DNA of 64,000 bases. Source: Halocatena halophila. GTDB lineage: Archaea; Halobacteriota; Halobacteria; Halobacteriales; Haloarculaceae. The notes under the pieces were generated by a model. That model saw nothing but the letters and a program-made list of their open reading frames with translations. It had not been told where the DNA came from and ran no database searches. Shown here one piece after another: positions 1-64,000 of this stretch. Position 1 is the first letter of the stretch; each line of letters begins with the position of its first letter. The position numbers and the translations under genes were made by a program. The DNA is taken from assembly GCA_027563145.1 (NCBI GenBank), contig CP071306.1, forward strand, positions 186,001 through 250,000. The letters are read 5' to 3'.

Positions 1-643
1 TCGGACGTTCGTTCCGGGCCGGTGGTTCCCCTTCGTTGCTGCTCCGATGGCTGTCATTGGTGCGATTGGGCTCGCCTATCTCGTGGATAACACGAAGCCA
101 TCGATCGTACTCACGGTACTGCTGGTGTTCATCCTCATATTCCCCGCTGCATCGATGTTTTCGAGCGACAGCACACTAGAGAGTCCGCCGTTCGAAGGGA
201 CCCAACCCCGGTACAGCTACACGAACGCCGAGCTCGCAGCGGTCGATGCAATGTCACAGTACACCGCCCCACGCGATGAGAACAACACGATGTACTGGGC
301 CACCGATCACCCATATCAGACGGTGTTCGACCGAACACTGTACTGGAGATCGATTTCGTCCACAGAGGGACATGGTGTTCCGATTGGGCTGTACGATAAC
401 AGCAACGGCTTCGTCTCCGGGCGTGTTGGTGAAAACAGCGAGGGACTGGAGGTGAAAAACAACTCGGATGGATTCATCTATCGCGAGTACGAGCAAAGTG
501 GGGCAACCGTCTTCCAGCTGTTGTACAACCACACGTCGACGGGACAGAGCCCACAGGTCCGCCCGGAACAGGTCTGTGGCGGCAACCGTGATGTCGTGTA
601 CACCAACGAGGAAGTTACAGTGTGCACACAACCTGGCGCGTAA
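1..643 (+). CDS. C-terminal part of a polytopic membrane protein (5' end outside window)
   Basis: The reading frame is open from base 2, so the true start lies upstream. The ATG at 47 is probably internal, because the same frame continues before it with a hydrophobic Phe/Trp/Val-rich stretch. About two hydrophobic segments (window residues around 15-50) are followed by a roughly 145-residue hydrophilic domain with several N-glycosylation sequons (NNT, NNS, NHT) and two cysteines near the end. That layout, a multi-spanning part followed by a C-terminal extracellular domain, is common in archaeal glycosyltransferases with a PMT/STT3-like membrane part. No catalytic region is present, so the glycosyltransferase idea is inference from architecture. 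The next gene is also an envelope-type enzyme on the same strand. Confidence 0.7.
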   Translation, partial: RTFVPGRWFPFVAAPMAVIGAIGLAYLVDNTKPSIVLTVLLVFILIFPAASMFSSDSTLESPPFEGTQPRYSYTNAELAAVDAMSQYTAPRDENNTMYWATDHPYQTVFDRTLYWRSISSTEGHGVPIGLYDNSNGFVSGRVGENSEGLEVKNNSDGFIYREYEQSGATVFQLLYNHTSTGQSPQVRPEQVCGGNRDVVYTNEEVTVCTQPGA

Positions 644-826
644 TTCGGGCGCGCCATCGTCGCAATGAAGGAATGAATAAGTGTCCGCAGGGCGTTTCGA
701 AACAACAATGAGAACCCTATGGATGTCAGTCACATCAAGATTATATCACGCGATTCTAAAACGGATGATTCATACGCAAACGACCACTGAATATCAGACG
801 ACGATGCGGGTAGAGGGTGAGATTCG

Positions 827-2452
827 ATGACCGACCACAAGATGAAGGCGTTGTTGATTGGGATCGATGCTGGATGTCTGCCGGTCTTCGATCGATTGAT
901 CGAAGACGATGTTATTCCAAACATCCAGTCAATTTGTGAGAACGGTGCCGTCGGACCGTTGTCTTCACAGATTCCACCGTGGACGCCGAGTGCCTGGCCC
1001 TCGATGTACACGGGCGTCAATCCTGGCAAACACGGAACATTTGGCTTCGTCGATTACGATGGCTACGACTGGCACGTCGTGAGCGCAGACCACGTTCGCG
1101 AACACGCGATGTGGACGCTTCTTGAGGAACACGACCTCTCGAGCGTCGTCGTCAACGTCCCAGTGACACATCCGCCGGACGAAATCGACGGTGCAATCAT
1201 TCCAGGGTTCATTGGACCGGAGCATCCCGATTCACATCCGACTGGCATCCTTGAGGACGTGATGGACGAGATCGGTGAGTATCGTGTCTATCCGAAGTAC
1301 GAACGCGACGACCAGGAGTGGACGGACAGCGAGAAAATGGACGAGTACACGTCGCTCGTTCGAATGCATGGAGAGGCCTTCCGGTATCTCGAGGGGGAGT
1401 TCGAGCCGGATTTCGGATTCGTGCAGTTCCAGAAGACGGACACGGTGTTTCACGAATTCCTGGGCGACTGGGAGAAAGTAAAACAGGTGTATGCGGAAAC
1501 CGACCGCCAGGTCGGAAAACTGCTTGAGGAGTGCGACGCCGAACAGGTGTTTTTGGCCAGCGACCATGGGATGGGTCCCTACGACAAACAGGAGTTCCGG
1601 GTCAACGAGTTCCTCCACGATGAGGGCTACGTCGAGACGACACAGGGTGGAAAGGGGATGCCGTCCTGGAATCCGATCCGGAGCCAGCTTCGTGAGGGAG
1701 AAAACGAGGAAACGTGGGAGCCAAACATCTTTGAGCGATTCGCCGCAACGATCGCAAAACACGGGTTCACTGCCTCTCGCGTTGGTAAGTCGCTGCGCTC
1801 AATTGGACTCGATTCGCTCATCAAGCCCTACGTTCCGGACAACGTCGCCAGAACGGCGAGCGAGCAGGTCGATTTTCCGGCCTCAACGGCGTATATGCGT
1901 GCCCGGGTTGAACTCGGCGTCCGGATCAACCTCAAAGGACGTGAACCCGAGGGGGTCGTTCCCAAATCGGAGTACGAAGACGTTCGCTCCGAGCTCATCG
2001 ATCTACTAAAAGGCGTCCAGACTCCCGAAGGCGAGCCGATGTTCGAGACGGTTGCACCCAGAGAGGAGTATTACAACGGCGAATTCACCGAAAGCGCCGT
2101 TGATATCGTCACTGTGCCAAAGGATTTCGAGTATTTCATCTCTGCACAGCTACTGGGTGAACAGTTCGGCCCACCAACCGAGCCGTGGAACCACAAGCTC
2201 GACGGTGTGTTCGCAGCCATGGGCGAAGGAATTGATGAGACCGCCTCGCTCGAGGACGCCCATCTGTACGACGTTGCCCCGACGATCATGGCCGCGATGG
2301 GGATTCAGTACAGCGACCGGATGGATGGTCGCGTGCTGCCGGTTGTTGATGATATCGGCGCAACATCCTATCCCGAGTACGGTGACGAACTCGAACGCAA
2401 CGTCTCCGATGAGGAAGTCGAGAGTCGACTGGCGGATCTGGGCTATCTCTAG
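827..2452 (+). CDS. Alkaline phosphatase superfamily protein (type I phosphodiesterase / nucleotide pyrophosphatase-like)
   Basis: A 541-residue protein with the metal-site pattern of this superfamily: a first aspartate in GIDAG (Asp14), a nucleophile region PPWTPSAWPS with the likely catalytic Thr53, QKTDTVFHEF (Asp205, His209), and SDHGMG (Asp246, His247). A C-terminal His-containing stretch lies before the DVAPT motif near residue 480. These enzymes use two metal ions to hydrolyse or transfer phosphate mono- or diesters. No signal peptide or membrane segment is visible, so it is probably cytoplasmic. The 183-base gap upstream contains a TATA-like TTATAT at 741-746 and no gene. In haloarchaea relatives sit in surface-glycan regions, and the truncated gene before it fits that. 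Substrate unknown. Confidence 0.88.
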   Translation: MTDHKMKALLIGIDAGCLPVFDRLIEDDVIPNIQSICENGAVGPLSSQIPPWTPSAWPSMYTGVNPGKHGTFGFVDYDGYDWHVVSADHVREHAMWTLLEEHDLSSVVVNVPVTHPPDEIDGAIIPGFIGPEHPDSHPTGILEDVMDEIGEYRVYPKYERDDQEWTDSEKMDEYTSLVRMHGEAFRYLEGEFEPDFGFVQFQKTDTVFHEFLGDWEKVKQVYAETDRQVGKLLEECDAEQVFLASDHGMGPYDKQEFRVNEFLHDEGYVETTQGGKGMPSWNPIRSQLREGENEETWEPNIFERFAATIAKHGFTASRVGKSLRSIGLDSLIKPYVPDNVARTASEQVDFPASTAYMRARVELGVRINLKGREPEGVVPKSEYEDVRSELIDLLKGVQTPEGEPMFETVAPREEYYNGEFTESAVDIVTVPKDFEYFISAQLLGEQFGPPTEPWNHKLDGVFAAMGEGIDETASLEDAHLYDVAPTIMAAMGIQYSDRMDGRVLPVVDDIGATSYPEYGDELERNVSDEEVESRLADLGYL

Positions 2453-2495
2453 TCGCCGACGGTTGTCAGTATGTCTTTTCTTCTTTGCTCCCCCG

Positions 2496-2891
2496 TCACT
2501 CGAAAAAATCGTAGGTGAGTGGGTAGTCGTATACTTCGTATTCGCTTGCCTTGTACGCTCCAATACCCACAAGGATTAGCCACGCTAACACCCCAACTGG
2601 GAAAAGAAACAAACCAATCCCGATAAAAATCGACGCCAGCGCCATCACGAGTCCGATCGTCCAGGTGATCTGGAAGTTTACCGCATTTCGTCCGTTTTGA
2701 TCGAGAAATTCGCTTTCTTCTTTTTTCAACAGCCAGAGAACGAACGGACAGATCACGTTCACGAACGGGATCAAAACAAGACCAGCATAGCCACTGGCGT
2801 GGAGCAAAATTGCCCACTGGCGTTCGTCAGTGCTGATGGATTCGGCTCCGTCGCTCGTTCCCTGTGAAGTGGTGTCTGTTGGTGATGCCAT
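2496..2891 (-). CDS. DUF4870-type small membrane protein
   Basis: 131 residues from the ATG at 2891; longer in-frame starts upstream would add a basic, un-haloarchaeal stretch and are rejected. An acidic/polar N-terminus of about 25 residues precedes three hydrophobic segments (about 34-54, 72-92 and 95-112). The conserved family signature FLDQNGRNAVNFQ lies at about 62-74 between the first two segments. The family function is not known. It converges on the phosphatase-like gene, and the 43-base gap contains a pyrimidine-rich run (2470-2490) that could end transcription from the left. Confidence 0.85.
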   Translation of the reverse strand: MASPTDTTSQGTSDGAESISTDERQWAILLHASGYAGLVLIPFVNVICPFVLWLLKKEESEFLDQNGRNAVNFQITWTIGLVMALASIFIGIGLFLFPVGVLAWLILVGIGAYKASEYEVYDYPLTYDFFE

Positions 2892-2928
2892 ACCACTGAT
2901 CAGCCAGCTGTGGACGAAAGCCTGACGC

Positions 2929-3495
2929 TCACTCGCGTCCGATCGAGTAAAACTCCTCGTTCGGTCGCATGTCGGCAACGATCGCCAATCGATTCGAGAG
3001 ATTGTAGAACGCAACGACGCTTGCAATGTCCCAGATCGCCTCCTCACTGAAGCCGTTGTTCCGCAGGACCAGCAGATCCTCTCTCGTAACGGACCCGGGG
3101 CTGTTCGTGAGCTTCACCGCAAAGTCCAACATTGCGCGGTGATTCGGTCCAAGATCGGCGGCCCGATGATTCGTGGCCAGCTGATCAGCTAGCTGTGGAT
3201 CCTCGGCATACACCCTGCAGAGCGCGCCGTGTGCAACGACACAGTAGAGACAGTCGTTGGCACCGCTGACGGTCACCACGATCATCTCGATTTCCTCCCG
3301 TTCTAGCGCACTGTCTTCAACGAGCGCGTCGTGGTAGTCGAAAAACGACCAGAAGTGGCTGGGTTTGTACGCCATTGCCCTGAACACGTTTGGCGTGAAT
3401 CCCGCATCCTCAGTCTCCTTTTCAATCCGCTCCTGGATGTCTTCTGGGAGCGCATCGATTTCGGGCACTTCGAAATTGGTCATAGGGTCGGCCAT
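2929..3495 (-). CDS. AhpD/carboxymuconolactone decarboxylase-like peroxidase-related protein
   Basis: 188 residues from the ATG at 3495; an alternative ATG lies at 3483. The CxxC-plus-His signature of the AhpD-like fold is present as CLYCVVAHG (Cys82, Cys85, His89), preceded by the glutamate-rich helix expected in the family. Such proteins use the cysteine pair for peroxide or disulfide redox chemistry. The length fits the group usually annotated as peroxidase-related enzyme (uncharacterised peroxidase-related, about 180-190 aa). A weak TATA-like stretch (GGTAAGTGG on the minus strand, 3517-3525) lies about 26 nt upstream and favours the 3495 start. It is divergent from the penicillin acylase gene. 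Confidence 0.86.
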   Translation of the reverse strand: MADPMTNFEVPEIDALPEDIQERIEKETEDAGFTPNVFRAMAYKPSHFWSFFDYHDALVEDSALEREEIEMIVVTVSGANDCLYCVVAHGALCRVYAEDPQLADQLATNHRAADLGPNHRAMLDFAVKLTNSPGSVTREDLLVLRNNGFSEEAIWDIASVVAFYNLSNRLAIVADMRPNEEFYSIGRE

Positions 3496-3610
3496 AGACC
3501 AGTTACAGCTGGTATCCACTTACCGGTGATCCTTCTGTGATCTGGTGTTAAAATACCAGATATCACCGGAGTTAATGGTAAATACACATGATTTAAAATT
3601 ATTGTTCGGG

Positions 3611-6118
3611 ATGAAAAGACGGACGTTTCTTCGATCAACTGGGGCCACCCTCGGGAGTGCACTGCTTGGACAGACCGCGCTCGGGGTACCGGGAGGTTCG
3701 ACCGCGACGATTTTGACGAACGCCCACGGCGTGAGTCATATCTACGCCGACGATCGGTACTCCCTGGTGTTTGCCAACGGCTACGTCCAGGCTCGCGATC
3801 GGCTGTTTCAGATGGACGTGCTCAGACACATTGGCTACGGAAACAGCGCTGAGGTGCTCGGACCGGGACAGCTCTCCTCCGACATCGAAGTTCGCCGGGA
3901 TCTCTACACGAAAGAGGAACTTCAGGCACAATACGACGCCGCCTCCGATCAAACGAAAGAACTGCTTACGGGGTTCGCTGACGGCGTCAACAAGCAGATG
4001 ACCGAGATGGCGGCCGAAAACCGGCTTCCTGGAACGTTCACCGCACTCACCCACTCGCCGGACCCCTGGGAGCCTGTCGATTCGATCGCCGTGTTGAGCT
4101 ATCTCATCGGTTATTTCGGACTCGGTGGGGGTAACGAACTCGGTAATGCCCGCGAGCTAGCCGTGCTAACCGACACGCTCGGTGATAGAGCGTCTGCGTA
4201 CGAGGCGTTTGGTGATCGCAACTGGCTCCGCGTTGGGGAGGATCATCCGGCGTCGCTCAACCCGGAGGAACTGACAGTCGAAGGCACCGAGACGGTCCCA
4301 TCGTTCGAGAACGTACCGGACGAACAGCTCTCGTATGTCGATGCCACGCTCGATGCCGAGCCCTGGGGCATCGAGTCGCAGTTTTCGCTCTCGGAATTTC
4401 TCAGCGGGGTCGGCAAAGGGCTGATGGAGGGGTTCAAATTCGGCTCGAATGCGCTCATCGTTGGTGGCGAACACACCGAAACCGGTGCCCCAATGCTTGG
4501 TGGTGGACCACAGATGGGCTATTTCAAACCCCCTGTGATTCACCAGGTAGGTCTCCACGGCGCAGGCTTCGACGTTACGGGCATTGGAACTGTCGGCGCG
4601 CCAGGGGTGATCATTGGCCGTACGCCCGAGTTTGCCTGGACCGTCACGAGCGGCCGCGATGACCAGACCGACACCATCGCCGTCGATCTCCATCCGGACG
4701 ACGATCATCGCTACGAGTGGAACGGCGAGTATCACGAGATGGAAACGCACACGATCGTTCACACGCCGTCGGTCGTTGGATCGATCATTGAGGGCGACCC
4801 GGACATACAGCGCGTCGAACAGGAAATTGCACGGATCGAAGAAGATGGCACAATCATGCCAGTAGTCGCCTGGAACCCTGACGAACGCGTCGCCTGGTGT
4901 CAGCGAACGACGACGAGAATGCAAGAACTCGAAGGCGCGCTGATGTGGGCACATGTTGGAACTGAAACTGATTTCACAGGCTTCAAAGAGCGCCTTGCCG
5001 ACTTCCCGTTCACATTCAACTTCCATTATGTCGATGAGAACGATATCGCATTCGTCCACACCGGCGCGGTTCCGGACCGTAATTCGGAACTCGACCACCG
5101 ACTCCCCGCTCCGGCGTCGCTCCACGAGTGGGACGAAATCACCACCGGAACGGATCTCGGCATTCACACGAAAAATCCCAGCAGTGGCTACGTCGTCAAC
5201 TGGAACAACGCGCCAGTTGTTGGCTGGCGCGCCGGCGACGCTCCCCAGCAGTGGGGTGGCCCCAATCGGGTTGTGCTCCTCGATGAACTGACAGCGTCGG
5301 CGATCGAGGATGGACCTCTGTCGCTCGAGGATGTAAAAGGGATAATTGAGGACGCAGCGACACACGACGCTGCTGCAGGCTACACAGTACCGGCGATGAT
5401 CGACGCTGCAAGAGCCGCTGATGACTCACAGCTTCAGGCGATGGCTGACGAACTCGATCTGTGGCGATCGCGTGGCTATCGATGGCGTGATACGAACGAT
5501 GACGGCGCGTATGATTCGGGCGGAATGGCGATTTACGAAGCGACGCGTCGGGAACTCCAGACGATCGTGTTTGACGACGATATCAGGGCAGAGACGCCCG
5601 GACTCGCGTTCGATCCTCCACTCACAAGACATGCAGCCGATCACGGCCGCGCACAACAGGAGACGACGATCGTCGGGGCGCTTTCGGGCGAGACAGCCCA
5701 CGACTGGCTGAACGGCGATGATCCCACCGTAGTCTTACAGCAAGCGCTCACAGCGGCCGCCTCAACGCTTGAGGAGCGATACGAGACCGCCACGCCGAGT
5801 GAGTGGCAGTTGTCGGTTCGCCAATCGACGTTTCGATCGCTGGGAGCCAGCAACCAGACCGCGATCGAGATGGTCAATCGCGCGACGTACAATCAGGCGG
5901 TCGCAATGGGGACTGGACTGGAGGGTTCCCAGCACATTCTCACACCAGCAAACAGCGGCCACATGACGCTTGGAGAACTCACACTGGTGCAGCTTGGCTT
6001 TCCTGAGCCGGCGCGACTCACCGATCAACTGGAGGAGTATACGAATTTCGAGTACATACCGAACGCGTACACGAGAGCGCAGGTAGAGTCGATTGCGACC
6101 GACGAACGCACACTGTGA
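3611..6118 (+). CDS. Tat-exported penicillin acylase family hydrolase
   Basis: 835 residues from the ATG at 3611, chosen because the Tat signal RRTFLRSTGATLGSALLG starts right after it; the frame extends 22 codons upstream without a good start. Penicillin/AHL acylases are N-terminal nucleophile hydrolases made as a precursor that self-cleaves before a serine. Here the predicted cut is in KFGSNALIVGG, making Ser279 the nucleophile, with the usual GGPQMGY stretch shortly after. Other family landmarks are the early NAHGVSHIYADD and ARDRLFQMD motifs of the alpha chain. The length matches the family. The enzyme should act outside the membrane on amide-linked acyl groups. The substrate (beta-lactam, acyl-homoserine lactone, other) cannot be told from sequence. 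Confidence 0.92.
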   Translation: MKRRTFLRSTGATLGSALLGQTALGVPGGSTATILTNAHGVSHIYADDRYSLVFANGYVQARDRLFQMDVLRHIGYGNSAEVLGPGQLSSDIEVRRDLYTKEELQAQYDAASDQTKELLTGFADGVNKQMTEMAAENRLPGTFTALTHSPDPWEPVDSIAVLSYLIGYFGLGGGNELGNARELAVLTDTLGDRASAYEAFGDRNWLRVGEDHPASLNPEELTVEGTETVPSFENVPDEQLSYVDATLDAEPWGIESQFSLSEFLSGVGKGLMEGFKFGSNALIVGGEHTETGAPMLGGGPQMGYFKPPVIHQVGLHGAGFDVTGIGTVGAPGVIIGRTPEFAWTVTSGRDDQTDTIAVDLHPDDDHRYEWNGEYHEMETHTIVHTPSVVGSIIEGDPDIQRVEQEIARIEEDGTIMPVVAWNPDERVAWCQRTTTRMQELEGALMWAHVGTETDFTGFKERLADFPFTFNFHYVDENDIAFVHTGAVPDRNSELDHRLPAPASLHEWDEITTGTDLGIHTKNPSSGYVVNWNNAPVVGWRAGDAPQQWGGPNRVVLLDELTASAIEDGPLSLEDVKGIIEDAATHDAAAGYTVPAMIDAARAADDSQLQAMADELDLWRSRGYRWRDTNDDGAYDSGGMAIYEATRRELQTIVFDDDIRAETPGLAFDPPLTRHAADHGRAQQETTIVGALSGETAHDWLNGDDPTVVLQQALTAAASTLEERYETATPSEWQLSVRQSTFRSLGASNQTAIEMVNRATYNQAVAMGTGLEGSQHILTPANSGHMTLGELTLVQLGFPEPARLTDQLEEYTNFEYIPNAYTRAQVESIATDERTL

Positions 6119-6124
6119 CGACAC

Positions 6125-6697
6125 TCAGGGACGAACGGCCGTCCCCGTCACCCAGAACGCAAGCGCGAGGGCACCGACAGTTTCGGGCAGCGCAAGTCCT
6201 GGAACTGATTCGCGCAGTCTCAGCCCCCACACGATCCACCCACCGAGATTCACGATTCCAAGCGCGATTGTGAGATAGCCCCTTCGTCGTCGACCATCGA
6301 GAACGTTACCGATCCCGTACAGCCACAACGACCCCGAAAGCAACAGATAGAACGACACTGCTACGGGAATGTGGAGCGACGATCCCATAGGAAACAGTCC
6401 GATCGCTGCCATCGCAGCTGCGGTGAGCCAGAACGAGCAGACGCCCATCCGTTCGAGCCGATTTTGTGCCCTGGTGAGAAGCCAGAGGCCAAACGGGACT
6501 GCGATCACACCACCGGCGATTACCCCGCCGTTGAAGAGAATTGATACGATTCCCCCTGTCACGCCGAGATCACTGAGCGCGCTGTCCGTCCACGAGAACG
6601 GCTGTGATATTGTGGTTGCCAGCCCAATTGCGCCCAGCGCGACGACCGGCGATGCAATGCCGGATATCGGTCCGATACGATCGACTGTCTCATCCAT
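6125..6697 (-). CDS. DUF998 family membrane protein
   Basis: 190 residues with six hydrophobic segments and almost no loops. The N-terminal segment followed by the SWTDSALSDLG motif (about residues 34-44) is the family signature. DUF998 proteins are common in haloarchaea and have no settled function. It converges on the penicillin acylase gene with 6 bases between stops. Confidence 0.85.
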   Translation of the reverse strand: MDETVDRIGPISGIASPVVALGAIGLATTISQPFSWTDSALSDLGVTGGIVSILFNGGVIAGGVIAVPFGLWLLTRAQNRLERMGVCSFWLTAAAMAAIGLFPMGSSLHIPVAVSFYLLLSGSLWLYGIGNVLDGRRRRGYLTIALGIVNLGGWIVWGLRLRESVPGLALPETVGALALAFWVTGTAVRP

Positions 6698-6860
6698 TGG
6701 ACCTCATCGTGAGGCCATCCATATCAATCGATTGGACGACCAGCGACTGACTACGCTGATCGACAACTGTGGGACAGTGTCGCGTTCTTGACGACATTTT
6801 AGTGCTAATGCACAATTATTCACCATCAATTATGGATAATCGTTAAAAACTGGTCTAGGT

Positions 6861-6889
6861 GGTCGCAATATTTATCAGTATTGCTGACC
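6861..6889. promoter_or_regulatory. Interrupted dyad overlapping a TATA-like box, upstream of a small regulator
   Basis: GGTC-GCAATA at 6861-6870 is mirrored by TATTGC-T-GACC at 6879-6889 around TTTATCAG. The two arms match over 10 bases except for one extra base in the right arm. The centre reads like a TATA box. It lies 55 bases before the winged-helix gene at 6945, so it may be an autoregulatory site. The rest of the 247-base gap (6698-6944) shows no gene apart from a four-codon ORF at 6930-6944 that ends at the GTG start. Confidence 0.4.
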
Positions 6890-6944
6890 AACGCTATGAT
6901 AGTTAGTAACAAACAACTAGCAAACACGTATGTGGGTGACATAA

Positions 6945-7205
6945 GTGAGTGTGAATTCGAAAAGAACTGACGGACCGGATGTAGAGACGACAGAGTGGAT
7001 GTTATCGGTGGATGATCAGCTGTTGGACCACTTCGCATCGGCCGGGCCAGGGCTGTGTCCTGAGGCCGCGGGTCGGCTGGGGTTGCACGTTTCGTTCGCC
7101 AAAAAGCGGTGCGAGACGCTCTGTGAACACGGCCTCTTGTACGAGAGCGACACGGTATACGACATCACGGAGCTGGGTGAAACATATCTCGAAACGCGGG
7201 AGTAG
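6945..7205 (+). CDS. Small winged-helix (PhiH1 repressor/MarR-like) protein
   Basis: 86 residues from a GTG start at 6945; an ATG at 6930 in the same frame is followed by TAA after four codons, so GTG (6945 or 6951) is required. The sequence reads as a compact winged helix: WMLSVDDQLLDHFASAG, then a recognition-helix region around LGLHVSFAKKRCETLCEHG (43-61), then a wing ending in YDITELGETYLE. This layout is typical of haloarchaeal PhiH1-repressor-like DNA-binding proteins. The dyad upstream (6861-6889) is a candidate target. It converges on the aldo/keto reductase gene, with one base between the stop codons. Confidence 0.75.
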   Translation: MSVNSKRTDGPDVETTEWMLSVDDQLLDHFASAGPGLCPEAAGRLGLHVSFAKKRCETLCEHGLLYESDTVYDITELGETYLETRE

Positions 7206-7206
7206 A

Positions 7207-8181
7207 TCACTGGTGACCGGAGACTTCGACCGGCTGGTACGGGGCTTCTAGAAACTCGACGTCGCTATCCGACAACGAAATATCAAGTGCGGCGACGGCT
7301 GCTTCGAGGTGTTCGATGCTCGTTGTTCCGACGATCGGAGCAGTGACGACATCCTTGGAGAGTACCCAGGCGAGTGCAATCTGGGCCATCGATGCCCCAT
7401 AGTCTTCTGCGAGCTGCTGGACGCGTTCGTTGATCACACGGCCGCTCCCCGACAGATACGGGTGATCGTGGGCGTACTCGTCGGTTTGTCCCCGCGTAGT
7501 TGACTCCATTTTCTCGTGTGGACGGGCCAAGACGCCCCGTGCGAGCGGGCTCCACGGAATGACGGCCATTCCCTCGCGGTCGCAGTAGGGAAGCATCTCG
7601 CGCTCTTCTTCGCGGTAGCACAGGTTGTAGTGGTTCTGCATCGTCTCGAAGGAGTTCAGTCCCAGTCGGTTGCTGGTTTCCATCGCTTCTGCGAGCTGAT
7701 GGGTCCACATTGAGCTCGCGCCAATGTGTCTGACGTGGCCGCGACGAACGGCGTCGTCGAGCGCGCGCATGGTGGTCTCGATCGGCGTTTCATCATCCCA
7801 GCGGTGAATCTGATAGAGATCGATCGTTTCGACGCCCAGGCGCTCACGGCTGGCTGCGAGCTGTTGCTCGATTGCCTTGCGCGAGAGCCCGCCGGAGTTC
7901 GGATCGTCGTCGTCCATCTGGAAGTAGCATTTCGTGGCGATCACTTGCTCATCCGCACGATCACCGAGCGTTTCGCCGAGGATGCGCTCGGATTCGCCGC
8001 GGGAGTAGATGTTTGCCGTATCGAAGAAGTTGATCCCAAGATCGAGCGCGCGTTCGATCAGCTCCTGTCCTTCGGATTCGTCCAGCACCCACTCGCGCCA
8101 GTCGCTGTTGCCAAAGCTCATGCAACCGAGACAGAGCTTGCTCACTGTCAGCCCAGTGTTGCCGAGCGTCGTATACTCCAT
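7207..8181 (-). CDS. Aldo/keto reductase
   Basis: 324 residues from the ATG at 8181; an upstream in-frame ATG at 8214 is less likely because the conserved start MEYTTLGNTGLTVS of this subfamily begins at 8181. The catalytic tetrad of the family is in place: Asp54 and Tyr59 (FDTANIYS), Lys84 (IATKCYF) and His126 (YQIHRWD). The length and the C-terminal APIVGTTSIEHLEAA cofactor-binding region fit the AKR11/YajO-type NAD(P)H-dependent reductases that reduce aldehydes and ketones. Substrate unknown. A short dyad overlaps its start region. Confidence 0.93.
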   Translation of the reverse strand: MEYTTLGNTGLTVSKLCLGCMSFGNSDWREWVLDESEGQELIERALDLGINFFDTANIYSRGESERILGETLGDRADEQVIATKCYFQMDDDDPNSGGLSRKAIEQQLAASRERLGVETIDLYQIHRWDDETPIETTMRALDDAVRRGHVRHIGASSMWTHQLAEAMETSNRLGLNSFETMQNHYNLCYREEEREMLPYCDREGMAVIPWSPLARGVLARPHEKMESTTRGQTDEYAHDHPYLSGSGRVINERVQQLAEDYGASMAQIALAWVLSKDVVTAPIVGTTSIEHLEAAVAALDISLSDSDVEFLEAPYQPVEVSGHQ

Positions 8182-8218
8182 ACTCACCCTTTGGTTGAGT
8201 ATCCGAAATATCATTCGG
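8181..8218. promoter_or_regulatory. Pair of short inverted repeats at the aldo/keto reductase start
   Basis: TACTCA (8181-8186) and TGAGTA (8196-8201) form perfect 6-base arms around CCCTTTGGT. Next to it CCGAA (8203-8207) and TTCGG (8214-8218) flank ATATCA. The first dyad begins at the last base of the start codon complement. Its position in the likely core promoter suggests a repressor site or a 5' hairpin. Sequence only; no known regulator motif recognised. Confidence 0.35.
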
Positions 8219-8300
8219 TGCTGGTGGTTCCCACGAATTCGATTCGCTGATCCAGCGAATCAGCCAACCGTTGATTGTAGTCGAATGCATTCGTTGTGCT

Positions 8301-8696
8301 ATGACCGAAAAGCAGCCACTCCGTTCGAGACTGGTGGAAGAGCTTACGGCCGACGTGACCGTTGGCGTCGTCGCAGCGATAGGGGCTGTCGTGGTGGCAG
8401 CCATCTATTATTGGCTCGGCGTTTCGTTTGTAGGATCATTTTTGGCCATGATCACAATCGGCGTTGAACTTCCCCACGCGTATGATCGACACTGGCCGAT
8501 CACGTACGCGAGCCGACCAGCAGTTGTGTGGACAGTCGCAGCAACGCTGGTGACGGCCGGCGTATTTCTTGGTGTTTATCAGCTTGCCGCCCTGCTGGGA
8601 TCTGGGATGACGGTTCCAATTACGGCATTTTTCGTGACAGCACTACTTCAGTACGTAATGGCAATGGTGTTCGGACGCGCTTACAGACAGGGCTAA
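8301..8696 (+). CDS. Small four-helix membrane protein, unknown function
   Basis: 131 residues from the ATG at 8301. Four hydrophobic segments alternate with short loops. A conserved-looking loop HAYDRHWPITYASRPAVVW sits between segments 2 and 3. I do not recognise a family. It is followed at once by a regulator and a DUF7521-type gene on the same strand. Confidence 0.7.
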   Translation: MTEKQPLRSRLVEELTADVTVGVVAAIGAVVVAAIYYWLGVSFVGSFLAMITIGVELPHAYDRHWPITYASRPAVVWTVAATLVTAGVFLGVYQLAALLGSGMTVPITAFFVTALLQYVMAMVFGRAYRQG

Positions 8697-8762
8697 TGGA
8701 AATCACACATGCCCCATCACCGTACGTCATTCGATCGCTACACCACGCTCCATTGTCCATCC

Positions 8763-9104
8763 GTGACAGACAGCGATAGCGAGATCCTTGATCTGCTCTC
8801 CGATGAATACGCACAGATGATACTGCAACAGACACACGACGAACCCTTATCAGCGAGCGAACTCAGTGATCGGTGTGGAATCTCCATCTCCACGGTGTAT
8901 CGCCGGACTGAGCGACTAGTGGCGTGTGGATTGCTCGCCGATCGACAGATAGCGCAATCGGACGGCAGCCACTATACCATTTATCAGGCACAGCTAGATG
9001 AACTCACAGTTCGGCTCACGGAGGATGGGTTGACTGTTCCAACAATTAAAAAACAAGCCGTCGATCTGGCCGACCGCTTTACCGACCTGTGGGGCAGACT
9101 CTGA
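8763..9104 (+). CDS. ArsR-like winged-helix transcriptional regulator
   Basis: 113 residues from a GTG at 8763; an ATG at 8709 gives a longer form with a basic leader that I judge less likely. A helix-turn-helix core LSASELSDRCGISISTVYRRTERLVACGLL is followed by a wing containing SDGSHYTIYQ, giving the typical DNA-binding wHTH of haloarchaeal ArsR-like proteins. The stop overlaps the next start (TGATG at 9102-9106). This overlapping pair of wHTH plus DUF7521 is a recurrent haloarchaeal arrangement, so the two proteins probably work together. Confidence 0.85.
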   Translation: MTDSDSEILDLLSDEYAQMILQQTHDEPLSASELSDRCGISISTVYRRTERLVACGLLADRQIAQSDGSHYTIYQAQLDELTVRLTEDGLTVPTIKKQAVDLADRFTDLWGRL

Positions 9105-9430
9105 TGGAACCAAACCAACCACTGGCCGTCTCGTCGCTGCTCGTGGTCGCCACGACACTGATCGCACTCGGGCTATCGGTGTTTCTGGTCTTTCACGCAT
9201 ACCGTGGGTACCGACGCCACAGGAGCCGCCGAATGTTCTACCTCGCGGTGGGGCTGGGGATGCTCACGATCGTTCCGATGGTTGCCGCAATCGGTGTTGT
9301 TGGGTTCGACGGTCCTGCTCACGTTCGATCAGTATCGCTTTCACTCATAGAACGGATGAGTCAAATTGTCGGCCTCTGCTCGATTCTTTATTCCCTTCTT
9401 ATTCCACCTGCGGAATCTACTTCCAAATAG
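9104..9430 (+). CDS. DUF7521-type small membrane protein
   Basis: 108 residues from the ATG at 9104, which overlaps the preceding stop codon. Three hydrophobic segments (about 9-29, 45-66 and 84-103) are separated by a basic loop HAYRGYRRHRSRR. In haloarchaea such proteins are encoded directly after a wHTH gene, as here. The function is unknown; a membrane signal passed to the regulator is a plausible inference. Confidence 0.75.
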   Translation: MEPNQPLAVSSLLVVATTLIALGLSVFLVFHAYRGYRRHRSRRMFYLAVGLGMLTIVPMVAAIGVVGFDGPAHVRSVSLSLIERMSQIVGLCSILYSLLIPPAESTSK

Positions 9431-9449
9431 CAGTCTCCGGCAAACGAGA

Positions 9450-9477
9450 GTTTTTGACCGTCCGAGACCGCTTTTTC
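9450..9477. terminator. T-rich termination region between convergent genes
   Basis: Two T-runs follow the DUF7521 stop on the plus strand (GAGTTTTTGAC near 9451 and CGCTTTTTCG near 9470). Oligo-T after a stop codon is the usual intrinsic terminator signal in archaea. It separates this gene from the convergent carB. Confidence 0.45.
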
Positions 9478-9482
9478 GTTGT

Positions 9483-12400
9483 TTACTCAGCGGATTTTGG
9501 CTGTCCCCAGAACTCCTCGTGGTGTGGACGATCGCTGATAGCCTGCACGTCGAGATCGTCATCTTTCGCCTCGATCGCTTCGAGTGCGGCGTTTGCACTC
9601 GCTTCGGTCGAGAAGTACGTGACCGACTCCTCAACGGCGACCTCAAGTGGCTCGCGTTCACGGGAAATAATCAGGTCGATCTCGCCGTCACGAATCGCCT
9701 CCGCAAATGCCTCGGTGTCCTCGAACTCGACGATATCGAAATACTCCTCGAAGCCGTCCACATCGAGTGTCACCACGGCCGTCCCCTCGGTGGGAACTGG
9801 CTTGCCGGTGGCATCCTGGGCCTTATCATACGCCTTGCCAAAGGAGGTTGCAGTGCCCATGATCTCGCCGGTCGATTTCATTTCCGGTCCAAGCCGTGGA
9901 TCGCTGCCCGGCAGCCGATCGAACGGCAAGACGACCTCCTTGACGCTCGTGTGCGTCGGCACCATCTCGGTCACGTCCATCTCCGAGAGCGTCTCGCCAG
10001 CCATCACCTTGGCGGCGAGCTTTGCGATCGGCACACCAGTGGCCTTCGAGACGAATGGCACGGTCCGGGAGGCCCGTGGATTTGCCTCAAGTACGTACAC
10101 CTCGCCGTCTTGCACGGCGAGCTGGACGTTCAACAACCCAACCGTCGAGAGCTCGATTGCAATGTCCTCGACGACTTCACGCACCCGACGATTCACGTCA
10201 CGACCTAGCGAACGGGGTGGGATCATACAGGCCGAATCGCCCGAGTGGACGCCAGCGCTTTCGACGTGTTCCATAATACCACCGATCAGTACGTCCTCGC
10301 CGTCGGAGACGGCATCAACGTCGAGCTCGACGGCATCCTCAAGGAACCGATCGATGAGGATCGGTTTTTCGGGACTGACGCGAACCGCCTCGTCGATGTA
10401 CTGTTCGAGCTCGTCATCGTTGTGGACGACCCGCATTGCCCGACCACCGAGCACGTAGGACGGCCGCACGAGCACCGGATAACCGATGTCGTGTGCCAGC
10501 GCAAGCGCCTCGTCTTCGCTCCGTGCAGCCCCACCCTCGGGCTGGGCGATATCAAGCGACTCCATCAGGGCGTTGAATCGATCGCGGTCTTCTGCAAGAT
10601 CCATCGCCTCGACCGACGTGCCCAGAACGGCACAGTCGAGTCCACGGCGCTCGAGTTCGGCTTCGAGTGGCGTTCCCACGTTAACGGAGGTCTGGCCACC
10701 GAACTGAACCATCACACCGTCAGCGTTCGTCCGCTCGATCACGTCAGCGAGCTCCTCGGCAGTGATTGGCTCGAAAAAGAGCCCATCTGAGGTGTCATAG
10801 TCTGTACTGACGGTCTCTGGATTGTTGTTCACCACGTGCGCGTCAATATCGAGGTCGCCAAGCGCCTGCACGGCATGAACTGCACAGTAGTCGAACTCCA
10901 CACCCTGTCCGATGCGGATCGGACCACCACCAACGACGACCACACTGTCAACGTGGGTGTCGACTTTCACTTCCGAATGCGTGCTGTCGATGTCGGCGAC
11001 GGGATCCCGAGCCGAGTAGTAATACGGCGTCGAGGCGGCGAACTCCCCGGCGCACGTATCGACCTGCTTGAACTGCCGATCAGTCGCCGTCGCCTCGACC
11101 GTCTCGACCGAGTCGGCCGACGCAGAGGCGGTGTAGCCGGCCGCCGCTGCTGTCGCGTTCGCGTGTGTCTCATCGTCGGCCGGACCTGCCTCGGTCAGAC
11201 TCGCTACCTGCTCGTTGGTGAATCCCGCGTCGGCGGCGAGCTCAAGCTCACCAAACTGTGCGTTCTGTGCCACGTGGGCGATCCGTCCGAACCGCTCGAC
11301 GTACCACTCCTCGATGTCGGTCAGCTCGACGACTTCTTCGGTGGTGTAGCCGCGATCGAACGCCTCGAAGATGGCGTACGGGCGATCCGGAGAGGGCCGC
11401 TCGAGATACCGCTCTTCGAGCGTCGCATCGCTGACCGTCTCCCAGTCGACGCTTGGCTCGTACTCACTCGATCGCAACGCCTTGAGCAGGCTCTCTTCGA
11501 ACGTCCGACCGATAGCCATCGCCTCGCCGGTGGATTTCATCGCCGTGGTGAGCGTAAAGTCCACGTCATCGAACTTATCCTGTGGCCAGCGTGGCACCTT
11601 CGTCACCACGTAGTCGATCGCCGGCTCGAACGCAGCCGTCGTCTCGCCGGTGATCTCGTTTTTGATCTCGTGGAGGCGCTTTCCGAGTGCGACCTTCGCG
11701 GTCACGCGCGCAATTGGATAGCCAGTTGCCTTCGATGCGAGTGCCGAAGAGCGCGACACGCGAGGGTTGACCTCGACAACGCGATACTCGCCCGAGGGCG
11801 TTCCGTCGTCACGCCAGGCGAACTGAATATTACAGCCACCCTGAATTCCGAGCTCTCGAATCACGTCGAGTGCGGCCGTCCGCATCACCTGGTGTCCATC
11901 GTCCGGAATCACCTGGCTCGGCGTGACGACCGTGGACTCGCCCGTGTGAATGCCCATCGGATCGATGTTCTCCATGTTACAGATGATGATACACGAGTCG
12001 GACTCATCGCGCATCACCTCGTATTCGAGCTCAACCCAGCCAGATATCGATTCGGTGATCTGCACTTCGTGATTCCGGGAGAGCTGAAAGCCCTTGCGAA
12101 CCCGCTCTTTGAGCTCGTCCATCTCCTCGACAACACCACTCCCGCTACCACCGAGCGTGTACGCCGTCCGCATGATCACTGGCAGTCCCCCAACCGCCTC
12201 AACGGCGTCCTCGACCTCATCCATCGCCGTGACGGTTTCGGACCGACAGACGGGCTGATCGATCGATTTCATCCGCTCGCGGAACAGATCCCGATCTTCG
12301 GTCGCGTAGATCGTATCCAGGGGCGTGCCCATGATCTCGACATCGTACTCTTCGAGGACGCCCTGTTCGGCGAGCTCTGCTGTCACGTTCAGTCCAGTCT

Positions 12401-12671
12401 GTCCGCCGAGCCCCGCGATCACACCGTCTGGATTCTCGGTGCGAACGATCTCTGCGATTGCCTCGGTGGTAATCGGTTCGATATACACCTTATCGGCCAT
12501 CTCCGGATCTGTCATGATCGTCGCTGGATTCGAATTGACGAGCACGACTCGTGCGCCTTCCTCCTGGAGCGCGCGACAGGCCTGTGCGCCTGAATAGTCG
12601 AATTCGGCGGCCTGACCGATCTGTATCGGTCCACTTCCGATCAACAAAATCGTCCGGTCCTCATCACTCAT
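9483..12671 (-). CDS. carB: Carbamoyl-phosphate synthase large subunit
   Basis: 1062 residues from the ATG at 12671. The start is supported by a TATA-like box centred near 12698, 27 nt upstream; the ATG at 12692 would not have one. The protein shows the duplicated architecture of CarB: an N-terminal ATP-grasp half starting TILLIGSGPIQIGQAAEFDY, a second half starting VVVVGGGPIRIGQGVEFDY near residue 570, and a C-terminal allosteric MGS-like domain (about 940-1062). CarB uses ammonia delivered by CarA, bicarbonate and two ATP to make carbamoyl phosphate for pyrimidine and arginine synthesis. No carA is adjacent on either side, although the two genes are often neighbours. Confidence 0.98.
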   Translation of the reverse strand: MSDEDRTILLIGSGPIQIGQAAEFDYSGAQACRALQEEGARVVLVNSNPATIMTDPEMADKVYIEPITTEAIAEIVRTENPDGVIAGLGGQTGLNVTAELAEQGVLEEYDVEIMGTPLDTIYATEDRDLFRERMKSIDQPVCRSETVTAMDEVEDAVEAVGGLPVIMRTAYTLGGSGSGVVEEMDELKERVRKGFQLSRNHEVQITESISGWVELEYEVMRDESDSCIIICNMENIDPMGIHTGESTVVTPSQVIPDDGHQVMRTAALDVIRELGIQGGCNIQFAWRDDGTPSGEYRVVEVNPRVSRSSALASKATGYPIARVTAKVALGKRLHEIKNEITGETTAAFEPAIDYVVTKVPRWPQDKFDDVDFTLTTAMKSTGEAMAIGRTFEESLLKALRSSEYEPSVDWETVSDATLEERYLERPSPDRPYAIFEAFDRGYTTEEVVELTDIEEWYVERFGRIAHVAQNAQFGELELAADAGFTNEQVASLTEAGPADDETHANATAAAAGYTASASADSVETVEATATDRQFKQVDTCAGEFAASTPYYYSARDPVADIDSTHSEVKVDTHVDSVVVVGGGPIRIGQGVEFDYCAVHAVQALGDLDIDAHVVNNNPETVSTDYDTSDGLFFEPITAEELADVIERTNADGVMVQFGGQTSVNVGTPLEAELERRGLDCAVLGTSVEAMDLAEDRDRFNALMESLDIAQPEGGAARSEDEALALAHDIGYPVLVRPSYVLGGRAMRVVHNDDELEQYIDEAVRVSPEKPILIDRFLEDAVELDVDAVSDGEDVLIGGIMEHVESAGVHSGDSACMIPPRSLGRDVNRRVREVVEDIAIELSTVGLLNVQLAVQDGEVYVLEANPRASRTVPFVSKATGVPIAKLAAKVMAGETLSEMDVTEMVPTHTSVKEVVLPFDRLPGSDPRLGPEMKSTGEIMGTATSFGKAYDKAQDATGKPVPTEGTAVVTLDVDGFEEYFDIVEFEDTEAFAEAIRDGEIDLIISREREPLEVAVEESVTYFSTEASANAALEAIEAKDDDLDVQAISDRPHHEEFWGQPKSAE

Positions 12672-12691
12672 TACTCGATACCATTCGCTCA

Positions 12692-12704
12692 TCGTAATAA
12701 GCTC
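12692..12704 (-). promoter_or_regulatory. TATA-like box of carB
   Basis: On the minus strand GAGCTTATTACG (12693-12704) is centred about 27 nt before the ATG at 12671. This is the spacing of a leaderless haloarchaeal promoter, and it supports that start. Confidence 0.5.
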
Positions 12705-12822
12705 GGCGAAATTCTACGAAAGTCGGAACTCAATTACGAAATTCGGAACCACCGCGAGACCGGTCACACCAAAAGCCTATCGAACCATTTGCAATTGCGA
12801 CAGTCGACGGGCTCTGTTTCGT

Positions 12823-13044
12823 TTACAGCACGCGGATCCGATACCGATACGGTTGTTCTTCGATCACCTCAACTGCACCATCCGATTGGCGACCTAGAAT
12901 GGTCGCGATCTGGTGTGAGCTATCGAACGCCTCGCCATGTTCGTCGAGCAGTTCGTAGATCTCGCGGGCCGTCAGTGGTTGTTCCGGGTCGATTTCCCCC
13001 AGTACCTGTCGTATCCGTTCGAACTCTCCCCGGTGGACGGACAT
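12823..13044 (-). CDS. Small acidic protein, possible winged helix
   Basis: 73 residues, acidic, starting MSVHRGEFERIRQVLGE. The middle (about 23-50), with TAREIYELLDEHGEAFDS and HQIATILGRQ, reads like the two helices of a winged helix, and the C-terminus (VEVIEEQPYRYRIRVL) like a wing. This composition is typical of conserved haloarchaeal small proteins. The function is unknown. It lies upstream of carB on the same strand with a 151-base gap, so co-transcription is uncertain. Confidence 0.72.
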   Translation of the reverse strand: MSVHRGEFERIRQVLGEIDPEQPLTAREIYELLDEHGEAFDSSHQIATILGRQSDGAVEVIEEQPYRYRIRVL

Positions 13045-13113
13045 ACCAGTAGGAACGATTCCGAGCCCAATAAAGCCAGTACCCAGGTTCTTGGTGGTTT
13101 GTTACTGGATGGC

Positions 13114-13644
13114 TCACGCTGGACTGTCGTGTTCGTCGGTGAACTCCCTTGCATCGCGATACTGTTCAACAAACGCACTCACGTCAAACTCGTGCATTTG
13201 CCGTTCAAACGTACTCATTGCCTCGCTATCCTCGGCGTGGCTGATGGCGTGTTCCATCAGTTCGACGATGAGTTCGACGACGATTTCGTGGAGGCGTCTC
13301 GCATCGAACTGGGCGATCCAGACCATCGAATAGCCGACGGTTCCATCCTCGCCCACGGATTCGCTCACGATCGATTCGGGAAACTCCTCGCGGACGATGC
13401 CCATGAGATGGAGGGTTGAAAATGGGGATCCGTCGGTGGTTTCGACGACCTCGTTCAACACGGCCACGAGATCTTCGGGAACGAACCGGCTCAACGGATG
13501 TACATCCTGAACGACTGCATGGCGATCACCACACGAACACGACAGCTCACGCAGTCCCATATCGAGCGTGTGGTAATCGATTGTCTCCCCACACGGGAGC
13601 GAAAGGTCTGATTCGTCCTCTCCAGGGACGCGTGGTTCTGCCAT
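13114..13644 (-). CDS. DUF5815 family haloarchaeal protein
   Basis: 176 residues from the ATG at 13644. The start MAEPRVPGEDESDLSLPCGE and the following LRELSCSCGDRHAVVQDVHP match my memory of DUF5815. Cys24, Cys42 and Cys44 with nearby His residues suggest a metal-binding N-terminal part, and FVPEDLVAVLNEVVET begins a helical remainder. Function unknown. A clear TATA-like box (13670-13678) sits 29 nt upstream and overlaps the end of the next gene. Confidence 0.82.
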   Translation of the reverse strand: MAEPRVPGEDESDLSLPCGETIDYHTLDMGLRELSCSCGDRHAVVQDVHPLSRFVPEDLVAVLNEVVETTDGSPFSTLHLMGIVREEFPESIVSESVGEDGTVGYSMVWIAQFDARRLHEIVVELIVELMEHAISHAEDSEAMSTFERQMHEFDVSAFVEQYRDAREFTDEHDSPA

Positions 13645-13669
13645 ACGCGACCGTACTTGCGGGCGACGG

Positions 13670-13678
13670 TTAAATATC
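13670..13678 (-). promoter_or_regulatory. TATA-like box of the DUF5815 gene
   Basis: The minus strand reads CGATATTTAACC over 13668-13679, centred about 29 nt before the ATG at 13644. It overlaps the stop codon of the upstream acidic-protein gene, so the two genes probably have separate promoters. Confidence 0.5.
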
Positions 13679-13882
13679 GCGCTCTGTGTCGTCTGCTGTT
13701 TGGTCCGTATCGGCTTCTGCTGTGCCCGCAACGTCTACCTCGACTTCGATTTCGATTTCGAGCCCGTCAACCTCAAGCTCTGCCTCGGCAGTTCGTGTAT
13801 CACCGACTTCGATTTCGAGTTCGTTCTCATCGACTTCAACCTCTACTTCCACGTCGACCGCAACGTCGTTTGCATCAGTCAT
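13670..13882 (-). CDS. Tiny hyperacidic Val/Glu alternating protein
   Basis: 70 residues with 28 Asp/Glu, only two Arg and no Lys. Residues 9-26 and 33-51 alternate a hydrophobic residue (Val, Leu, Ile) with Glu or Asp almost perfectly, as in DVEVEVEVDEN and LEIEIEVEVDV. Such a pattern would make amphipathic beta strands with one acidic face. The C-terminal 18 residues are Thr/Ala/Asp-rich and probably disordered. A TATA-like stretch (GACTTTACC on the minus strand, about 13903-13911) is centred 25 nt before the start. I do not recognise a family. The opposite strand is open too but gives a Ser/Thr-only translation without haloarchaeal character. Confidence 0.65.
   Translation of the reverse strand: MTDANDVAVDVEVEVEVDENELEIEVGDTRTAEAELEVDGLEIEIEVEVDVAGTAEADTDQTADDTERDI
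13738..13860. repeat. Short imperfect TTCGAT-type repeats inside the hyperacidic gene
   Basis: Runs such as TCGATTTCGATTTCGAG (13748-13765) and a similar stretch at 13808-13826 reflect the codons for alternating Val/Ile and Glu/Asp. The repeat can expand or shrink by slippage in steps of six bases (two codons) without breaking the frame. Confidence 0.5.
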
Positions 13883-13915
13883 CCGATGTAGCTACTGGTT
13901 TGAACGGTAAAGTCA

Positions 13916-14305
13916 CTACGGCCAGTCGTCGCGATCAGTTTCGACCGTCGATTCGGTCGTCTCACCATCAGTGAGCTCCCAGCCTGCAGCATCAGCCGCG
14001 TCTTCGAGCCCGAGATATTCCCAGTCGGTTTCTCCGGCGAGCGTCCGATCGTCATCATTTGTTCCGATGAACACGTGTCGGTCGGTGTCGAACTGTCCTT
14101 TGACGTTCTCTAGGCTCTCGCGCTTCCCTCGTGGCCCGGAAAAGAAGTCCTGTCGAATCCGTTTTTTCCGCGTAAAATTCGTGACGACGTAGGTCGGCTT
14201 TTCCGAAACGACACCGATGTAGCTCGTCCACTGGCGTGCGTCGGAAAACACCACGTCGGGCTGTGCAAGCCGTTTGAGCGCCTCCAGCTCGAAGGCAAGC
14301 GTCAT
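13916..14305 (-). CDS. Conserved haloarchaeal protein (DUF7124-like)
   Basis: 129 residues from the ATG at 14305. It begins MTLAFELEALKRLAQPD, continues with a compact domain (SEKPTYVVTNFTRKKRIRQ, about 38-56), and ends in an acidic Thr-rich tail. I recall this family as a haloarchaeal conserved domain placed near DUF5815-type genes, but the name is from memory. A TATA-like box (minus strand TATCTTTTGG, about 14330-14339) lies about 28 nt upstream. Function unknown. Confidence 0.72.
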   Translation of the reverse strand: MTLAFELEALKRLAQPDVVFSDARQWTSYIGVVSEKPTYVVTNFTRKKRIRQDFFSGPRGKRESLENVKGQFDTDRHVFIGTNDDDRTLAGETDWEYLGLEDAADAAGWELTDGETTESTVETDRDDWP

Positions 14306-14373
14306 TTCGCTGCTCCCACTGGTTTGCATACCAAAAGATACGTCGTCCGAGTCAAAACGACTTCGGAGTGGGC

Positions 14374-15636
14374 CTACTGCTCGGCTTCTTGCGGAGTGAA
14401 CTGCTCCATCGAAATCGACTCCTCGAGAAGTGCCTCTTTACGGTCGCTCACGTCGATCTGCTGGCGGGCAAGTCGTTTGAGCGTCGTCTGTGGGGCCAGA
14501 TCGCCTATGAGCACGCCACCGATTACTTTGCCGTCTTTCAACACGACGCGACGCCACTCGGAGTCGGAGTATTTGCGTTCGACGGCGTCATCGCCGATTG
14601 TCGGGTGACCAAACGAAAGAAATGGGAAATCAAAGTGTGTGATCGAGTAGGACGACACCCAGTGGAAGGTAGCCTCATCAACGTCACTGCCAGTGTCACG
14701 TACCATGTTCGTCCCGGCGATCGAGCCCTGCTCTTTTGCGCTTCCCCAGGCACCGTTTTGGGCCTGCTCGCCGAGAATCTGATCGTAGAAATACGTCACG
14801 TCGCCGGCCGCATAGACGTTGTCGACGTTCGTTCGCATCTGTTCGTCAACGACGATTGAGCCATCATCGGTGAGCTCAATTCCACTTCCGCGAAGAAATT
14901 CCGTGTTGAAGTTCAGCCCAATCGCAATGCCGACGAAATCGGTCTCGTATCGCTCGCCATTCGGGTCGATGACCGCACTCACGTGACCAGAATCGTCCAC
15001 TTCGAACCGTTCGACACCGCTTTCGAACACGGGCGTCACGTCGCGTTTGCGCATTGCCTCGTGCATGATCTCTGCGCCTTCCTCATCGAGCGCGTATCGC
15101 CACCAGGCGTTGCCCCGCATCAGGTAGTCGGCGCGAACGTCCTGTGCGCCACAGATCGCCGCCAGATCGATACCAAGCAGTCCTGCCCCGATGATCACGC
15201 CGTTTTCGGCACGATCTGCGTGTTCTTCGATTGCACGTGCGTCCTCAAACGTCCAGAAGTGATGAATCCCGTCGGCGTCGCTGTTCTCGACGGGCAACTG
15301 CGCCGGCGTTCCCCCGGTCGCTAACAACAGAGAATCGTACTCAATCGACTCGCCCGAGTGCGTGTGAATGATCTGGGCGTTCGTGTCGATCTGCGTCACC
15401 ATCGTGTTCAGTTTGAGCTCAATGTCCCGCTCGTCGTACCACTCCGGCTGGTGGATCGATATGGGACCCTCGGGCATTTTCCCCTTGGCAAACTCTTTGA
15501 TTAGAATTCTGTTGTAAAGTGCCTCACCCTCGTCGGTGAGTACAGTGATCTCGGCAGCGGGGTCAGCTTCACGAATCGTTTCCGCGGCTGAACTCCCCGC
15601 GATGCCGTCGCCAATAATTACGTGCGACGTGCCCAT
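14374..15636 (-). CDS. NAD(P)/FAD-dependent oxidoreductase (rubredoxin reductase/NirB N-terminal type)
   Basis: 420 residues. The FAD-binding dinucleotide motif VIIGDGIAGSSAAE is at 6-19, the NAD(P) motif GVIIGAGLLGIDLAA at about 146-160, and the second FAD motif VYAAGDVTYF near 280. There is no N-terminal redox cysteine pair, so it belongs to the pyridine nucleotide-disulfide oxidoreductase fold without a disulfide, as in ferredoxin/rubredoxin reductases and the front half of NirB. It likely passes electrons from NAD(P)H to a small carrier or other acceptor. A TATA-like CATTAAG (minus strand, near 15663) is 27 nt upstream. It is divergent from the DUF6149 gene, with a strong dyad in between. 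Confidence 0.9.
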   Translation of the reverse strand: MGTSHVIIGDGIAGSSAAETIREADPAAEITVLTDEGEALYNRILIKEFAKGKMPEGPISIHQPEWYDERDIELKLNTMVTQIDTNAQIIHTHSGESIEYDSLLLATGGTPAQLPVENSDADGIHHFWTFEDARAIEEHADRAENGVIIGAGLLGIDLAAICGAQDVRADYLMRGNAWWRYALDEEGAEIMHEAMRKRDVTPVFESGVERFEVDDSGHVSAVIDPNGERYETDFVGIAIGLNFNTEFLRGSGIELTDDGSIVVDEQMRTNVDNVYAAGDVTYFYDQILGEQAQNGAWGSAKEQGSIAGTNMVRDTGSDVDEATFHWVSSYSITHFDFPFLSFGHPTIGDDAVERKYSDSEWRRVVLKDGKVIGGVLIGDLAPQTTLKRLARQQIDVSDRKEALLEESISMEQFTPQEAEQ

Positions 15637-15768
15637 GCAGAGACGATACGGAGCCGCGCTTAATGTGGATTGCTATCTCGATTATTCACCATATTTGTTC
15701 ATACCGGCCACCCAGACACGCTTCTCACCAACTCTCGATGCAGAAAACGGTTGATAAACGGCATCATG

Positions 15769-15799
15769 ACACGAATAAGTTTATTTTCATTATTCGTGT
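15769..15799. promoter_or_regulatory. Perfect 10-base inverted repeat (operator candidate) in a divergent promoter region
   Basis: ACACGAATAA (15769-15778) and TTATTCGTGT (15790-15799) are exact reverse complements separated by GTTTATTTTCA. It lies 60 bases before the DUF6149 start (15859) and 133 bases before the oxidoreductase start (15636). The AT-rich spacer could serve as a TATA element. This is the strongest dyad in the window. The regulator is not identifiable from sequence. Confidence 0.55.
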
Positions 15800-15858
15800 A
15801 GAATACGACCGTACCCGTCGATCAACATTCTTGTGACTCTATCGAGTAGTGGTACTAC

Positions 15859-16452
15859 ATGAAGATCAAACAAACCGCCCGTCACTGGGCCACCAAACAG
15901 GCGCTGACCGTTCCGGGGGTCCGATCGGTCACGCGATCGGGGCTTGTCTATCTCCACACCCGAATCTTCCTCTCGAAGGCCGACCCTTCCCATCGAGATG
16001 AGCGCACAGACCATCTGGATGCGCTCTTTGAGGGGACGATCGATGCGTACACTGCTGGACTAACGGCGGGGTATACTGAGGCAGAGGCACGTGAAATCAC
16101 ACACATTCAGGCCAATTTCGACTTCTACAATCACGGCTGGGTCGAGATGATGGAGATTCCGGTGAGCGAAATCGAGACGCATTACGATCGGTATCGAGAG
16201 TTCTTCGAGGCCCACGACATCACGATCGAGCAACCACTCGGGGAATTTCGACCAACCACAGTGCCAACAGCACCCAAAACGCCGGACAAACTCGAGTCAC
16301 TCGATCCAGAACGTGATCAACCGAACGCAGAAGGCGGATACGCAGACGACGTGTACGTCGAAGATGAGTCTGGAAACGTCCAGGTTGGTGACACCGAGCA
16401 ACCAGACGATGTTGATCTCTCCGATGCCGTTGGTTCACCGGACGATCCGTGA
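15859..16452 (+). CDS. DUF6149 family haloarchaeal protein
   Basis: 197 residues. The first ~140 residues match the haloarchaeal DUF6149 pattern: MKIKQTARHWATKQALTVPG, HTRIFLSKADPSHRDER, and EAREITHIQANFDFYNHGW. The last 60 are an acidic, Pro/Asp-rich tail that looks disordered. No catalytic motif is recognisable. The gene stands alone behind the dyad at 15769-15799, and its stop is 4 bases before the convergent oxidoreductase gene. Confidence 0.83.
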   Translation: MKIKQTARHWATKQALTVPGVRSVTRSGLVYLHTRIFLSKADPSHRDERTDHLDALFEGTIDAYTAGLTAGYTEAEAREITHIQANFDFYNHGWVEMMEIPVSEIETHYDRYREFFEAHDITIEQPLGEFRPTTVPTAPKTPDKLESLDPERDQPNAEGGYADDVYVEDESGNVQVGDTEQPDDVDLSDAVGSPDDP

Positions 16453-16456
16453 ATAG

Positions 16457-17809
16457 CTACTGGGGCGTTGGCGTGGACACGTCGGTCTCGTTGGCTGGTT
16501 CTATCTGTTCTGTGATCAAATCGGCACACGAATAGCCGGCTTCGATAGCACCGTTGAGACTTCGTTCTGGATACTGAGCGTTGCTGGCCATGCCGGCGTA
16601 GTAGAGCCCCTCGGCCACGTCGTCAGCGAGATCGTACGGGACAACCATATCGAGATAGCCACGCTCGTAAATCGGAGCCGTACGTGGATTCCGAGCAATT
16701 CGAACGTTCGAGACCACGTCCCGATCGAATGACGGGAACAGCGATTCGATTCCCGAGAGCCAGTGCTCGGTGAGTTCATCGTCATCGAACTGCCAGAGCT
16801 GTTCGGATTCATCCTGAACGTAGCTGGCAACATAAAGGAGATGATCTCCACCGTATCGGTCCGTTGGAATGAAGTTCGTGTGCTCGATCAACGCCCCGAA
16901 CGGTGCCTCGTCGGCGACGTTGAGCCAGTAGGTGTCCATCAGCGATTCCTCCATCTCGATGACGGCACACACGGAGGCCTGAAAGTCAATTTCACATGGA
17001 TGGCCCGTGAGCGACTCGAGCACGTTCGGCATCGTCGCAACAACGACTCCATCTACATCGTAGTCGGTCGTTCCGTCGGCAGTTTCGACAGTCATCGATT
17101 CGACTCGATCGTCAAATCCCAGCTCTGTTACCCGAGCGTCTGTGGTGATATTCTTTGCTCCAACTGCCGAAATCAGCGCATCGAGGAACACGCCAAAGCC
17201 ACCGTCGATGTATCCCAGAATCTCTCCGTTGAGAAGGTCGCGCTCTCCACGGAATTTGACACGACCCAGCAGCCAGGCAGCACTCACGTCCTCTTTTCGG
17301 CTCCCGAATTTGGCGTCGAGTAGTGGTTCGAAAAACGTCTCATACACCGTTTCGGTCGTGTGGTCGATGGCAAACTCTTTGACCGACGTTTCTTCGAAAT
17401 CGGAGAGCCGCTCGTAGGTGTCGAACGACGGAATGCCACCACGCACGTCGATGTCGAGTGTCAACATCCCGAGTCTGAATTTATCGTACAGACTCCAGTG
17501 TGGAAAGGTGAGAATTTCCCACGGCGTATCCATCGGATGGATCTCACCATCAACGTAGTAGGCGTTTTTCCCCACGTGCCACTCGACGCGATCGCCGATG
17601 CCAAGCTCCTCTGCCAGTTCGACGATCGTTTGCTCGGATTTAGAAAGGTGGTGATAGAATGCTTCAATGCGGTCTCCGGCCGTGGGATACGTTCGGGCGA
17701 GTCCACCAACGTCGCTGCTCGCCTCGAACACCTGTACGTCGTAGCCAGCCTGCTGGAGGCGATACGCTCCAGCGAGTCCCGCGATTCCCCCACCAACGAT
17801 CCCGATCAT
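16457..17809 (-). CDS. FAD-dependent amine-oxidase/protoporphyrinogen-oxidase-like protein
   Basis: 450 residues from the ATG at 17809, which puts the FAD motif IGIVGGGIAGLAGAYRL at residues 2-18; the ATG at 17848 would add an odd 13-residue leader. After it come FEASSDVGGLART (28-40) and a C-terminal GLYYAGMASNAQYPERSLNG motif that contacts FAD. This is the pattern of the NAD(P)-binding-like flavin amine oxidase superfamily, the branch near phytoene desaturase, protoporphyrinogen oxidase and UDP-galactopyranose mutase. In haloarchaea such genes are often annotated simply as NAD(P)/FAD-dependent oxidoreductase. Substrate not assignable. Confidence 0.87.
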   Translation of the reverse strand: MIGIVGGGIAGLAGAYRLQQAGYDVQVFEASSDVGGLARTYPTAGDRIEAFYHHLSKSEQTIVELAEELGIGDRVEWHVGKNAYYVDGEIHPMDTPWEILTFPHWSLYDKFRLGMLTLDIDVRGGIPSFDTYERLSDFEETSVKEFAIDHTTETVYETFFEPLLDAKFGSRKEDVSAAWLLGRVKFRGERDLLNGEILGYIDGGFGVFLDALISAVGAKNITTDARVTELGFDDRVESMTVETADGTTDYDVDGVVVATMPNVLESLTGHPCEIDFQASVCAVIEMEESLMDTYWLNVADEAPFGALIEHTNFIPTDRYGGDHLLYVASYVQDESEQLWQFDDDELTEHWLSGIESLFPSFDRDVVSNVRIARNPRTAPIYERGYLDMVVPYDLADDVAEGLYYAGMASNAQYPERSLNGAIEAGYSCADLITEQIEPANETDVSTPTPQ

Positions 17810-17876
17810 AGCTGTGGTAGGGCCAGCCGTCCGTAAGTTTGTTGTCATCGATCATCGCTCGTGCAGTCTATTCGGG

Positions 17877-17887
17877 TACATTTATCC
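17877..17887 (+). promoter_or_regulatory. TATA-like box of thrB
   Basis: TACATTTATCC is centred 29 nt before the ATG at 17911. This fits a leaderless or near-leaderless transcript. Confidence 0.5.
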
Positions 17888-17910
17888 GATCGCTCGGTTA
17901 ACCAGATGAC

Positions 17911-18792
17911 ATGGTTACCGTCCGGGCCCCCGCGACCAGTGCGAATCTCGGGAGCGGGTTCGACGTGTTCGGCGTTGCTCTCGAGCACCCGGCGGATGTC
18001 GTGCAAGTGGAGAAAGCCCCTGAAACAACGATTGACGTGACCGGTGCTGGCAGCCAGTATATCCCAGAAGACCCGGAGAAAAACACCGTGGGTGCGGTGG
18101 CCCGGGCGCTCGAAGCGCCGGCGCACATATCGATCGATAAAGGCATTCGTCCGTCCTCTGGGTTGGGTTCATCGGCTGCAAGTGCAGCCGGCGCGGCAGT
18201 CGCGCTCAATGAGCTGTACGACCGCGGGTATTCTCCCAAAGAGCTGGTTCCAATCGCAGCGAAAGGCGAAGCCGTCGTTTCGGGAACACCACACGCAGAC
18301 AATGTTGCACCGGCGATACTCGGTGGTTTTACGATCGCGACCGACCAGGGATTCACACAGATCGAAGCCGACATCTCTCTGGTCGTCTGTCTTCCCGATC
18401 TCGTCGTCTCTACGCGCAAAGCACGGTCGGTGTTGCCATCACAAGCCCCCCTTGACGATGTCGTCGACACCGTGGGCAGGGCCACAACACTGACTGCAGG
18501 CATGTGTCGGAGCGATCCAGTGCTCGTCGGTAACGGCCTCGACGACCGGATTGTCACACCAGTTCGTGCAGAACTCATCGATGGCTACGATTCAGTCCGT
18601 AACGCAGCCCTCGAGGCAGGCGCACACGGTGTGACGATCAGTGGTGCTGGCCCAGGAATTCTTGGCGTCTGTCCCCCGGAAGATCAGCGCTCGGTCGCAA
18701 ATGCAATGATCGACGCGTTCGACGATAACGGCGTCATGGCTCGTGCCTTCCAGACTGGCATTGGCAACGGCGCAGAGCTGTGTTCGTGGTAA
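17911..18792 (+). CDS. thrB: Homoserine kinase
   Basis: 293 residues of the GHMP kinase family. The start MVTVRAPATSANLGSGFDVFG is the classic ThrB opening, the ATP-binding glycine/serine loop PSSGLGSSAASAAG is at 81-94, and the third GHMP motif GVTISGAGPGILGV is near residue 230. It phosphorylates homoserine to O-phosphohomoserine in threonine synthesis. It is a single gene; other threonine genes are not next to it. Length is normal for archaeal ThrB. Confidence 0.96.
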   Translation: MVTVRAPATSANLGSGFDVFGVALEHPADVVQVEKAPETTIDVTGAGSQYIPEDPEKNTVGAVARALEAPAHISIDKGIRPSSGLGSSAASAAGAAVALNELYDRGYSPKELVPIAAKGEAVVSGTPHADNVAPAILGGFTIATDQGFTQIEADISLVVCLPDLVVSTRKARSVLPSQAPLDDVVDTVGRATTLTAGMCRSDPVLVGNGLDDRIVTPVRAELIDGYDSVRNAALEAGAHGVTISGAGPGILGVCPPEDQRSVANAMIDAFDDNGVMARAFQTGIGNGAELCSW

Positions 18793-18794
18793 GG

Positions 18795-19766
18795 CTACTC
18801 GGCGACGACTTTCTGTGGCGTTCGGGCGGTCGACTCGAACGGGTTGGGGCCGATCACTCCCGGCGTGTCAGCCACAAGCACCTCCTCTGCTGTGGTACAA
18901 AACTGTGATAATGCATCGTCACAGAGCGGGAATTTCCAGTGGATCACTTCGTTTTCGGACGCGTTGGACCGGTCACTGAGCGATTGCATTCTCTCAAGTC
19001 GAGTTGCATCGATCAGAATTCCGAGCGAGCAGTCCGTTTTTTCGCTACTGTACGATATTCCTCCCACGATACTGCCACTTTCGTTCGCGTCGATCGATCG
19101 CATGATGGAGAGTAACCGCTCATGGGTGGCCCCACCCAGTCGCAGTTCCACTTTGAACCGACCGAGATCGTATGATTGGCGACGGTATTGCTCCGCGCGA
19201 TCGAGTTGTTCTCGAAGTGCAGATGCTGGGAGCCCCACACGTATGAGGCCGAGAACCTTTTCATCACTATTGACTGGGAGGTGACACTCCGGGAGGTGTG
19301 GAGTGTACGTCCCACCGATCAGTGGGTGGACAACAGACTGCTGACGGAGAGCCCCTGCAACCACCGACTGAGATGCAATTGCCCCTGCCCGATCTTCGGA
19401 TAGCTCCTCGATTTCGTACTCTCGATACGGACTATGATCGAGCACCAACTCGACGCGCGTGTGGGCTGATTCTCGAGAGTCTGCCACCACACAGATTACA
19501 CACTCGCGTCGGCGTTCGTATTGGTCTCCGTGGTCGTGTATCGACTCCGAACGTTCGAACACGTCGAGAAAGACGCCAGCCGCACGGGGTGTCCACTCAC
19601 CCCAGTCGGTCGAGTGATGAGAAATCCGCCGCCGAGCGCGAATGGCCCACGGATTGATCGCAGTGGGAACCAGCCCTGTCGATCTGTACGGCTCCCGACT
19701 GACCACGAGGTCAGCGTGATACCAGAATCGTTCGTCGGTGCTCGATCCAACGACGTTTGTTCGCAT
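18795..19766 (-). CDS. Uncharacterised protein, no recognised domain
   Basis: 323 residues from the ATG at 19766. The protein is soluble, with no signal or membrane segment, and is less acidic than its neighbours, with many Arg residues. The middle (about 160-205) reads as a long helical stretch (VGLPASALREQLDRAEQYR). Two Cys-containing beta-like regions are near the N-terminus (ECVICVVAD) and C-terminus. I recognise no family. Only two bases separate its stop from that of the convergent thrB. Codon pattern and the lack of a competing frame support it as a real gene. Confidence 0.68.
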   Translation of the reverse strand: MRTNVVGSSTDERFWYHADLVVSREPYRSTGLVPTAINPWAIRARRRISHHSTDWGEWTPRAAGVFLDVFERSESIHDHGDQYERRRECVICVVADSRESAHTRVELVLDHSPYREYEIEELSEDRAGAIASQSVVAGALRQQSVVHPLIGGTYTPHLPECHLPVNSDEKVLGLIRVGLPASALREQLDRAEQYRRQSYDLGRFKVELRLGGATHERLLSIMRSIDANESGSIVGGISYSSEKTDCSLGILIDATRLERMQSLSDRSNASENEVIHWKFPLCDDALSQFCTTAEEVLVADTPGVIGPNPFESTARTPQKVVAE

Positions 19767-19860
19767 ACGGGTCACTACCGTCCCGTTTGTTGTTAAATTT
19801 CATTGGTGTTATCTGACGTTATTTGTTAGAAGGGAATACGCTCGGACAACGTAACAGGAC

Positions 19861-20769
19861 TTACACGCCGCGGTCCTGGAGTCGATCCTCGTCGGCCATC
19901 TGGACGTTTGATTGTCCTTTCATGCCACTACCGATATCCGAGGCAATCTCGGCGAGTCGTTCGGGGTCGTCCCAGTTGTTGACGGCTTCGACGATCGCCC
20001 GTCCCATTGCTGTTGGCTCTTCTGCGCCGAAGATGCCTGAGCCGACGAAGATGCCATCACAGCCCAGCGACATCATCAGCGCAGCATCAGCGGGCGTTGC
20101 GATTCCTCCAGCGGCGAAGTTGACAACCGGAAGCCGGCCGCGTTCGGCGGTGTCGTGAACAAGTGCTGCTGGCGCTTCGTGTTCGCGAGCCCAGCGCTCG
20201 CGTTCTTCGTGGGTTTTCCCTTCGATCTCCCGGATTGCGCTCTTGATCGCTCGCTGGTGGGTAACAGCCTGATTAACGTCACCCGTTCCTGCTTCACCTT
20301 TCGTTCGGATCATCGCTGCTCCTTCGTCGATTCGGCGCAACGCTTCCGGCAGTGAGCGTGCTCCACAGACGAATGGTGACGTGAACGCTTCCTTCTCAAT
20401 GTGGTAGTCGTTGTCGGCCGGGGTGAGTACCTCGCTTTCGTCGATCATGTCCGCACCGGTAGCTTCGAGAATCTGCGCTTCGGTGGTGTGACCGATCCGG
20501 CATTTGCCCATCACTGGGATCGACACCTCATCGATGATTTCTGTGAGCGCGCCTGGATCTGCCATCCGGGCGACCCCGCCGCGTTTGCGGATATCTGCAG
20601 GAACTGCTTCGAGCGACATCACTGCGACTGCGCCGGCGTCTTCGGCCACGCGGGCTTGCTCGCGGGTAACGACGTCCATGATGACGCCGCCCTTTTGCAT
20701 TTTCGCGAAGCCGCGTTTGACCAGCTCCGTCCCACGCTTCAGTTCCTCAATGTCTGTTGAACTGCTCAT
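19861..20769 (-). CDS. pdxS: Pyridoxal 5'-phosphate synthase, lyase subunit
   Basis: 302 residues from the ATG at 20769. The sequence is an unmistakable PdxS (SNZ) TIM barrel: [20 protein letters not shown] at the start, [36 protein letters not shown], and [16 protein letters not shown] near the phosphate site. With the glutaminase PdxT it builds PLP from ribose 5-phosphate, glyceraldehyde 3-phosphate and ammonia. pdxT is not in the window. A TATA-like box (CGGTTAAGTG on the minus strand, 20791-20800) is centred 27 nt upstream and fixes the start. Confidence 0.97.
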
Positions 20770-20790
20770 AGCAGAACACAGTCGTGGATA

Positions 20791-20800
20791 CACTTAACCG
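20791..20800 (-). promoter_or_regulatory. TATA-like box of pdxS
   Basis: Minus strand CGGTTAAGTG, about 27 nt upstream of the ATG at 20769; leaderless spacing. Confidence 0.45.
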
Positions 20801-20839
20801 GCGTGTCTGGGTGTTGTGCCACATCCCCGCAGAGATGGC

Positions 20840-21031
20840 TCACGATTTGCGGTTTTCCCACACGAGATAGCCCGCCGCAAAGAGTGCGGCACCCAGATAA
20901 GCGATCCAGTCCGAGCCAGGAATCGGGAACGCTACCATGAGAAGAATCACCACCAGGAACCCAATCAGTGCCAGTCCAAACGTGTTCAGCAGTACGAGCC
21001 ATCCTGGTCGCGCGCCACCAGTCTCGTCCAT
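20840..21031 (-). CDS. Small two-helix membrane protein
   Basis: 63 residues from the ATG at 21031. Two hydrophobic helices (about 12-33 and 40-56) are separated by PIPGSDW, and the protein ends in WENRKS. An upstream ATG at 21055 falls inside the probable TATA box, so 21031 is preferred. Typical of haloarchaeal small membrane proteins; function unknown. Confidence 0.72.
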   Translation of the reverse strand: MDETGGARPGWLVLLNTFGLALIGFLVVILLMVAFPIPGSDWIAYLGAALFAAGYLVWENRKS

Positions 21032-21052
21032 GCCGGACCGATGGGGATCGAA

Positions 21053-21062
21053 CATTTATATC
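21053..21062 (-). promoter_or_regulatory. TATA-like box deciding the start at 21031
   Basis: The minus strand reads GATATAAATG over 21053-21062, centred 27 nt before the ATG at 21031. The competing ATG (21055) lies within this box, so it cannot be the start if the box is used. Confidence 0.55.
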
Positions 21063-21144
21063 TTGTCTGCGAAATACTGAAAAATAATTTGTTGCGATCG
21101 GTGTCAACGGACACAGGTATGGTTTTGCACACACGTGATCAGGT

Positions 21145-21804
21145 ATGTCCGATGAGTTACCGTGGTATGTGGCTCCGTTGCCCGACGCACTCGAGGAGTT
21201 TGGTCTCAGGTTTGCGTGGATTGTCGTCGCGATCAATCTTCTCGGAACGGGGTTTGGCTTCTGGTACTATCGGTGGCAGTTCACCCAGACGCCGGTCGTG
21301 ATGTGGCCATTCGTGCCCGACAGCCCGATGGCGACGCTGTTGATTGCTCTTGCGATCGCGTGCTGGAAGCTCGGACGATCGAACGAGTATTTAAACGCGC
21401 TGGCATTTTTCGGGTGTATCAAGCTCGGACTCTGGACGCCCTACGTTTTGCTCGCCTTTTTTCCGTTCTACGGCACCCAGCACCCGGCGATGTACAACTT
21501 CCTCTTTTGGAGCCATCTGGCAATGGTCGTCCAGGCGTTCGTCATCCATCGGTTCAGCGATTTTCCCGTGCGGGCAATTGCGCTCGCGACGGGATGGTAC
21601 ACGTTCGATCTTATCGTAGATTACTTCTATCCGATCATCGGTGAGCCACACCACACGGTGTTGCCGGTCGGCGATTACGAGTTCTATCTTGGCGTCCCTG
21701 CGCTCCACATCGCTGCCGCAGGGGCGGTGGTGTTGACGATCGTTCCGGTGTTTCTCGCGCTCACAACCCGAGTAAAAACGCTCGAACGCGGACACACGCT
21801 TTGA
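21145..21804 (+). CDS. DUF1405 family membrane protein
   Basis: 219 residues with about six membrane segments. Family landmarks include the aromatic GFGFWYYRWQFTQTPVVMWP (about 36-55), the FVPDSP loop, and HPAMYNFLFWSHLAMV. DUF1405 proteins occur in haloarchaea and Bacillus; no function is established. The gene stands alone behind an AT-rich promoter. Confidence 0.87.
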   Translation: MSDELPWYVAPLPDALEEFGLRFAWIVVAINLLGTGFGFWYYRWQFTQTPVVMWPFVPDSPMATLLIALAIACWKLGRSNEYLNALAFFGCIKLGLWTPYVLLAFFPFYGTQHPAMYNFLFWSHLAMVVQAFVIHRFSDFPVRAIALATGWYTFDLIVDYFYPIIGEPHHTVLPVGDYEFYLGVPALHIAAAGAVVLTIVPVFLALTTRVKTLERGHTL

Positions 21805-21961
21805 ATCTGCCACAAATTCTGAAGTTGTTCGTGGGGGCAAACCTGTGGCCACGACCACTAGTCCCCTGCAGAAACCCGGACTCAATTCTATCGGTCTGTT
21901 ACTGACGCTCAAACTGTATTCCAATAGGTATTAAGAGTGAGCCATCAACAATGGAGTATAT

Positions 21962-24517
21962 ATGAGTGACACCGGGAATTCGCATCTGACCCGACGCCAC
22001 GCCCTCCAGATGTTAGGGGTCGGATCGGTAGGTCTCGCAGCCGGGACCGGAATGTCGGCTGGTGCCACTGACTCTGCCGGCAAAGTCGTATTTATGTACG
22101 ACGATGGGATGGCGAAAGATTATACCAAGACATTTCCCGCCCATCAAGAGATGGATGCAGTCGGTTGTATCGCCGCTACCCCCGGCAAGCTCGGCTCGAG
22201 CAGATTCCTCACCGAGTCACAGCTCCGAGAAATTGCCGACGCCGGCTGGGAGATTCTCTCGCATACGGTCCATCACCGACCCGTCGGCACGTTTGAGCTC
22301 GTCCGAGACGCCAACGCGGGTGATAAGCGGATCTTTCCGTTGGTACACAATCACGGGCTGATCTCTGGTGATCGAATCCGTATTTTCGATGAGAATCACA
22401 GTGAGATAGCAACCGTAGCGGATTATGGCTGGGTCAGTTCACGAGACGAAGAAGACGAGTACATCACGCTCGAAGAACCACTCAGCGCTTCGTTTGCGAC
22501 TGGTTCGAAGGTTGGTTTCACCAGGGATATTCTCCACGAGGCATTCGCTGACTCGAAAGCCCAGCTCGAATCGATGGGATTTGCGGTGTCGAACTTCGTC
22601 TATCCGTACGGAAACACGAGTTCGATGTCTCGAGAGATGGTTCCGAGCTACTACGATGCGGTAGCGAACGGCGAGTGGGGTGACGGCCTGAACGAAATCC
22701 AGGACCTCAATCCCCATCGGCTCCACCGTCAGTACTACCGGACCAACAAGATGTCCGAATCGGAGCTACAGACCTACTTCGACCGACTCGTTCGGAAAGA
22801 TGCGATCGGAATCCTCGCCGGCCATAGCTATCAGGATGATCTCACCAAAGATCGGATACAGCTTGCCATCCAGATGGCCAGAGACCGCAACATCGAGATC
22901 GTCACCCTACGAGAAGCACTCACCGACGTTCCGGGAATAGATCTTGCACGGAGCACAACGGGGGTATCGAACACGCTCGCGACCGGCCAGACAGACACTT
23001 CACAGTGGCATCGTGAGCTATTCTCCCGAAACTATGACAATCCGGTTGTAGTCGTCGGACCGGTCTCCGAGAATGGCAACCATCCGGCCCACGTGCGGAT
23101 TCGTGACGTAGCTGGGTGGGGATTCGAATTCCAGCTCGAGGAATGGGCCTATCTCGACGGTGGTCATACCACTGAGGATCTCAGCTATCTCGCGATTTCG
23201 AGGGGTCGAGACTCGTTCGATGATGGCACGCAGATCGAAGTTGGTCAGGTTGAGACGGATCATACGTTCACGTCAGTTTCATTTGATCAGTCGTTTTCCA
23301 CAACGCCGGTTGTCCTCACGCAATCACAAACACAGAACGGATTGAATCCAATCGTCACCCGCCAACGCAACGTTTCGCAATCGGGATTGGACGTTCGTCT
23401 CCAAGAAGAAGAAGCGAACGGTCCTCACAAAACGGAGTCTGTCGGATACATTGCACTCGAACCGACCACCGGACAGTTCGATGGAAAGCATTTCGAGGCC
23501 GGACGAACTGGCGACGTGGTAACGAACAGATGGCACCGTCTCAATTTCCAACGCTCCTACACCAATCCCCAGTTCGTGGCGACCATTCAGACCACTGATG
23601 GTCCAGATACAGCAGGAGTTCGGTATCGCAATCTCACGAATGATGGCGTCGATGTCCGAATCGAAGAGGCACAGAGCTACGACAGTGAAACGTATCACAC
23701 GACAGAACGTCTTGGGTACTTCGTCGCCGGGACTGGAGTTACCCACGGTGAGATGGGGAGCGTTTCGACGAGTCAGCCGAACAGAGAGACGTGGCACACC
23801 ATCTCACTTACACGGCAGTACGACGAACCAGTTGTGGTAGCAGGACCGCCAAGTTTCAACGGGATAAACCCGATGCACCCCCGAATCCGTCGCGTTACTG
23901 GCGATGAGTTCGACTGCCAGCTTGAGGAGTGGCGCTATCTCGACGGTATCCACACCTCCGAGCGGTTCGACTTCTTTGCGCTAGAAACGGGGATCGAGCA
24001 GTTTGGTGGCGTTCCTGTTGAGGTTGGGCGGGTTGAGACTGATGAGACGTTCACCGCCGTGTCGTTTGATCAGTCGTTTTCCACAACACCGGTTGCGTTC
24101 ACCCAATCGCTGACAAACCACGGTTTGAATCCGGTCGTCACCCGCCAACGCAACGTTTCCACAGCGGGAATGGATGTTCGCCTTCAGGAAGAAGAAATGG
24201 ATGGCCCACATTTCACCGAGACCGTCGGCTACGCCGCCTTTACGCCCGGAACCGGCTCTCTCGATGGAACACCGTTCGAGGTGTCTCATACGAAAAATAT
24301 CGTCACCAACGACTGGCAGCAGATCAATTTCGAACGATCGTACACCGACCCCCGATTCATTGCGTCGATACAAACCGACGATGGACCTGACACAGCAGGA
24401 ATACGATATCGCAACCTCACAGCTAACAGCGTCGAACTACGGATCGAAGAGGAACAGAGTGCAGATACCGAGCGCTACCACACCACCGAACGTATTGGAT
24501 ATCTCGTGAGTGAGTGA
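21962..24517 (+). CDS. Tat-exported polysaccharide deacetylase with six lectin-like modules
   Basis: 851 residues. The Tat signal is TRRHALQMLGVGSVGLAAG (10-28). The NodB-type deacetylase follows: MYDDG (Asp47, Asp48), SHTVHH (metal His101 and His105), and VYPYGNTSS (213-221). Between the second and third motif lies an unusually long insert of about 80 residues (110-187) that looks like a small beta domain (GDRIRIFDENHSEIATVADY). From residue 336 to the end come six modules of about 85 residues, arranged as two copies of a three-module unit (336-592 and 596-851). Modules 1 and 4 carry LEEWxYLDGxHT, 2 and 5 share SFDQSFSTTPV and VTRQRNVS, and 3 and 6 share GPDTAGxRYRNLT. They resemble H-type-lectin-like folds, so it may bind the glycan it trims. 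No membrane anchor; probably secreted. Confidence 0.88.
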   Translation: MSDTGNSHLTRRHALQMLGVGSVGLAAGTGMSAGATDSAGKVVFMYDDGMAKDYTKTFPAHQEMDAVGCIAATPGKLGSSRFLTESQLREIADAGWEILSHTVHHRPVGTFELVRDANAGDKRIFPLVHNHGLISGDRIRIFDENHSEIATVADYGWVSSRDEEDEYITLEEPLSASFATGSKVGFTRDILHEAFADSKAQLESMGFAVSNFVYPYGNTSSMSREMVPSYYDAVANGEWGDGLNEIQDLNPHRLHRQYYRTNKMSESELQTYFDRLVRKDAIGILAGHSYQDDLTKDRIQLAIQMARDRNIEIVTLREALTDVPGIDLARSTTGVSNTLATGQTDTSQWHRELFSRNYDNPVVVVGPVSENGNHPAHVRIRDVAGWGFEFQLEEWAYLDGGHTTEDLSYLAISRGRDSFDDGTQIEVGQVETDHTFTSVSFDQSFSTTPVVLTQSQTQNGLNPIVTRQRNVSQSGLDVRLQEEEANGPHKTESVGYIALEPTTGQFDGKHFEAGRTGDVVTNRWHRLNFQRSYTNPQFVATIQTTDGPDTAGVRYRNLTNDGVDVRIEEAQSYDSETYHTTERLGYFVAGTGVTHGEMGSVSTSQPNRETWHTISLTRQYDEPVVVAGPPSFNGINPMHPRIRRVTGDEFDCQLEEWRYLDGIHTSERFDFFALETGIEQFGGVPVEVGRVETDETFTAVSFDQSFSTTPVAFTQSLTNHGLNPVVTRQRNVSTAGMDVRLQEEEMDGPHFTETVGYAAFTPGTGSLDGTPFEVSHTKNIVTNDWQQINFERSYTDPRFIASIQTDDGPDTAGIRYRNLTANSVELRIEEEQSADTERYHTTERIGYLVSE
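22967..24514 (+). repeat. Two tandem copies of a ~770-base unit inside the deacetylase gene
   Basis: Unit 1 (22967-23737) and unit 2 (23747-24514) encode the same order of three lectin-like modules. DNA identity is high in places: TTTGATCAGTCGTTTTCCAC occurs in both, as does CGTCACCCGCCAACGCAACG. The offset is about 261 codons. Each unit itself contains three related modules, so the array grew by an older triplication and a later duplication. Confidence 0.8.
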
Positions 24518-24611
24518 GTGCGATACCACCAACTGAAAACACGTCTGTGGATGTTACCGTTCCAGATTTGACGCTGTTCGGGACCGCCACTGCCAGGATA
24601 ATCCACATCAC

Positions 24612-25523
24612 TCACCGGTCGTCGGCGTGTGATCGCACCCACAGCTCGCCAATTCGCGACAGCCGGGTTCGGTAGGACTTGCCCTGTTCGTCCTGTTCGA
24701 TGTAGCCTTTCCCTCCCGGACCGAGCCGGTCGACGTTGTAGATCACTTTCGAACGGAAGCTGTTGGTGTACTCCTCGCTGAGCTCCCGTGCCAGCGTCTG
24801 GGCGAGCTCAGAGACGCTCTGAAACTCCTCGTGTTCTCCCAGTGTAAAGAGGATCAGCTCTTCGAACGGCTTGACGTTCGAAAACGACGCCACTGGCAGC
24901 TCGATGATGTGACTCGCTCCAACCTGCTTTGCGCCGATCGTAGTGCCCCGTTCGTCGAATTCGTTGAGCATTGCCCTCGCATCATCCATCCAGGCCTGTA
25001 CGCGATCGGTGTCAACGCCGTCGCTTTGGACGTCGCCCAGCAGATCAAGCGCGCTCCTGAGCTGTTCGGCGAGCTCGGTCTCGAGATACTTCTCGGGAAC
25101 CGTATAATAGGTGTGAATCCGATCGCGATCGCTTTGGCGTTCAACCATAATCGAATGGGCCGCAGTAGCAAATGCAAAACTCACCGTTCGGGGCATCGAT
25201 GAAACATTCACCCAGACCTCATTTCCTTCGTCTCGGTCGACGTGAATGCCGTCAAGCTCCGCATTGATGAGCTCATAGGCCTGCTCGAACGCCGCATCGT
25301 AATCGTACACGTCCGCGATCACGAATCGCTCCGTTGTTGCACCCAACAAATTCCGAAAATCCGTCTCTAGCTTCTCTGCGAGGCGTTGTGAGTACTCTAC
25401 GTTCGCCTCACTGCCGACAGCGCCCTCGAGCAGAATCACTCGATCTACGTCGAGCTGATCGCGGACGAGTGGCGCAATGAGCCGATCGTAATCGAACCCG
25501 ACCGGAACGATGTGTGTCTGCAT
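24612..25523 (-). CDS. HFX_2341-type (DUF6293) transcriptional regulator with CARF-like N-terminal domain
   Basis: 303 residues. The N-terminal part (1-140: HIVPVGFDYDRLIAPLVRD, VILLEG, VWVNVSSMPRTVSFAFA) reads as a Rossmann-like domain of the DUF6293 group, recalled as related to CARF sensor domains. The C-terminal part (about 215-303) is a winged helix (FTLGEHEEFQSVSELAQTLARE and a wing ending in RTRLSRIGELWVRS). The family is known in haloarchaea as HFX_2341 family regulators. Ligand and targets are unknown. No CRISPR locus is near. It converges on the deacetylase gene. Confidence 0.85.
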   Translation of the reverse strand: MQTHIVPVGFDYDRLIAPLVRDQLDVDRVILLEGAVGSEANVEYSQRLAEKLETDFRNLLGATTERFVIADVYDYDAAFEQAYELINAELDGIHVDRDEGNEVWVNVSSMPRTVSFAFATAAHSIMVERQSDRDRIHTYYTVPEKYLETELAEQLRSALDLLGDVQSDGVDTDRVQAWMDDARAMLNEFDERGTTIGAKQVGASHIIELPVASFSNVKPFEELILFTLGEHEEFQSVSELAQTLARELSEEYTNSFRSKVIYNVDRLGPGGKGYIEQDEQGKSYRTRLSRIGELWVRSHADDR

Positions 25524-26040
25524 AGAGTTCGTTTCTTTCGTTGGCGAGTTAAACGTTCAGTCATCCCGGTACGCTGACTGGGTGATCTCTCCAACGTGAT
25601 TTTGCGATCTGTTTCGATGGATGCCATTCAATAGAGGCTTCTTCCACGAACGAACTCATCCAGGATGTTAGTAGAAAATTATATCTAGGCGATCGTACAG
25701 TATCGTGAAGAGAGAGACCAGATGGGGGTCGGCGGGGGATGGCCTAAGCGTTCGAAAGCGTAACTGGGCTATCTTTTGGCTCACGGTGCATTCCCGCTCG
25801 ACATCACATTTAATGTCCAACTCCTGTAAAAATCTTTCTATTCGGATGGAATTGTCTGACAAGCATGTATCTATTGACACCCATCGAACAGACAGGGCTG
25901 ACTCAATACAATTTGGTCCAGTAATCGACTGGGAGATGCACACTCCGGTTCCAATACGGCATAAATACCAGAATTGTATCATACAAGGCCTATCGATGTA
26001 TTTCGGAAGGGATATTAGTTGGGGATAGAATGTGCTATAC
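25524..26040. other. AT-rich gap without a confident gene
   Basis: The stretch of about 517 bases between the regulator and the next gene is visibly richer in A and T than its surroundings. Two opposing open frames overlap here (25705-26028 plus, 25668-26042 minus). Neither has the acidic composition or codon use of the neighbours. The minus frame has one protein-like section around ERFLQELDIKCDVERE. It may hold a decayed gene or only regulatory sequence. No tRNA, IS end or direct repeat is visible. Confidence 0.5.
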
Positions 26041-26328
26041 ATGCCATCGCACCTCCGTCCTCTACTCCCTCTCGACGTATTATGTCTATCGAGTGGACTA
26101 TTTTTCTTATCTATCGGATTACTGATGGAGTGGGCCCGTGCTCGTCACCGGCGATACGCAGTTAGTGGGCTAATCAGTTCGGCCTGTTTCGTCGGTACGG
26201 CCGCAAATGTCATTGACATACAACTTGTCGCAAAATTTGGCCTCTTCATTTGTCAATTATTCGGACTGTATTGTATTTTTCTGCTCATTCGCCATCACCA
26301 GCGGTCCTCCACTCCAACGATTCGGTGA
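26041..26328 (+). CDS. Small three-helix membrane protein in AT-rich DNA
   Basis: 95 residues from the ATG at 26041; an ATG at 26032 adds three residues. Three hydrophobic segments are visible (about 11-29, 42-58 and 65-84). The base composition is lower in GC and the codon choice differs from neighbours, which hints at transfer or relaxed selection. I recognise no family. Confidence 0.5.
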   Translation: MPSHLRPLLPLDVLCLSSGLFFLSIGLLMEWARARHRRYAVSGLISSACFVGTAANVIDIQLVAKFGLFICQLFGLYCIFLLIRHHQRSSTPTIR

Positions 26329-26408
26329 ACAATCGCTGGAAGGAGACGATCAAACAACAAATTGATCCATCAAAAAGATCATAGAAGGTGACGATATACA
26401 GTAAACTG

Positions 26409-26954
26409 ATGAGTTTGTTGCCGCTACGAGGGGAGTCACAGTCAACCCCGAACGAACCTCGTGTACTGGGCCTCGACAACGAGGCAGCTGACGAGGCGTT
26501 CGAGACCCTGACGGCTTCGACCACACGAACGGTGCTGTCGATCATCTACGAACAGCCCTCCACACCAACGGAGATCCGGGATGAGATCGACACGTCGCTA
26601 CAGAACGTGCACTATCATCTCGGAAAGCTCGAAGATGCAGGGTTGATCGAACCGTCAGGGGTTGGCTACTCGGAGAAAGGAACTGAAATGACGGTGTACG
26701 CACCGGCGAACGAAGCGGTCGTGTTGTTCGCTGGTCGCCAATCGGACCACCGGCGGCTCCGGGATTTTCTTCGGCGAACGCTCGGGGCTGTGATTGTCTT
26801 TTCGGGTGTGACAGCGGCGTATGGTTTTCTCTGGAGGGTGACGATGGCAGGAGCGGGAATGTTCTGGTTCGATTCGATGATTCCGTTTTTCGTCGGTGGA
26901 ATCATCGCCCTGTGTATCCTCGGTGTGATCTGGCATTTCGATCCTCGATCGTGA
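26409..26954 (+). CDS. Membrane-bound ArsR-type winged-helix regulator
   Basis: 181 residues from the ATG at 26409. A cytosolic wHTH (about 35-95) shows TASTTRTVLSIIYEQPSTPTE, the recognition helix DTSLQNVHYHLGKLEDAGLI and a wing (KGTEMTVYAPANEAVVLF). A basic stretch RRLRDFLRRT and two membrane helices at the C-terminus (about 125-147 and 152-175) follow. This soluble wHTH plus membrane tail is common in haloarchaea, where it is taken to sense membrane or envelope states. Targets unknown. It converges on btuD with 6 bases between stops. Confidence 0.83.
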   Translation: MSLLPLRGESQSTPNEPRVLGLDNEAADEAFETLTASTTRTVLSIIYEQPSTPTEIRDEIDTSLQNVHYHLGKLEDAGLIEPSGVGYSEKGTEMTVYAPANEAVVLFAGRQSDHRRLRDFLRRTLGAVIVFSGVTAAYGFLWRVTMAGAGMFWFDSMIPFFVGGIIALCILGVIWHFDPRS

Positions 26955-26960
26955 ACTGTG

Positions 26961-27761
26961 TCAGTTCAGATCCGTGGTCCGTTCGTCGATCGTCGTTACA
27001 GAGGGCGTCTTCGTGACTGGGTTTTGATGGACATGGACGTCCATCGACTCGCCATAGGCCGTTTCGATCGTCGATGGGGTCACCACAGCTGCTGGCGGAC
27101 CACTGTCGAGAATGGTTCCACCGGAGAGGATGGCCACAACATCACAGTATCGAGCCGCGAGGTCCAGGTCGTGAATCGCAGCGACTGCGGCTTTTCCCTC
27201 GTTTACGAGTGACTGGACGAGCTCAAGCGTTCGTACCTGATGGGCAATGTCAAGACTCGCGGTTGGTTCATCAAGCACGAGTGCTGGCGTTTCCTGTGCA
27301 ACCGCACGGGCAATACGCACGCGCTGGCGTTCGCCACCGCTGAGCGTGTCGATAGTCCTGTCGGCGAGCGCTACGGTTTCCGTTCGCTCCATTGCGCGAG
27401 TTATCGCTGTTTGTGGATCACTCCGATCGAATCGAGATCGGTGTGGATGGCGTCCCATCGCGACGACATCCCGAACCGGGAACGAAAACCCACTCGGAGC
27501 CTCCTGTGGAACGGTCCCGACGCGCTGGGCGATTTCGCGGGCTGACGCTTTTTGGACTGACTTTCCCTGAATGGTGACGGTGCCATCATCGGGCGCTGTG
27601 ACGCCATTAATTGTCTGGAGGAGTGTTGTTTTACCAGCTCCGTTGGGGCCAACGATGCCGACGAACGTTCCCGCATCGACCGTCAACGAAACGTTTTCTA
27701 ACACCGTCCGTTCGTCGTAGCTGACACGGACTCCATCGACCGTGATGACTGGATCGTTCAC
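26961..27761 (-). CDS. btuD: ABC transporter ATP-binding protein of the Fe/cobalamin/heme family
   Basis: 266 residues. The Walker A motif GPNGAGKTT is near 38-46, the Q-loop near VPQEAP, the signature LSGGERQRV near 140, Walker B ALVLDEPTASLD near 160, and the switch histidine in AIHDLDLAARYC near 195. The FecE/BtuD/HmuV-type layout plus the FecCD permease directly upstream (4-base overlap at 27758-27761) makes this the ATPase of the importer encoded at 26961-29977. Assignment to cobalamin rather than siderophore or heme follows homologous haloarchaeal btuCDF systems and is not proven by the sequence. Confidence 0.88.
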   Translation of the reverse strand: MNDPVITVDGVRVSYDERTVLENVSLTVDAGTFVGIVGPNGAGKTTLLQTINGVTAPDDGTVTIQGKSVQKASAREIAQRVGTVPQEAPSGFSFPVRDVVAMGRHPHRSRFDRSDPQTAITRAMERTETVALADRTIDTLSGGERQRVRIARAVAQETPALVLDEPTASLDIAHQVRTLELVQSLVNEGKAAVAAIHDLDLAARYCDVVAILSGGTILDSGPPAAVVTPSTIETAYGESMDVHVHQNPVTKTPSVTTIDERTTDLN

Positions 27762-28852
27762 AGCTGATGCACCTCCCGATTGCGAAGCAGATAGAGGAAA
27801 AACGGCGCGCCCAGGGCAGCCGTCACGATCCCCACTGGAAGCTGTGCTGGGCCACTGCGAGCAAGTGTGTCGGTTGCGACCAGAAAGATCGCACCGGAGA
27901 GCGCACTCGTCGGCAGCAAAATCCGGTGGTCCGGTCCAACGACGAGCCGAAGCATGTGCGGAACGATTAGTCCAACGAACCCAATGACACCAGCAACCGC
28001 CACGGCAGCAGCAGTAGCGAGGCTCGCAAGTCCCAGCAACACCTGTTTGGTCCGCTCAACATCGATGCCGAGCGTGATCGCCTGTTCTTCGCCTAGCAAC
28101 AACACGTTCAGATCTCGACTGTAGCCCACGAGGACACAGAACGCTGTCCCCGAGCCGATCGCAGCGACCACAACATCGCTCCAGGTCGCCGCAGCAAGAT
28201 CTCCCATCAACCAGTGTAACACCGTTTCAACGCTCTCTCCCGCATGGAGGAGCAGATATGACACCACAGCGCCCAGAAACGTCTGTACGGCGACGCCCGC
28301 GAGCAACAACGTTGCGACCGGCGTTCGACCGTCGCTACTCGCCAGGAGATAGACGCCAAAAGCGGTGACAATCGCCCCGAGAAACGCAATCAGTGGCACT
28401 CCAAACGGCAACGCAATCGGGAGAACGAGCATTGCAACCGCGCCAACGGCCGCTCCCGAGGAGACGCCAATGATCGATGGGTCGGCCATGGGATTTCGGA
28501 ACAGTCCCTGCATCACTGTCCCGGCCGTGGCCAGCCCAAACCCGACGGTGGCTGCCAGCGCGATCCGTGGGAGACGGATCCGGGTAACGATCACCCGATC
28601 CGATTGACTGACCGCGAACGAAAATGGGTGGACGAATCCAAGATCAATGCCAGGAACACTCAGTGCTGTGCCACCCACGCTTGTAGAGTGCACGCCAATG
28701 GATGTCGGAATCCCAATCGCGTTAAGGAGTATCTTACACACCGTGAGCGGGTCGATCGAGACCGGACCAACGGTGACACTCCAGACAACCGTTGCAACGA
28801 ACGCCAGGAGCAACCAGAGGATCCACCAGCCAGTCCGTTTCCATCGACCCAT
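27758..28852 (-). CDS. btuC: FecCD-family ABC transporter permease
   Basis: 364 residues from the ATG at 28852; an ATG at 28879 would overlap the probable promoter dyad. About ten membrane helices are visible. Family motifs are present: ITRIRLPRIALAATVGFGLA (about 90-110), GLFRNPMADPSIIGVSSGAA and GVIGFVGLIVPHMLRL, the last being the coupling region to the ATPase. It overlaps btuD by 4 bases and is divergent from the binding-protein gene. Its substrate is assumed to be that of the system (corrinoid or a chelate). Confidence 0.9.
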   Translation of the reverse strand: MGRWKRTGWWILWLLLAFVATVVWSVTVGPVSIDPLTVCKILLNAIGIPTSIGVHSTSVGGTALSVPGIDLGFVHPFSFAVSQSDRVIVTRIRLPRIALAATVGFGLATAGTVMQGLFRNPMADPSIIGVSSGAAVGAVAMLVLPIALPFGVPLIAFLGAIVTAFGVYLLASSDGRTPVATLLLAGVAVQTFLGAVVSYLLLHAGESVETVLHWLMGDLAAATWSDVVVAAIGSGTAFCVLVGYSRDLNVLLLGEEQAITLGIDVERTKQVLLGLASLATAAAVAVAGVIGFVGLIVPHMLRLVVGPDHRILLPTSALSGAIFLVATDTLARSGPAQLPVGIVTAALGAPFFLYLLRNREVHQL

Positions 28853-28865
28853 GTTCACAACCTCG

Positions 28866-28889
28866 TTTGGATTAGCCAAATATTTATTG
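28866..28889. promoter_or_regulatory. Short dyad and TATA-like box between divergent btuC and btuF
   Basis: TTTGG (28866-28870) and CCAAA (28876-28880) flank ATTAG, and AAATATTTATTG (28878-28889) follows, centred about 29 nt before the btuF ATG at 28913. Only 60 bases separate the two start codons, so one site could control both genes. Confidence 0.45.
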
Positions 28890-28912
28890 CAACCGAATCC
28901 TCCACTCTGGTG

Positions 28913-29977
28913 ATGAAACGACTAGTTGGACTGTTGATCGTTCTCGTTGTTGCAACAATCGCTCCGGCCACAGCGCTCCCAACGGAAGTGGCCGCACAAA
29001 CCGACGAGCCGACGTGTGCCATGCCATTTACCGCGACGGACGGAACTGGAACCGAGGTGACGATTGAGGCCGCCCCCGAACGGGTCGTGGCGCTGCAACC
29101 AAGTGCGGCCCAGACCATGTGGGAGATCGGATCACAGGAGAAAGTGGTAGGAATGCCCGTTGGTTCGACCACGTCGTATCTCGAGGGAAGTGATTCGAAG
29201 ACCGACATCACCGGAAGCGATGGCTACAGCACGTCGGTAGAGAAGGTTGTAGCACAGGAGCCAGATCTCGTGTTGGCTCCGAGCGCGGTTCCCAACGAGA
29301 CGGTGTCGAAACTTCGCAGCGCTGGGCTAACGGTGTATAAGTTCGGCTTTGCGGCCTCAATCGACGACGTCGTCTCGAAAACCCTGCGCACGGGACAGCT
29401 CGTCGGCAACTGTTCGGGCGCAGCCGACCGAGTCGATGCCATGAACGAGACCGTTGAATCGATCGAAACAGCCGTAAGCGACACTGAGCAACCGCGCGTT
29501 CTCTTCATGATGAGTGGCGGTTACACCCCTGGTAAGGGAACGTTCATCCATCAGCTCATCACCACAGCTGGTGGGACAAACGTCGCTGCAGACGCGAACA
29601 TAACTGGATATCAACAGATCAACCCGGAGACGGTCGTTGCGGAGGATCCCGAGTGGATCGTCACCCAGAGCCACATGGAGTCCGTTCCGAACGGCACGGA
29701 GCTGTCAGCAACGACGGCAATGAAAGAAGAGCAGATCGTGACTGTCGATTCGAACTTTGTCAGTCAGCCGGCACCACGCGTTGTGCAGCCCCTCTCGACG
29801 ATGGCGAATGCGTTCCATCCCGATGCGGTTGAATCATCGACCGGGACGGAGTCGGGTGCAGATAGCCAGACTCCAGCAACCGAGACGACCGAGACGAATG
29901 GGCCCGGATTTGGTGTTGTCGCCACGGTACTGGCCGTCCTCGCGCTGCTCGGTGGGCTGTTCACCCGCGCGAACTGA
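28913..29977 (+). CDS. btuF: PGF-CTERM-anchored ABC transporter substrate-binding protein
   Basis: 354 residues from the ATG at 28913. A Sec signal peptide (1-29, KRLVGLLIVLVVATIAPATA) leads into the periplasmic-binding fold of the BtuF/FhuD type, with PERVVALQPSAAQTMWEIG, then EKVVAQEPDLVLAPSA. The tail is a Thr/Ser/Glu-rich linker ending in GPGFGVVATVLAVLALLGG, the PGF-CTERM signal that archaeosortase ArtA replaces with a lipid anchor. So the protein sits on the outside of the membrane and feeds the divergent BtuC-BtuD. A leaderless-type promoter lies 29 nt upstream. Confidence 0.93.
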   Translation: MKRLVGLLIVLVVATIAPATALPTEVAAQTDEPTCAMPFTATDGTGTEVTIEAAPERVVALQPSAAQTMWEIGSQEKVVGMPVGSTTSYLEGSDSKTDITGSDGYSTSVEKVVAQEPDLVLAPSAVPNETVSKLRSAGLTVYKFGFAASIDDVVSKTLRTGQLVGNCSGAADRVDAMNETVESIETAVSDTEQPRVLFMMSGGYTPGKGTFIHQLITTAGGTNVAADANITGYQQINPETVVAEDPEWIVTQSHMESVPNGTELSATTAMKEEQIVTVDSNFVSQPAPRVVQPLSTMANAFHPDAVESSTGTESGADSQTPATETTETNGPGFGVVATVLAVLALLGGLFTRAN

Positions 29978-30019
29978 CCAAGCCGAAAGATTGGTTTTCT
30001 GGCGACTGGTAGCCCATAT

Positions 30020-30298
30020 ATGGTCGAAAACGTGATCTGGCCGGCGGCGCTTGACGCAACCTGTTCCCGGAGTGACGGGCGTCGCGTGCCAACTGATCTC
30101 GCAGTCGAACGGCCGACCGTGGACGAAATCGCCTCTGCCGTCCAGCAGATCGGCTACGACGCGGTGATCGAACGTGATGTCACCTATCCCCGCGAGTACG
30201 AACCCCGGGGCCGTGTACTAATCAAAAACGCCGACGACGCGAGCAAGAGCGATCTATTGCAGGCAGTCGGCGCGTACGTTCAGGCGATTCGTGGATGA
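30020..30298 (+). CDS. srp19: Signal recognition particle 19 kDa protein
   Basis: 92 residues, the usual archaeal SRP19 length. It opens with [20 protein letters not shown], the conserved fold around the RNA-binding loop, followed by [16 protein letters not shown] and the [12 protein letters not shown] stretch. It binds the SRP 7S RNA and helps SRP54 assembly. Its stop overlaps the start of the gar1-like gene by 4 bases (ATGA), an ordering seen widely in archaea. Confidence 0.95.
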
Positions 30299-30537
30299 AG
30301 GCTTCCATTCAGCGTCTCGGTACCGTCGTCAACACTGCACAGAACCTCGTCGTCGTCAGAGCTCCTGAATCTGCCTCGCCGTCGATCGGCACTGTGGTGA
30401 TCGACGAATCACTCGATGACGTTGGCCGGATTGTTGACGTGTTTGGCCCAGTTGATCGGCCCTACGTTGCTGTCGATCCCCGCAGTGATACGCAGGTGGT
30501 GGGACTGCTAGGCACTACGGTGTATGCCCGCCCCTGA
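30295..30537 (+). CDS. gar1: H/ACA ribonucleoprotein component Gar1
   Basis: 80 residues with the six-stranded Gar1/Naf1 barrel: [37 protein letters not shown], and the strand PYVAVDP. Gar1 joins Cbf5, Nop10 and L7Ae in the H/ACA particle that makes pseudouridine. It overlaps srp19, so the two are in one operon. The presenilin-type protease follows 48 bases later and may belong to it. Confidence 0.93.
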
Positions 30538-30584
30538 GATTTCGAACGCCGACGTTTAACTGGGCTGGGCGTGATTGGTGCGCT

Positions 30585-31493
30585 GTGAACCGACGTGTCG
30601 TACCGTCCGTTATCGGGACGGTTGTGTTGTTTCTTCTCGTTCAGCTGGGCGCTATCGCGCTCGTCGCGCCATTTCGGTCCGCTGGCTACCAGCCGGTGTC
30701 GAATCCTTCGGATCCGACGAACTCGCTGTTGTATCTGGCAGGAGTTCTCGTCGCGACGGGGGTAATGCTCGCGGCGATTCGGTTCGAACTCCGATCGCTG
30801 GTCCGACTGTTCATCATCGGGGCGAGTGTCTTCCTGTGTTACTATGTGTTTTCGGTGTTCGTTCCACCGTTCATTGCTCCCGGTGGGGTTCATGCCCTGG
30901 CAATTGCACTCGCAGGAGGCTGTGGGATCGTGCTCTGGGTGCATCCAGAGTGGTACGTGATTGACGCCATCGGTGCAGTCATCGGAATGGCTGCCGCCGG
31001 GCTGTTTGGCATCAGTTTGGGCATCGTTCCTGCTCTGTTGTTGCTCTGTGTACTCGCGGTGTACGATGCGATCAGCGTCTACAAAACCGAGCACATGCTC
31101 ACGCTCGCCGAGGGGCTAATGGCCCTGAAGATCCCGATCGTGCTGGTGATCCCGCTCACTCGGTCCTACTCGTTTTTGACGGCTGAAGACGAGGATCAAC
31201 CGGACCGCGATGCCCTCTATATCGGACTCGGTGATGCGGTGATGCCATCGATTCTGGTCGCCAGCTCGATTGCATTCTTACCAGTAGCGCCGATCATCGA
31301 CGGACTGGTGCTGACAGTTCCTGCACTCTTTGCCATGGGAGGGACGATAGCTGGACTGCTCGTGTTGATCAAACTCGTGCTCGCTGGTCGGGCTCACGCC
31401 GGACTTCCGCTACTGAATGGGTGTACGATCGTGGGATATTTTGTCGGTGCGCTCATCAGCGGCGTCTCGCTGCTCGAAGCCGCTGGCGTGTGA
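30585..31493 (+). CDS. Presenilin-type intramembrane aspartyl protease (PSH)
   Basis: 302 residues from a GTG at 30585, with nine hydrophobic segments. The two catalytic aspartate motifs are clear: the YD motif VYDAISVYKTEHM (Asp161) and the GLGD motif IGLGDAVMPSILV (Asp217). The PAL-type motif is replaced by GLPLLNG near the C-terminus. Archaeal presenilin homologues cleave membrane-embedded segments. It belongs with the srp19-gar1 operon in this organism, a linkage also seen in other haloarchaea. Confidence 0.92.
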   Translation: MNRRVVPSVIGTVVLFLLVQLGAIALVAPFRSAGYQPVSNPSDPTNSLLYLAGVLVATGVMLAAIRFELRSLVRLFIIGASVFLCYYVFSVFVPPFIAPGGVHALAIALAGGCGIVLWVHPEWYVIDAIGAVIGMAAAGLFGISLGIVPALLLLCVLAVYDAISVYKTEHMLTLAEGLMALKIPIVLVIPLTRSYSFLTAEDEDQPDRDALYIGLGDAVMPSILVASSIAFLPVAPIIDGLVLTVPALFAMGGTIAGLLVLIKLVLAGRAHAGLPLLNGCTIVGYFVGALISGVSLLEAAGV

Positions 31494-31498
31494 CTCGC

Positions 31499-32488
31499 TC
31501 AGCGGCCATCGAGCGCATCACTGGCCGCAGAAATCTCGATCTCGGTTCCGAGACCCTCCTCTTGAGCACGGTCGTACAACATCGAGGCGACCGCGACCGT
31601 TTCGACGCCCGTTCCCCCGCTGTCGAACACTGTGATCTCTTCGGGGGACGTTCGCCCATCCACTGCTCCCGACAGCACTGCCCCGAGATCGCCGTGGAGA
31701 TGTGATTCGTCGATCGCATCCTCCTCGATCGCCTGGAGAAACGCACCAGCATCGTTCGTTGCTCTCTCTTCGAGATCGGTCACGTATTTTGCGCGCGCAA
31801 CGGTAGTGGTGTCGATCTCGCGGACCCCCCGGTCGTACTGACCCATCGCCGTTACGTGCGTGCCAGGCTCGAGCCCCTCGCCGTCGAACACCGGCTCGGT
31901 GGCGTTCGTGGCAGTGATCACAACGTCGGCTCCACGAACTGCTGTTTCGCTCGATTCGACTGGCTCGACGGAAACACCAATTCGATCGGACATTTCAGCG
32001 GCGAACGCTTTACGGTTGGCTGCAGTGGGAGAATAGACCCGCACGGTGTCGAACGATCGGACTGTGGCCGTCGAGGCGACCTGCCCTCGGGCCTGTGGCC
32101 CGCTTCCGATGACAGCCAGCGTTGAGACATCCTTTCGAGCAAGCGCGTCGACGCCAACTGCTCCGACGGCACCCGTCTTGTACGGATTCATGCTCGCACC
32201 GTCAAGCAACGCGAGCAATTGACCACTTTCTCCATCGAACAACGGCAACAGAAACTGCGCATCCTCGGCTTCGAATCCGGCAGCGTAGATGTATCCTCCC
32301 ATTCGTCCCGTTTCAGGGAGCATCGAGAGATAGCTCGTGAGCATTCCGCGTGGTGCATCTGACACCAGTTTTGTCCGCGGTTTTGCTGGCCCACGCTGTT
32401 GGTATCCCGAACGAACAGCCTCGATGCAGTCCTCAACTGAGAGCAACGCTCTAAGCTCGTCGCTGTGCAGTAGTACAACAGTGGACAT
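31499..32488 (-). CDS. Ornithine cyclodeaminase / mu-crystallin family protein
   Basis: 329 residues. The Rossmann NAD(P) motif LAVIGSGPQARGQ is at about 126-138, and the substrate-side signature ASMNPYKTGAVGAVGVDALA is just before it. Members include ornithine cyclodeaminase, alanine dehydrogenase and 1-pyrroline-2-carboxylate or imine reductases. Fold and cofactor are secure, the substrate is not. It converges on the presenilin gene, and a small membrane gene sits upstream. Confidence 0.9.
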   Translation of the reverse strand: MSTVVLLHSDELRALLSVEDCIEAVRSGYQQRGPAKPRTKLVSDAPRGMLTSYLSMLPETGRMGGYIYAAGFEAEDAQFLLPLFDGESGQLLALLDGASMNPYKTGAVGAVGVDALARKDVSTLAVIGSGPQARGQVASTATVRSFDTVRVYSPTAANRKAFAAEMSDRIGVSVEPVESSETAVRGADVVITATNATEPVFDGEGLEPGTHVTAMGQYDRGVREIDTTTVARAKYVTDLEERATNDAGAFLQAIEEDAIDESHLHGDLGAVLSGAVDGRTSPEEITVFDSGGTGVETVAVASMLYDRAQEEGLGTEIEISAASDALDGR

Positions 32489-32530
32489 GTGCCAGAAAGG
32501 AGTCCACGGCTCTTAGTTCTGCGGGAAAGC

Positions 32531-32779
32531 CTAATCCGAATTGACTGGGTTCGTCTCGACGCGAGACGATGGTGGAGGTGACTGACTGGAATCCGTTTCG
32601 GTCCGAACTGTGCCTGTGGGTGTCCGGACGAACAGCGCGTGTCCCATACAACCGATCGCGATCGTTCCTGCAACGAAGATCGCGTGGTTCATCTCAAATC
32701 CTGCGACGGTCAACACTCCCGATACGCCGAACAGGGACAGGGGGATGAGTCCCAGTATAATATCGTAGTATCCAGTCAT
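32531..32779 (-). CDS. Small membrane protein with acidic tail
   Basis: 82 residues: two hydrophobic helices (about 7-26 and 33-50) with a short loop, then a Thr/Ser/Pro-rich tail that is probably disordered. Such small proteins are common upstream of metabolic genes in haloarchaea. Function unknown. It lies 42 bases upstream of the ornithine-cyclodeaminase-like gene on the same strand. The 267-base gap beyond it (32780-33046) is AT-rich and shows no gene. Confidence 0.65.
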   Translation of the reverse strand: MTGYYDIILGLIPLSLFGVSGVLTVAGFEMNHAIFVAGTIAIGCMGHALFVRTPTGTVRTETDSSQSPPPSSRVETNPVNSD

Positions 32780-33046
32780 AGTCTACCATAACGTAGTGCA
32801 TACTTCTGTAATAAGCCTTTCGCCGTCACCCACCTGTACCTTAGAACATAGCCATCGTATACCCACAATGAAACGATAGCAAAACCCTTTCATAACTTAT
32901 GGAGAGGTTAATGTCCAAATCAGTCCTCTATCGGGCGGTTTTGAGAATATATAAATATTACGGCCATATTCAGTGACAGCGCTCTGTCTAATGACGATTA
33001 TACCCATACGAATTGATTGCTTTCAGACCTTATCCACCGCCTCGAC

Positions 33047-34000
33047 TCATGCCGATTCCAGACCGTGTTGTTCACGCAGCACGGTAACATACTCCGTAAT
33101 CCCGGCCTCGAGATCGTATGCCGGTTCGTAGCCCATATCGTTCTGTATCGCACTCATATCGAGCTGTTGTGTCCACGGGAGCTCTCCCGAATCAGAAACC
33201 TCGATCGTCGCGTCCGGGACGACGGATTCGACGGTTTCTGCCGCTTTGCGTATCGTGGCACACTCTCCTCGAACATTGTACACCGCCTGTGTGAGGTCAC
33301 TCTCATCAGTGAGCGTGGCCAACCGGAACGCCGTGGCGATATCTTTGACGTACTGCCAGTCGATGATCTGATCACCGTATTCGACGCTGAACGACTCATC
33401 AAGCGCTGGTCGTTCGATGAGTTCGGTGAGAAAGGCCGACCCACCGGTCTCACGGTACGGTCCATACGCAACCGTTGGTCGGAGTCCGACCAGCGAGCAG
33501 CCGTACTCACTGCTGTAGAGCCGAGCCTGGTGTTCGTTGTACGCCTTTGTGGCCCCATACAACGTCTCGGGATAGATCAGGTCATCTTCATCGACCCAGT
33601 CGTCGTATCGATCCGGTGGTGCGTATACCGCTGCGCTCGAGGCCCACGCAACCCGCGCAATCTGCTCATCACAGATCCGCGCAGCCTCGAACACGGCGTT
33701 CGTTCCCCCAATGTTCACCTCCTGGGCAAGTCGCGGATTCTTTTGAGCGCCGTTCGTCAACAACGCTGCCAGATGAACGATGTGTGTCGTGTCCGTCTCC
33801 CTGATCGCTCGAAGCACTGCTGTGGGATCGGTCACGTCCCCGCGTCGAATCGTCACTGCATCACCGATGCCGAGTCGGTCGAGAATTTTCCTGCCTGGGG
33901 AAACGTCGAACGCTACGACGTCGTGACCATCCTGTTCGAATGCCGCACCAACGTACGATCCGATGAACCCTGTCCCACCGGTGATGAGTACCGTAGCCAT
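33047..34000 (-). CDS. NAD-dependent epimerase/dehydratase (SDR family)
   Basis: 317 residues of the extended SDR family: the NAD motif LITGGTGFIGSY (5-16), an acidic residue after strand 2 (DVSP), and the catalytic Tyr-Lys in YGATKAYNE (about 148-156) with the preceding SSAAVYA serine site. The pattern is that of UDP-sugar 4-epimerases or related NDP-sugar enzymes; the substrate cannot be told. It follows the TPP-enzyme gene on the same strand after 84 bases, so they may be one transcription unit. Confidence 0.87.
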   Translation of the reverse strand: MATVLITGGTGFIGSYVGAAFEQDGHDVVAFDVSPGRKILDRLGIGDAVTIRRGDVTDPTAVLRAIRETDTTHIVHLAALLTNGAQKNPRLAQEVNIGGTNAVFEAARICDEQIARVAWASSAAVYAPPDRYDDWVDEDDLIYPETLYGATKAYNEHQARLYSSEYGCSLVGLRPTVAYGPYRETGGSAFLTELIERPALDESFSVEYGDQIIDWQYVKDIATAFRLATLTDESDLTQAVYNVRGECATIRKAAETVESVVPDATIEVSDSGELPWTQQLDMSAIQNDMGYEPAYDLEAGITEYVTVLREQHGLESA

Positions 34001-34084
34001 ACCACTCGATTCAGCAAGCCAGTTGAAAACAATGCCGAATGCGTTTCATTTTTTATCCAGAGTAACTATATCAATTCCTCCAGG

Positions 34085-35770
34085 TTATTCGTGGAGTCCA
34101 CCAACACGCTCGTAGAATGAGGAGGCAAGCAGATCGCTCATCTGGACGGACGGGTCGATTGGAATGTCGACCACGACCGGACTGGAACGTTCGATTGCAT
34201 CGCCGAGTGTCGATTTGAGCGTTGCTGTGCTTTCGATACGGATCCCGTCGGCACCAAACGCATCAGCAATGGCCACGAAGTCCGTCTCTGGGAATGTGAC
34301 GCCGGGAATCGCCTCGTCCATCTGGCGGACCATGCCGAGTCCAGTATCGTTTAAGATGACGAACGTCGGTGAGAGGTCGTATTCGACGGCCGTTTCGACG
34401 GCGGTCATCGTCATCGCAAATCCACCATCGCCAGTGACGCAGACAACGTCGTTCTGAGTGGTGAGCGCCGCGCTGAGTGCTGCCGGTGGTGCCCATCCCA
34501 TTCCGCCGACGCCACCACTGCCGAAATACGTCCCCGGCGCTGCGGTCTGGAGATACTGCAAGAGCCAGAACCTGTTGTTCCCGGAGTCGGCCGTGACGAT
34601 CGTCTCCGAATCAATCACTTCGGAGATGGCCATTGCGGCGTGCTGTGGCGCAACGGTATCACCGTCGTTTGCGTACTCCGTGGGCGTGAACGCAGATCGA
34701 GCTTCGCGCGCACGATCGAGTGCCCAATCGTTCGTTCCACCGTCGTGCTCTGCCAGCGCCAAAAGCGTCTCTGCCGCATCTCCAATCAGCCCGACCGAGG
34801 CCGGATAGACCCACCCGGCGTTGCGTGGATCCACGTCGGCGTGAATGAGCGTCTGCTCGTCCGGTCGAATGAATCCGTCGGCCAGCCAGTTCGTGTCCAT
34901 GGGGTTCAACCGAGAGCCAACGACCAGTAGCACATCTGCCTCACTCACGATCGTGTTGGCCGGTTCGTGACCGAACGAGCCGATAACGCCGGCTGCTCGT
35001 TCGTGATTTTCTGCGATCGTGGATTTGCCCAGATACGATGTGGTAACGACCGCGTCGAACGTTTCGGCCACCGCCAGGAGCTCCTCGTATGCGTCAGCTG
35101 CGTGGACACCATTGCCAGCAACGATCACTGGACGGTCGGCCGCTGCGAGTTCGGCTCCAGCCTGCTCGAGATCGTCGATTGCGGGTCCAGCATGCCACGT
35201 GCGTGCCTGTGCCCTGGCTTCCCACACTGGTGGCGTCGGATTGCTTGGATACTCCGCCGTGATCGCGTCGCCGTCGAAAACGACGGCTGTTGGCCCTGGT
35301 CGACCAGCCCTCGCGTGTTTGAACGCCAACTGCACCGCGCGGACGGTTTCGGCCGGCGTTCCTGGCTGCCACTGTTCTGTGGTGATCCCCTCAAGGACCG
35401 AACCAATGTCGAGCCCGCCGTACTCGCCGCTCGCCTGTTGATACGGCGCTAGCTGTGCGTACTCTCCGCGCTCAGAAGCCTCGGTTAGCACCACCATCGG
35501 TGAAGATCCGAGCCGGGCTTCCATCTGCCCGATCGCACCGATGCTGGCGATCCAGGGTCCCTGGCCGGCGAGCACTCCTGGCTTTCCGGTTCGTCGGCCG
35601 TACAGCTCAGCCATCACGCTTGCCTGTCGCTCGTCTCGCGGGCGAATCACCTCGATCGGAGAATCAGCCAGCGCTTCGAACAGCTCTATCACGCGACCGC
35701 CCGGATAGCCAAAGACGTACTCGACAGAGAGCGCTTCTAGCGCCTCGACAACCGCCTCGACGGTTTTCAT
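34085..35770 (-). CDS. Thiamine-diphosphate-dependent enzyme, acetolactate-synthase-like
   Basis: 561 residues with the three-domain PYR-central-PP layout. The catalytic Glu of the cofactor site is Glu47 (RPRDERQASVMAE). The cofactor-binding motif begins VTGDGGFAMTM and ends LNDTGLGM (near 435-475), with Asp in place of the second Asn. The family includes acetolactate synthase large subunit, sulfopyruvate decarboxylase, glyoxylate carboligase and similar enzymes. No small regulatory subunit gene (ilvN) is adjacent, which argues against a simple IlvB role. The exact reaction is open. Confidence 0.85.
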   Translation of the reverse strand: MKTVEAVVEALEALSVEYVFGYPGGRVIELFEALADSPIEVIRPRDERQASVMAELYGRRTGKPGVLAGQGPWIASIGAIGQMEARLGSSPMVVLTEASERGEYAQLAPYQQASGEYGGLDIGSVLEGITTEQWQPGTPAETVRAVQLAFKHARAGRPGPTAVVFDGDAITAEYPSNPTPPVWEARAQARTWHAGPAIDDLEQAGAELAAADRPVIVAGNGVHAADAYEELLAVAETFDAVVTTSYLGKSTIAENHERAAGVIGSFGHEPANTIVSEADVLLVVGSRLNPMDTNWLADGFIRPDEQTLIHADVDPRNAGWVYPASVGLIGDAAETLLALAEHDGGTNDWALDRAREARSAFTPTEYANDGDTVAPQHAAMAISEVIDSETIVTADSGNNRFWLLQYLQTAAPGTYFGSGGVGGMGWAPPAALSAALTTQNDVVCVTGDGGFAMTMTAVETAVEYDLSPTFVILNDTGLGMVRQMDEAIPGVTFPETDFVAIADAFGADGIRIESTATLKSTLGDAIERSSPVVVDIPIDPSVQMSDLLASSFYERVGGLHE

Positions 35771-35894
35771 GGCTGTCTCCTGTGTGGTGATTCATTGCTC
35801 AGAGTCAGTTTCGGGACCATCCTGTCCCTAGGCGTCGTGATGGAATATTGTTCTAGGGGTATCGGAACGAAAATATCGATCCGACTGATTCGCG

Positions 35895-36173
35895 TTAGCC
35901 TCCGCTCACGGGTGGAAATAGCGCCAGTTCGTCATCAGGACCAACGTCAGCATCGAAGCCATCACCGGTCAAAAATGGATCGTCGCCGTTCTGGAGCAGT
36001 CGAATATGGTTGTACAGTTCACCCTGTGGTGAAAACAGCTCGTCTTCGAGTTCGGGATGGTTCTGTAACAGCGCGTCCAGTGCATCTCGAATCGTTGCGT
36101 CCTCCTCGATCTCGACTGCCACCTCCTGGTGGCCAGTGGCCTCTCGGAGTGTGGCAAACAGCTTCCAGTGCAT
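35895..36173 (-). CDS. samp: Small archaeal modifier protein / MoaD-like
   Basis: 92 residues from the ATG at 36173. A beta-grasp fold is expected from MHWKLFATLREATG at the start and from the C-terminal LALFPPVSGG, which ends in the diglycine needed for adenylation and conjugation. In haloarchaea such proteins act as ubiquitin-like SAMPs and as sulfur carriers for molybdopterin or tRNA thiolation. The length with a 10-residue insertion around NHPELEDELFSPQGE resembles SAMP1/MoaD. The specific SAMP number is not assigned. Confidence 0.9.
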   Translation of the reverse strand: MHWKLFATLREATGHQEVAVEIEEDATIRDALDALLQNHPELEDELFSPQGELYNHIRLLQNGDDPFLTGDGFDADVGPDDELALFPPVSGG

Positions 36174-36219
36174 ATCCAGCACTTTCGGTTACAGATACAA
36201 GAGCCTAGCCGTCCGCCCG

Positions 36220-37641
36220 TCAAATTCTGAAGTTTCGATCGAGAATGGCAACATCAGTGTCGAGGGTATCGATTCGGTTGAACGTCGGTGGTGCGACGAA
36301 CCGTGAGGCTGCGCTCCGATCCTGACTTGCTCCGACGATGACGAGATCGTAACTGTGAACGTAGGTGTCGAGGAAATCCTCGATCGATGTGAGTGCAACG
36401 CGGGTTTCGACCATGGCCTCGATTGTTTCCGTGAGATGGGCAAGCATCTCTTCGGCCGTGCGACGGTGTCGTTCGTCACCGATGCAATGGGCCACCGAAA
36501 CTCCGCCAGTGTGACCGACGAGACGAACGGCAAAATCGAGCATGCTGTGGGCCACGTCACTTTCTCGACGTACCGTCACCATCACGCGATCCCAGCTCGT
36601 TCGATCGTCGGCGGACCGGTGGACGAGAACGTCGGTGTCGCCGTTGAACAGCTCTCTGATGAACGGCGAGAGCGACCCGTATCTCGTCTCGAACGGGACG
36701 GCTATGAGATCACAGTTCGTCTCGTGTGCCGTGTGGATTACCGTTCGGGCAGGGCTTGTCCCCGCACTCGCCACGACCACCTCACAGGGAACCCCAATTT
36801 TCGTCCGGATCTTGCTTGCTCGGTCTTCGAGGTCGGCCGCATACGCACTCACGACGCGCTCCTGGGCGGATTTTTTATCGCCATTTTCCTCTGTGCTGTT
36901 TTCGATCGCTTCGTCGTCGGAGAGCTTCAGCAACACCACCTTACCAGCGTCGTGTGCGCTTGCCAGGCGGGCACCGAGCATCGCCGTCGCGTTGGCGTGG
37001 GGGCCACGCATTGGTATCAGAACGTGGTCGTCGCCCTTCGTCGACTGGTAGAGGTACTGGGCGCGTTCAGCGTACACCTTGCGACGCCAGAAGTAAAACA
37101 CCACTGCGACCAGCACGCTCGAAACAGCAATACTCAATACGTAAATACCGGCGTCGTCCGGCGTGTTGGTCAACAACACCAGCAGAGCGGTCGAAAACCC
37201 AGCTGAGAGTTCAACGTCCAGCAACCACGTGAACACGCCCGTCATAAAGATTGAGAGTGCAGCGCCAATCGGCGACACGGTTGCAACGTCGTTTGCAACC
37301 GGTAGCCACCCCAGATGACGAATCACGAGCGTCAGCCAGCCACACAGCGCACCGATGGTCAATCCACCAATGAGATTCACTGGGGTCGAATACTTCCCTT
37401 TCGGATCGGAAAACAGGGTGTGTGTCCCCGAGGCCAGCGGGGGAAACAGCAAAAACGAGAGTGCGGGGTTAACGTGTGAGAGAAATGTCACGAGCGCAAG
37501 GAGGAGCGGAATGACAAGCAAACTCGTGAGTCGAATCAGATTCCGCGTCGTCTCGATCCAGGCACGGAACTCCTGGAGCTCACGACGCTCAAAGCGGCGA
37601 GCACGACGAAAAAGCGACAGCACAGAGTGCAACAAACGCAT
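36220..37641 (-). CDS. HPP-family membrane protein fused to two Usp-like domains
   Basis: 473 residues. The N-terminal half (about 30-190) has four to six membrane helices of the HPP type, with the signature FPPLASGTHTLFSDPKGKYS near 66-85. After it come two universal-stress-protein-like domains (about 205-345 and 350-470), with VLIPMRGPHANA and VMVTVRRESDVAH as their first strands and LIVPF-like and LVIVGASQDRSAAS stretches as later ones. The protein may sense small molecules or nucleotides and act on the HPP pore, which is linked with nitrite transport in some plants and cyanobacteria. Function here is inference. Confidence 0.82.
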   Translation of the reverse strand: MRLLHSVLSLFRRARRFERRELQEFRAWIETTRNLIRLTSLLVIPLLLALVTFLSHVNPALSFLLFPPLASGTHTLFSDPKGKYSTPVNLIGGLTIGALCGWLTLVIRHLGWLPVANDVATVSPIGAALSIFMTGVFTWLLDVELSAGFSTALLVLLTNTPDDAGIYVLSIAVSSVLVAVVFYFWRRKVYAERAQYLYQSTKGDDHVLIPMRGPHANATAMLGARLASAHDAGKVVLLKLSDDEAIENSTEENGDKKSAQERVVSAYAADLEDRASKIRTKIGVPCEVVVASAGTSPARTVIHTAHETNCDLIAVPFETRYGSLSPFIRELFNGDTDVLVHRSADDRTSWDRVMVTVRRESDVAHSMLDFAVRLVGHTGGVSVAHCIGDERHRRTAEEMLAHLTETIEAMVETRVALTSIEDFLDTYVHSYDLVIVGASQDRSAASRFVAPPTFNRIDTLDTDVAILDRNFRI

Positions 37642-37682
37642 ACCAGTTCATTCGGCGTGCGCCCGAAAATCCGTTTTGCTAT

Positions 37683-38414
37683 TTATAGTGTCGTAACGGC
37701 ATCAAGTGTGAGCTGAATGGCTCGGCCGACGTTGTTTTTCGCCTTTTCTGGCAGCTCATCCTCCTCGGTCTCACCCTTTTGTGTTCCTTCGACGAGATTG
37801 CCGTCGACAGTACAGATCGCGCCCGCCGAGAGTCCCTTTCGGCGGGCAAGCGTGAACAGCGCTGCCGCCTCCATTTCGACGGCGAGCAATCCTGCGCGCT
37901 CCCAGGCAGAGACGTGTTCGTCAGTTTCTGCGTAGAATGCGTCATCAGTCACGATTGCACCGGTGTGAATCGTCTCGTCGTTATCGCTGGCCGCGCGCTG
38001 GAGCGCGTCCACAACGGTGAAATCGGCAACGGCAGGAATCGTTGGATCCTCATACCGTTTGGTCGTTCCCTCAGCCTTCGTGGCTGCGGTAGCGACGATC
38101 ATGTCTCCGATTTCGATATCGGACTGAAGCGCGCCGATCGTGCCGACACGAACGAACGTTTCGACACCAACAGCCGCGAGCTCTTCGATGGCGATCGTTG
38201 CGGATGGCGAACCGATGCCCGTCGAGCAGATCGTGAGCTGTCGGCCCTCGTAGGTTGCGTTGACGATGCGATACTCCCTGTTTTCTGCCACTGTTTCAGT
38301 GTTGTCACAGTAGCTTGCGATCCGGTCGACGCGACCGGGATCGCCAGGAACGAGTGCGATATCAGCTACGTCTCCAGGTTCGACCAACAGATGTGGCTGC
38401 TTTGCGCCAGTCAT
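37683..38414 (-). CDS. udp: Nucleoside phosphorylase (uridine-phosphorylase type)
   Basis: 243 residues of the PNP/UDP family: LVPGDPGRVDRIASY at about 21-35, then the active-site stretch GIGSPSATIAIEEL (about 62-75) and EMEAAALFTLARR (about 180-192). These enzymes split nucleosides with phosphate into base and ribose 1-phosphate. It starts a minus-strand block with a PfkB kinase and DUF63, and the divergent deoC, so its role is nucleoside breakdown. The exact base preference is not settled by sequence. Confidence 0.91.
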   Translation of the reverse strand: MTGAKQPHLLVEPGDVADIALVPGDPGRVDRIASYCDNTETVAENREYRIVNATYEGRQLTICSTGIGSPSATIAIEELAAVGVETFVRVGTIGALQSDIEIGDMIVATAATKAEGTTKRYEDPTIPAVADFTVVDALQRAASDNDETIHTGAIVTDDAFYAETDEHVSAWERAGLLAVEMEAAALFTLARRKGLSAGAICTVDGNLVEGTQKGETEEDELPEKAKNNVGRAIQLTLDAVTTL

Positions 38415-38453
38415 ACGACGTGTTGTGGACCACTGGGAAAACGGTTGTCGAAT

Positions 38454-39371
38454 TCAGCCATCGAGTTCGGCCGTCGAATCGTGCGTGCAATCGTCGGCAC
38501 GAACGGGCTGTTCGTCCGTGCTACGCTGTATCGATTCGAGCAGCTCCCAGCTCAGGGTCGCTCTCGTTCCGGAGTGCTGGGCCGTGAGCGCACCACAGGC
38601 GTTTGCCACCTGTAGTGCGCCCTCAAACCCCCGATCGGGTGCTGTGAGCCTACTCACCACGAATCCGGCTGCAAATGCGTCTCCAGCACCGGTCGAATCG
38701 ACGGCATCGACGGCGTAGCCAGGATGTGTGACGGTTCGGTCGCCAGTTTCGACGGTGGCACCCCCCTCGCCAAAAGTCCGTACCACGACACAGTCGTCGG
38801 GCACGTTGATCTGCTTGCCCTCATGCCGATTCAAAAACAGCAGATCAGTGTGTTCGAGGGTGCGCTCGTATGGTCGACCGGATGATCGCCGTCCCGGATC
38901 GAAGCTCACGGTGAGCCCGTGCTCAGTTGCGAGTTCAGCGAGCACGGCAGCCGTCTGTGGGTCCTGGCCGGTGAGATGGAGATGTTCGGCACTGGTAACG
39001 GTGTCGGCCGTGATGGCGGCCGGATCGAACGCTTCGTTGACGCCGTTCGTGCCGAGCACGAACGCTTCGCCATCAGGTGCGACCACGAGATACTTCACAG
39101 CCGTCTGGCCGTCGATGATCTGCAGGCTGGTGGTATCGACGTCATGGGCACTGAGTTCGTCCTGTGCAGCACGGCCGTTTGGATCTGTACCAACACTCCC
39201 AACTATCGCTGAATCAGCCCCGAGTTTCGCGAATGCCACTGCTGCGTTCGCTGCGCTCCCGCCACCGCCACTGTTGCGCGATCGAATGTGTGCCTCACTG
39301 TCAGCAGATGGAAGATGATCAACGTGGAGTGTTACGTCCCAATTGACGTGGCCAGCACAGATGACGCGCAT
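38454..39371 (-). CDS. PfkB-family sugar kinase
   Basis: 305 residues from the ATG at 39371. PfkB marks: GGGGSAANAAVAFAKLGA near 31-48, and the catalytic GAGDAFAAGFV near 225-240 with Asp as base. It sits between a nucleoside phosphorylase and DUF63 and near deoC. In haloarchaea a PfkB kinase that phosphorylates ribose 1-phosphate has been described for nucleoside breakdown through pentose bisphosphates. This gene is a candidate for that kind of enzyme, but ribokinase or another sugar kinase is equally compatible with sequence. Confidence 0.9.
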   Translation of the reverse strand: MRVICAGHVNWDVTLHVDHLPSADSEAHIRSRNSGGGGSAANAAVAFAKLGADSAIVGSVGTDPNGRAAQDELSAHDVDTTSLQIIDGQTAVKYLVVAPDGEAFVLGTNGVNEAFDPAAITADTVTSAEHLHLTGQDPQTAAVLAELATEHGLTVSFDPGRRSSGRPYERTLEHTDLLFLNRHEGKQINVPDDCVVVRTFGEGGATVETGDRTVTHPGYAVDAVDSTGAGDAFAAGFVVSRLTAPDRGFEGALQVANACGALTAQHSGTRATLSWELLESIQRSTDEQPVRADDCTHDSTAELDG

Positions 39372-39427
39372 ACGTTGAGAATTGCCGACCACGGACAAAA
39401 ACCTCGTCTTTGAATCGTCTACCAGCC

Positions 39428-40276
39428 TCAGGGTGCGATCGAAAACAGGACGATGTTATGGATCCCTGGCCCGAGACCGACGGCAGCGACGACGGCGAGC
39501 AAGAGATTTCCCTCCGACGGCGATTCTCTGACGTACTCGGCGAGCACCCAGATAACAAATACCGCCAGCAACAGTTTCACGCCAACGAACAGCCAGACGC
39601 CCCCGAGATCGATCAGCAGCCGCGAGAGTGGTGTCTGTTCGCCAAAGCCCAGCTGTGTCATTCCGACTGCGGTTGAGACCCCGTCAAGGAGGTGGCCAAC
39701 CACAACGAGGAGCCCAGGACCGCCAGTAACCCTGACAATGTCGGGTGCCACCTGCCAAATGGTTGCCCAGACCGCTGCGCTCGCAAGAATTGTCCCAGCG
39801 ACGGCCATTGCAGGCCACACGATCGTAACCGGCGGATGGGCAAGCGCGGCCTGGACGGCGAGTACGCCGACACAACCCAGGACGAACAGTCCGGTCAGTC
39901 CGATCACACCGGGCGTACTCCGAATGGAGTACGCTTTGGGGTCTCGATCGCCAACTAGCACCAACAGGCCACCAACCACGGCGAATACGGTGAGATACAC
40001 GATAGGGGCGGTGGTGAACGGTCGAACCGCCGCCGGGAGCCACTGTACCTGCGAGAGCGCATACAGCGTTGCGCCGGTGGCCATCCATGGCGTGAGCGCG
40101 ACGACGAGTGGTTGCGTGATCGCCGGCGATCGCTTGAAGAGTCCCCACAACACACAGAGTCCTGCTCCGACCACGACGAGCAGATACTCGGGCGGCGGCA
40201 GCTCGAAGCCTGCTGGCAGTAACAGCGGTTCCATCACTCGTGTGATCAGTGTCGCCAAAGAAATGGGTACCGACAT
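39428..40276 (-). CDS. DUF63 family membrane protein
   Basis: 282 residues with about seven or eight membrane segments and the family signature [21 protein letters not shown] (about 194-214). Function is unknown. Its place within a nucleoside/pentose gene block, with 56 bases to the kinase, may reflect a role in nucleoside or sugar uptake, but it may only be neighbourly. It is divergent from deoC, with start codons about 45 bases apart. Confidence 0.85.
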
Positions 40277-40321
40277 CTGCCGAGCGATGGACGTAACTCA
40301 GTCGCTCCATTCAGTGTTCCC

Positions 40322-40954
40322 ATGACTGCATTTCCCGAGCGGATCGATCACACCGTTCTCGGTGTTGAAACGACTCGTAACGATGCGATAGCCGTCGTTG
40401 AGCAAGCCCAGGATTACGGCATGAACGCCTGTATTCCGCCCTGTTTCGTGGAGTCGATACAGACCGATGTGACGCTTGCGACGGTCATTGGCTTTCCTCA
40501 CGGACAGCACACGACACACACCAAACGCGTTGAGGCGATCGAAGCCTACGAAAACGGCTGTGATGAACTTGATATGGTACTCAATGTCGGTGCGCTGCGG
40601 GCGAATGAGTGGAGCACGGTCGAACGCGACATTGGAGCTGTCGTTTCTGCGGTTCCGGTTCCAGTGAAGGTCATTATCGAAACTGCAGTGCTCTCCGATG
40701 ACCAAAAGCGACGGGCCTGCTCGATCGCAGCCGATTCTGGTGCGGCGTACGTGAAGACCTCCACCGGCTTTGCAGACCACGGCGCGAAAATCGACGATGT
40801 CGAACTCATGAGCGAGTATCTCCCCGTAAAAGCCAGCGGCGGGATCGGGTCGTATGAGCGGGCAACGGCGATGCTTGATGCCGGGGCCGAACGCATCGGT
40901 GCCTCGAGTGGCGTAAAAATCGTTGAGGAATATCTGGCAACCGTTCAGGAGTGA
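40322..40954 (+). CDS. deoC: Deoxyribose-phosphate aldolase
   Basis: 210 residues with the class I aldolase barrel: [12 protein letters not shown] at the start, [12 protein letters not shown] (Asp84 region), [10 protein letters not shown], and the Schiff-base Lys145 in YVKTSTGF, then [13 protein letters not shown] with Lys172 region. It splits 2-deoxyribose 5-phosphate into acetaldehyde and glyceraldehyde 3-phosphate. With the divergent udp/PfkB block it can finish the breakdown of nucleosides. The cobalamin adenosyltransferase gene follows 32 bases downstream on the same strand. Confidence 0.94.
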
Positions 40955-40986
40955 GAGTCAAGGGAGTTGGCACCGACGACTGCAGT

Positions 40987-41520
40987 ATGAAGATCTACAC
41001 CGGAAGAGGTGACGACGGACTGACTGATCTGCGCGACATGACCCGGGTTTCGAAGACGAACCCACGAATTGCAGCCTACGGGACGGTCGATGAAGCAAAC
41101 GCCCTCATTGGAACGCTCATCCCGACGGAGTACGACGATATCAATGAACAGCTACTGTCCGTCCAAAACCACCTTCATATCGTGCAGGCAGATTTTGCAG
41201 ATCCGAACGAACAAAGCGACGGTCCACGACTTGAAGAGGGACAGGTCGAAACGATCGAGTCGTGGATCGATGAGTACGATGAGGAACTCGAGCCACTGGA
41301 GTCGTTCATTCTTCCTGGCGGCAGTGATCGCGGAAGCAGGCTTCACCACGCCCGCACGGTCGTCCGCCGTGCAGAGCGCAAGGCGGTGGAGCTGGCCAGC
41401 AACGAAGCGGTGAACGAGCCAGCAATCACGTATCTCAACCGGCTTTCGGATCTGCTGTTCGTGATGGCCAGAGCCGTCAATGGTCGGAACGGAGTCACAG
41501 AACACTCACCAACGTATTAA
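40987..41520 (+). CDS. Cob(I)yrinic acid a,c-diamide adenosyltransferase, PduO type
   Basis: 177 residues from the ATG at 40987. Signatures of the ATP:corrinoid adenosyltransferase (PduO/CobA-type MMAB family) are GRGDDGLTDLRDMTRVSK near 5-22, AYGTVDEANALIG, and RGSRLHHARTVVRRAERKAVE near 117-137. It attaches an adenosyl group to cobalt of corrinoids. Together with the btu importer 12 kb away it suggests cobalamin is taken up and activated. It may be co-transcribed with deoC. Confidence 0.93.
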   Translation: MKIYTGRGDDGLTDLRDMTRVSKTNPRIAAYGTVDEANALIGTLIPTEYDDINEQLLSVQNHLHIVQADFADPNEQSDGPRLEEGQVETIESWIDEYDEELEPLESFILPGGSDRGSRLHHARTVVRRAERKAVELASNEAVNEPAITYLNRLSDLLFVMARAVNGRNGVTEHSPTY

Positions 41521-41629
41521 AAGGACAGACAGGTGCTGTCGACTGAAGCAGGAAACACCCGACAGCACACGATTCCCACTGTCGTTTTCGATCGATGCTC
41601 ACAGCCCGGGCCTCGATCCAGGCCGTATT

Positions 41630-41645
41630 TTTAGGTTGGCCTAAA
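41630..41645. promoter_or_regulatory. Candidate DtxR/IdeR-type iron box
   Basis: TTTAGG-TTGG-CCTAAA. The core TTAGGTTGGCCTAA differs at one base from the TTAGGTTAGCCTAA half of the bacterial DtxR/IdeR consensus, and haloarchaea have DtxR-family metalloregulators. It overlaps a TATA-like TATTTTTA (41626-41633) and sits directly before a 25-codon ORF (41647-41724). What it controls is unclear: the tRNA beyond it is on the opposite strand. Confidence 0.5.
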
Positions 41646-41646
41646 G

Positions 41647-41724
41647 ATGGATAAGTGTTTTGACCTCCGTCGAGTCATGGCTGAGTTGCTCAGGTGTGCA
41701 CAAATATCGGTGGAAAGAATATGA
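41647..41724 (+). CDS. Possible 25-residue leader or small protein next to the iron box
   Basis: ATG at 41647 starts a 25-codon frame, MDKCFDLRR then VMAELLRCAQISVERI, one base after the dyad. It could be a small leaderless mRNA product or part of a small RNA. Too short for any family call; listed because of its position. Confidence 0.2.
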   Translation: MDKCFDLRRVMAELLRCAQISVERI

Positions 41725-41768
41725 GAGACAGTGCTGTGCTCAATCAGTGAACGATGCGAATTCGGGAC

Positions 41769-41773
41769 AAAAA
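41769..41773 (-). terminator. Oligo-T run after tRNA-Val
   Basis: On the minus strand five T follow the 3' end of the tRNA by five bases, a usual archaeal termination signal. Confidence 0.4.
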
Positions 41774-41778
41774 TTCAG

Positions 41779-41853
41779 TGGGTTGAGGCAGATTTGAACT
41801 GCCGACTTCCTCCGTGTGAAGGAGGTATCATAACCAGCCTAGATCACCAACCC
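41779..41853 (-). tRNA. tRNA-Val (anticodon CAC)
   Basis: The minus strand folds as a 75-nt tRNA. The acceptor stem GGGTTGG pairs with TCAACCC (one G-T), followed by discriminator A. The anticodon stem CCTCC/GGAGG closes the loop TTCACAC with anticodon CAC at the middle. The T arm is GGCAG-TTCAAAT-CTGCC. No CCA is encoded and no intron is visible. It lies 23 bases downstream of a DUF7553-like gene on the same strand, so it may come from a shared transcript or its own promoter. Confidence 0.95.
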
Positions 41854-41876
41854 GCAGTAGAAAGCAAAGACCCCTC

Positions 41877-42176
41877 TTACTTAAGAATTCCTTTCGACTG
41901 TGAGTGGTTCTGTTGTTGGAGTTGCTGTTGAATGTCCTCTATCTGCTCGCGGGCGTGTGAGAAGAGTCGCTCGGACTCCTCTTCGGTCTGCGTTCGAATC
42001 GATTCGAGCTCTTCTTTGAGTCTATCGGTCTGTGTTTCGGTGTCGGATTTTGGCTCCATTCCGAGACGATCTCGGGCTTTCATCTCCGCTGTCGTGGTTG
42101 ATTCGGACAGTCCGGTCACCAACTCCTCACCGGCACGTTTGATGTAGTACCAGGCATCGCTGTAGTGCTTGTTCAT
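41877..42176 (-). CDS. DUF7553-like small helical protein
   Basis: 99 residues that read as one amphipathic helical bundle: MNKHYSDAWYYIKRAGEELV at the start, then an acidic region, then heptad-like ELESIRTQTEEESERLFSHA and a Gln-rich end. The start matches my memory of the haloarchaeal DUF7553 family. No membrane segment. Probably a small structural or stress protein; function unknown. Confidence 0.75.
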   Translation of the reverse strand: MNKHYSDAWYYIKRAGEELVTGLSESTTTAEMKARDRLGMEPKSDTETQTDRLKEELESIRTQTEEESERLFSHAREQIEDIQQQLQQQNHSQSKGILK

Positions 42177-42313
42177 GTCACACAGTTCTTCCGTCCGGAA
42201 TAAAGTGATTCTGACGGACAGCTGCTGGATTAGATCGGACTTACACGACCAATAGCTGTACTCACCTCTCGATCACCGACGGCTTTGTCAGTATCACTCA
42301 CCCGAACTGGGTA

Positions 42314-42667
42314 TCACTGTCCTGTTCGGTCTTTGTACTCGCTTCTGGCCGCCGTTACGGCGGAGGCAACGATCGCGAGCATATCGAACATATCGAGTTC
42401 GCGACTGCTGTCGCCGGTGGCTACATCCACGACGGATTCGTCATCGGCGTCGTCTTCGTCGGCTGTTGCTGTGGTTGCGATCGATCGGGACGCCTCCGAT
42501 TCGTCCTCGTTCGTTCCGGTTGATTCTGAGGATGAAGATTTCCGGCGGCGTAAAACCACCAGCAAACCACTCGCGACTGCGACGAGCAACAATACGGTGT
42601 GCTTTTTCGAACCGGGACCCGTCGTTCCTAGCAGTGACGTGCTGGCCAGGCGTGAACGAATTGTCAT
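42314..42667 (-). CDS. Small membrane-anchored protein with acidic Ser/Thr linker
   Basis: 117 residues: a basic N-terminus, one hydrophobic helix (about 23-40, TVLLLVAVASGLLVVL), a stop-transfer RRRKSSSSES, an acidic Ser/Thr/Asp-rich linker, and a final helix DMFDMLAIVASAVTAARSEY. I recognise no family. The opposite strand is open here as well but gives a Ser/Arg-rich translation without family character. Confidence 0.55.
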   Translation of the reverse strand: MTIRSRLASTSLLGTTGPGSKKHTVLLLVAVASGLLVVLRRRKSSSSESTGTNEDESEASRSIATTATADEDDADDESVVDVATGDSSRELDMFDMLAIVASAVTAARSEYKDRTGQ

Positions 42668-42761
42668 AGATCAGTGTACGTGGGTTCACGCCGCTCCCCT
42701 GTATAGTTATTTGATTTTCAGCCCGCGATCGATACCAATTTCCCACGACGCAGGGGGGCTC

Positions 42762-43265
42762 TTAGAGCAAACAACTGGCCAGAGCACTGCTTCCCGAACG
42801 AAGCAGTTCAGCAGCCAGTACGGGAACGAATGTTGCACACAACGAAAGGCCCGCCTCCCTGAACGCTGGAGAACCACTGGCCGCACCAGCCAGTCCAAGC
42901 ATCGAGCGCAACAGAAATTTCAGGGCAAACAGACCGATCGTAATCTGGACTACCGACCCGATCAATCCCGGGACTCCTATCCCGAACCATTGGGTCTGAC
43001 AGACGAGCCTCGGTACATCAATGCCGATCCACTGTGCCACACCGAGACCCACCCACAACGGACAGAAGATGACCACTGTAATTCGGATTGAACTCCACAG
43101 ATCCGCCTTTCCGTCCTGTAATGACAGTCTAATAATAGTTGACCACAGCCACCCGACGGTCCCCGACAGACCGGCCAAGAGTCCTCCACCGCCAAATGCT
43201 GGTACAATTGCTAGCAAGCCAATGATCCCACCTACGTAACTAAGTGTACGTAAATCTACGAGCAT
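42762..43265 (-). CDS. Multi-helix membrane protein, unknown function
   Basis: 167 residues with about four or five hydrophobic segments, and Gly-rich loops such as AFGGGGLLAGLSG near 24-36. The ATG at 43265 has an AT-rich promoter region shared with the divergent ATPase gene (gap 43266-43417). No family recognised. Its place next to the AAA ATPase makes it a possible partner. Confidence 0.65.
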   Translation of the reverse strand: MLVDLRTLSYVGGIIGLLAIVPAFGGGGLLAGLSGTVGWLWSTIIRLSLQDGKADLWSSIRITVVIFCPLWVGLGVAQWIGIDVPRLVCQTQWFGIGVPGLIGSVVQITIGLFALKFLLRSMLGLAGAASGSPAFREAGLSLCATFVPVLAAELLRSGSSALASCLL

Positions 43266-43356
43266 AATTTATTTTATTGAGAAATAATGCAATAGAGAAA
43301 TACTTTCGCCTGTTCAATTTGGGGTTGTATATAGTACAAGCCATCAAAATAATAGG

Positions 43357-43367
43357 TATTATAAATG
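43357..43367 (+). promoter_or_regulatory. TATA-like box upstream of the HEAT-AAA gene
   Basis: TATTATAAATG lies about 56 nt before the ATG at 43418. With normal spacing, transcription would start near 43388, inside the palindrome below. Confidence 0.45.
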
Positions 43368-43385
43368 ATAACAACTGGGAAGTAC

Positions 43386-43399
43386 TGTAGTGTACTACA
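43386..43399. promoter_or_regulatory. Palindrome at the likely transcription start of the HEAT-AAA gene
   Basis: TGTAGT-GT-ACTACA: perfect 6-base arms around a 2-base centre, ending 18 bases before the start codon. A protein bound here would block initiation, so this is an operator candidate. No known motif matched. Confidence 0.45.
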
Positions 43400-43417
43400 C
43401 TATCGAGAGATCAACAC

Positions 43418-45823
43418 ATGACTGCACGTCACGGTCGCTCCAGGCAGGCACTCTCCTTTCTACTGGTCTGGCTGATTGGTGCAATTGCGGCAATCGTTAT
43501 CCTTCGAACAATCGAATCAAGCATACCGATTTCTATAAACAATGGCGATATTCACGCGGTAAGCATTTTTATCTCTGGGTGTGGAATCCTGATAGCCCAC
43601 GTCTACGTAAAATACCGAGCGACACAACGATCCCGTATTGACCGGCTCTATCACCATGGAGATCCAACAGACGTCTCGGAGGCACTTGATTCGTTAACGG
43701 CTCGCGACGATCAGGTGCGAGCAGTGGCGGCGAAGTTCGTTGCCGAACAGGTTCGCAACGCACCTGGAAAGGTCGTCAAACACGCGTCAATGGATGTCGA
43801 ATCGATCGTGACACGCATTAGTTCGTGTCTCTCCGACAGCTCCGCATCAATCGGCGAACACGCCGCCATTTCGATCAAATTCTTTGCCCGAGACTATCCT
43901 GGTGCCGTGTTGGACCACGCCGTGGGGCTCCAGCAGCTGTTGGCAACGAAAAACTCCCGCGTCCAGGCGAACGTTGCGATCGCACTCGGTAACCTCTCAG
44001 CCGCATTTCCGGAGTTTGGTTCGTCATTCGAGGCAGACTTGCTTGCACTCGCCGACGACGAAGACCCCGAAGTCAGGGCTGCAGCCTGTATCTCCCTGGT
44101 GCATCTCCCAGAGGTCGAACCCCACAAGCTCCCTGAGTTCACCGAGGATACCAGTCCTCTCGTCACAAACGCCGTCGCTGGTGCAAAGGCTATGTCGCAA
44201 GGAGATTCAAGCGTGGTCGATCCGCTGTTTCAGGGCGTTGCAATACCAGAACAATCTAACACCGCCGGTACCGACCTCAAATCCGCTCCTGCGATGGATT
44301 TCGATGCGGTCGTGGGAATGGACTCAGTAACGGAACTCCTCGGAGAACAGGTGATCGACCCACTGAACGATGAACTTCCATATGAGAAATACGGTGCTGA
44401 TCCCGTTACGGGTGTCTTGTTACATGGTCCACCCGGAACGGGAAAATCACACATCGCACGGTGTCTCGCTGGTGAACTCGGATGGGAAATACTCGAACTC
44501 GACGGAAGCCAATCATCCAGCTGGGACGAAAATCACCTTTCCGAGCTCTTCGAGCAAGCAAAACAGAATCAGCCCTGTCTCCTCATTCTCGATGAACTCG
44601 ACGCGATCGCATCGGAGCGATCGAGCACTGGTCAGGGATCGAACACGCGGCGTGTTTCCCAGCTACTGCGCTCGCTTTCGGACATCTCTTCGTCGGATGA
44701 TATCGTTGTTGTAGGAACGACCAACCGGCCTGAAGCTATTGATGAAGCAATGCTACGAACCGGTCGATTCGACACGAAGATACAGGTGCCATTACCGGAT
44801 GGGCCCACACGCCTGGCAATATTCGATCACCATCTGTCAGTTCCGATTTCTCAGTTCGACACCGAGCGATTCGAACGAGAAACTGATGGCCTCGTCGCTT
44901 CTGACATGGTCGAAATCGCACGCCGCACGACCATCAGGGCAGCCCGTCGAGAGCACAAACAGAATGTTCAAGGATCCGTCACCAATGGAGATGTGTTCGA
45001 TGCTGTGGCAACAATCTCCGATGAACGCGAGCTTACTGGTGAGTTCGTCCAGCGACCACCGAATCTCACGTTCGATGACGCGGTTGGCGCGGAATCAGTG
45101 AAAGACCGGCTACAAGAAACGATTATCCATCCACTACAACGTCCGGAGTCACACGAAGCGTACGGCGTCGGCATCGAAAATGGCGTGTTGCTCTATGGTC
45201 CTCCCGGCACGGGTAAAACCCATATTGCCCGGTGTCTCGCCGGAGAGCTCGATTGTGCGTTCGTCAGTATTCAGGCCAGTGACCTGGTGAGCAAGTGGGT
45301 CGGCGAAGGAGCACAAAACGTTGCTGCGCTGTTTCGTGAAGCCCGTGCTAGCCAGCCGTGTTTGATCTTTATTGATGAGCTCGATGCCCTTGCCACCGAT
45401 CGAGGTGCCCAACAGACGACGAGTGAACGACAGCAAGTCACACAGCTACTCACTGAACTCTCCGCCTGTCACGACGATAATGATTCCGTCATTGTCGTCG
45501 GAGCGACAAACCGAATCAGCGCGATTGACCCGGCGATGCTTCGGACGGGTCGATTCTCCCAAACCATCGAAATTGGGCCACCGGACGCACAGACGCGTGC
45601 CGCGCTATTCGAACACACGCTGGATGCCCCCACTGGTGAGATTCAGTTCGATGAACTGGGTGCCCGAACGACTGGATTCGTGGCGAGTGATATCGAACAC
45701 GTGACCGAACGCGCCGCACGCGCCGCATTACGGCGGACGGAGAACGATGAGAACCCGTCCCATGTCACACACAATGATCTACTTGATGCGATTGACGCTG
45801 TCAGAACGAGAGCAATCGAGTGA
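43418..45823 (+). CDS. Membrane-anchored HEAT-repeat protein with two Cdc48-like AAA+ domains
   Basis: 801 residues. Two membrane helices (about 12-30 and 47-65) anchor the N-terminus. A helical-repeat region (about 75-260), with QVRAVAAKFVAEQV, SRVQANVAIALGNLSAA and PEVRAAACISLVHLP, reads as HEAT/ARM repeats. Then come two AAA+ modules. The first has Walker A GPPGTGKS (337-344), Walker B LLILDELDA, sensor TTNRPEA and arginine finger MLRTGRFD (Arg447/450). The second has GPPGTGKT (594-601), pore loop SKWVGEGAQN, IFIDELDAL, GATNRISA and LRTGRF. The first pore-loop position is degenerate (SSSWDENHL). Lacking the Cdc48 N-domain, it is likely a membrane-bound unfoldase or remodeler using the HEAT region to recruit substrates. 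Confidence 0.88.
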   Translation: MTARHGRSRQALSFLLVWLIGAIAAIVILRTIESSIPISINNGDIHAVSIFISGCGILIAHVYVKYRATQRSRIDRLYHHGDPTDVSEALDSLTARDDQVRAVAAKFVAEQVRNAPGKVVKHASMDVESIVTRISSCLSDSSASIGEHAAISIKFFARDYPGAVLDHAVGLQQLLATKNSRVQANVAIALGNLSAAFPEFGSSFEADLLALADDEDPEVRAAACISLVHLPEVEPHKLPEFTEDTSPLVTNAVAGAKAMSQGDSSVVDPLFQGVAIPEQSNTAGTDLKSAPAMDFDAVVGMDSVTELLGEQVIDPLNDELPYEKYGADPVTGVLLHGPPGTGKSHIARCLAGELGWEILELDGSQSSSWDENHLSELFEQAKQNQPCLLILDELDAIASERSSTGQGSNTRRVSQLLRSLSDISSSDDIVVVGTTNRPEAIDEAMLRTGRFDTKIQVPLPDGPTRLAIFDHHLSVPISQFDTERFERETDGLVASDMVEIARRTTIRAARREHKQNVQGSVTNGDVFDAVATISDERELTGEFVQRPPNLTFDDAVGAESVKDRLQETIIHPLQRPESHEAYGVGIENGVLLYGPPGTGKTHIARCLAGELDCAFVSIQASDLVSKWVGEGAQNVAALFREARASQPCLIFIDELDALATDRGAQQTTSERQQVTQLLTELSACHDDNDSVIVVGATNRISAIDPAMLRTGRFSQTIEIGPPDAQTRAALFEHTLDAPTGEIQFDELGARTTGFVASDIEHVTERAARAALRRTENDENPSHVTHNDLLDAIDAVRTRAIE

Positions 45824-45824
45824 G

Positions 45825-46307
45825 CTATCCGCCGTCAGAATGATCGATGATAAGATTTGCCACATACGACGGACGAGGAACCTCTTCTAACACGAGTTCG
45901 GTTGAATTCGTTCCGGCCGTTTCTATTTCGACAGTTCCGACATTCAACAGTCGCTGTAGCGGGGATTGGGAATACGACGTGTTCTGAACACTCCGTAGAG
46001 AGAGCGTGTCGATCGTCAGCGAGAACATGCCCGAACGCTTGTACAGTTCCGTCTCTGTCATTAGATAAATGTGTCTGCGGTGATGAATTATCGCCACTGC
46101 ACCGCCCAGCAGCCCTCCGGCCACCACAACGATCGAGACAACCCTGAACACCGTGTCGAACTGAATAGCGCCGTATACGCCCAACGCAACGGCGATCGCT
46201 GCAGCCAACAGCCGATCTGCAATCTGCCAGTGTGTCGGTGTATCCCGCCACACAACTCTCGTCTCACTCTCCGTTTCTACCCAACTTGGTGGAGCATTGC
46301 TACTCAT
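45825..46307 (-). CDS. PH-domain (bPH2/DUF304-type) membrane protein
   Basis: 160 residues from the ATG at 46307. Two hydrophobic segments (about 29-45 and 52-70) are followed by a bacterial PH domain: the typical YLMTETELYKRSGMFSLTI, then DTLSLRSVQNTSYSQSPLQR and a strand with VGTVEIETAG. This is the usual architecture of bPH2 proteins. It converges on the AAA ATPase gene with one base between stops. Function unknown. Confidence 0.85.
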   Translation of the reverse strand: MSSNAPPSWVETESETRVVWRDTPTHWQIADRLLAAAIAVALGVYGAIQFDTVFRVVSIVVVAGGLLGGAVAIIHHRRHIYLMTETELYKRSGMFSLTIDTLSLRSVQNTSYSQSPLQRLLNVGTVEIETAGTNSTELVLEEVPRPSYVANLIIDHSDGG

Positions 46308-46380
46308 CGTACGCCTTTTCAATGCTTACAACTAATAAACATGTGACACTGGAGACTTCTCGAGACGAGAGGATGTCCGG

Positions 46381-46962
46381 CTACTCGTCTTCGGGCTCGA
46401 CCACTTCGGGATCGGCCATTGCGACCTGCAGACTTCGCAGGCCGGTGACCCAGTCGGCAACCGGTCCGTACTCGAATTCCTCTCCGGTCGATGGATCGAG
46501 CTCTGCACCGTCAATGATCGATGCACCGGCCTTCGCACAAAATTCGAGTGCGGCTTCGAACTCCTCGTCTTGCTCTGCCTCGCGCGCGGCGTCGATACAC
46601 TCTTCGACACCAGCGCGCTCATCTGTGACGATGAACTCTTCGGCGGCGTAAAACACACAGACGAGTGCCGTCTGTACGGCATTAATCAACATCAGTGTGT
46701 TTTCATTGTCGGCATCGAGTTCGACTTCGGTCAGAACGATCTCACGAACATCAGCAAGCTCTGTGAGCGCCGTTTCATCCTCCAGAACGCCTTCTTCGAA
46801 GTCGGAGACAATTTTGGCGATCGCGATCACCGTATCGTCCTGGAAATTCTGGAGTAGGCGGCCAGATTCTTCGTCTTCAAGGTCAATCTCTTCGGTGGTT
46901 AACCGGTCAATCCAGTTCTGCCACCGTTCTTCGGTGTAATACTCACCCTCGGGAGCACTCAT
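46381..46962 (-). CDS. DUF2150 family protein
   Basis: 193 residues from the ATG at 46962. Very acidic and helical. The start APEGEYYTEERWQNWIDRL and the following RLLQNFQDDTVIAIAKIVSD are the conserved part of archaeal DUF2150. The C-terminus GLRSLQVAMADPEVVEPEDE closes the domain. No enzymatic motif. Function unknown. Confidence 0.87.
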   Translation of the reverse strand: MSAPEGEYYTEERWQNWIDRLTTEEIDLEDEESGRLLQNFQDDTVIAIAKIVSDFEEGVLEDETALTELADVREIVLTEVELDADNENTLMLINAVQTALVCVFYAAEEFIVTDERAGVEECIDAAREAEQDEEFEAALEFCAKAGASIIDGAELDPSTGEEFEYGPVADWVTGLRSLQVAMADPEVVEPEDE

Positions 46963-47057
46963 ACCACGATACAACAGCCTATCGATGATATGCCTTTCTC
47001 ACTCACCGCCGAAATTTGGGGCCAATCGATGCAAACTTCTGTACATTCGATTGGTTT

Positions 47058-47897
47058 TCACGACAGTGTTTCTCGCGTATCGATACCATACACCTTTCGG
47101 GGCGTTTTCACGTGGGCAATTTTTATTGCCTCATCGTAGCCCTCATCGCGCATCCAGGTGGTTCGGCGCGGAACGGTTTTGGGTCCCATAACGGCACCCG
47201 GTCGGTCGGGATCGTCAATAAAGTCGGTCTCCATCATGAACGGTTCACCTGCGGACGCTGCCCGACTGAGCTCGTCTTTATCGACGAGGACGCTTGGCGT
47301 CGGTCCGGAAAGTCTCCCGGCTGCGTAGTGTTTCACGACGCGGTGGGCATCCATGCCAGCAGATTCCGCCCACTCGGTCACCTCCGTCATCTCCTCGCTG
47401 TATTCGGTATGTAGCTGGACCGCACAGTCGAGCTCTCCGCCAAGCGAGAACGCATGTCGCATCACCGCATTTGACGCCTCCCACACGGCTGTCGACACGT
47501 CGTAGTGTGGCCGTCCGGACTTCAACGCCAGTGCCTCGCCCGAGCGGACGTACTCTGCGGCCACATCGAGACCGGTTTGCATCAGTGCTGTCGCTTCGTC
47601 CGGATCGTATCCTCGCTTGAGCAGCTTCGAGATCAGGCCTGGATGAACGCCAAGAACGGGCCAGGCGGTCCCGGGAACGACAGAGCTCGCCGCTTGTGTC
47701 ACCGAGAGCGTATGCTCGTATGCAACCTGAAAATCCGTGGCGTTGGTAACGTCGACGCCGTAGTGCCAGGATGGTTTGTTCACAACGAGCAGATGCGTGC
47801 CACCAGCTGTGGCGAACGTCTCGGCTGCCTCAACGCCACGACCGTTGACAGGATCAAGATGCAGATGATTGTCGAGAACCGGCTGTTCGGTGGTCAT
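47058..47897 (-). CDS. TatD-family metal-dependent hydrolase
   Basis: 279 residues of the amidohydrolase/TIM barrel type. The metal motif is NHLHLDP (His11, His13), and later motifs include LGVHPGLIS, His in QLHTEYSE, KHYAAG and a METDFIDDP Asp. TatD enzymes are metal-dependent nucleases or peptidases. The archaeal subgroup is less well characterised. It lies next to the NYN-domain gene on the same strand. Confidence 0.87.
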   Translation of the reverse strand: MTTEQPVLDNHLHLDPVNGRGVEAAETFATAGGTHLLVVNKPSWHYGVDVTNATDFQVAYEHTLSVTQAASSVVPGTAWPVLGVHPGLISKLLKRGYDPDEATALMQTGLDVAAEYVRSGEALALKSGRPHYDVSTAVWEASNAVMRHAFSLGGELDCAVQLHTEYSEEMTEVTEWAESAGMDAHRVVKHYAAGRLSGPTPSVLVDKDELSRAASAGEPFMMETDFIDDPDRPGAVMGPKTVPRRTTWMRDEGYDEAIKIAHVKTPRKVYGIDTRETLS

Positions 47898-47936
47898 CGC
47901 TCGATGACTCGGGGCTCGGGCCGGAAAAACTCACTG

Positions 47937-48377
47937 TCAATCGAGGGTGACGGCAGTGTGTGCTGCGTTCTGTAATCCGTCCGATCGGCCGTGTTCTACG
48001 GGAGCAACTGCCACTGTTTCGAGTCCCTCGCGCGCCGCACGCTCAAGAACGGGCTTGAAATCCATATCTCGAGAGACGATTGTGAGGGTGTCAACGTCGC
48101 CGCTAACGGCAATAGCGGTGCTGTCAACTGCGAGTTTTACGTCCACATCACCGCTTGTCACGATCGTCTCGAACCCATGTGCCTCGGCTGCCTGTATCAG
48201 CCCTGGTGTGGCGTGCTCATCAACGTAGAGGCGCATCACTGTGGGTGTTCCGTGTTCGAGCGTTGCTCTCCGTAGGTCGTCGAGATCAACGTCGAACTCC
48301 GATCGCAACACGTTGGGCCCATCGACGAACACCCCAACACGATCGGTCCGTTCTCCCCGACGTAACAGCCTATCCAT
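47937..48377 (-). CDS. NYN-domain protein (TIGR00288-like)
   Basis: 146 residues forming a single PIN-like NYN domain: VGVFVDGPNVLR (Asp19 and Asn22), a following IVTSGDVDVKLAVD with acidic residues, and LTIVSRDMDFKPVLERA. The acidic pocket is typical of RNases in this superfamily. In archaea the group is described as a NYN-domain family. Its cellular target is unknown. Confidence 0.87.
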   Translation of the reverse strand: MDRLLRRGERTDRVGVFVDGPNVLRSEFDVDLDDLRRATLEHGTPTVMRLYVDEHATPGLIQAAEAHGFETIVTSGDVDVKLAVDSTAIAVSGDVDTLTIVSRDMDFKPVLERAAREGLETVAVAPVEHGRSDGLQNAAHTAVTLD

Positions 48378-48508
48378 GCAAATTCCACTCGCCCAGTGGT
48401 GAAAGTCGTTACTAGACGATCGATCGTTCCAACCGGTGACCTTCGATGGATCTCAATCATGACATAAAAATATGAATTTAAAATGTCAATTATGGCGATG
48501 CATAGGAA

Positions 48509-48520
48509 GATTTAACGTAA
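48509..48520 (+). promoter_or_regulatory. TATA-like box of the protease gene
   Basis: GATTTAACGTAA over 48509-48520 is centred about 32 nt before the ATG at 48546. A second AT-rich block (about 48473-48484) lies further upstream. Confidence 0.45.
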
Positions 48521-48545
48521 CCTTGGCACATTCTGAATTCAGAGT

Positions 48546-50126
48546 ATGAGCGACCGTTCAGGGCTCGCCCGTCGGAATTTCTTGCGGTTGAGTAGTATTG
48601 CCGGCGCTAGTATGCTCTCTGGTGTTGGGTCGGCAACACCCGGACGGGATCCGGGGGCGAAGACGAATGAATGGGTCGTTGGGGTGAGCACGGGGGATGA
48701 TTCGCCAGGACGGATCCTCTCCGATCAGCTTTCCTCGCAGTCGGCCGTCGTCTACGAAAACGATCGAATGGGATATGCCTGTGTTACGACGCCAGCAGAT
48801 CGATCGTCGAAACGATCCCTGCTCGAAACCCTGTCGACGGCGATTGAGTCACCGGGACCGGTCAAGTATGTCGAGCAAAACTGTACGTATTGTGCACAGT
48901 ATCTTCCAAACGACCCACACTTTGAAGAGCAGTACGCAGCCACAACGATAGGTGCACCAGCTGCGTGGGATGAAACCCTCGGGAGCAACGATGTGACGAT
49001 CGCCGTGATCGATCAGGGGATGCAGTATGACCATCCCGACCTTTCACAAAACGTTGCTGACGATCCTGGTTGGGATTTCATCACAAATTCACCCGATCCG
49101 TATCCCGACGATCTGGACGCAGAGCCCCACGGCACCCACGTGGCTGGCATTGCCGGGGCTCGAACCGACAATAACAATGGGGTCACGGGCGTCGGAAACT
49201 TCCGACTCCTCTCGGCGCGGGTGCTAGACAAAGCGGGTCGTGGATCCGTGACAGATATTGCCGACGGGATTGAGTGGGCCGTCGATCGGGGTGCGGACGT
49301 GATCAACCTCTCACTGGGTGGCGGACGCTACTCACAGACGATGCAGAACGCCGTTCGTTACGCGAGTGCCCATGACGTTCTCGTGGTAGTTGCGGCCGGA
49401 AACAGCTCTGATGGAAAATCGATGTATCCGGCGTCCTACGACGAATGTGTCGCCGTTTCGGCGCTAGATCCGGATGGGACACTCTCATCGTTTTCGAACT
49501 ACGGCCCCGCAATCGAACTCGCGGCTCCCGGTCGAAACGTCGTTTCAACCTGGCCGGGAGATGGCTATCGACCGGCGTCGGGAACGTCGATGGCGACGCC
49601 GGTGGTAGCGGGCGTTGCAGGGTTGGCGCTTTCGAAATGGGATCTCACCAGCGAGCAACTGCGCAGGCAGTTAAAACGAACCGCCGTCGATATCGGTCTC
49701 TCAGAACTCGAACAGGGTGCCGGTCGCATTGACGCCGCGGGCGCGGTACATGCCAGGCCGCGTGCTGGGGTCGAAACCGCTATGGCGGAGACACCTCCAG
49801 ATTCGAGTTCGCTCAAAAATCGCGTTTCCGGCCGACTCACAGCTTTCGACGATACAGAACATTTCTCGTATTCCTGGGGAACCGACTCTCCAGAGACGAT
49901 TTCGGTCACCTTACTGGGTCCAGAGAGTGCTGATTTTGACCTCTACGTGAATGAGGGACGAACCGAGATACCCGGGACAGACGAGTACGATTACGCTGGG
50001 CGCACTAGCTCCAGCCACGAACGGGTGACGATAGAGAATCCCACAGCCAGCGTTCCCCTCCAGGTTACCGTCCATGCCTATCATGGATCGGGCTCGTTCT
50101 CGCTCGGGTTTGAGGAGAGCCGTTGA
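48546..50126 (+). CDS. Tat-exported subtilase (halolysin-like S8 serine protease)
   Basis: 526 residues. Tat signal LARRNFLRLSSIAGAS (7-22), propeptide to about 125, then the catalytic domain with Asp156 (AVIDQGMQYDHPDL), His195 (PHGTHVAGIAG), oxyanion Asn286 (AAGNSSDG) and Ser348 (SGTSMATPVVAG). After about 405 a linker leads to a C-terminal PPC-like beta domain (residues 425-525, LTAFDDTEHFSYSWGTDSPE and FDLYVNEG). This is the halolysin layout: secreted by Tat, self-processed, acting outside the cell. No CTERM anchor. Confidence 0.95.
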   Translation: MSDRSGLARRNFLRLSSIAGASMLSGVGSATPGRDPGAKTNEWVVGVSTGDDSPGRILSDQLSSQSAVVYENDRMGYACVTTPADRSSKRSLLETLSTAIESPGPVKYVEQNCTYCAQYLPNDPHFEEQYAATTIGAPAAWDETLGSNDVTIAVIDQGMQYDHPDLSQNVADDPGWDFITNSPDPYPDDLDAEPHGTHVAGIAGARTDNNNGVTGVGNFRLLSARVLDKAGRGSVTDIADGIEWAVDRGADVINLSLGGGRYSQTMQNAVRYASAHDVLVVVAAGNSSDGKSMYPASYDECVAVSALDPDGTLSSFSNYGPAIELAAPGRNVVSTWPGDGYRPASGTSMATPVVAGVAGLALSKWDLTSEQLRRQLKRTAVDIGLSELEQGAGRIDAAGAVHARPRAGVETAMAETPPDSSSLKNRVSGRLTAFDDTEHFSYSWGTDSPETISVTLLGPESADFDLYVNEGRTEIPGTDEYDYAGRTSSSHERVTIENPTASVPLQVTVHAYHGSGSFSLGFEESR

Positions 50127-50150
50127 GTCTCAACGGGCGCTCCAGTCGTC

Positions 50151-50585
50151 TTAATCGGGTGTGGACGGAGTGGATGTCGTCGTTGGGCTGACGGTTGGCG
50201 AGGGCGTCGCCGTCGGTGTGGCAGTGGGTGTTGCAGTTGGCGTTGGTGATGGCGTCGGGCTCGGTGATGGAGTTGCCGTCGGACTTGCCGTCGGCGTGGC
50301 TGTTGGTGTCTCAGTTGGGGAGTTCGTTGGCGTACTCGTGTTTTCTGCTGTCGGCGTGGCTGTCGGCGTTCCAGTAGGGATTGCGGTCTCCGTGGGCTGC
50401 TGGGTCGTTTCGTTGTCGGTCGGTGGCGGCGAGAATCCCCCAAGGAGGGATATCAAAATTCCAACGACGAACAATCCGATCCCCGCGAGTACGAGTCCCG
50501 CCTGCAGGAGCCGCTTGTTACTGACAGAATCGTTCCACCGTCTGTTGCTGCGAGATCGTCTCCGAAACCTATCGCGACTACCCAT
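50151..50585 (-). CDS. Membrane-anchored Pro/Thr-rich (mucin-like) surface protein
   Basis: 144 residues from the ATG at 50585; ATG at 50591 is also possible. A basic N-terminus precedes one hydrophobic helix (about 28-48, [20 protein letters not shown]). The rest is nearly all Pro, Thr, Ser and Ala in PTATPT- and PTPSPT-like hexads. This is a type II or signal-anchored topology with a long, probably O-glycosylated outer stalk. No fold or activity is visible. It converges on the protease gene with 24 bases between stops. Confidence 0.68.
50161..50390 (+). repeat. Hexanucleotide-type repeats encoding the Pro/Thr tail
   Basis: The plus strand shows repeated GTTGGC/GTGGC-type units (GGCGTGGCTGTTGGTGTC and similar) about every six to twelve bases. 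They are the complement of Pro-Thr codons and prone to expansion by slippage. Confidence 0.6.
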
Positions 50586-50906
50586 GTACAACGTAGGTTA
50601 TTCACGGTTTAATTATTTTAGCACGCATCAGCGCGATATATACAATCATCGGTGGGATCAACGTCTCGGACTGATCAGTGATAGAGAGTATGATGCGTCG
50701 ATCGTACTAGACGATACAGATCGGGGAGCGTCCCTGAGACGGGCACCGAGAGTGGTTGGCAGGCAATTGTTTGGTCTCGGTGGCGTCCTCGACTGTCTGA
50801 TCTGACACCTCTGAGAAGGTGTCGGTACTACCTTGGTGCTAGACCGCCTTCGTTACCGTCTCCGTACTCGGCGGCTGGTCCGAGATACAGAGAGAAGTGA
50901 ACCGCT
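50586..50906. other. Gap between surface-protein genes with one hairpin
   Basis: About 320 bases. A hairpin GACACCT-CTGAGA-AGGTGTC at 50804-50823 may end transcription from the lipoprotein gene (minus strand). A 73-codon frame starts at 50584 on the plus strand, but its composition gives no support. Otherwise nothing recognisable. Confidence 0.4.
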
Positions 50907-51731
50907 TCAGGCCGAGCAGATCGAGTTCGTGAACTCGACGAGCAACGATTCGAGGTTCGAGCCCTGTTCGCCGCTGAATATCGCCTGCCCGTGCTTGTCG
51001 GTTGCGAGATCTTCTTTTTGTTTTGGATCGCTTGCTGCGGTGTACATCGCCTGGGCGACCTGCTGATAGTTCTGCTCGTCACCGCTCCCGACCACAACCA
51101 ATAGCTGTCCGGAAATATCCGGTGCGATCTGTGCCGCGCTCGCCGATTCCGGAGAAATCGCGACGGTGCCATCGATCGCATTCGTGGAATTGTTTGCACG
51201 GATGACGGCTTCCGAACCCGATCCGGCACCAACGGCGATGACAGCCGACGCGCCCTGTTGCTCTTTGAGGTGGGAGACACCACCAGCAACCCGCTCTGCA
51301 TTGGCCGTGGCGGACCCGGCGCTCGCGTCGATCGATAAGACCACATGGCCCCCGTCGGCGATTGCGTTGGCCTGTGGTGCCCAGTCGGTGTAGGAGTGTT
51401 CGCTGCCATGCACCAGAACCACACCACAGGACCCATCACCGTGGATCGTAGCAGAAACGCTGGAGCCACTGCTCGTGGCTACCGACACTTCTTCGCCAGG
51501 GTCCACGCTCGGAGTCGCAGTTTCTGTCTCGGTTTCAGTCGCCGTCTCGGTTTCTTGTGGCGGCGTCGGCGTAGCGTTATCCGATGGCGGTGTTGGTGTC
51601 TGATTTCCAGGTGTTTCTGGTTCGGCAGTGCCCCCCGTTTGTTCATCACTGGTACAGCCGGCGAGCCCAGTGGTAAGCGCTATTCCCCCAACGAATTTCA
51701 TGGCCTCTCGTCTACTGACTTCTCGGTCCAT
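50907..51731 (-). CDS. Tat lipoprotein with alpha/beta-hydrolase-like domain
   Basis: 274 residues from the ATG at 51731. Tat/lipobox start: SRREAMKF (6-13), TGLAGC with Cys26. A Thr/Glu/Pro-rich linker follows to about 80. The rest resembles an alpha/beta hydrolase: GVVLVHGSEHS (103-113), VLSIDASAGSATA, AVGAGSGSEAV at the nucleophile elbow (166-176), a later Asp218 in VVGSGDEQ and His247 in DKHGQAIF. The elbow reads Gly-Ala-Gly-Ser-Gly instead of the usual Gly-x-Ser-x-Gly, so the nucleophile seems missing or shifted by one. It is likely anchored on the outside of the cell. Confidence 0.8.
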   Translation of the reverse strand: MDREVSRREAMKFVGGIALTTGLAGCTSDEQTGGTAEPETPGNQTPTPPSDNATPTPPQETETATETETETATPSVDPGEEVSVATSSGSSVSATIHGDGSCGVVLVHGSEHSYTDWAPQANAIADGGHVVLSIDASAGSATANAERVAGGVSHLKEQQGASAVIAVGAGSGSEAVIRANNSTNAIDGTVAISPESASAAQIAPDISGQLLVVVGSGDEQNYQQVAQAMYTAASDPKQKEDLATDKHGQAIFSGEQGSNLESLLVEFTNSICSA

Positions 51732-52047
51732 ACACGTTCCCATTCAGTGGCCCCTGGTATTACTATCCTGATCTTAAGTCGGTCGGCAACTGTTTCTCAA
51801 CGGTTGCACGATCAATCAACAGTTCGTTGGGTTCAGACGAATAAATGGTGATAATCGAGAGCTGTATGCACATATTACCTCTCAACAAATGAAAACTGTT
51901 TGGTGTTAAAGGTAAATACACTCGATGTGTATCAAGAGAACGAATCTTTCTATCCATTCATTTGTGATAAATTAGCACAATGTCTGTGGCATCGCTCGAA
52001 TCGAACCGATAAAGGCAACACCCGCCAGACGTTCGTGTGAACAACGC
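51732..52047. other. AT-rich intergenic region with a dyad
   Basis: About 316 bases without a gene, between the divergent lipoprotein and flippase genes. It contains the dyad described at 51916-51932 and an AT-rich stretch GATAAATTAGCACAA near 51966-51980 that could be the flippase promoter. Nothing else recognised. Confidence 0.5.
51916..51932. promoter_or_regulatory. Dyad ATACAC-TCGAT-GTGTAT between divergent genes
   Basis: Perfect 6-base arms (51916-51921 and 51927-51932) around TCGAT. It lies 115 bases before the flippase start and 184 bases before the lipoprotein start. Operator candidate only. Confidence 0.4.
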
Positions 52048-54117
52048 GTGAAACGGAATCTCGTTACTGCATTCGCTGCAATTGCTGGGTCCCAGGTTAT
52101 CATCCTGCTTGGGCAGACGCTGTTCTCACCGTTACTGGTCCGACTGCTCGGTCCGACAACGTACGGAGAGTATGCGACATTGGTCTCCGCATTCGGGTTG
52201 CTGATGATCCTCGTCAGCTCCGGTATCAACGGTGGTGTGCGCAAATTCATCGCTGAAGAGCGGTCAGACGACCTCTGGAAGAGCGACGTGTTCGCGTACT
52301 ACTTCCGGTTGGCGCTCATCTTCGCCATCATCGCGGCTGGGCTGTTAGTGCTGGCTGCGGAGTTCGGCGTCGTGAGCGCAATCTTTGAGCCCAAGTATGT
52401 GCCGTATTTCTATCTGCTGGCACTGCTCGTGCTCGCTTCGCAGTTCAGAGAGTACGTTCGCAGAGCGATCATGGGACTTAAGCTAGAGGGCGTCGGGAGC
52501 ATGCTGAACGTTGTGTATAAGATCTCCTATCAGATTCTTGCGCTCGGTTTGCTGCTGATTGGCTTTAAAGTTGAGGGCGTTCTTGGCGCACAGATCATCT
52601 CCAGCATGTTGGTGTTCGTGCTCGGAATTGTCTACGTCTCGAAAACGCTCTCACTCAAGGAGATCCTCAGACCAACTCCAGCCGATTTCCCGCGGAAAAA
52701 ACTTTTTTACTTCAATCATAATTCGGTCATCTATTTCTTCTTGCTAAACTCCCTCTATAAGATCGACGTGTTGATGCTGGGTTCGTTCACCAACAGTGAG
52801 CTAACTGGCTACTACAATGCTGCCTTAGTTCTCGCGGAGATTCTCTGGTTGTTACCAACATCGTTGCAGGGGCTGATGATCCAGTCCACCTCGGATCACT
52901 GGGCGAAGGGGCGGATCAGTCAGATCGAGGAGATTGCCACACGGTCGATTCGATATGTGGCACTGTTGATGTTGTTGCTAGCGATCGGTCTCGGCTCGCT
53001 CGCTGAAGTGTTCGTACCATGGTACTTTGGAGTCGAGATGAAACCGGCAACGACGCCGCTGATCATTTTGCTCCCGGGTGTCGTTGGCTTTGCGGTGGCC
53101 AGGCCGCTGTTGACGATCAATCAGGCCAAAGGCGACATGCGGGTGTTGATCGCGGCGACGGGCATTTCTGCGGCGATCAATCTCGTGTTGAACTACCTCC
53201 TCATCCCATACTACGGCATGGTCGGCGCGGCGGTGTCAACCTCTATCGGATATGGCTCGCTCCCACTGCTCCAGATGTGGGCAGCACGAACGCTTGGCTA
53301 TAAGCCGTTCCGTCGGGCACGACTTGGACGCATCACCGCAACCGCAGTGTTGAGCGCGAGCGTTATCGTCTTTCTCTCGCTGTCGATCGGATCGACGAAA
53401 GTTACTGACCTGGGCCTGACCGGTCTGAGTCTTCTGGGTGAATTTCCAATCGCCGTGCTCATCGTGCCCCCGGCTGGCTTTTTGCTCTACTCATTGATCG
53501 CGATTTCAACGGGCGCGATCGATCTCGGAGAGATCTTCGAGATTCTTGTCAAAGTCCCGGGGCTCTCGAGCCATGTCCAGCCCATTCAGGAGAAATTTGA
53601 GAAATCAAATCGCTTTGGGAACGATCAGAGTCGAGAGTCGGCTATGAAGCTCATCATCGCGATAGCGCTTGTCATTGCCATCGTTATCGCAGCTGTGAGC
53701 GTCGCTGGCTTTCCGATTCTTTCGATGACGCCGCTTGGATCGGCCGAGTCGGGCGTCCTCGGGTCGTTCGTTGAACAGAATCCATCACCGCCATCGAGTG
53801 GTCCGTCTGACTCTGGAACGCTCCAGTCACCAACCGACACGACAACTCCACCGCCGACTGACTCCTCTCCGACACCCGATGAATCCGTTCCATCGGCTAC
53901 ACCCTCACCGACTGAGACTCCGCCTCCCACGGATCCCGGGGCAGCAACGACGACATCTCCGTCGCCATCGGCCACGCCAACCGAATCGCCATCTCCCGTA
54001 GAGACAACGGAGGCATCTGCCACACCCACCACAACGGTGACGCCCACCCCCACCGCAACACCAACAGAAGTGGGTACTGACGAGGGGATAGAACTTTTGA
54101 TTGGGTCTGGATTCTGA
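52048..54117 (+). CDS. Flippase (Wzx/MATE-like) with extra C-terminal helix and Pro/Thr-rich tail
   Basis: 689 residues from a GTG at 52048. Residues 1 to about 495 form a typical 12-14-helix polysaccharide flippase of the MOP superfamily (SQVIILLGQTLFSPLLVRLLG at the start, GPTTYGEYATL, QAKGDMRVLI near 360). After a linker there is one extra hydrophobic helix (about 533-556, MKLIIAIALVIAIVIAA-like) and then about 110 residues of Pro/Thr/Ser (578-676), ending GTDEGIELLIGSGF. An ordinary flippase ends soon after its last helix. The tail would lie outside. It is the candidate exporter of the lipid-linked glycan made by the operon at 54829-62200. Confidence 0.85.
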   Translation: MKRNLVTAFAAIAGSQVIILLGQTLFSPLLVRLLGPTTYGEYATLVSAFGLLMILVSSGINGGVRKFIAEERSDDLWKSDVFAYYFRLALIFAIIAAGLLVLAAEFGVVSAIFEPKYVPYFYLLALLVLASQFREYVRRAIMGLKLEGVGSMLNVVYKISYQILALGLLLIGFKVEGVLGAQIISSMLVFVLGIVYVSKTLSLKEILRPTPADFPRKKLFYFNHNSVIYFFLLNSLYKIDVLMLGSFTNSELTGYYNAALVLAEILWLLPTSLQGLMIQSTSDHWAKGRISQIEEIATRSIRYVALLMLLLAIGLGSLAEVFVPWYFGVEMKPATTPLIILLPGVVGFAVARPLLTINQAKGDMRVLIAATGISAAINLVLNYLLIPYYGMVGAAVSTSIGYGSLPLLQMWAARTLGYKPFRRARLGRITATAVLSASVIVFLSLSIGSTKVTDLGLTGLSLLGEFPIAVLIVPPAGFLLYSLIAISTGAIDLGEIFEILVKVPGLSSHVQPIQEKFEKSNRFGNDQSRESAMKLIIAIALVIAIVIAAVSVAGFPILSMTPLGSAESGVLGSFVEQNPSPPSSGPSDSGTLQSPTDTTTPPPTDSSPTPDESVPSATPSPTETPPPTDPGAATTTSPSPSATPTESPSPVETTEASATPTTTVTPTPTATPTEVGTDEGIELLIGSGF

Positions 54118-54131
54118 CGGACGGCCGCGAT

Positions 54132-54779
54132 TCAAAAGTGGTGGCCCGCAATGACCAGCAGAAAGCCACCAAGAACAAGACTCGCGAGCAGTGGTCCAGC
54201 AAGCGAAATCACACCAATGGTTTGCGCACCAATTGCCAGAGCACTCACTGCCGTGACCACACCAGCATCTGCAAGCAGTCTCCAGTCATCATTCGCTGCT
54301 GTGTGGGCGGTCTCGACTGCCCGTGGCACTGATGCGTGATCAACCGTTTCCGCATTAATTTTGCACACTTGATCTGATGGTTTAACGTTCAGATACACAT
54401 CGAGCTGGTCAGCGAGTGGAGTTCGTTTGACGATTCCCCGTTCTTGATTGTACGAGAGCACGCCAGCCCCATCGAGCTTGGGAAGGTGTGACTGATAGAG
54501 TGCGATATACACCCGCTGGCGTTCGTTCGAGTCCAGCGCGGAGACCGTCGTTTCGTTCTCCCATGCGGCAACTTGTTCTGCTATCTCACGCATGTCGACC
54601 GCGCCGTCGGTACCCTGGAGAAATTCAAGAACGCGTCGCCGCCGTTTATTCTGTAATAGGTGAAACAACTCATCTTTGGATAAGCTGCTCTGTGTGTCGG
54701 CTCCGTCGGTCGACGTCGCTGTCGGTGCAGTGGTGCGCTCGGTCTCGCCGCCAGGATCTGTGTTTGCCACTGGACTCAT
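54132..54779 (-). CDS. DUF7344-type winged-helix regulator with membrane tail
   Basis: 215 residues from the ATG at 54779. A Thr/Ala/Glu-rich N-terminus leads into LSKDELFHLLQNKRRRRVLE (about 34-53), a haloarchaeal helix-turn-helix of the DUF7344 family, then NERQRVYIALYQSHLPKLDG and the wing VLSYNQERGIVKRTPL. Two hydrophobic helices close the C-terminus. It lies downstream of the glycan operon on the same strand (50 bases from the GT4 stop) and converges on the flippase, so it may regulate surface glycan genes. Confidence 0.83.
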   Translation of the reverse strand: MSPVANTDPGGETERTTAPTATSTDGADTQSSLSKDELFHLLQNKRRRRVLEFLQGTDGAVDMREIAEQVAAWENETTVSALDSNERQRVYIALYQSHLPKLDGAGVLSYNQERGIVKRTPLADQLDVYLNVKPSDQVCKINAETVDHASVPRAVETAHTAANDDWRLLADAGVVTAVSALAIGAQTIGVISLAGPLLASLVLGGFLLVIAGHHF

Positions 54780-54828
54780 GGGGGGTCTCTCCGTGCGCGG
54801 GGTGCCTTCACAAAGGTAAGTGTGAGAT

Positions 54829-55755
54829 TCAGTTAAGAACCTTCTGATAAACACGAGTGATACCGTCGCCAAATCGGTCAAGCGATCGGTCGGTCACAGA
54901 CCGGCCGTTCGAGCGTCTGTCCCCGGCGAGTATCTCCGCGAGGCCGTCGCGGAGCGAGGCTTCGTCGTTGGTGATAACGGATGGCTCGACGCCATCGAGA
55001 ACGTCGGAGACAAAGCCCACATCACGGCTCACTACCGGGACGTTGCAGGCAGCCGCTTCGCAGACCGACAGCGGTCCGCTTTCGTAGTTGGAGGTGATCA
55101 ACAGCGCGTCGCTCGCATTCATGTACGTCGGCATCGATTTGTACGGCACACCAGTGACAGTTTCGAGTCGAACCCCTTCGAGCTGGTTGGTAATCCGCCG
55201 TGCGAGCGCAGCGTTCTTTTCTTCTCTACCTGGATCGTACGGAAATAGGACTACGTGTTCGTCTTTGGGCCAACCGAGTTCTTCTCGCGCGCGACCACGA
55301 TCGATCGGTCGAAACAGGCTGTAATCAATACCGAACGGAACGAACTCGGAAGGAACGGAAAGCGCTCTCTGGAGTGGTTTGGTCGGAGCGATCACGGCAT
55401 CACTGAACCGCACGGACGTCTCGCTCAGCACCTTCAGCCAGCGGGGGCCAAGTACGTCAGAGCCCCACAGCGTCACCACGAGGGGTCGACCGGGTTGACA
55501 GACGCCCATTGGTGCCAACAGCCCGTAGTTCACGTGAATCAGATCGAAATCTGCCAGGCTCTTGCCGAGAAGCTGGAGATAGACGCTGAGATAGGATCGA
55601 ACGCCTCGGGTGCCCTCACGCGGCCGCGGAACGATGAGTGTTTCACACTCGACGTTTCGTGCTTCGAGAACGGATACCTGCTGGCTGAAGAACGATCTGT
55701 TCGATGTTGCGACCTGGAGGACGCGAATCGGATCGTCGAAAGCGTTAGCTGCCAT
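54829..55755 (-). CDS. Glycosyltransferase family 4 protein
   Basis: 308 residues with a GT-B layout. The family's EX7E motif is ESGPLSVCE near 225-233, and PFGIDYSLFRP near 140 is the usual linker of GT4. The N-terminal Rossmann half has VLQVATSNRSFF and DLIHVNYGLL. It transfers a sugar from an activated donor. Its start overlaps the DUF354 gene by 11 bases, so the two are translated together. Donor and acceptor unknown; the operon suggests a glycan built on a lipid carrier. Confidence 0.9.
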   Translation of the reverse strand: MAANAFDDPIRVLQVATSNRSFFSQQVSVLEARNVECETLIVPRPREGTRGVRSYLSVYLQLLGKSLADFDLIHVNYGLLAPMGVCQPGRPLVVTLWGSDVLGPRWLKVLSETSVRFSDAVIAPTKPLQRALSVPSEFVPFGIDYSLFRPIDRGRAREELGWPKDEHVVLFPYDPGREEKNAALARRITNQLEGVRLETVTGVPYKSMPTYMNASDALLITSNYESGPLSVCEAAACNVPVVSRDVGFVSDVLDGVEPSVITNDEASLRDGLAEILAGDRRSNGRSVTDRSLDRFGDGITRVYQKVLN

Positions 55756-56761
55756 CGAGCGCCTCCAGAATCACTGCCGTCGTATCCGTTCGCTCTTCGA
55801 GCAGCTGTGCTCTCTTTTTTTCCCACTGTGTATCACTCTCTAAGAGCGATACAGCACTGTCGATCGCACGCTGGTGTCGGTATGCCCCCTGGCAGTTGAC
55901 GAGCAGGCCGTATTTTGCTTCGATCTCATCGGTATAGCCCATTCGAAGCGAATTCACGTAGACTGCTGGCGTTCCAAGCACTGCGCTTTCGGCCGCCATT
56001 GTTGCTCCTTCGCCGACGAAACAGTCCGCATACGCAAGGAGATCGTGCATTCGATGGGGTGGAATCTGCGCCTGTCGGTCGCGGAGAGTGTTCGGAACAC
56101 CAGCTTCGGCAGTGATGAGCACTTTGGCCCCCGTCGACTCTAATCGCGTGACTACGTCGGTCACATCGTTGAACCCACCCTCTCCGATGTCGTGTGATGC
56201 CTCCCAGGAGACAACTCGAAGGACCACAAACCGGTCGTCGGGATCGAGATCGAGCGAATCGAACACGCCGGGGTCTGGTTCAAACCGATCGGGGTGTAGA
56301 TAGGCGAGTTCGTGATAGCCGTCGTATCGATGCTGTTTCTCGCCGATATCGTCGGTATAACAGCTCGGCGTCCAGATCTCGTCGGCGAACGGGAACGTGA
56401 TCGTATTACCTGGCGCGTGTTCGGTGTCGGTAAAAACGACGCTTCTGGCACCAATCAGGGCCCCGACGTGCGCGACTGCTGTTCCGCCGATTGCGCACAC
56501 CACATCAGGTTCTATTTCGCGCGCGCGTTGCAACAGACGGAACTCCCACCGTGGCTGATCCACGAGGAGACCGCGCATTCCGTCGGATTGGCCCCGAATC
56601 AACAGTTCGTAGTCGATATCCGCAGCCTCAAGCAACTCGACTGTCACCTCCTTATCGCGGGCAAACACTGACACCTCGTGGCCGTGCTCGCGAAGCTCCC
56701 ATATCGCGTGTTTGAAAAAGTGAACGTGTGCTGGATGTTGGATCGTAATACAGTAATGCAT
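55745..56761 (-). CDS. DUF354 family protein (GT-B fold)
   Basis: 338 residues. It begins HYCITIQHPAHVHFFKHAIW and contains DVVCAIGGTAVAHVGALIGA and GEGATMAAESAVLGTPAVY, the latter being the sugar-nucleotide binding site of GT-B enzymes. DUF354 proteins are related in fold to UDP-GlcNAc 2-epimerase and MurG-like transferases, and they occur in archaeal glycan operons. It could be a transferase or an epimerase. It lies 14 bases after the TviB-like dehydrogenase stop and overlaps the next gene. Confidence 0.87.
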   Translation of the reverse strand: MHYCITIQHPAHVHFFKHAIWELREHGHEVSVFARDKEVTVELLEAADIDYELLIRGQSDGMRGLLVDQPRWEFRLLQRAREIEPDVVCAIGGTAVAHVGALIGARSVVFTDTEHAPGNTITFPFADEIWTPSCYTDDIGEKQHRYDGYHELAYLHPDRFEPDPGVFDSLDLDPDDRFVVLRVVSWEASHDIGEGGFNDVTDVVTRLESTGAKVLITAEAGVPNTLRDRQAQIPPHRMHDLLAYADCFVGEGATMAAESAVLGTPAVYVNSLRMGYTDEIEAKYGLLVNCQGAYRHQRAIDSAVSLLESDTQWEKKRAQLLEERTDTTAVILEALDGS

Positions 56762-56775
56762 GTGAAAATCGCCGA

Positions 56776-58059
56776 TTACAGGCGGTCGTAATCGAAGCCG
56801 GCCTCGTGTGCCCGATCTTTCTCGAAACAGTTCCCGACATCTATCAACACGGGCTCGTCATTGAGTTGCTCAACCATCGTTTCCGGTGATAGTGTAGCGA
56901 ACTCGTCGTGACCGGTTGCAACGATAATGCCGTCGAAACCATCAAACGTGAGCTCATCGATGACTGGAATGTCGAACGAGTCACTGGCGGTCTCTGGGTC
57001 GACGAGTGGGTCGTAGCCGACCATCTCGATGTCGTACTCGCTGAGTGCTGAGACGATTCCGCTGACCTGAGAACTCCGCATGTCCCCGATATTTGCCTTA
57101 TACGAGAGCCCCAGAATGAGAATCCGGGACTCTTTGAGCACTTTCCCACTGCGGTTGAGCGCTCGCATCGCCAGTTCGGCGGTGTGTTTCGACATGTACT
57201 CGTTAACCTCTCGTCCTTGCATGATCAGCTGTGGACGATAGCCAACGCGTTCAGAGCCGTGGGCAAGATACAACGGGTCGATCGGAATACAATGTCCACC
57301 AACCAGTCCCGGTCGATACTCGTGGAAATTCCACTTCGATCCGGCGGCCTTGAGCACTTCCTGCGTGTCGAGGCCCATGTGGTCACAGATAATCGACAGC
57401 TCGTTCATCAGGGCGATGTTGAGATCACGCTGGACGTTTTCCGTGACCTTCGCTGCCTCTGCCGTCTCGAGCGTTGGCGCGCGATAGATGCCAGCATCAA
57501 CCACCGAGCTGTACAGTTCGAAGAGCTGCTGTTCGGTTTCTGCATCCGAGCCGCTTACGATCTTTTTCACCTCACTGAGGCTGCTGCCAGATTCTCCCGG
57601 TGAGAGTCGCTCTGGTGAGTATCCAAGCGAGAGTTCGTCTCCAATCGCAAGACCGGACTGAGCCTCGATCACTGGCCCGAACACCGTGCGAGTAACGCCC
57701 GGGTACACTGTCGATTCGAGGACGATCGTCGTTCCCTCTGCGACGTGTTCGCCGATCGTTTCGGCAGCCGCCTCGATGTACGACAGATCCGGATTTTTCG
57801 AGTCGTCAACCGGCGTCGGCACCGTCACGATGACGACCGACGCCCGCTCGATTGACTGTGGACTGGTGGTAAACTCGATGGTCGAGTTGCTGATCCGTTC
57901 GTCGCCGTGATCACCAGTTGGATCGGTTCCAGCAACGAGCGACTCGATCTTCGAATCGCTGATGTCGAAGCCGATAACATCATAGCCCTCTTCGTCGAAT
58001 GCCAGCGCTAGCGGAAGTCCAACGTAGCCCTGACCGATAATACAGATCGTTTCAGACAT
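56776..58059 (-). CDS. Nucleotide sugar 6-dehydrogenase, TviB/WbpO-like
   Basis: 427 residues. NAD motif ICIIGQGYVGLPLALAF at 5-21, central GYSPERLSPGE near 146-156, and the catalytic Cys257 in GGHCIPIDP. The YSPER-xxPG pattern is that of the UDP-N-acetyl-hexosamine dehydrogenases TviB/WbpO/WbpA, which oxidise C6 of the sugar twice to a uronate. It overlaps the previous dehydrogenase gene by 8 bases. The enzyme fits the first step of a UDP-2-acetamido-uronic acid route. Confidence 0.93.
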   Translation of the reverse strand: MSETICIIGQGYVGLPLALAFDEEGYDVIGFDISDSKIESLVAGTDPTGDHGDERISNSTIEFTTSPQSIERASVVIVTVPTPVDDSKNPDLSYIEAAAETIGEHVAEGTTIVLESTVYPGVTRTVFGPVIEAQSGLAIGDELSLGYSPERLSPGESGSSLSEVKKIVSGSDAETEQQLFELYSSVVDAGIYRAPTLETAEAAKVTENVQRDLNIALMNELSIICDHMGLDTQEVLKAAGSKWNFHEYRPGLVGGHCIPIDPLYLAHGSERVGYRPQLIMQGREVNEYMSKHTAELAMRALNRSGKVLKESRILILGLSYKANIGDMRSSQVSGIVSALSEYDIEMVGYDPLVDPETASDSFDIPVIDELTFDGFDGIIVATGHDEFATLSPETMVEQLNDEPVLIDVGNCFEKDRAHEAGFDYDRL

Positions 58060-59446
58060 TGATTCCGATCCCTCTGTAATGGATATCGTCGTGCGTACGT
58101 AGGTCTTTCAGTTCGCTCCGTCCATCGACCACAACGAGCCGCGTGTCTCCAGTAGGCTTTCCGAGTGATGGAACGTCGAGATCCGCAAACGACGGCTGTG
58201 GTGTCACCAGCACGACGGCGTCGAAACCCGTCTCCAGTTTCTCAAGCGATCGAAGCGTTGCACCAGCGTTCTCGAACGGCTCGGTGTGGGTGTTCACCGG
58301 GTCAACCGCCGTCACGTCTACGCCAGCGTCAGTTAGCGAATCGACAATCCCCAGCGACGGCGCTGCCCTGATCTCGTCAACTCCCGGCCGGTAGGTCAGT
58401 CCGAGCACCAGCACGCTCGCTCGTTCGGGATCGATGCCTTCTGCGCGAAGCCCATCGACCGTGTGCTCTGCGGTGTAGCGGGGCATATACTCGTTCGTCT
58501 CACGTGCGTGTTGCATGATCGGCGTCGGCTCGCCGGCAACGTCCATCACGAACCGCGGATAGTACGGAATGCAGTGACCACCCACACCTGCCCCAGGATC
58601 GTGGATCTGACAGAACGGCTGTGTGTTCGCCGCCTCGATCGCTTCGGTCACGTCGATGCCGATCGAGTCCGTCTGTAGCGCCAGCTCGTTTGCCAGCCCG
58701 ATGTTCACGTCGCGGTAGACCCCCTCGAACACTTTCACGGCCTCTGCCGTGGTTGCATCCGAGACGGTGATGATCTCGTTGTCGTTGATTTCGCCGTAGA
58801 TCAGTTCCCCAACGCGGGTGCTCTCTTCGTCGAGTCCGCCGACGATCTTCGGATACGCTCCACGAATGTCTTCGAGCGCCTGTCCGGATGCGGTTCGCTC
58901 TGGACAGAACGCCATGCCGAACTCACCGAGCGAGAGGCCGCTTTCGCGCTCCAGAATGGGACGTATGATGTCCTCACAGCTGCGTGGAGGTAGCGTCGAT
59001 TCGGCGATCACGATATCGCCAGGCGACAGTCCCTGTCCGATCGTCGTCATAGCGTTCTCGATCGCAGAAAGATCGGGCCCGCCTGCATCGTCGATCAGCG
59101 TCGGAACGATAACGACGTGGATTCTGGCAGCCTCTGCAGCACCGACACCGTCCGTCGTTGGGGCAAACGCCCCATCGGCGACCAACTCTTCGACGAGCGT
59201 CGGAAGTTCGGGCTCTCCGGTGATGTGACAGTCGCCGTTCGAGAGGCGATCAACAACAGTCTGATCGATATCCACTCCAGTGACGTTACCGGTCACCTCG
59301 GCGTAGACCGCAGCAAGCGGCAGTCCCATCTTGCCGAGTCCGGTAACGGCGACGGGAACGTTTCCGCTCAAGAGCGCATCCCGTTGTTCGGCTTCCGATA
59401 CGGCGGCGTCGTACAGCCCGGTCGATTGCGTTTGTGTATCACTCAT
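58052..59446 (-). CDS. Nucleotide sugar 6-dehydrogenase, WecC-like
   Basis: 464 residues. A 30-residue polar leader precedes the NAD motif VAVTGLGKMGLPLAAVY (32-48). The central motif is AFCPERTASGQALEDI (about 179-194) and the catalytic Cys is Cys292 in GVGGHCIPYYP. The CPER pattern suggests the UDP-N-acetylmannosamine dehydrogenase (WecC) branch. Two different dehydrogenases in one operon imply two uronic acids or one with a changed substrate. It overlaps the acyltransferase gene by 4 bases. Confidence 0.92.
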   Translation of the reverse strand: MSDTQTQSTGLYDAAVSEAEQRDALLSGNVPVAVTGLGKMGLPLAAVYAEVTGNVTGVDIDQTVVDRLSNGDCHITGEPELPTLVEELVADGAFAPTTDGVGAAEAARIHVVIVPTLIDDAGGPDLSAIENAMTTIGQGLSPGDIVIAESTLPPRSCEDIIRPILERESGLSLGEFGMAFCPERTASGQALEDIRGAYPKIVGGLDEESTRVGELIYGEINDNEIITVSDATTAEAVKVFEGVYRDVNIGLANELALQTDSIGIDVTEAIEAANTQPFCQIHDPGAGVGGHCIPYYPRFVMDVAGEPTPIMQHARETNEYMPRYTAEHTVDGLRAEGIDPERASVLVLGLTYRPGVDEIRAAPSLGIVDSLTDAGVDVTAVDPVNTHTEPFENAGATLRSLEKLETGFDAVVLVTPQPSFADLDVPSLGKPTGDTRLVVVDGRSELKDLRTHDDIHYRGIGINV

Positions 59447-60027
59447 CGTAACATATTCTCCGCAGCAAGTGTGTCCGGCAGTGGCTGGTGGTCGGCTGGC
59501 GTTCCAACGGCGAGCGTTTCCGGGGGGACATCTTCGGTGATGACCGCTCCAGCAGCCACAAACGAGTCGTGTCCGATCGTCACGTCGGGGAGAATTGTGG
59601 CGTTTGCGCCGACTGATACGCCGTCTTCGATCGTGGGGCCAACCAGATCGACATCCCGTCTGACCGGATACGGATCGTTCGTCAACACGGCACGTGGACC
59701 GAGAAACACGTTGTCACCGATCGTTGTGTCGGTTGGAACGTAGACACCGGTTTGTAGGCTCACGTGTGAGCCGATTGTGGTGGTACCATCGATTACCGTA
59801 TCCGTCCCAACGATCACGCTATCGCCGATCTCCGTTGCCTCGCGAACCAGCGCACGATGGCCGGTAATGAAGTCATCACCGATCCGTACGTCCTGATAGA
59901 TAATCGTTCCCGAACGGATGCGTGCCCCCTCCCCGAGCTGTGTCGGTCTCCCATCCTCTGTGTACGCGTAGCCAACGGTCGCGCGGTCGTCAATCTGTGG
60001 GTCAACTCCGGCTTCGTAGTTCGTCAT
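59443..60027 (-). CDS. Left-handed beta-helix acyltransferase (WbpD-like)
   Basis: 194 residues. After an N-terminal 25 residues the protein is hexapeptide repeats (IGDDFITGHRALVREATEIG, IGSHVSLQTGVYVP, IGDNVFLGPRAVLTND, VSVGANATILPDVTIG), with the C-terminal AAGAVITEDVPPETLAVGTP cap typical of sugar N-acetyltransferases. In its context it would acetylate the 3-amino group added by the aminotransferase, as WbpD does. Confidence 0.92.
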   Translation of the reverse strand: MTNYEAGVDPQIDDRATVGYAYTEDGRPTQLGEGARIRSGTIIYQDVRIGDDFITGHRALVREATEIGDSVIVGTDTVIDGTTTIGSHVSLQTGVYVPTDTTIGDNVFLGPRAVLTNDPYPVRRDVDLVGPTIEDGVSVGANATILPDVTIGHDSFVAAGAVITEDVPPETLAVGTPADHQPLPDTLAAENMLR

Positions 60028-60108
60028 CGTCTTCAGTGTTCGATTGGTCGTCAGTGGTTAACCATCCAGTGGTTCTTCTCAGATACGTTCCACACGCAGA
60101 CACACCGA

Positions 60109-61104
60109 TCAATCAACGGCCGAATAAGAGAACGGACTCGACTGTTGTTCGGTGTCCGATTCCGAGACGAGACGATCGATCGACTGGGTGAGCTCTAGCG
60201 CACGCAAGCCGTCCTCACCGGAGACGACCGGTTGTTCGTGGTTGCGTACTGCCGTGGCAAACGAGGCGAGCTCGTTTTTCAGTGGCTCGGTCTGATCGAT
60301 CGAGAGCCGTTCGACGACGTTCGCATGACGGTGGTGGATGTCGCCTCGATTGACGTATTCGGAGGTTGACTGGCGGTGAATCTCCACCGATTGGTTGATG
60401 TAGTCCAGCTCAACCCAGCAGCTTTCCGCCGAGATCGACAGCTTTCGGATCTTCCGCTGGGTGACGCGACTCGCACTCAGCCGACCGATCACGCCGGATT
60501 CGAACTCGAGCAGCGATTCGGCGTAACGCCCGTCGTGATTGCCGGTCGCCTGGACGGACGCAACCGGATCGTCGACGATCGCGAGCAAAATCTCTACGTC
60601 GTGAATCATGAGATCCATCACGGCCGTGTCCTCGATCGACCGGCTCGGCGGTGGCCCCATTCGTTCGACGCTGATCCCGATGATGTCGAGCTCGTCGATC
60701 ATTCCCATAAGTGCACGCACGGCCGGATTGAATCGCTCGATATGGCCGATTTGCATGACGACATCACGTTCTTCTGCGCGCTGGATGAGATCGCGGCCTT
60801 CTGCCGGGGTCCCAACGAACGGCTTTTCGATTAACAGGTCGACGCCGGCGTCGATACACTGACGGGCAACGTCGCTGTGATACCGTGTTGGAACGGCGAT
60901 CGACACCATGTCGGTGCGCGAAAGCAGCTCGTCGATCGTATACGCAGTCGTATCATACTGTTCACTGATCTGCTCGGCACGAGACTGATCAGCATCGGCG
61001 ATGCCAACGAGCTCTGCGTCTGCAAGCTCGTTGTACACGCGGGCGTGATTTTGGCCCATACTTCCCACGCCGATCACCCCCGCGTGAAGCGCCTTCTCAG
61101 ACAT
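60109..61104 (-). CDS. Gfo/Idh/MocA-family dehydrogenase (WbpB-like)
   Basis: 331 residues from the ATG at 61104, where the Rossmann motif HAGVIGVGSMGQNHARVY follows. The family's LLIEKPFVG with the catalytic Lys is near 95-103 and a later HDVEILLAIVDDP is the substrate side. With the aminotransferase downstream in the pathway (WbpE), it should oxidise C3 of the UDP-uronate to the 3-keto form. Its start overlaps the stop of the upstream aminotransferase gene by 8 bases. About 80 bases separate it from the acyltransferase. Confidence 0.92.
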   Translation of the reverse strand: MSEKALHAGVIGVGSMGQNHARVYNELADAELVGIADADQSRAEQISEQYDTTAYTIDELLSRTDMVSIAVPTRYHSDVARQCIDAGVDLLIEKPFVGTPAEGRDLIQRAEERDVVMQIGHIERFNPAVRALMGMIDELDIIGISVERMGPPPSRSIEDTAVMDLMIHDVEILLAIVDDPVASVQATGNHDGRYAESLLEFESGVIGRLSASRVTQRKIRKLSISAESCWVELDYINQSVEIHRQSTSEYVNRGDIHHRHANVVERLSIDQTEPLKNELASFATAVRNHEQPVVSGEDGLRALELTQSIDRLVSESDTEQQSSPFSYSAVD

Positions 61105-62200
61105 GCTCGACCGTACTGTCCCGCATGGCTTCACCGATTCGGTTTAGATCCGCGTCCGAGAGCTCTGGATGGACAGGCAACGAGAGCACCTCTCGAGACG
61201 CCTGCTCTGCGTACGGGAACGACTGATCCGGGCGTTCGTACATCGGATACTTATGAATTGGTGTCGGATAGTAGATGCTCGTCCCGACACCTCGATCTGT
61301 GAGATCGGCCTGCAACGCATCACGGTTGCCAACCCTGATCGTGTACTGATTGTACGCGTGAAACCGTCCGTCGGGTTCGACCGGTGAGATAGCCGCCGTC
61401 GGCTCGAGATACTCGTTCAACCGAGCAGCGTTCGATCGCCGCTGTGCGACCTTCTCTTCGAGCCGGTCGGTCTGGATGCGACCGATCGCACCCGAAATAT
61501 TCGTCATTCTGAAGTTGTGCCCAAGACGCTCGTGTTCGTAGCCATATCCACCAGCCGTACGACCGTGATTGATGAACGATCGGGCGTTCGCGGCGATCTC
61601 CTCGTCGTTAGTGGTGATGATGCCACCCTCTCCCGAGGTGATGTTCTTCGTCGGATAGAACGAAAAGCAGGCCACGTCGCCGAGCGATCCGGCATGCTTT
61701 GTGTGGTATTTCGCTCCGTGGGCCTGAGCTGCGTCCTCGATGATCGTCGCGTCGTACTTCTTGCCGAGCGCTTCGAATCTATCCATATCGGCCGCAAGCG
61801 CGAACAGATGCACCGGCATAATGGCGTCAACGTCGCCATCGAGTGCCTCGATTCTCGATTCGGCAGCGTCGGGATCGAGCGCGAACGTTTCCGGATTGAT
61901 GTCTGCGAACACCGGCTCTGCACCGGCCAGGCGGATGACGTTGGCCGTTGCGACGAACGAAAAGGCGGTGGTCAACACCGTATCACCGGGGCCGATACCA
62001 GCACTCACGAGCGCAGTGTGCAACGCGGTGGTACCGTTCGACGTGGCCACTGCGTGTTCAGTGCCACAGTACTCTGCGAATGCGTCTTCGAACTCGGCAA
62101 CCGCATCGCCAGCGGCCAGATCGCCCGCCTCTAGCACCTCGGTCACGGCTTCGATCTCTTCGTCTCCGAGCTGTGGATCAGCGATTGGAATTTCGCTCAT
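61097..62200 (-). CDS. DegT/DnrJ/EryC1/StrS aminotransferase (WbpE-like)
   Basis: 367 residues. Type I PLP fold: Asp156 in EDAAQAHGA, the PLP Lys185 in FYPTKNITSGEGG, and the GT-binding NGTTALHTAL near 55-64 where the cofactor phosphate sits. The enzyme would add an amino group to C3 of a 3-keto UDP-uronate. It is first in the operon, which runs to 54829. The region upstream (62201-62535) holds the promoter. Confidence 0.94.
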   Translation of the reverse strand: MSEIPIADPQLGDEEIEAVTEVLEAGDLAAGDAVAEFEDAFAEYCGTEHAVATSNGTTALHTALVSAGIGPGDTVLTTAFSFVATANVIRLAGAEPVFADINPETFALDPDAAESRIEALDGDVDAIMPVHLFALAADMDRFEALGKKYDATIIEDAAQAHGAKYHTKHAGSLGDVACFSFYPTKNITSGEGGIITTNDEEIAANARSFINHGRTAGGYGYEHERLGHNFRMTNISGAIGRIQTDRLEEKVAQRRSNAARLNEYLEPTAAISPVEPDGRFHAYNQYTIRVGNRDALQADLTDRGVGTSIYYPTPIHKYPMYERPDQSFPYAEQASREVLSLPVHPELSDADLNRIGEAMRDSTVEHV

Positions 62201-62535
62201 CGCCCACCCCTCCCCATTGCCCGCTGTCGGCGCCAGCTACGAACGGTTTGACGCTCGGTCCATGGTCCATCGATTTGGTCGTACATTTGCTGATTGGACG
62301 AAGCCACCGGCCTTTATTATAGGTTGGCTAACGGACTCGCCTCGTGAACTGTTCACACTGATTGCTGGCGGTTTTTTCGATGTACGTCTACATTGATTGG
62401 TGTTCACGTGTGCGATCGCAATCAGTCTCTACTACGCCCGAATGACACAGAGCGGCTGTGAGCCGTTTGGGACAGACAGAGTGGCCCGACCTCGCCTCGC
62501 AGAAGTTAAACTCCTCCAACCTGTAGTCACCGAAA
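62201..62535. other. Divergent promoter region without a gene
   Basis: 335 bases between the aminotransferase and DUF1616 genes. On the minus strand CTATAATAAAGG (about 62311-62322) could drive the glycan operon. On the plus strand AAGTTAAACT (62503-62512) is centred 29 nt before the DUF1616 start, leaderless spacing. A T-run GGTTTTTTCG is at 62363-62372. The stretch TATAGGTTGGCTAA (62319-62332) resembles a degenerate copy of the iron box at 41630. No gene is supported. Confidence 0.5.
62503..62512 (+). promoter_or_regulatory. TATA-like box of the DUF1616 gene
   Basis: AAGTTAAACT is centred 29 nt before the ATG at 62536. Confidence 0.45.
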
Positions 62536-63489
62536 ATGGTACGTTGGTTGCTCGATCTCGTGCTCGCTGCGGCGCTGACGGCACTGGCCGGTGTTGGTTT
62601 TTTTATGCTCGACGGGATCGCCAGAATCGCACTCGTTCTCCCGTTGATCATATTCCTCCCTGGGTACGGGATGCTCTCGGTGCTCTTTCCCGAGGAGAGC
62701 AAACTCGGCCGAGCACGACGTGGTCGCCGTCCGTGGGGATCGCCCGACCGCCGAAGCGGGCAAGGCTCTGAAGACGATTATTTGCTCGGCAACATCGAAC
62801 GATTCGTCCTCTCGATCGCGCTGAGTCTCGCTCTCGTCGCGTTCACTGTTTTCGGATTGAACTTCACGGTGGGGTTCGGTGAACCACAGCGGATTGCGAT
62901 TCTTCTGATGGGCTTTACTGGCTCGATGCTGATTTTCGCGCTTGCCCGACGGATCGTGTTGCCACCTGAAGAGCGATTCGCCCTCGAATTCTCGGCGGCG
63001 GGAATTCCAACCGATGCGGGCTTTCTCAGCGTCTTCGGAGTAAGTCTGCTCGTACTCGCTGCGAGTGCCGGCGCGTTCGTCGCACTCAATCCAACGCCCG
63101 ATGGCGGCTCCTCAGGACTCTCAATCGTAGATCAGGGAACCCTCAATGGGGGGGTGGCGGCCACGTACAACGGCGAGCCGGTGACACTATCGATCCAAAA
63201 CGCCTGGGATACATCCAAAGAGTACTCGATTGTCGCGAAAGTTGATGGAGAGCGACACGGCGATCCAGTAACGGCCACCGCCGAGCCCAACTCGTTCAAA
63301 GAAGTCCGCTTCGAGAATATGCCTGAGGGAGGAGAGCGAATCACATTTTATCTATTCGAAGGCTCACCACCAGAGGAAGTCTCTCGCGACACCGCGATCG
63401 CTGTGGCCCCCATCGGCCCATCTGAGGGTCAGAACGCCATCAGTGCGCCTGCCGTACTTGCTCCAATCCAACCTCCAGGGGCACACTAA
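62536..63489 (+). CDS. DUF1616 family membrane protein
   Basis: 317 residues with four hydrophobic segments: two near the N-terminus around the LPLIIFLPGYGMLSVLFPEE signature, and two around 95-115 and 165-185. A polar outer domain (about 195-317, starting LNPTPDGGSSG) follows, with YNGEPVTLSIQNA and EPNSFKEVRFENMPEGGE resembling a beta-sandwich. DUF1616 proteins often lie in archaeal glycan or surface-layer regions, as here. Function unknown. It is followed 2 bases later by the YdjM-like gene. Confidence 0.87.
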   Translation: MVRWLLDLVLAAALTALAGVGFFMLDGIARIALVLPLIIFLPGYGMLSVLFPEESKLGRARRGRRPWGSPDRRSGQGSEDDYLLGNIERFVLSIALSLALVAFTVFGLNFTVGFGEPQRIAILLMGFTGSMLIFALARRIVLPPEERFALEFSAAGIPTDAGFLSVFGVSLLVLAASAGAFVALNPTPDGGSSGLSIVDQGTLNGGVAATYNGEPVTLSIQNAWDTSKEYSIVAKVDGERHGDPVTATAEPNSFKEVRFENMPEGGERITFYLFEGSPPEEVSRDTAIAVAPIGPSEGQNAISAPAVLAPIQPPGAH

Positions 63490-63491
63490 CC

Positions 63492-64000
63492 ATGTGGCCA
63501 TGGGGACACGCAGCCACCGGCTATCTCTGTTACTCGCTGGGCACGCGGCTGTTCGGCCGTACACCCACTGGATCGGCAACGCTAGCCGTGCTCTTTGGCA
63601 CCCAGCTTCCAGATCTGCTCGATAAACCGCTTTCGTGGGTGTTTGAGCTGTTTCCACAGGGGTACTCCGTGGGTCACTCCGTTTTCGTCGCCGTGCCGGT
63701 CGGACTGTTCGTCCTGCTTGCTGCATACTACAGCAGCCACACTGAGACCGCCGTCGGCTTCGTCGTGGGCTACTGGTCGCATCTGTTCGGTGATCTCGTC
63801 TTTGGGCTGGTAACGAACAATCCGCTCACTTCCGAACGACTGCTCTGGCCGATCGCCACGCTACCGTCGTACACCAGCGATCTCAGTGCTATCGAGAGAA
63901 TTCTGGCGTACGGTATCTCGTTTCTACACTTTTTCGCCGATGAGGGACTGGTTCCCGCGCTCGTGTTGCTTGCTATTTATTTCGGTCCCGTCGTCGTGGC
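63492..64000 (+). CDS. YdjM/DUF457-like membrane-bound metal-dependent hydrolase (3' end outside window)
   Basis: 169 codons of an open frame that runs off the window. It starts MWPWGHAATGYLCYSLG. The conserved LFGTQLPDLLDKPL with Asp residues and the later SVGHSVFVAVPVG and YWSHLFGDLVFG stretches carry the His/Asp residues of this family (membrane-embedded metal hydrolases). It follows the DUF1616 gene by 2 bases and is probably co-transcribed. Confidence 0.82.
   Translation, partial: MWPWGHAATGYLCYSLGTRLFGRTPTGSATLAVLFGTQLPDLLDKPLSWVFELFPQGYSVGHSVFVAVPVGLFVLLAAYYSSHTETAVGFVVGYWSHLFGDLVFGLVTNNPLTSERLLWPIATLPSYTSDLSAIERILAYGISFLHFFADEGLVPALVLLAIYFGPVVV

Follow-up and report, generated by a model that had tools for sequence, protein, structure and literature searches.

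A predicted membrane-anchored HEAT-repeat protein with two AAA+ modules, very likely ORF_0238 of strain YIM 93972, as a candidate motor for aerial hyphae

The gene at 43418..45823 (+) of the window (the whole 64,000-nucleotide stretch of DNA that was analysed) encodes an 801-aa protein in which two predicted transmembrane helices are followed by HEAT repeats and two AAA+ modules. The reading favoured here, with moderate confidence, is that this protein is tethered to the membrane and works as a double-ring unfoldase or remodeller on which aerial hyphae depend, and that its gene is very likely ORF_0238 of strain YIM 93972. A broader proposal is more tentative, and slightly easier to doubt than to believe: haloarchaeal double-ring AAA+ machines might have arisen from a tandem duplication of their own and carry varied front ends (a membrane-HEAT anchor in this protein and a CetZ-type tubulin in another), with the membrane-HEAT version serving as a motor in the formation of spores and aerial hyphae, and the bald mutants described so far being W356-to-stop nonsense nulls.

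Domain layout and ATPase motifs

The reading frame is open and intact from ATG to TGA, and the reverse complement of the same interval contains many stops in the single frame tried. The first predicted transmembrane helix covers residues 11-29 (43448..43504, +), with a mean Kyte-Doolittle hydropathy of 2.81 and a corresponding model helix at 6-35. The second covers residues 45-63 (43550..43606, +), with a mean of 1.76, and lies inside a long model helix at 42-80. Arg-rich ends flank the helix pair on both sides (MTARHGRSR... and ...KYRATQRSRIDR), and under the positive-inside rule the pair is predicted to form a hairpin in the membrane, with the HEAT and AAA parts in the cytoplasm.

The HEAT-repeat region spans residues 83-260 (43664..44197, +). 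Residues 1-291, searched alone against Pfam, score 55.4 bits with HEAT_2 (cut-off 27.7) and 28.8 bits with HEAT (cut-off 23.5); the ten families reported at E<=1 for this part are helical-repeat and weak unrelated ones, and the Cdc48 N-domain is not among them. The AlphaFold2 model of the 801-aa protein (mean pLDDT 81.1, pTM 0.40) shows stacked helices at 83-260, with ten-residue blocks between 71 and 230 at pLDDT 89-96 and lower values beyond. Profile scores above the cut-offs and stacked helices together place the protein among HEAT-repeat proteins. Downstream, two PF00004 AAA stretches (257 bits) correspond to module D1 with its lid at residues 292-537 (44291..45028, +) and module D2 with its lid at residues 548-800 (45059..45817, +), both delimited by profile, model and alignment. 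The order given in the preliminary description, two membrane helices, HEAT-like repeats and two AAA+ modules with the Cdc48 N-domain absent, is thus borne out by hydropathy, profiles and model, and the HEAT segment folds as helical repeats in the predicted structure, at high pLDDT up to residue 230.

Both modules carry the Cdc48-type set of Walker A, Walker B, sensor 1 and arginine fingers, beginning with the D1 Walker A motif GPPGTGKS at residues 337-344 (44426..44449, +). Twelve catalytic positions, six per module, are invariant in 26/26 aligned proteins (the Walker A Lys, the Asp and Glu of Walker B, the sensor-1 Asn and a pair of arginine-finger Arg), so that the earlier statement that both modules keep these motifs holds across the alignment. 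The 26 rows, the 801-aa protein included, are P0001-P0008, P0010-P0022, P0024, P0025 and P0027-P0029; P0009, P0023 and P0026 are left out, two because coverage was low and one because by eye it closely resembles P0022.

The pore loops differ between the modules. In D2 the loop SKWVGE (residues 625-630; 45290..45307, +) has an aromatic residue that is kept in 26/26 proteins. The D1 equivalent, SQSSSWDENHL (44507..44539, +), is shortened: W369 aligns with the D1 aromatic position, and the three residues after it are missing. Across the family, an aromatic residue after S-K/R in D1 occurs in 11/26 proteins (25 rows were classed together; P0025, read separately, does not have it), and the strict D1 pattern is matched by 10/26. 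D2 is therefore the likelier puller as judged from these alignments, its aromatic loop being kept in 26/26 proteins against 11/26 for D1. A D1/D2 pore-loop difference of a similar kind is known in p97.

The shortened D1 loop itself is found in 5/26 rows, all in the clade of the 801-aa protein and the named Halocatena proteins, and corresponds to two changes on the tree, which rules it out as a family trait. It is a late change in the Halocatena-containing clade, and for that reason it cannot define how the family works. The preliminary description had called the first loop degenerate and the second canonical, and had suggested that one ring pulls while the other powers or scaffolds. The asymmetry stands and extends family-wide, although the D1 Trp is still aligned; the division of labour gains backing from beyond the window, but the extreme D1 loop on which it was based is a local extra.

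Family distribution, known AAA systems and origin of the modules

A protein search yields 342 relatives at E<=0.001 among 7,996 scored (the best 120 of the 342 were examined). At least one hydrophobic membrane segment is present in 26/26 aligned proteins and at least two in 22/26, the criterion being a 19-residue mean hydropathy >=1.4 within the first ~190 residues. HEAT-type families were precomputed for 23/25 relatives, P0025 and P0029 being the two without. Named members include those of Halocatena salina, H. pleomorpha, H. marina, Natronorubrum sp. A-ect3 and Natrialbaceae A-CW3.

Among the matches listed, near end-to-end model matches (from model position <=37 to >=842) occur in 5/391 sampled Halobacteria genomes: the window's genome, three others of its genus, and one of another family (G252). 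The remaining listed matches in these genomes begin at model position >=280. The membrane-HEAT-AAA-AAA order, which the preliminary description had proposed to look for in other archaeal genomes, is thus found both in relatives of the genus and outside it. A plasmid or phage home for the gene is ruled out, with no record covering 80% of the protein (best plasmid rows <=68% coverage, best phage rows <=56%; 34-39% identity). Viral contigs match at no fewer than 37 loci, the best at 38% identity among the matches listed. An AAA-motif scan of genome contigs gives at least 80 loci, all from residue >=218 at 30-38% identity, and none of them shows the membrane part.

Curated NCBIfam models place the protein below every cut-off considered. 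It scores 339 bits with the Cdc48 model TIGR01243 (cut-off 802.65), 356 bits with PAN (cut-off 500) and 352.5 bits with FtsH (cut-off 600). FtsH has an N-terminal helix pair in the membrane and a cytoplasmic AAA module, a layout that the 801-aa protein is predicted to resemble; it differs in having two AAA modules and a HEAT spacer, and its chain ends after the D2 lid without a zinc protease domain, so FtsH membership is rejected. The role of PAN or another proteasome activator is likewise rejected, on the PAN score and on the HbYX tail, which is absent in 25/26 aligned proteins, the 801-aa protein among them; docking to the proteasome by such a tail is ruled out on the same ground.

With Cdc48/p97/VAT the protein shares tandem AAA modules, active motifs and an aromatic D2 pore loop. 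Each of the best 50 Foldseek matches (of 1,945) is a p97/Cdc48 structure, the model matching p97 over the AAA pair, and by sequence the best match in the PDB is a VCP-like ATPase. These matches are what would favour a fourth Cdc48 paralogue, now without an N-domain, that delivers proteins to the proteasome. This explanation is highly improbable in view of the TIGR01243 score, the missing HbYX tail and the module trees: the N-domain is replaced here by predicted membrane helices and HEAT repeats, the modules group apart from Cdc48 D1 and D2, and Cdc48 membership is rejected.

When modules are placed singly in a maximum-likelihood tree, all 58 from 29 family proteins fall together on one side of a branch with 100/100 support. 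A thirtieth protein, L127_736, fell among Cdc48 in this first tree and was treated as Cdc48 in an enlarged one. The enlarged tree brings in FtsH of E. coli, two FtsH modules from viral contigs, another PAN, Cdc48-like proteins of bacteria and a protein with only one AAA module, and omits five family proteins for size (P0007, P0016, P0024, P0048 and L123_761). There, the 48 modules of 24 family proteins again stay together (98/96; recovered in 98% of bootstrap trees) and are separated from Cdc48, PAN and FtsH. Both trees leave out Vps4/CdvC and eukaryotic modules, and the outgroup row own486 is very long. Forcing family D1 to join Cdc48 D1 costs 360 log units and is rejected (AU p 1.3e-6; the constraint was chosen after the tree had been seen). 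By descent, as far as these module sequences tell, the family modules are not Cdc48 D1 and D2, although the build is a Cdc48-type double ring. Of the "Cdc48-like" label in the preliminary description, the p97-like fold survives the Foldseek comparison but a grouping with Cdc48 D1 or D2 does not survive the tree and AU test.

The double ring looks like the product of a tandem duplication separate from that of Cdc48, with exchangeable front ends. A possible alternative is that the tandem is older and shared and was homogenised afterwards: sequence exchange between D1 and D2 within one protein, as suggested by P0006, P0039 and P0042, could also draw modules together in a tree. P0036, P0037 and P0039 have both AAA modules in the same group as the 801-aa protein, but their N-terminal parts differ. 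In P0037 this part scores 59.8 bits with Tubulin (cut-off 33) and 37.9 bits with CetZ_C (cut-off 21.6); in P0036 it consists of a larger membrane part and HEAT_EZ (33.3 bits, cut-off 27). The front ends of P0039, P0042, P0048, L126 and L125 carry no Pfam name among the matches listed. No description of a haloarchaeal membrane HEAT-AAA ATPase or of a CetZ/tubulin-AAA fusion was found in open-licence literature, nor of such swapped-front-end AAA proteins in passages of PMC2875224, PMC5070193 and PMC11188069.

Neighbouring genes

Three small genes lie divergently beside the AAA gene. The nearest (42762..43265, -) encodes a hydrophobic 167-aa protein, probably a multi-span membrane protein, from a family that is nearly confined to the genus and has paralogues there. 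The second (42314..42667, -) encodes a protein of 117 aa that has a single hydrophobic stretch and carries the conserved C-terminal motif RELDMFDMLAI, identified by synteny and family search. The third (41877..42176, -) encodes a 99-aa DUF7553-like protein (24.2 bits, below the cut-off of 27), identified by synteny and profile search. All three accompany the AAA gene in 4/4 genomes of the genus, which answers the earlier call for conserved neighbours; in G276 the block of four genes lies in the opposite orientation to the DNA that flanks it, and a GNAT gene is inserted. A palindrome upstream was considered as a conserved operator and ruled out, as it is not conserved in three relatives.

The 117-aa family has one match per genome in 4/4 genus genomes and weaker matches in 15/387 others. 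The 167-aa family occurs in 5/391 genomes (the four of the genus and one weak match), with 3, 4, 4 and 6 matches in the genus genomes. At 4/8 stretches, the further matches to this family precede a 455-547-aa protein with hydrophobic stretches and a 1,057-1,088-aa protein. One paralogue has a pilin match of 17.9 bits, below the cut-off of 26.6, and no PDB relative was found for the large protein beside it. With sub-threshold matches and no PDB relative, the assignment of the divergent membrane gene to type IV secretion is left as a lead.

This neighbourhood also bears on the explanation that the gene belongs to an accessory conflict or defence module with an IetA-type AAA+ protein, captured by few haloarchaea and sensing or dismantling an invader at the membrane. 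The patchy distribution and the swapped N-terminal parts described above would fit such a module, as would fast evolution in the window's strain (branch length 0.97, against 0.06-0.18 in close relatives) and likeness to the PADLOC IetA profile (222.6 bits). Nevertheless, the explanation is distinctly unlikely. The NCBIfam anti-phage ATPase (IetA) model gives 214 bits against a cut-off of 510; the nearest candidate for the partner protease, a subtilase 2.7 kb away, scores 32 bits against a partner-model cut-off of 900; PADLOC has no match for the four neighbours tested; and the gene is present and syntenic in 4/4 genus genomes. IetA membership is therefore rejected on the sub-threshold score and the lack of an adjacent partner protease. 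The likeness to IetA of IetAS is a generic AAA one, the modules here being in tandem whereas IetA has a single one.

ORF_0238, the bald mutants and a proposed mechanism

The window's genome is that of strain YIM 93972, which has chromosomes of 2,676,592 and 844,905 bp and three plasmids (PMC10067837). The authors' genus for the strain is Actinarchaeum (PMC10067837), and NCBI files an older spelling under Halocatena. The same authors describe YIM 93972 and its relatives as archaea whose cycle of hyphae and spores resembles that of Streptomyces (PMC10067837). Tang et al. 2023 (PMC10067837) named ORF_0238 as a distinct Cdc48-like ATPase tied to the formation of hyphae and spores; it is one of 61 genes that all seven hypha-forming strains retain and that the study's other genomes lack, and it lies on a branch specific to hypha-forming strains (PMC10067837).

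The gene starts at C1:229418, C1 being the 2,676,592-b contig. Its number is estimated as ~240 from the 2,803 genes on C1 and as ~242-245 by rates from the anchors ORF_1932, ORF_1998 and ORF_2669; a crude gene caller gives 199-231 depending on threshold. A free-intercept fit to the anchors returns gene 327, not 238, and was set aside as a far extrapolation from anchors that all lie beyond 1.8 Mb. PhaC, ParB and DHDPS are not clean anchors for gene number, and no Peptidase M6 was found to serve as one. The next Cdc48-like gene is at 457 kb, near gene 479-488. The gene at 43418..45823 is very likely ORF_0238 (halo.06695), since it is the sole Cdc48-like gene near number 238, and it agrees with that ORF in genome, estimated gene number, AAA+ class and a G at base 1067. 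PMC10067837 describes ORF_0238 as a Cdc48-family ATPase, and a term search of its main text turns up neither HEAT repeats nor transmembrane helices nor a stop codon for this gene; the protein analysed here has predicted membrane helices, HEAT repeats and non-Cdc48 modules. The preliminary description's statement that no haloarchaeal machine of this form is described must accordingly be narrowed: the gene itself is very likely published, but its HEAT and membrane parts go unmentioned in that main text.

The mutation G1067A in ORF_0238, called non-synonymous, is present in all three bald mutants and is the only protein-changing mutation reported in them (PMC10067837). Counted from the ATG at 43418, base 1067 is the G at 44484, the middle base of the TGG codon for Trp356 (44483..44485, +). 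If gene and start are right, G1067A is predicted to turn this codon into a TAG stop, where the paper says non-synonymous. The stop would fall 13 residues past the Walker A lysine, and the rest of D1 and all of D2 would be lost. Four other in-frame starts give T, C, T and A at base 1067. The base-1067 check is weak alone, and gene number separates the candidates: counted from its first ATG, a Cdc48 paralogue located at 601 kb (near gene 629-641) likewise shows a G at base 1067, and G1067A would there exchange Gly for Asp; three more AAA genes of the genome have a G at this base when read from some of their alternative starts.

Two further changes are reported in the bald mutants, one synonymous and within ORF_0964, the other upstream of ORF_2797, and one of their changes sits upstream of a ParB-like gene (PMC10067837). 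All three mutations are common to the three mutants, so they are probably siblings and may record one event. G1067A is, moreover, found in the transcriptomes of transitional mutants, except in two replicates of T2, and these mutants still form weak aerial hyphae (PMC10067837). A simple rule that the stop means bald is therefore too neat. On such grounds the AAA+ gene might be a passenger concerned with unrelated membrane housekeeping, the bald phenotype coming from another lesion, either the ParB-like upstream change or an uncalled one. This is doubtful, given that G1067A alone among the reported mutations changes a protein, with a predicted stop, that ORF_0238 protein is 3.9-fold lower in bald mutants (PMC10067837), and that the gene is shared by all seven hypha-forming strains and missing from the study's others.

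In the favoured reading, that of a membrane-tethered unfoldase or remodeller, six copies would assemble into two stacked rings on the cytoplasmic face of the membrane. The HEAT repeats may hold a client or adaptor at the membrane, while D2, with its constant aromatic pore loop, would thread and pull clients and D1 would mainly add ATP-driven assembly or grip. Clients might be membrane or envelope proteins that are made or re-sorted during differentiation, and the first proteins to consider are those encoded by the three small divergent genes. Resistance of the mutants to bialaphos (PMC10067837) allows the oligopeptide transporter of ORF_2669-2673, or its regulators, to be put forward, as speculation, as a further candidate client. 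In the bald mutants, G1067A would end the protein at residue 356, past the first Walker A motif.

Through this analysis the only reported bald mutation that alters a protein gains a concrete predicted meaning, namely a stop at which neither motor is yet complete. It places the protein at the membrane by prediction, and it names the likelier pulling module, a client-binding candidate and the first partner genes. A Cdc48 label would mislead, the protein having a double ring without sign of sharing the duplication of Cdc48. Taken in this way, the gene offers a testable lead for archaeal differentiation.

Genes and sequence around the AAA gene

Two further nearby genes are of note. A membrane protein with a bPH_2 domain is encoded at 45825-46322, convergent to the AAA gene (43418-45823); in G276, a congener in which the block of the AAA gene and three divergent small genes is inverted relative to its flanks, a homologue of this protein likewise adjoins the block. 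The subtilase at 48546-50126, which has a Tat-type start as read by eye, is mycosin-like at 204.7 bits, under the cut-off of 279, and homologues are found in all three congener stretches. Upstream, a 15-base palindrome (TAGTGTACTACACTA, 43388-43402) follows a TATA-like TTATAA and precedes the AAA gene's start codon; three congeners do not conserve it.

The 167-aa membrane protein of the block (42762-43265) has paralogues elsewhere. In L209 (6373-11447), and also in the loci L210, L212 and L214, a paralogue is followed by proteins of 455-547 aa and 1,057-1,088 aa, a recurring, possibly secretion-like gene set of the genus. Proteins with Tat-type signals (by eye) are encoded near this set.

CetZ-type fusions within the family

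Several haloarchaeal relatives carry a CetZ/tubulin-type GTPase together with two AAA+ modules of the same family: P0037 (953 aa), identified by domain scan, and the products of L124:9098-11983 and L125:8061-10946 (genome G354), both read by eye. A second tandem-AAA gene is located close to the fusion gene in L125, three small ORFs separating the pair. Tang et al. (2023; PMC10067837) report CetZ loss for the hypha-forming clade.

Sequence divergence and possible exchange between modules

In the tree, the branch of the AAA-gene protein measures 0.97 changes per column, against 0.06-0.18 for close relatives; most core neighbours of the gene are without comparable divergence. In this strain the protein is evolving rapidly with its catalytic residues retained. 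In the relative P0006, the D1 pore loop (TGKIVGEG) resembles a D2 loop, and this D2-like loop suggests that sequence was transferred between D1 and D2 within one protein.
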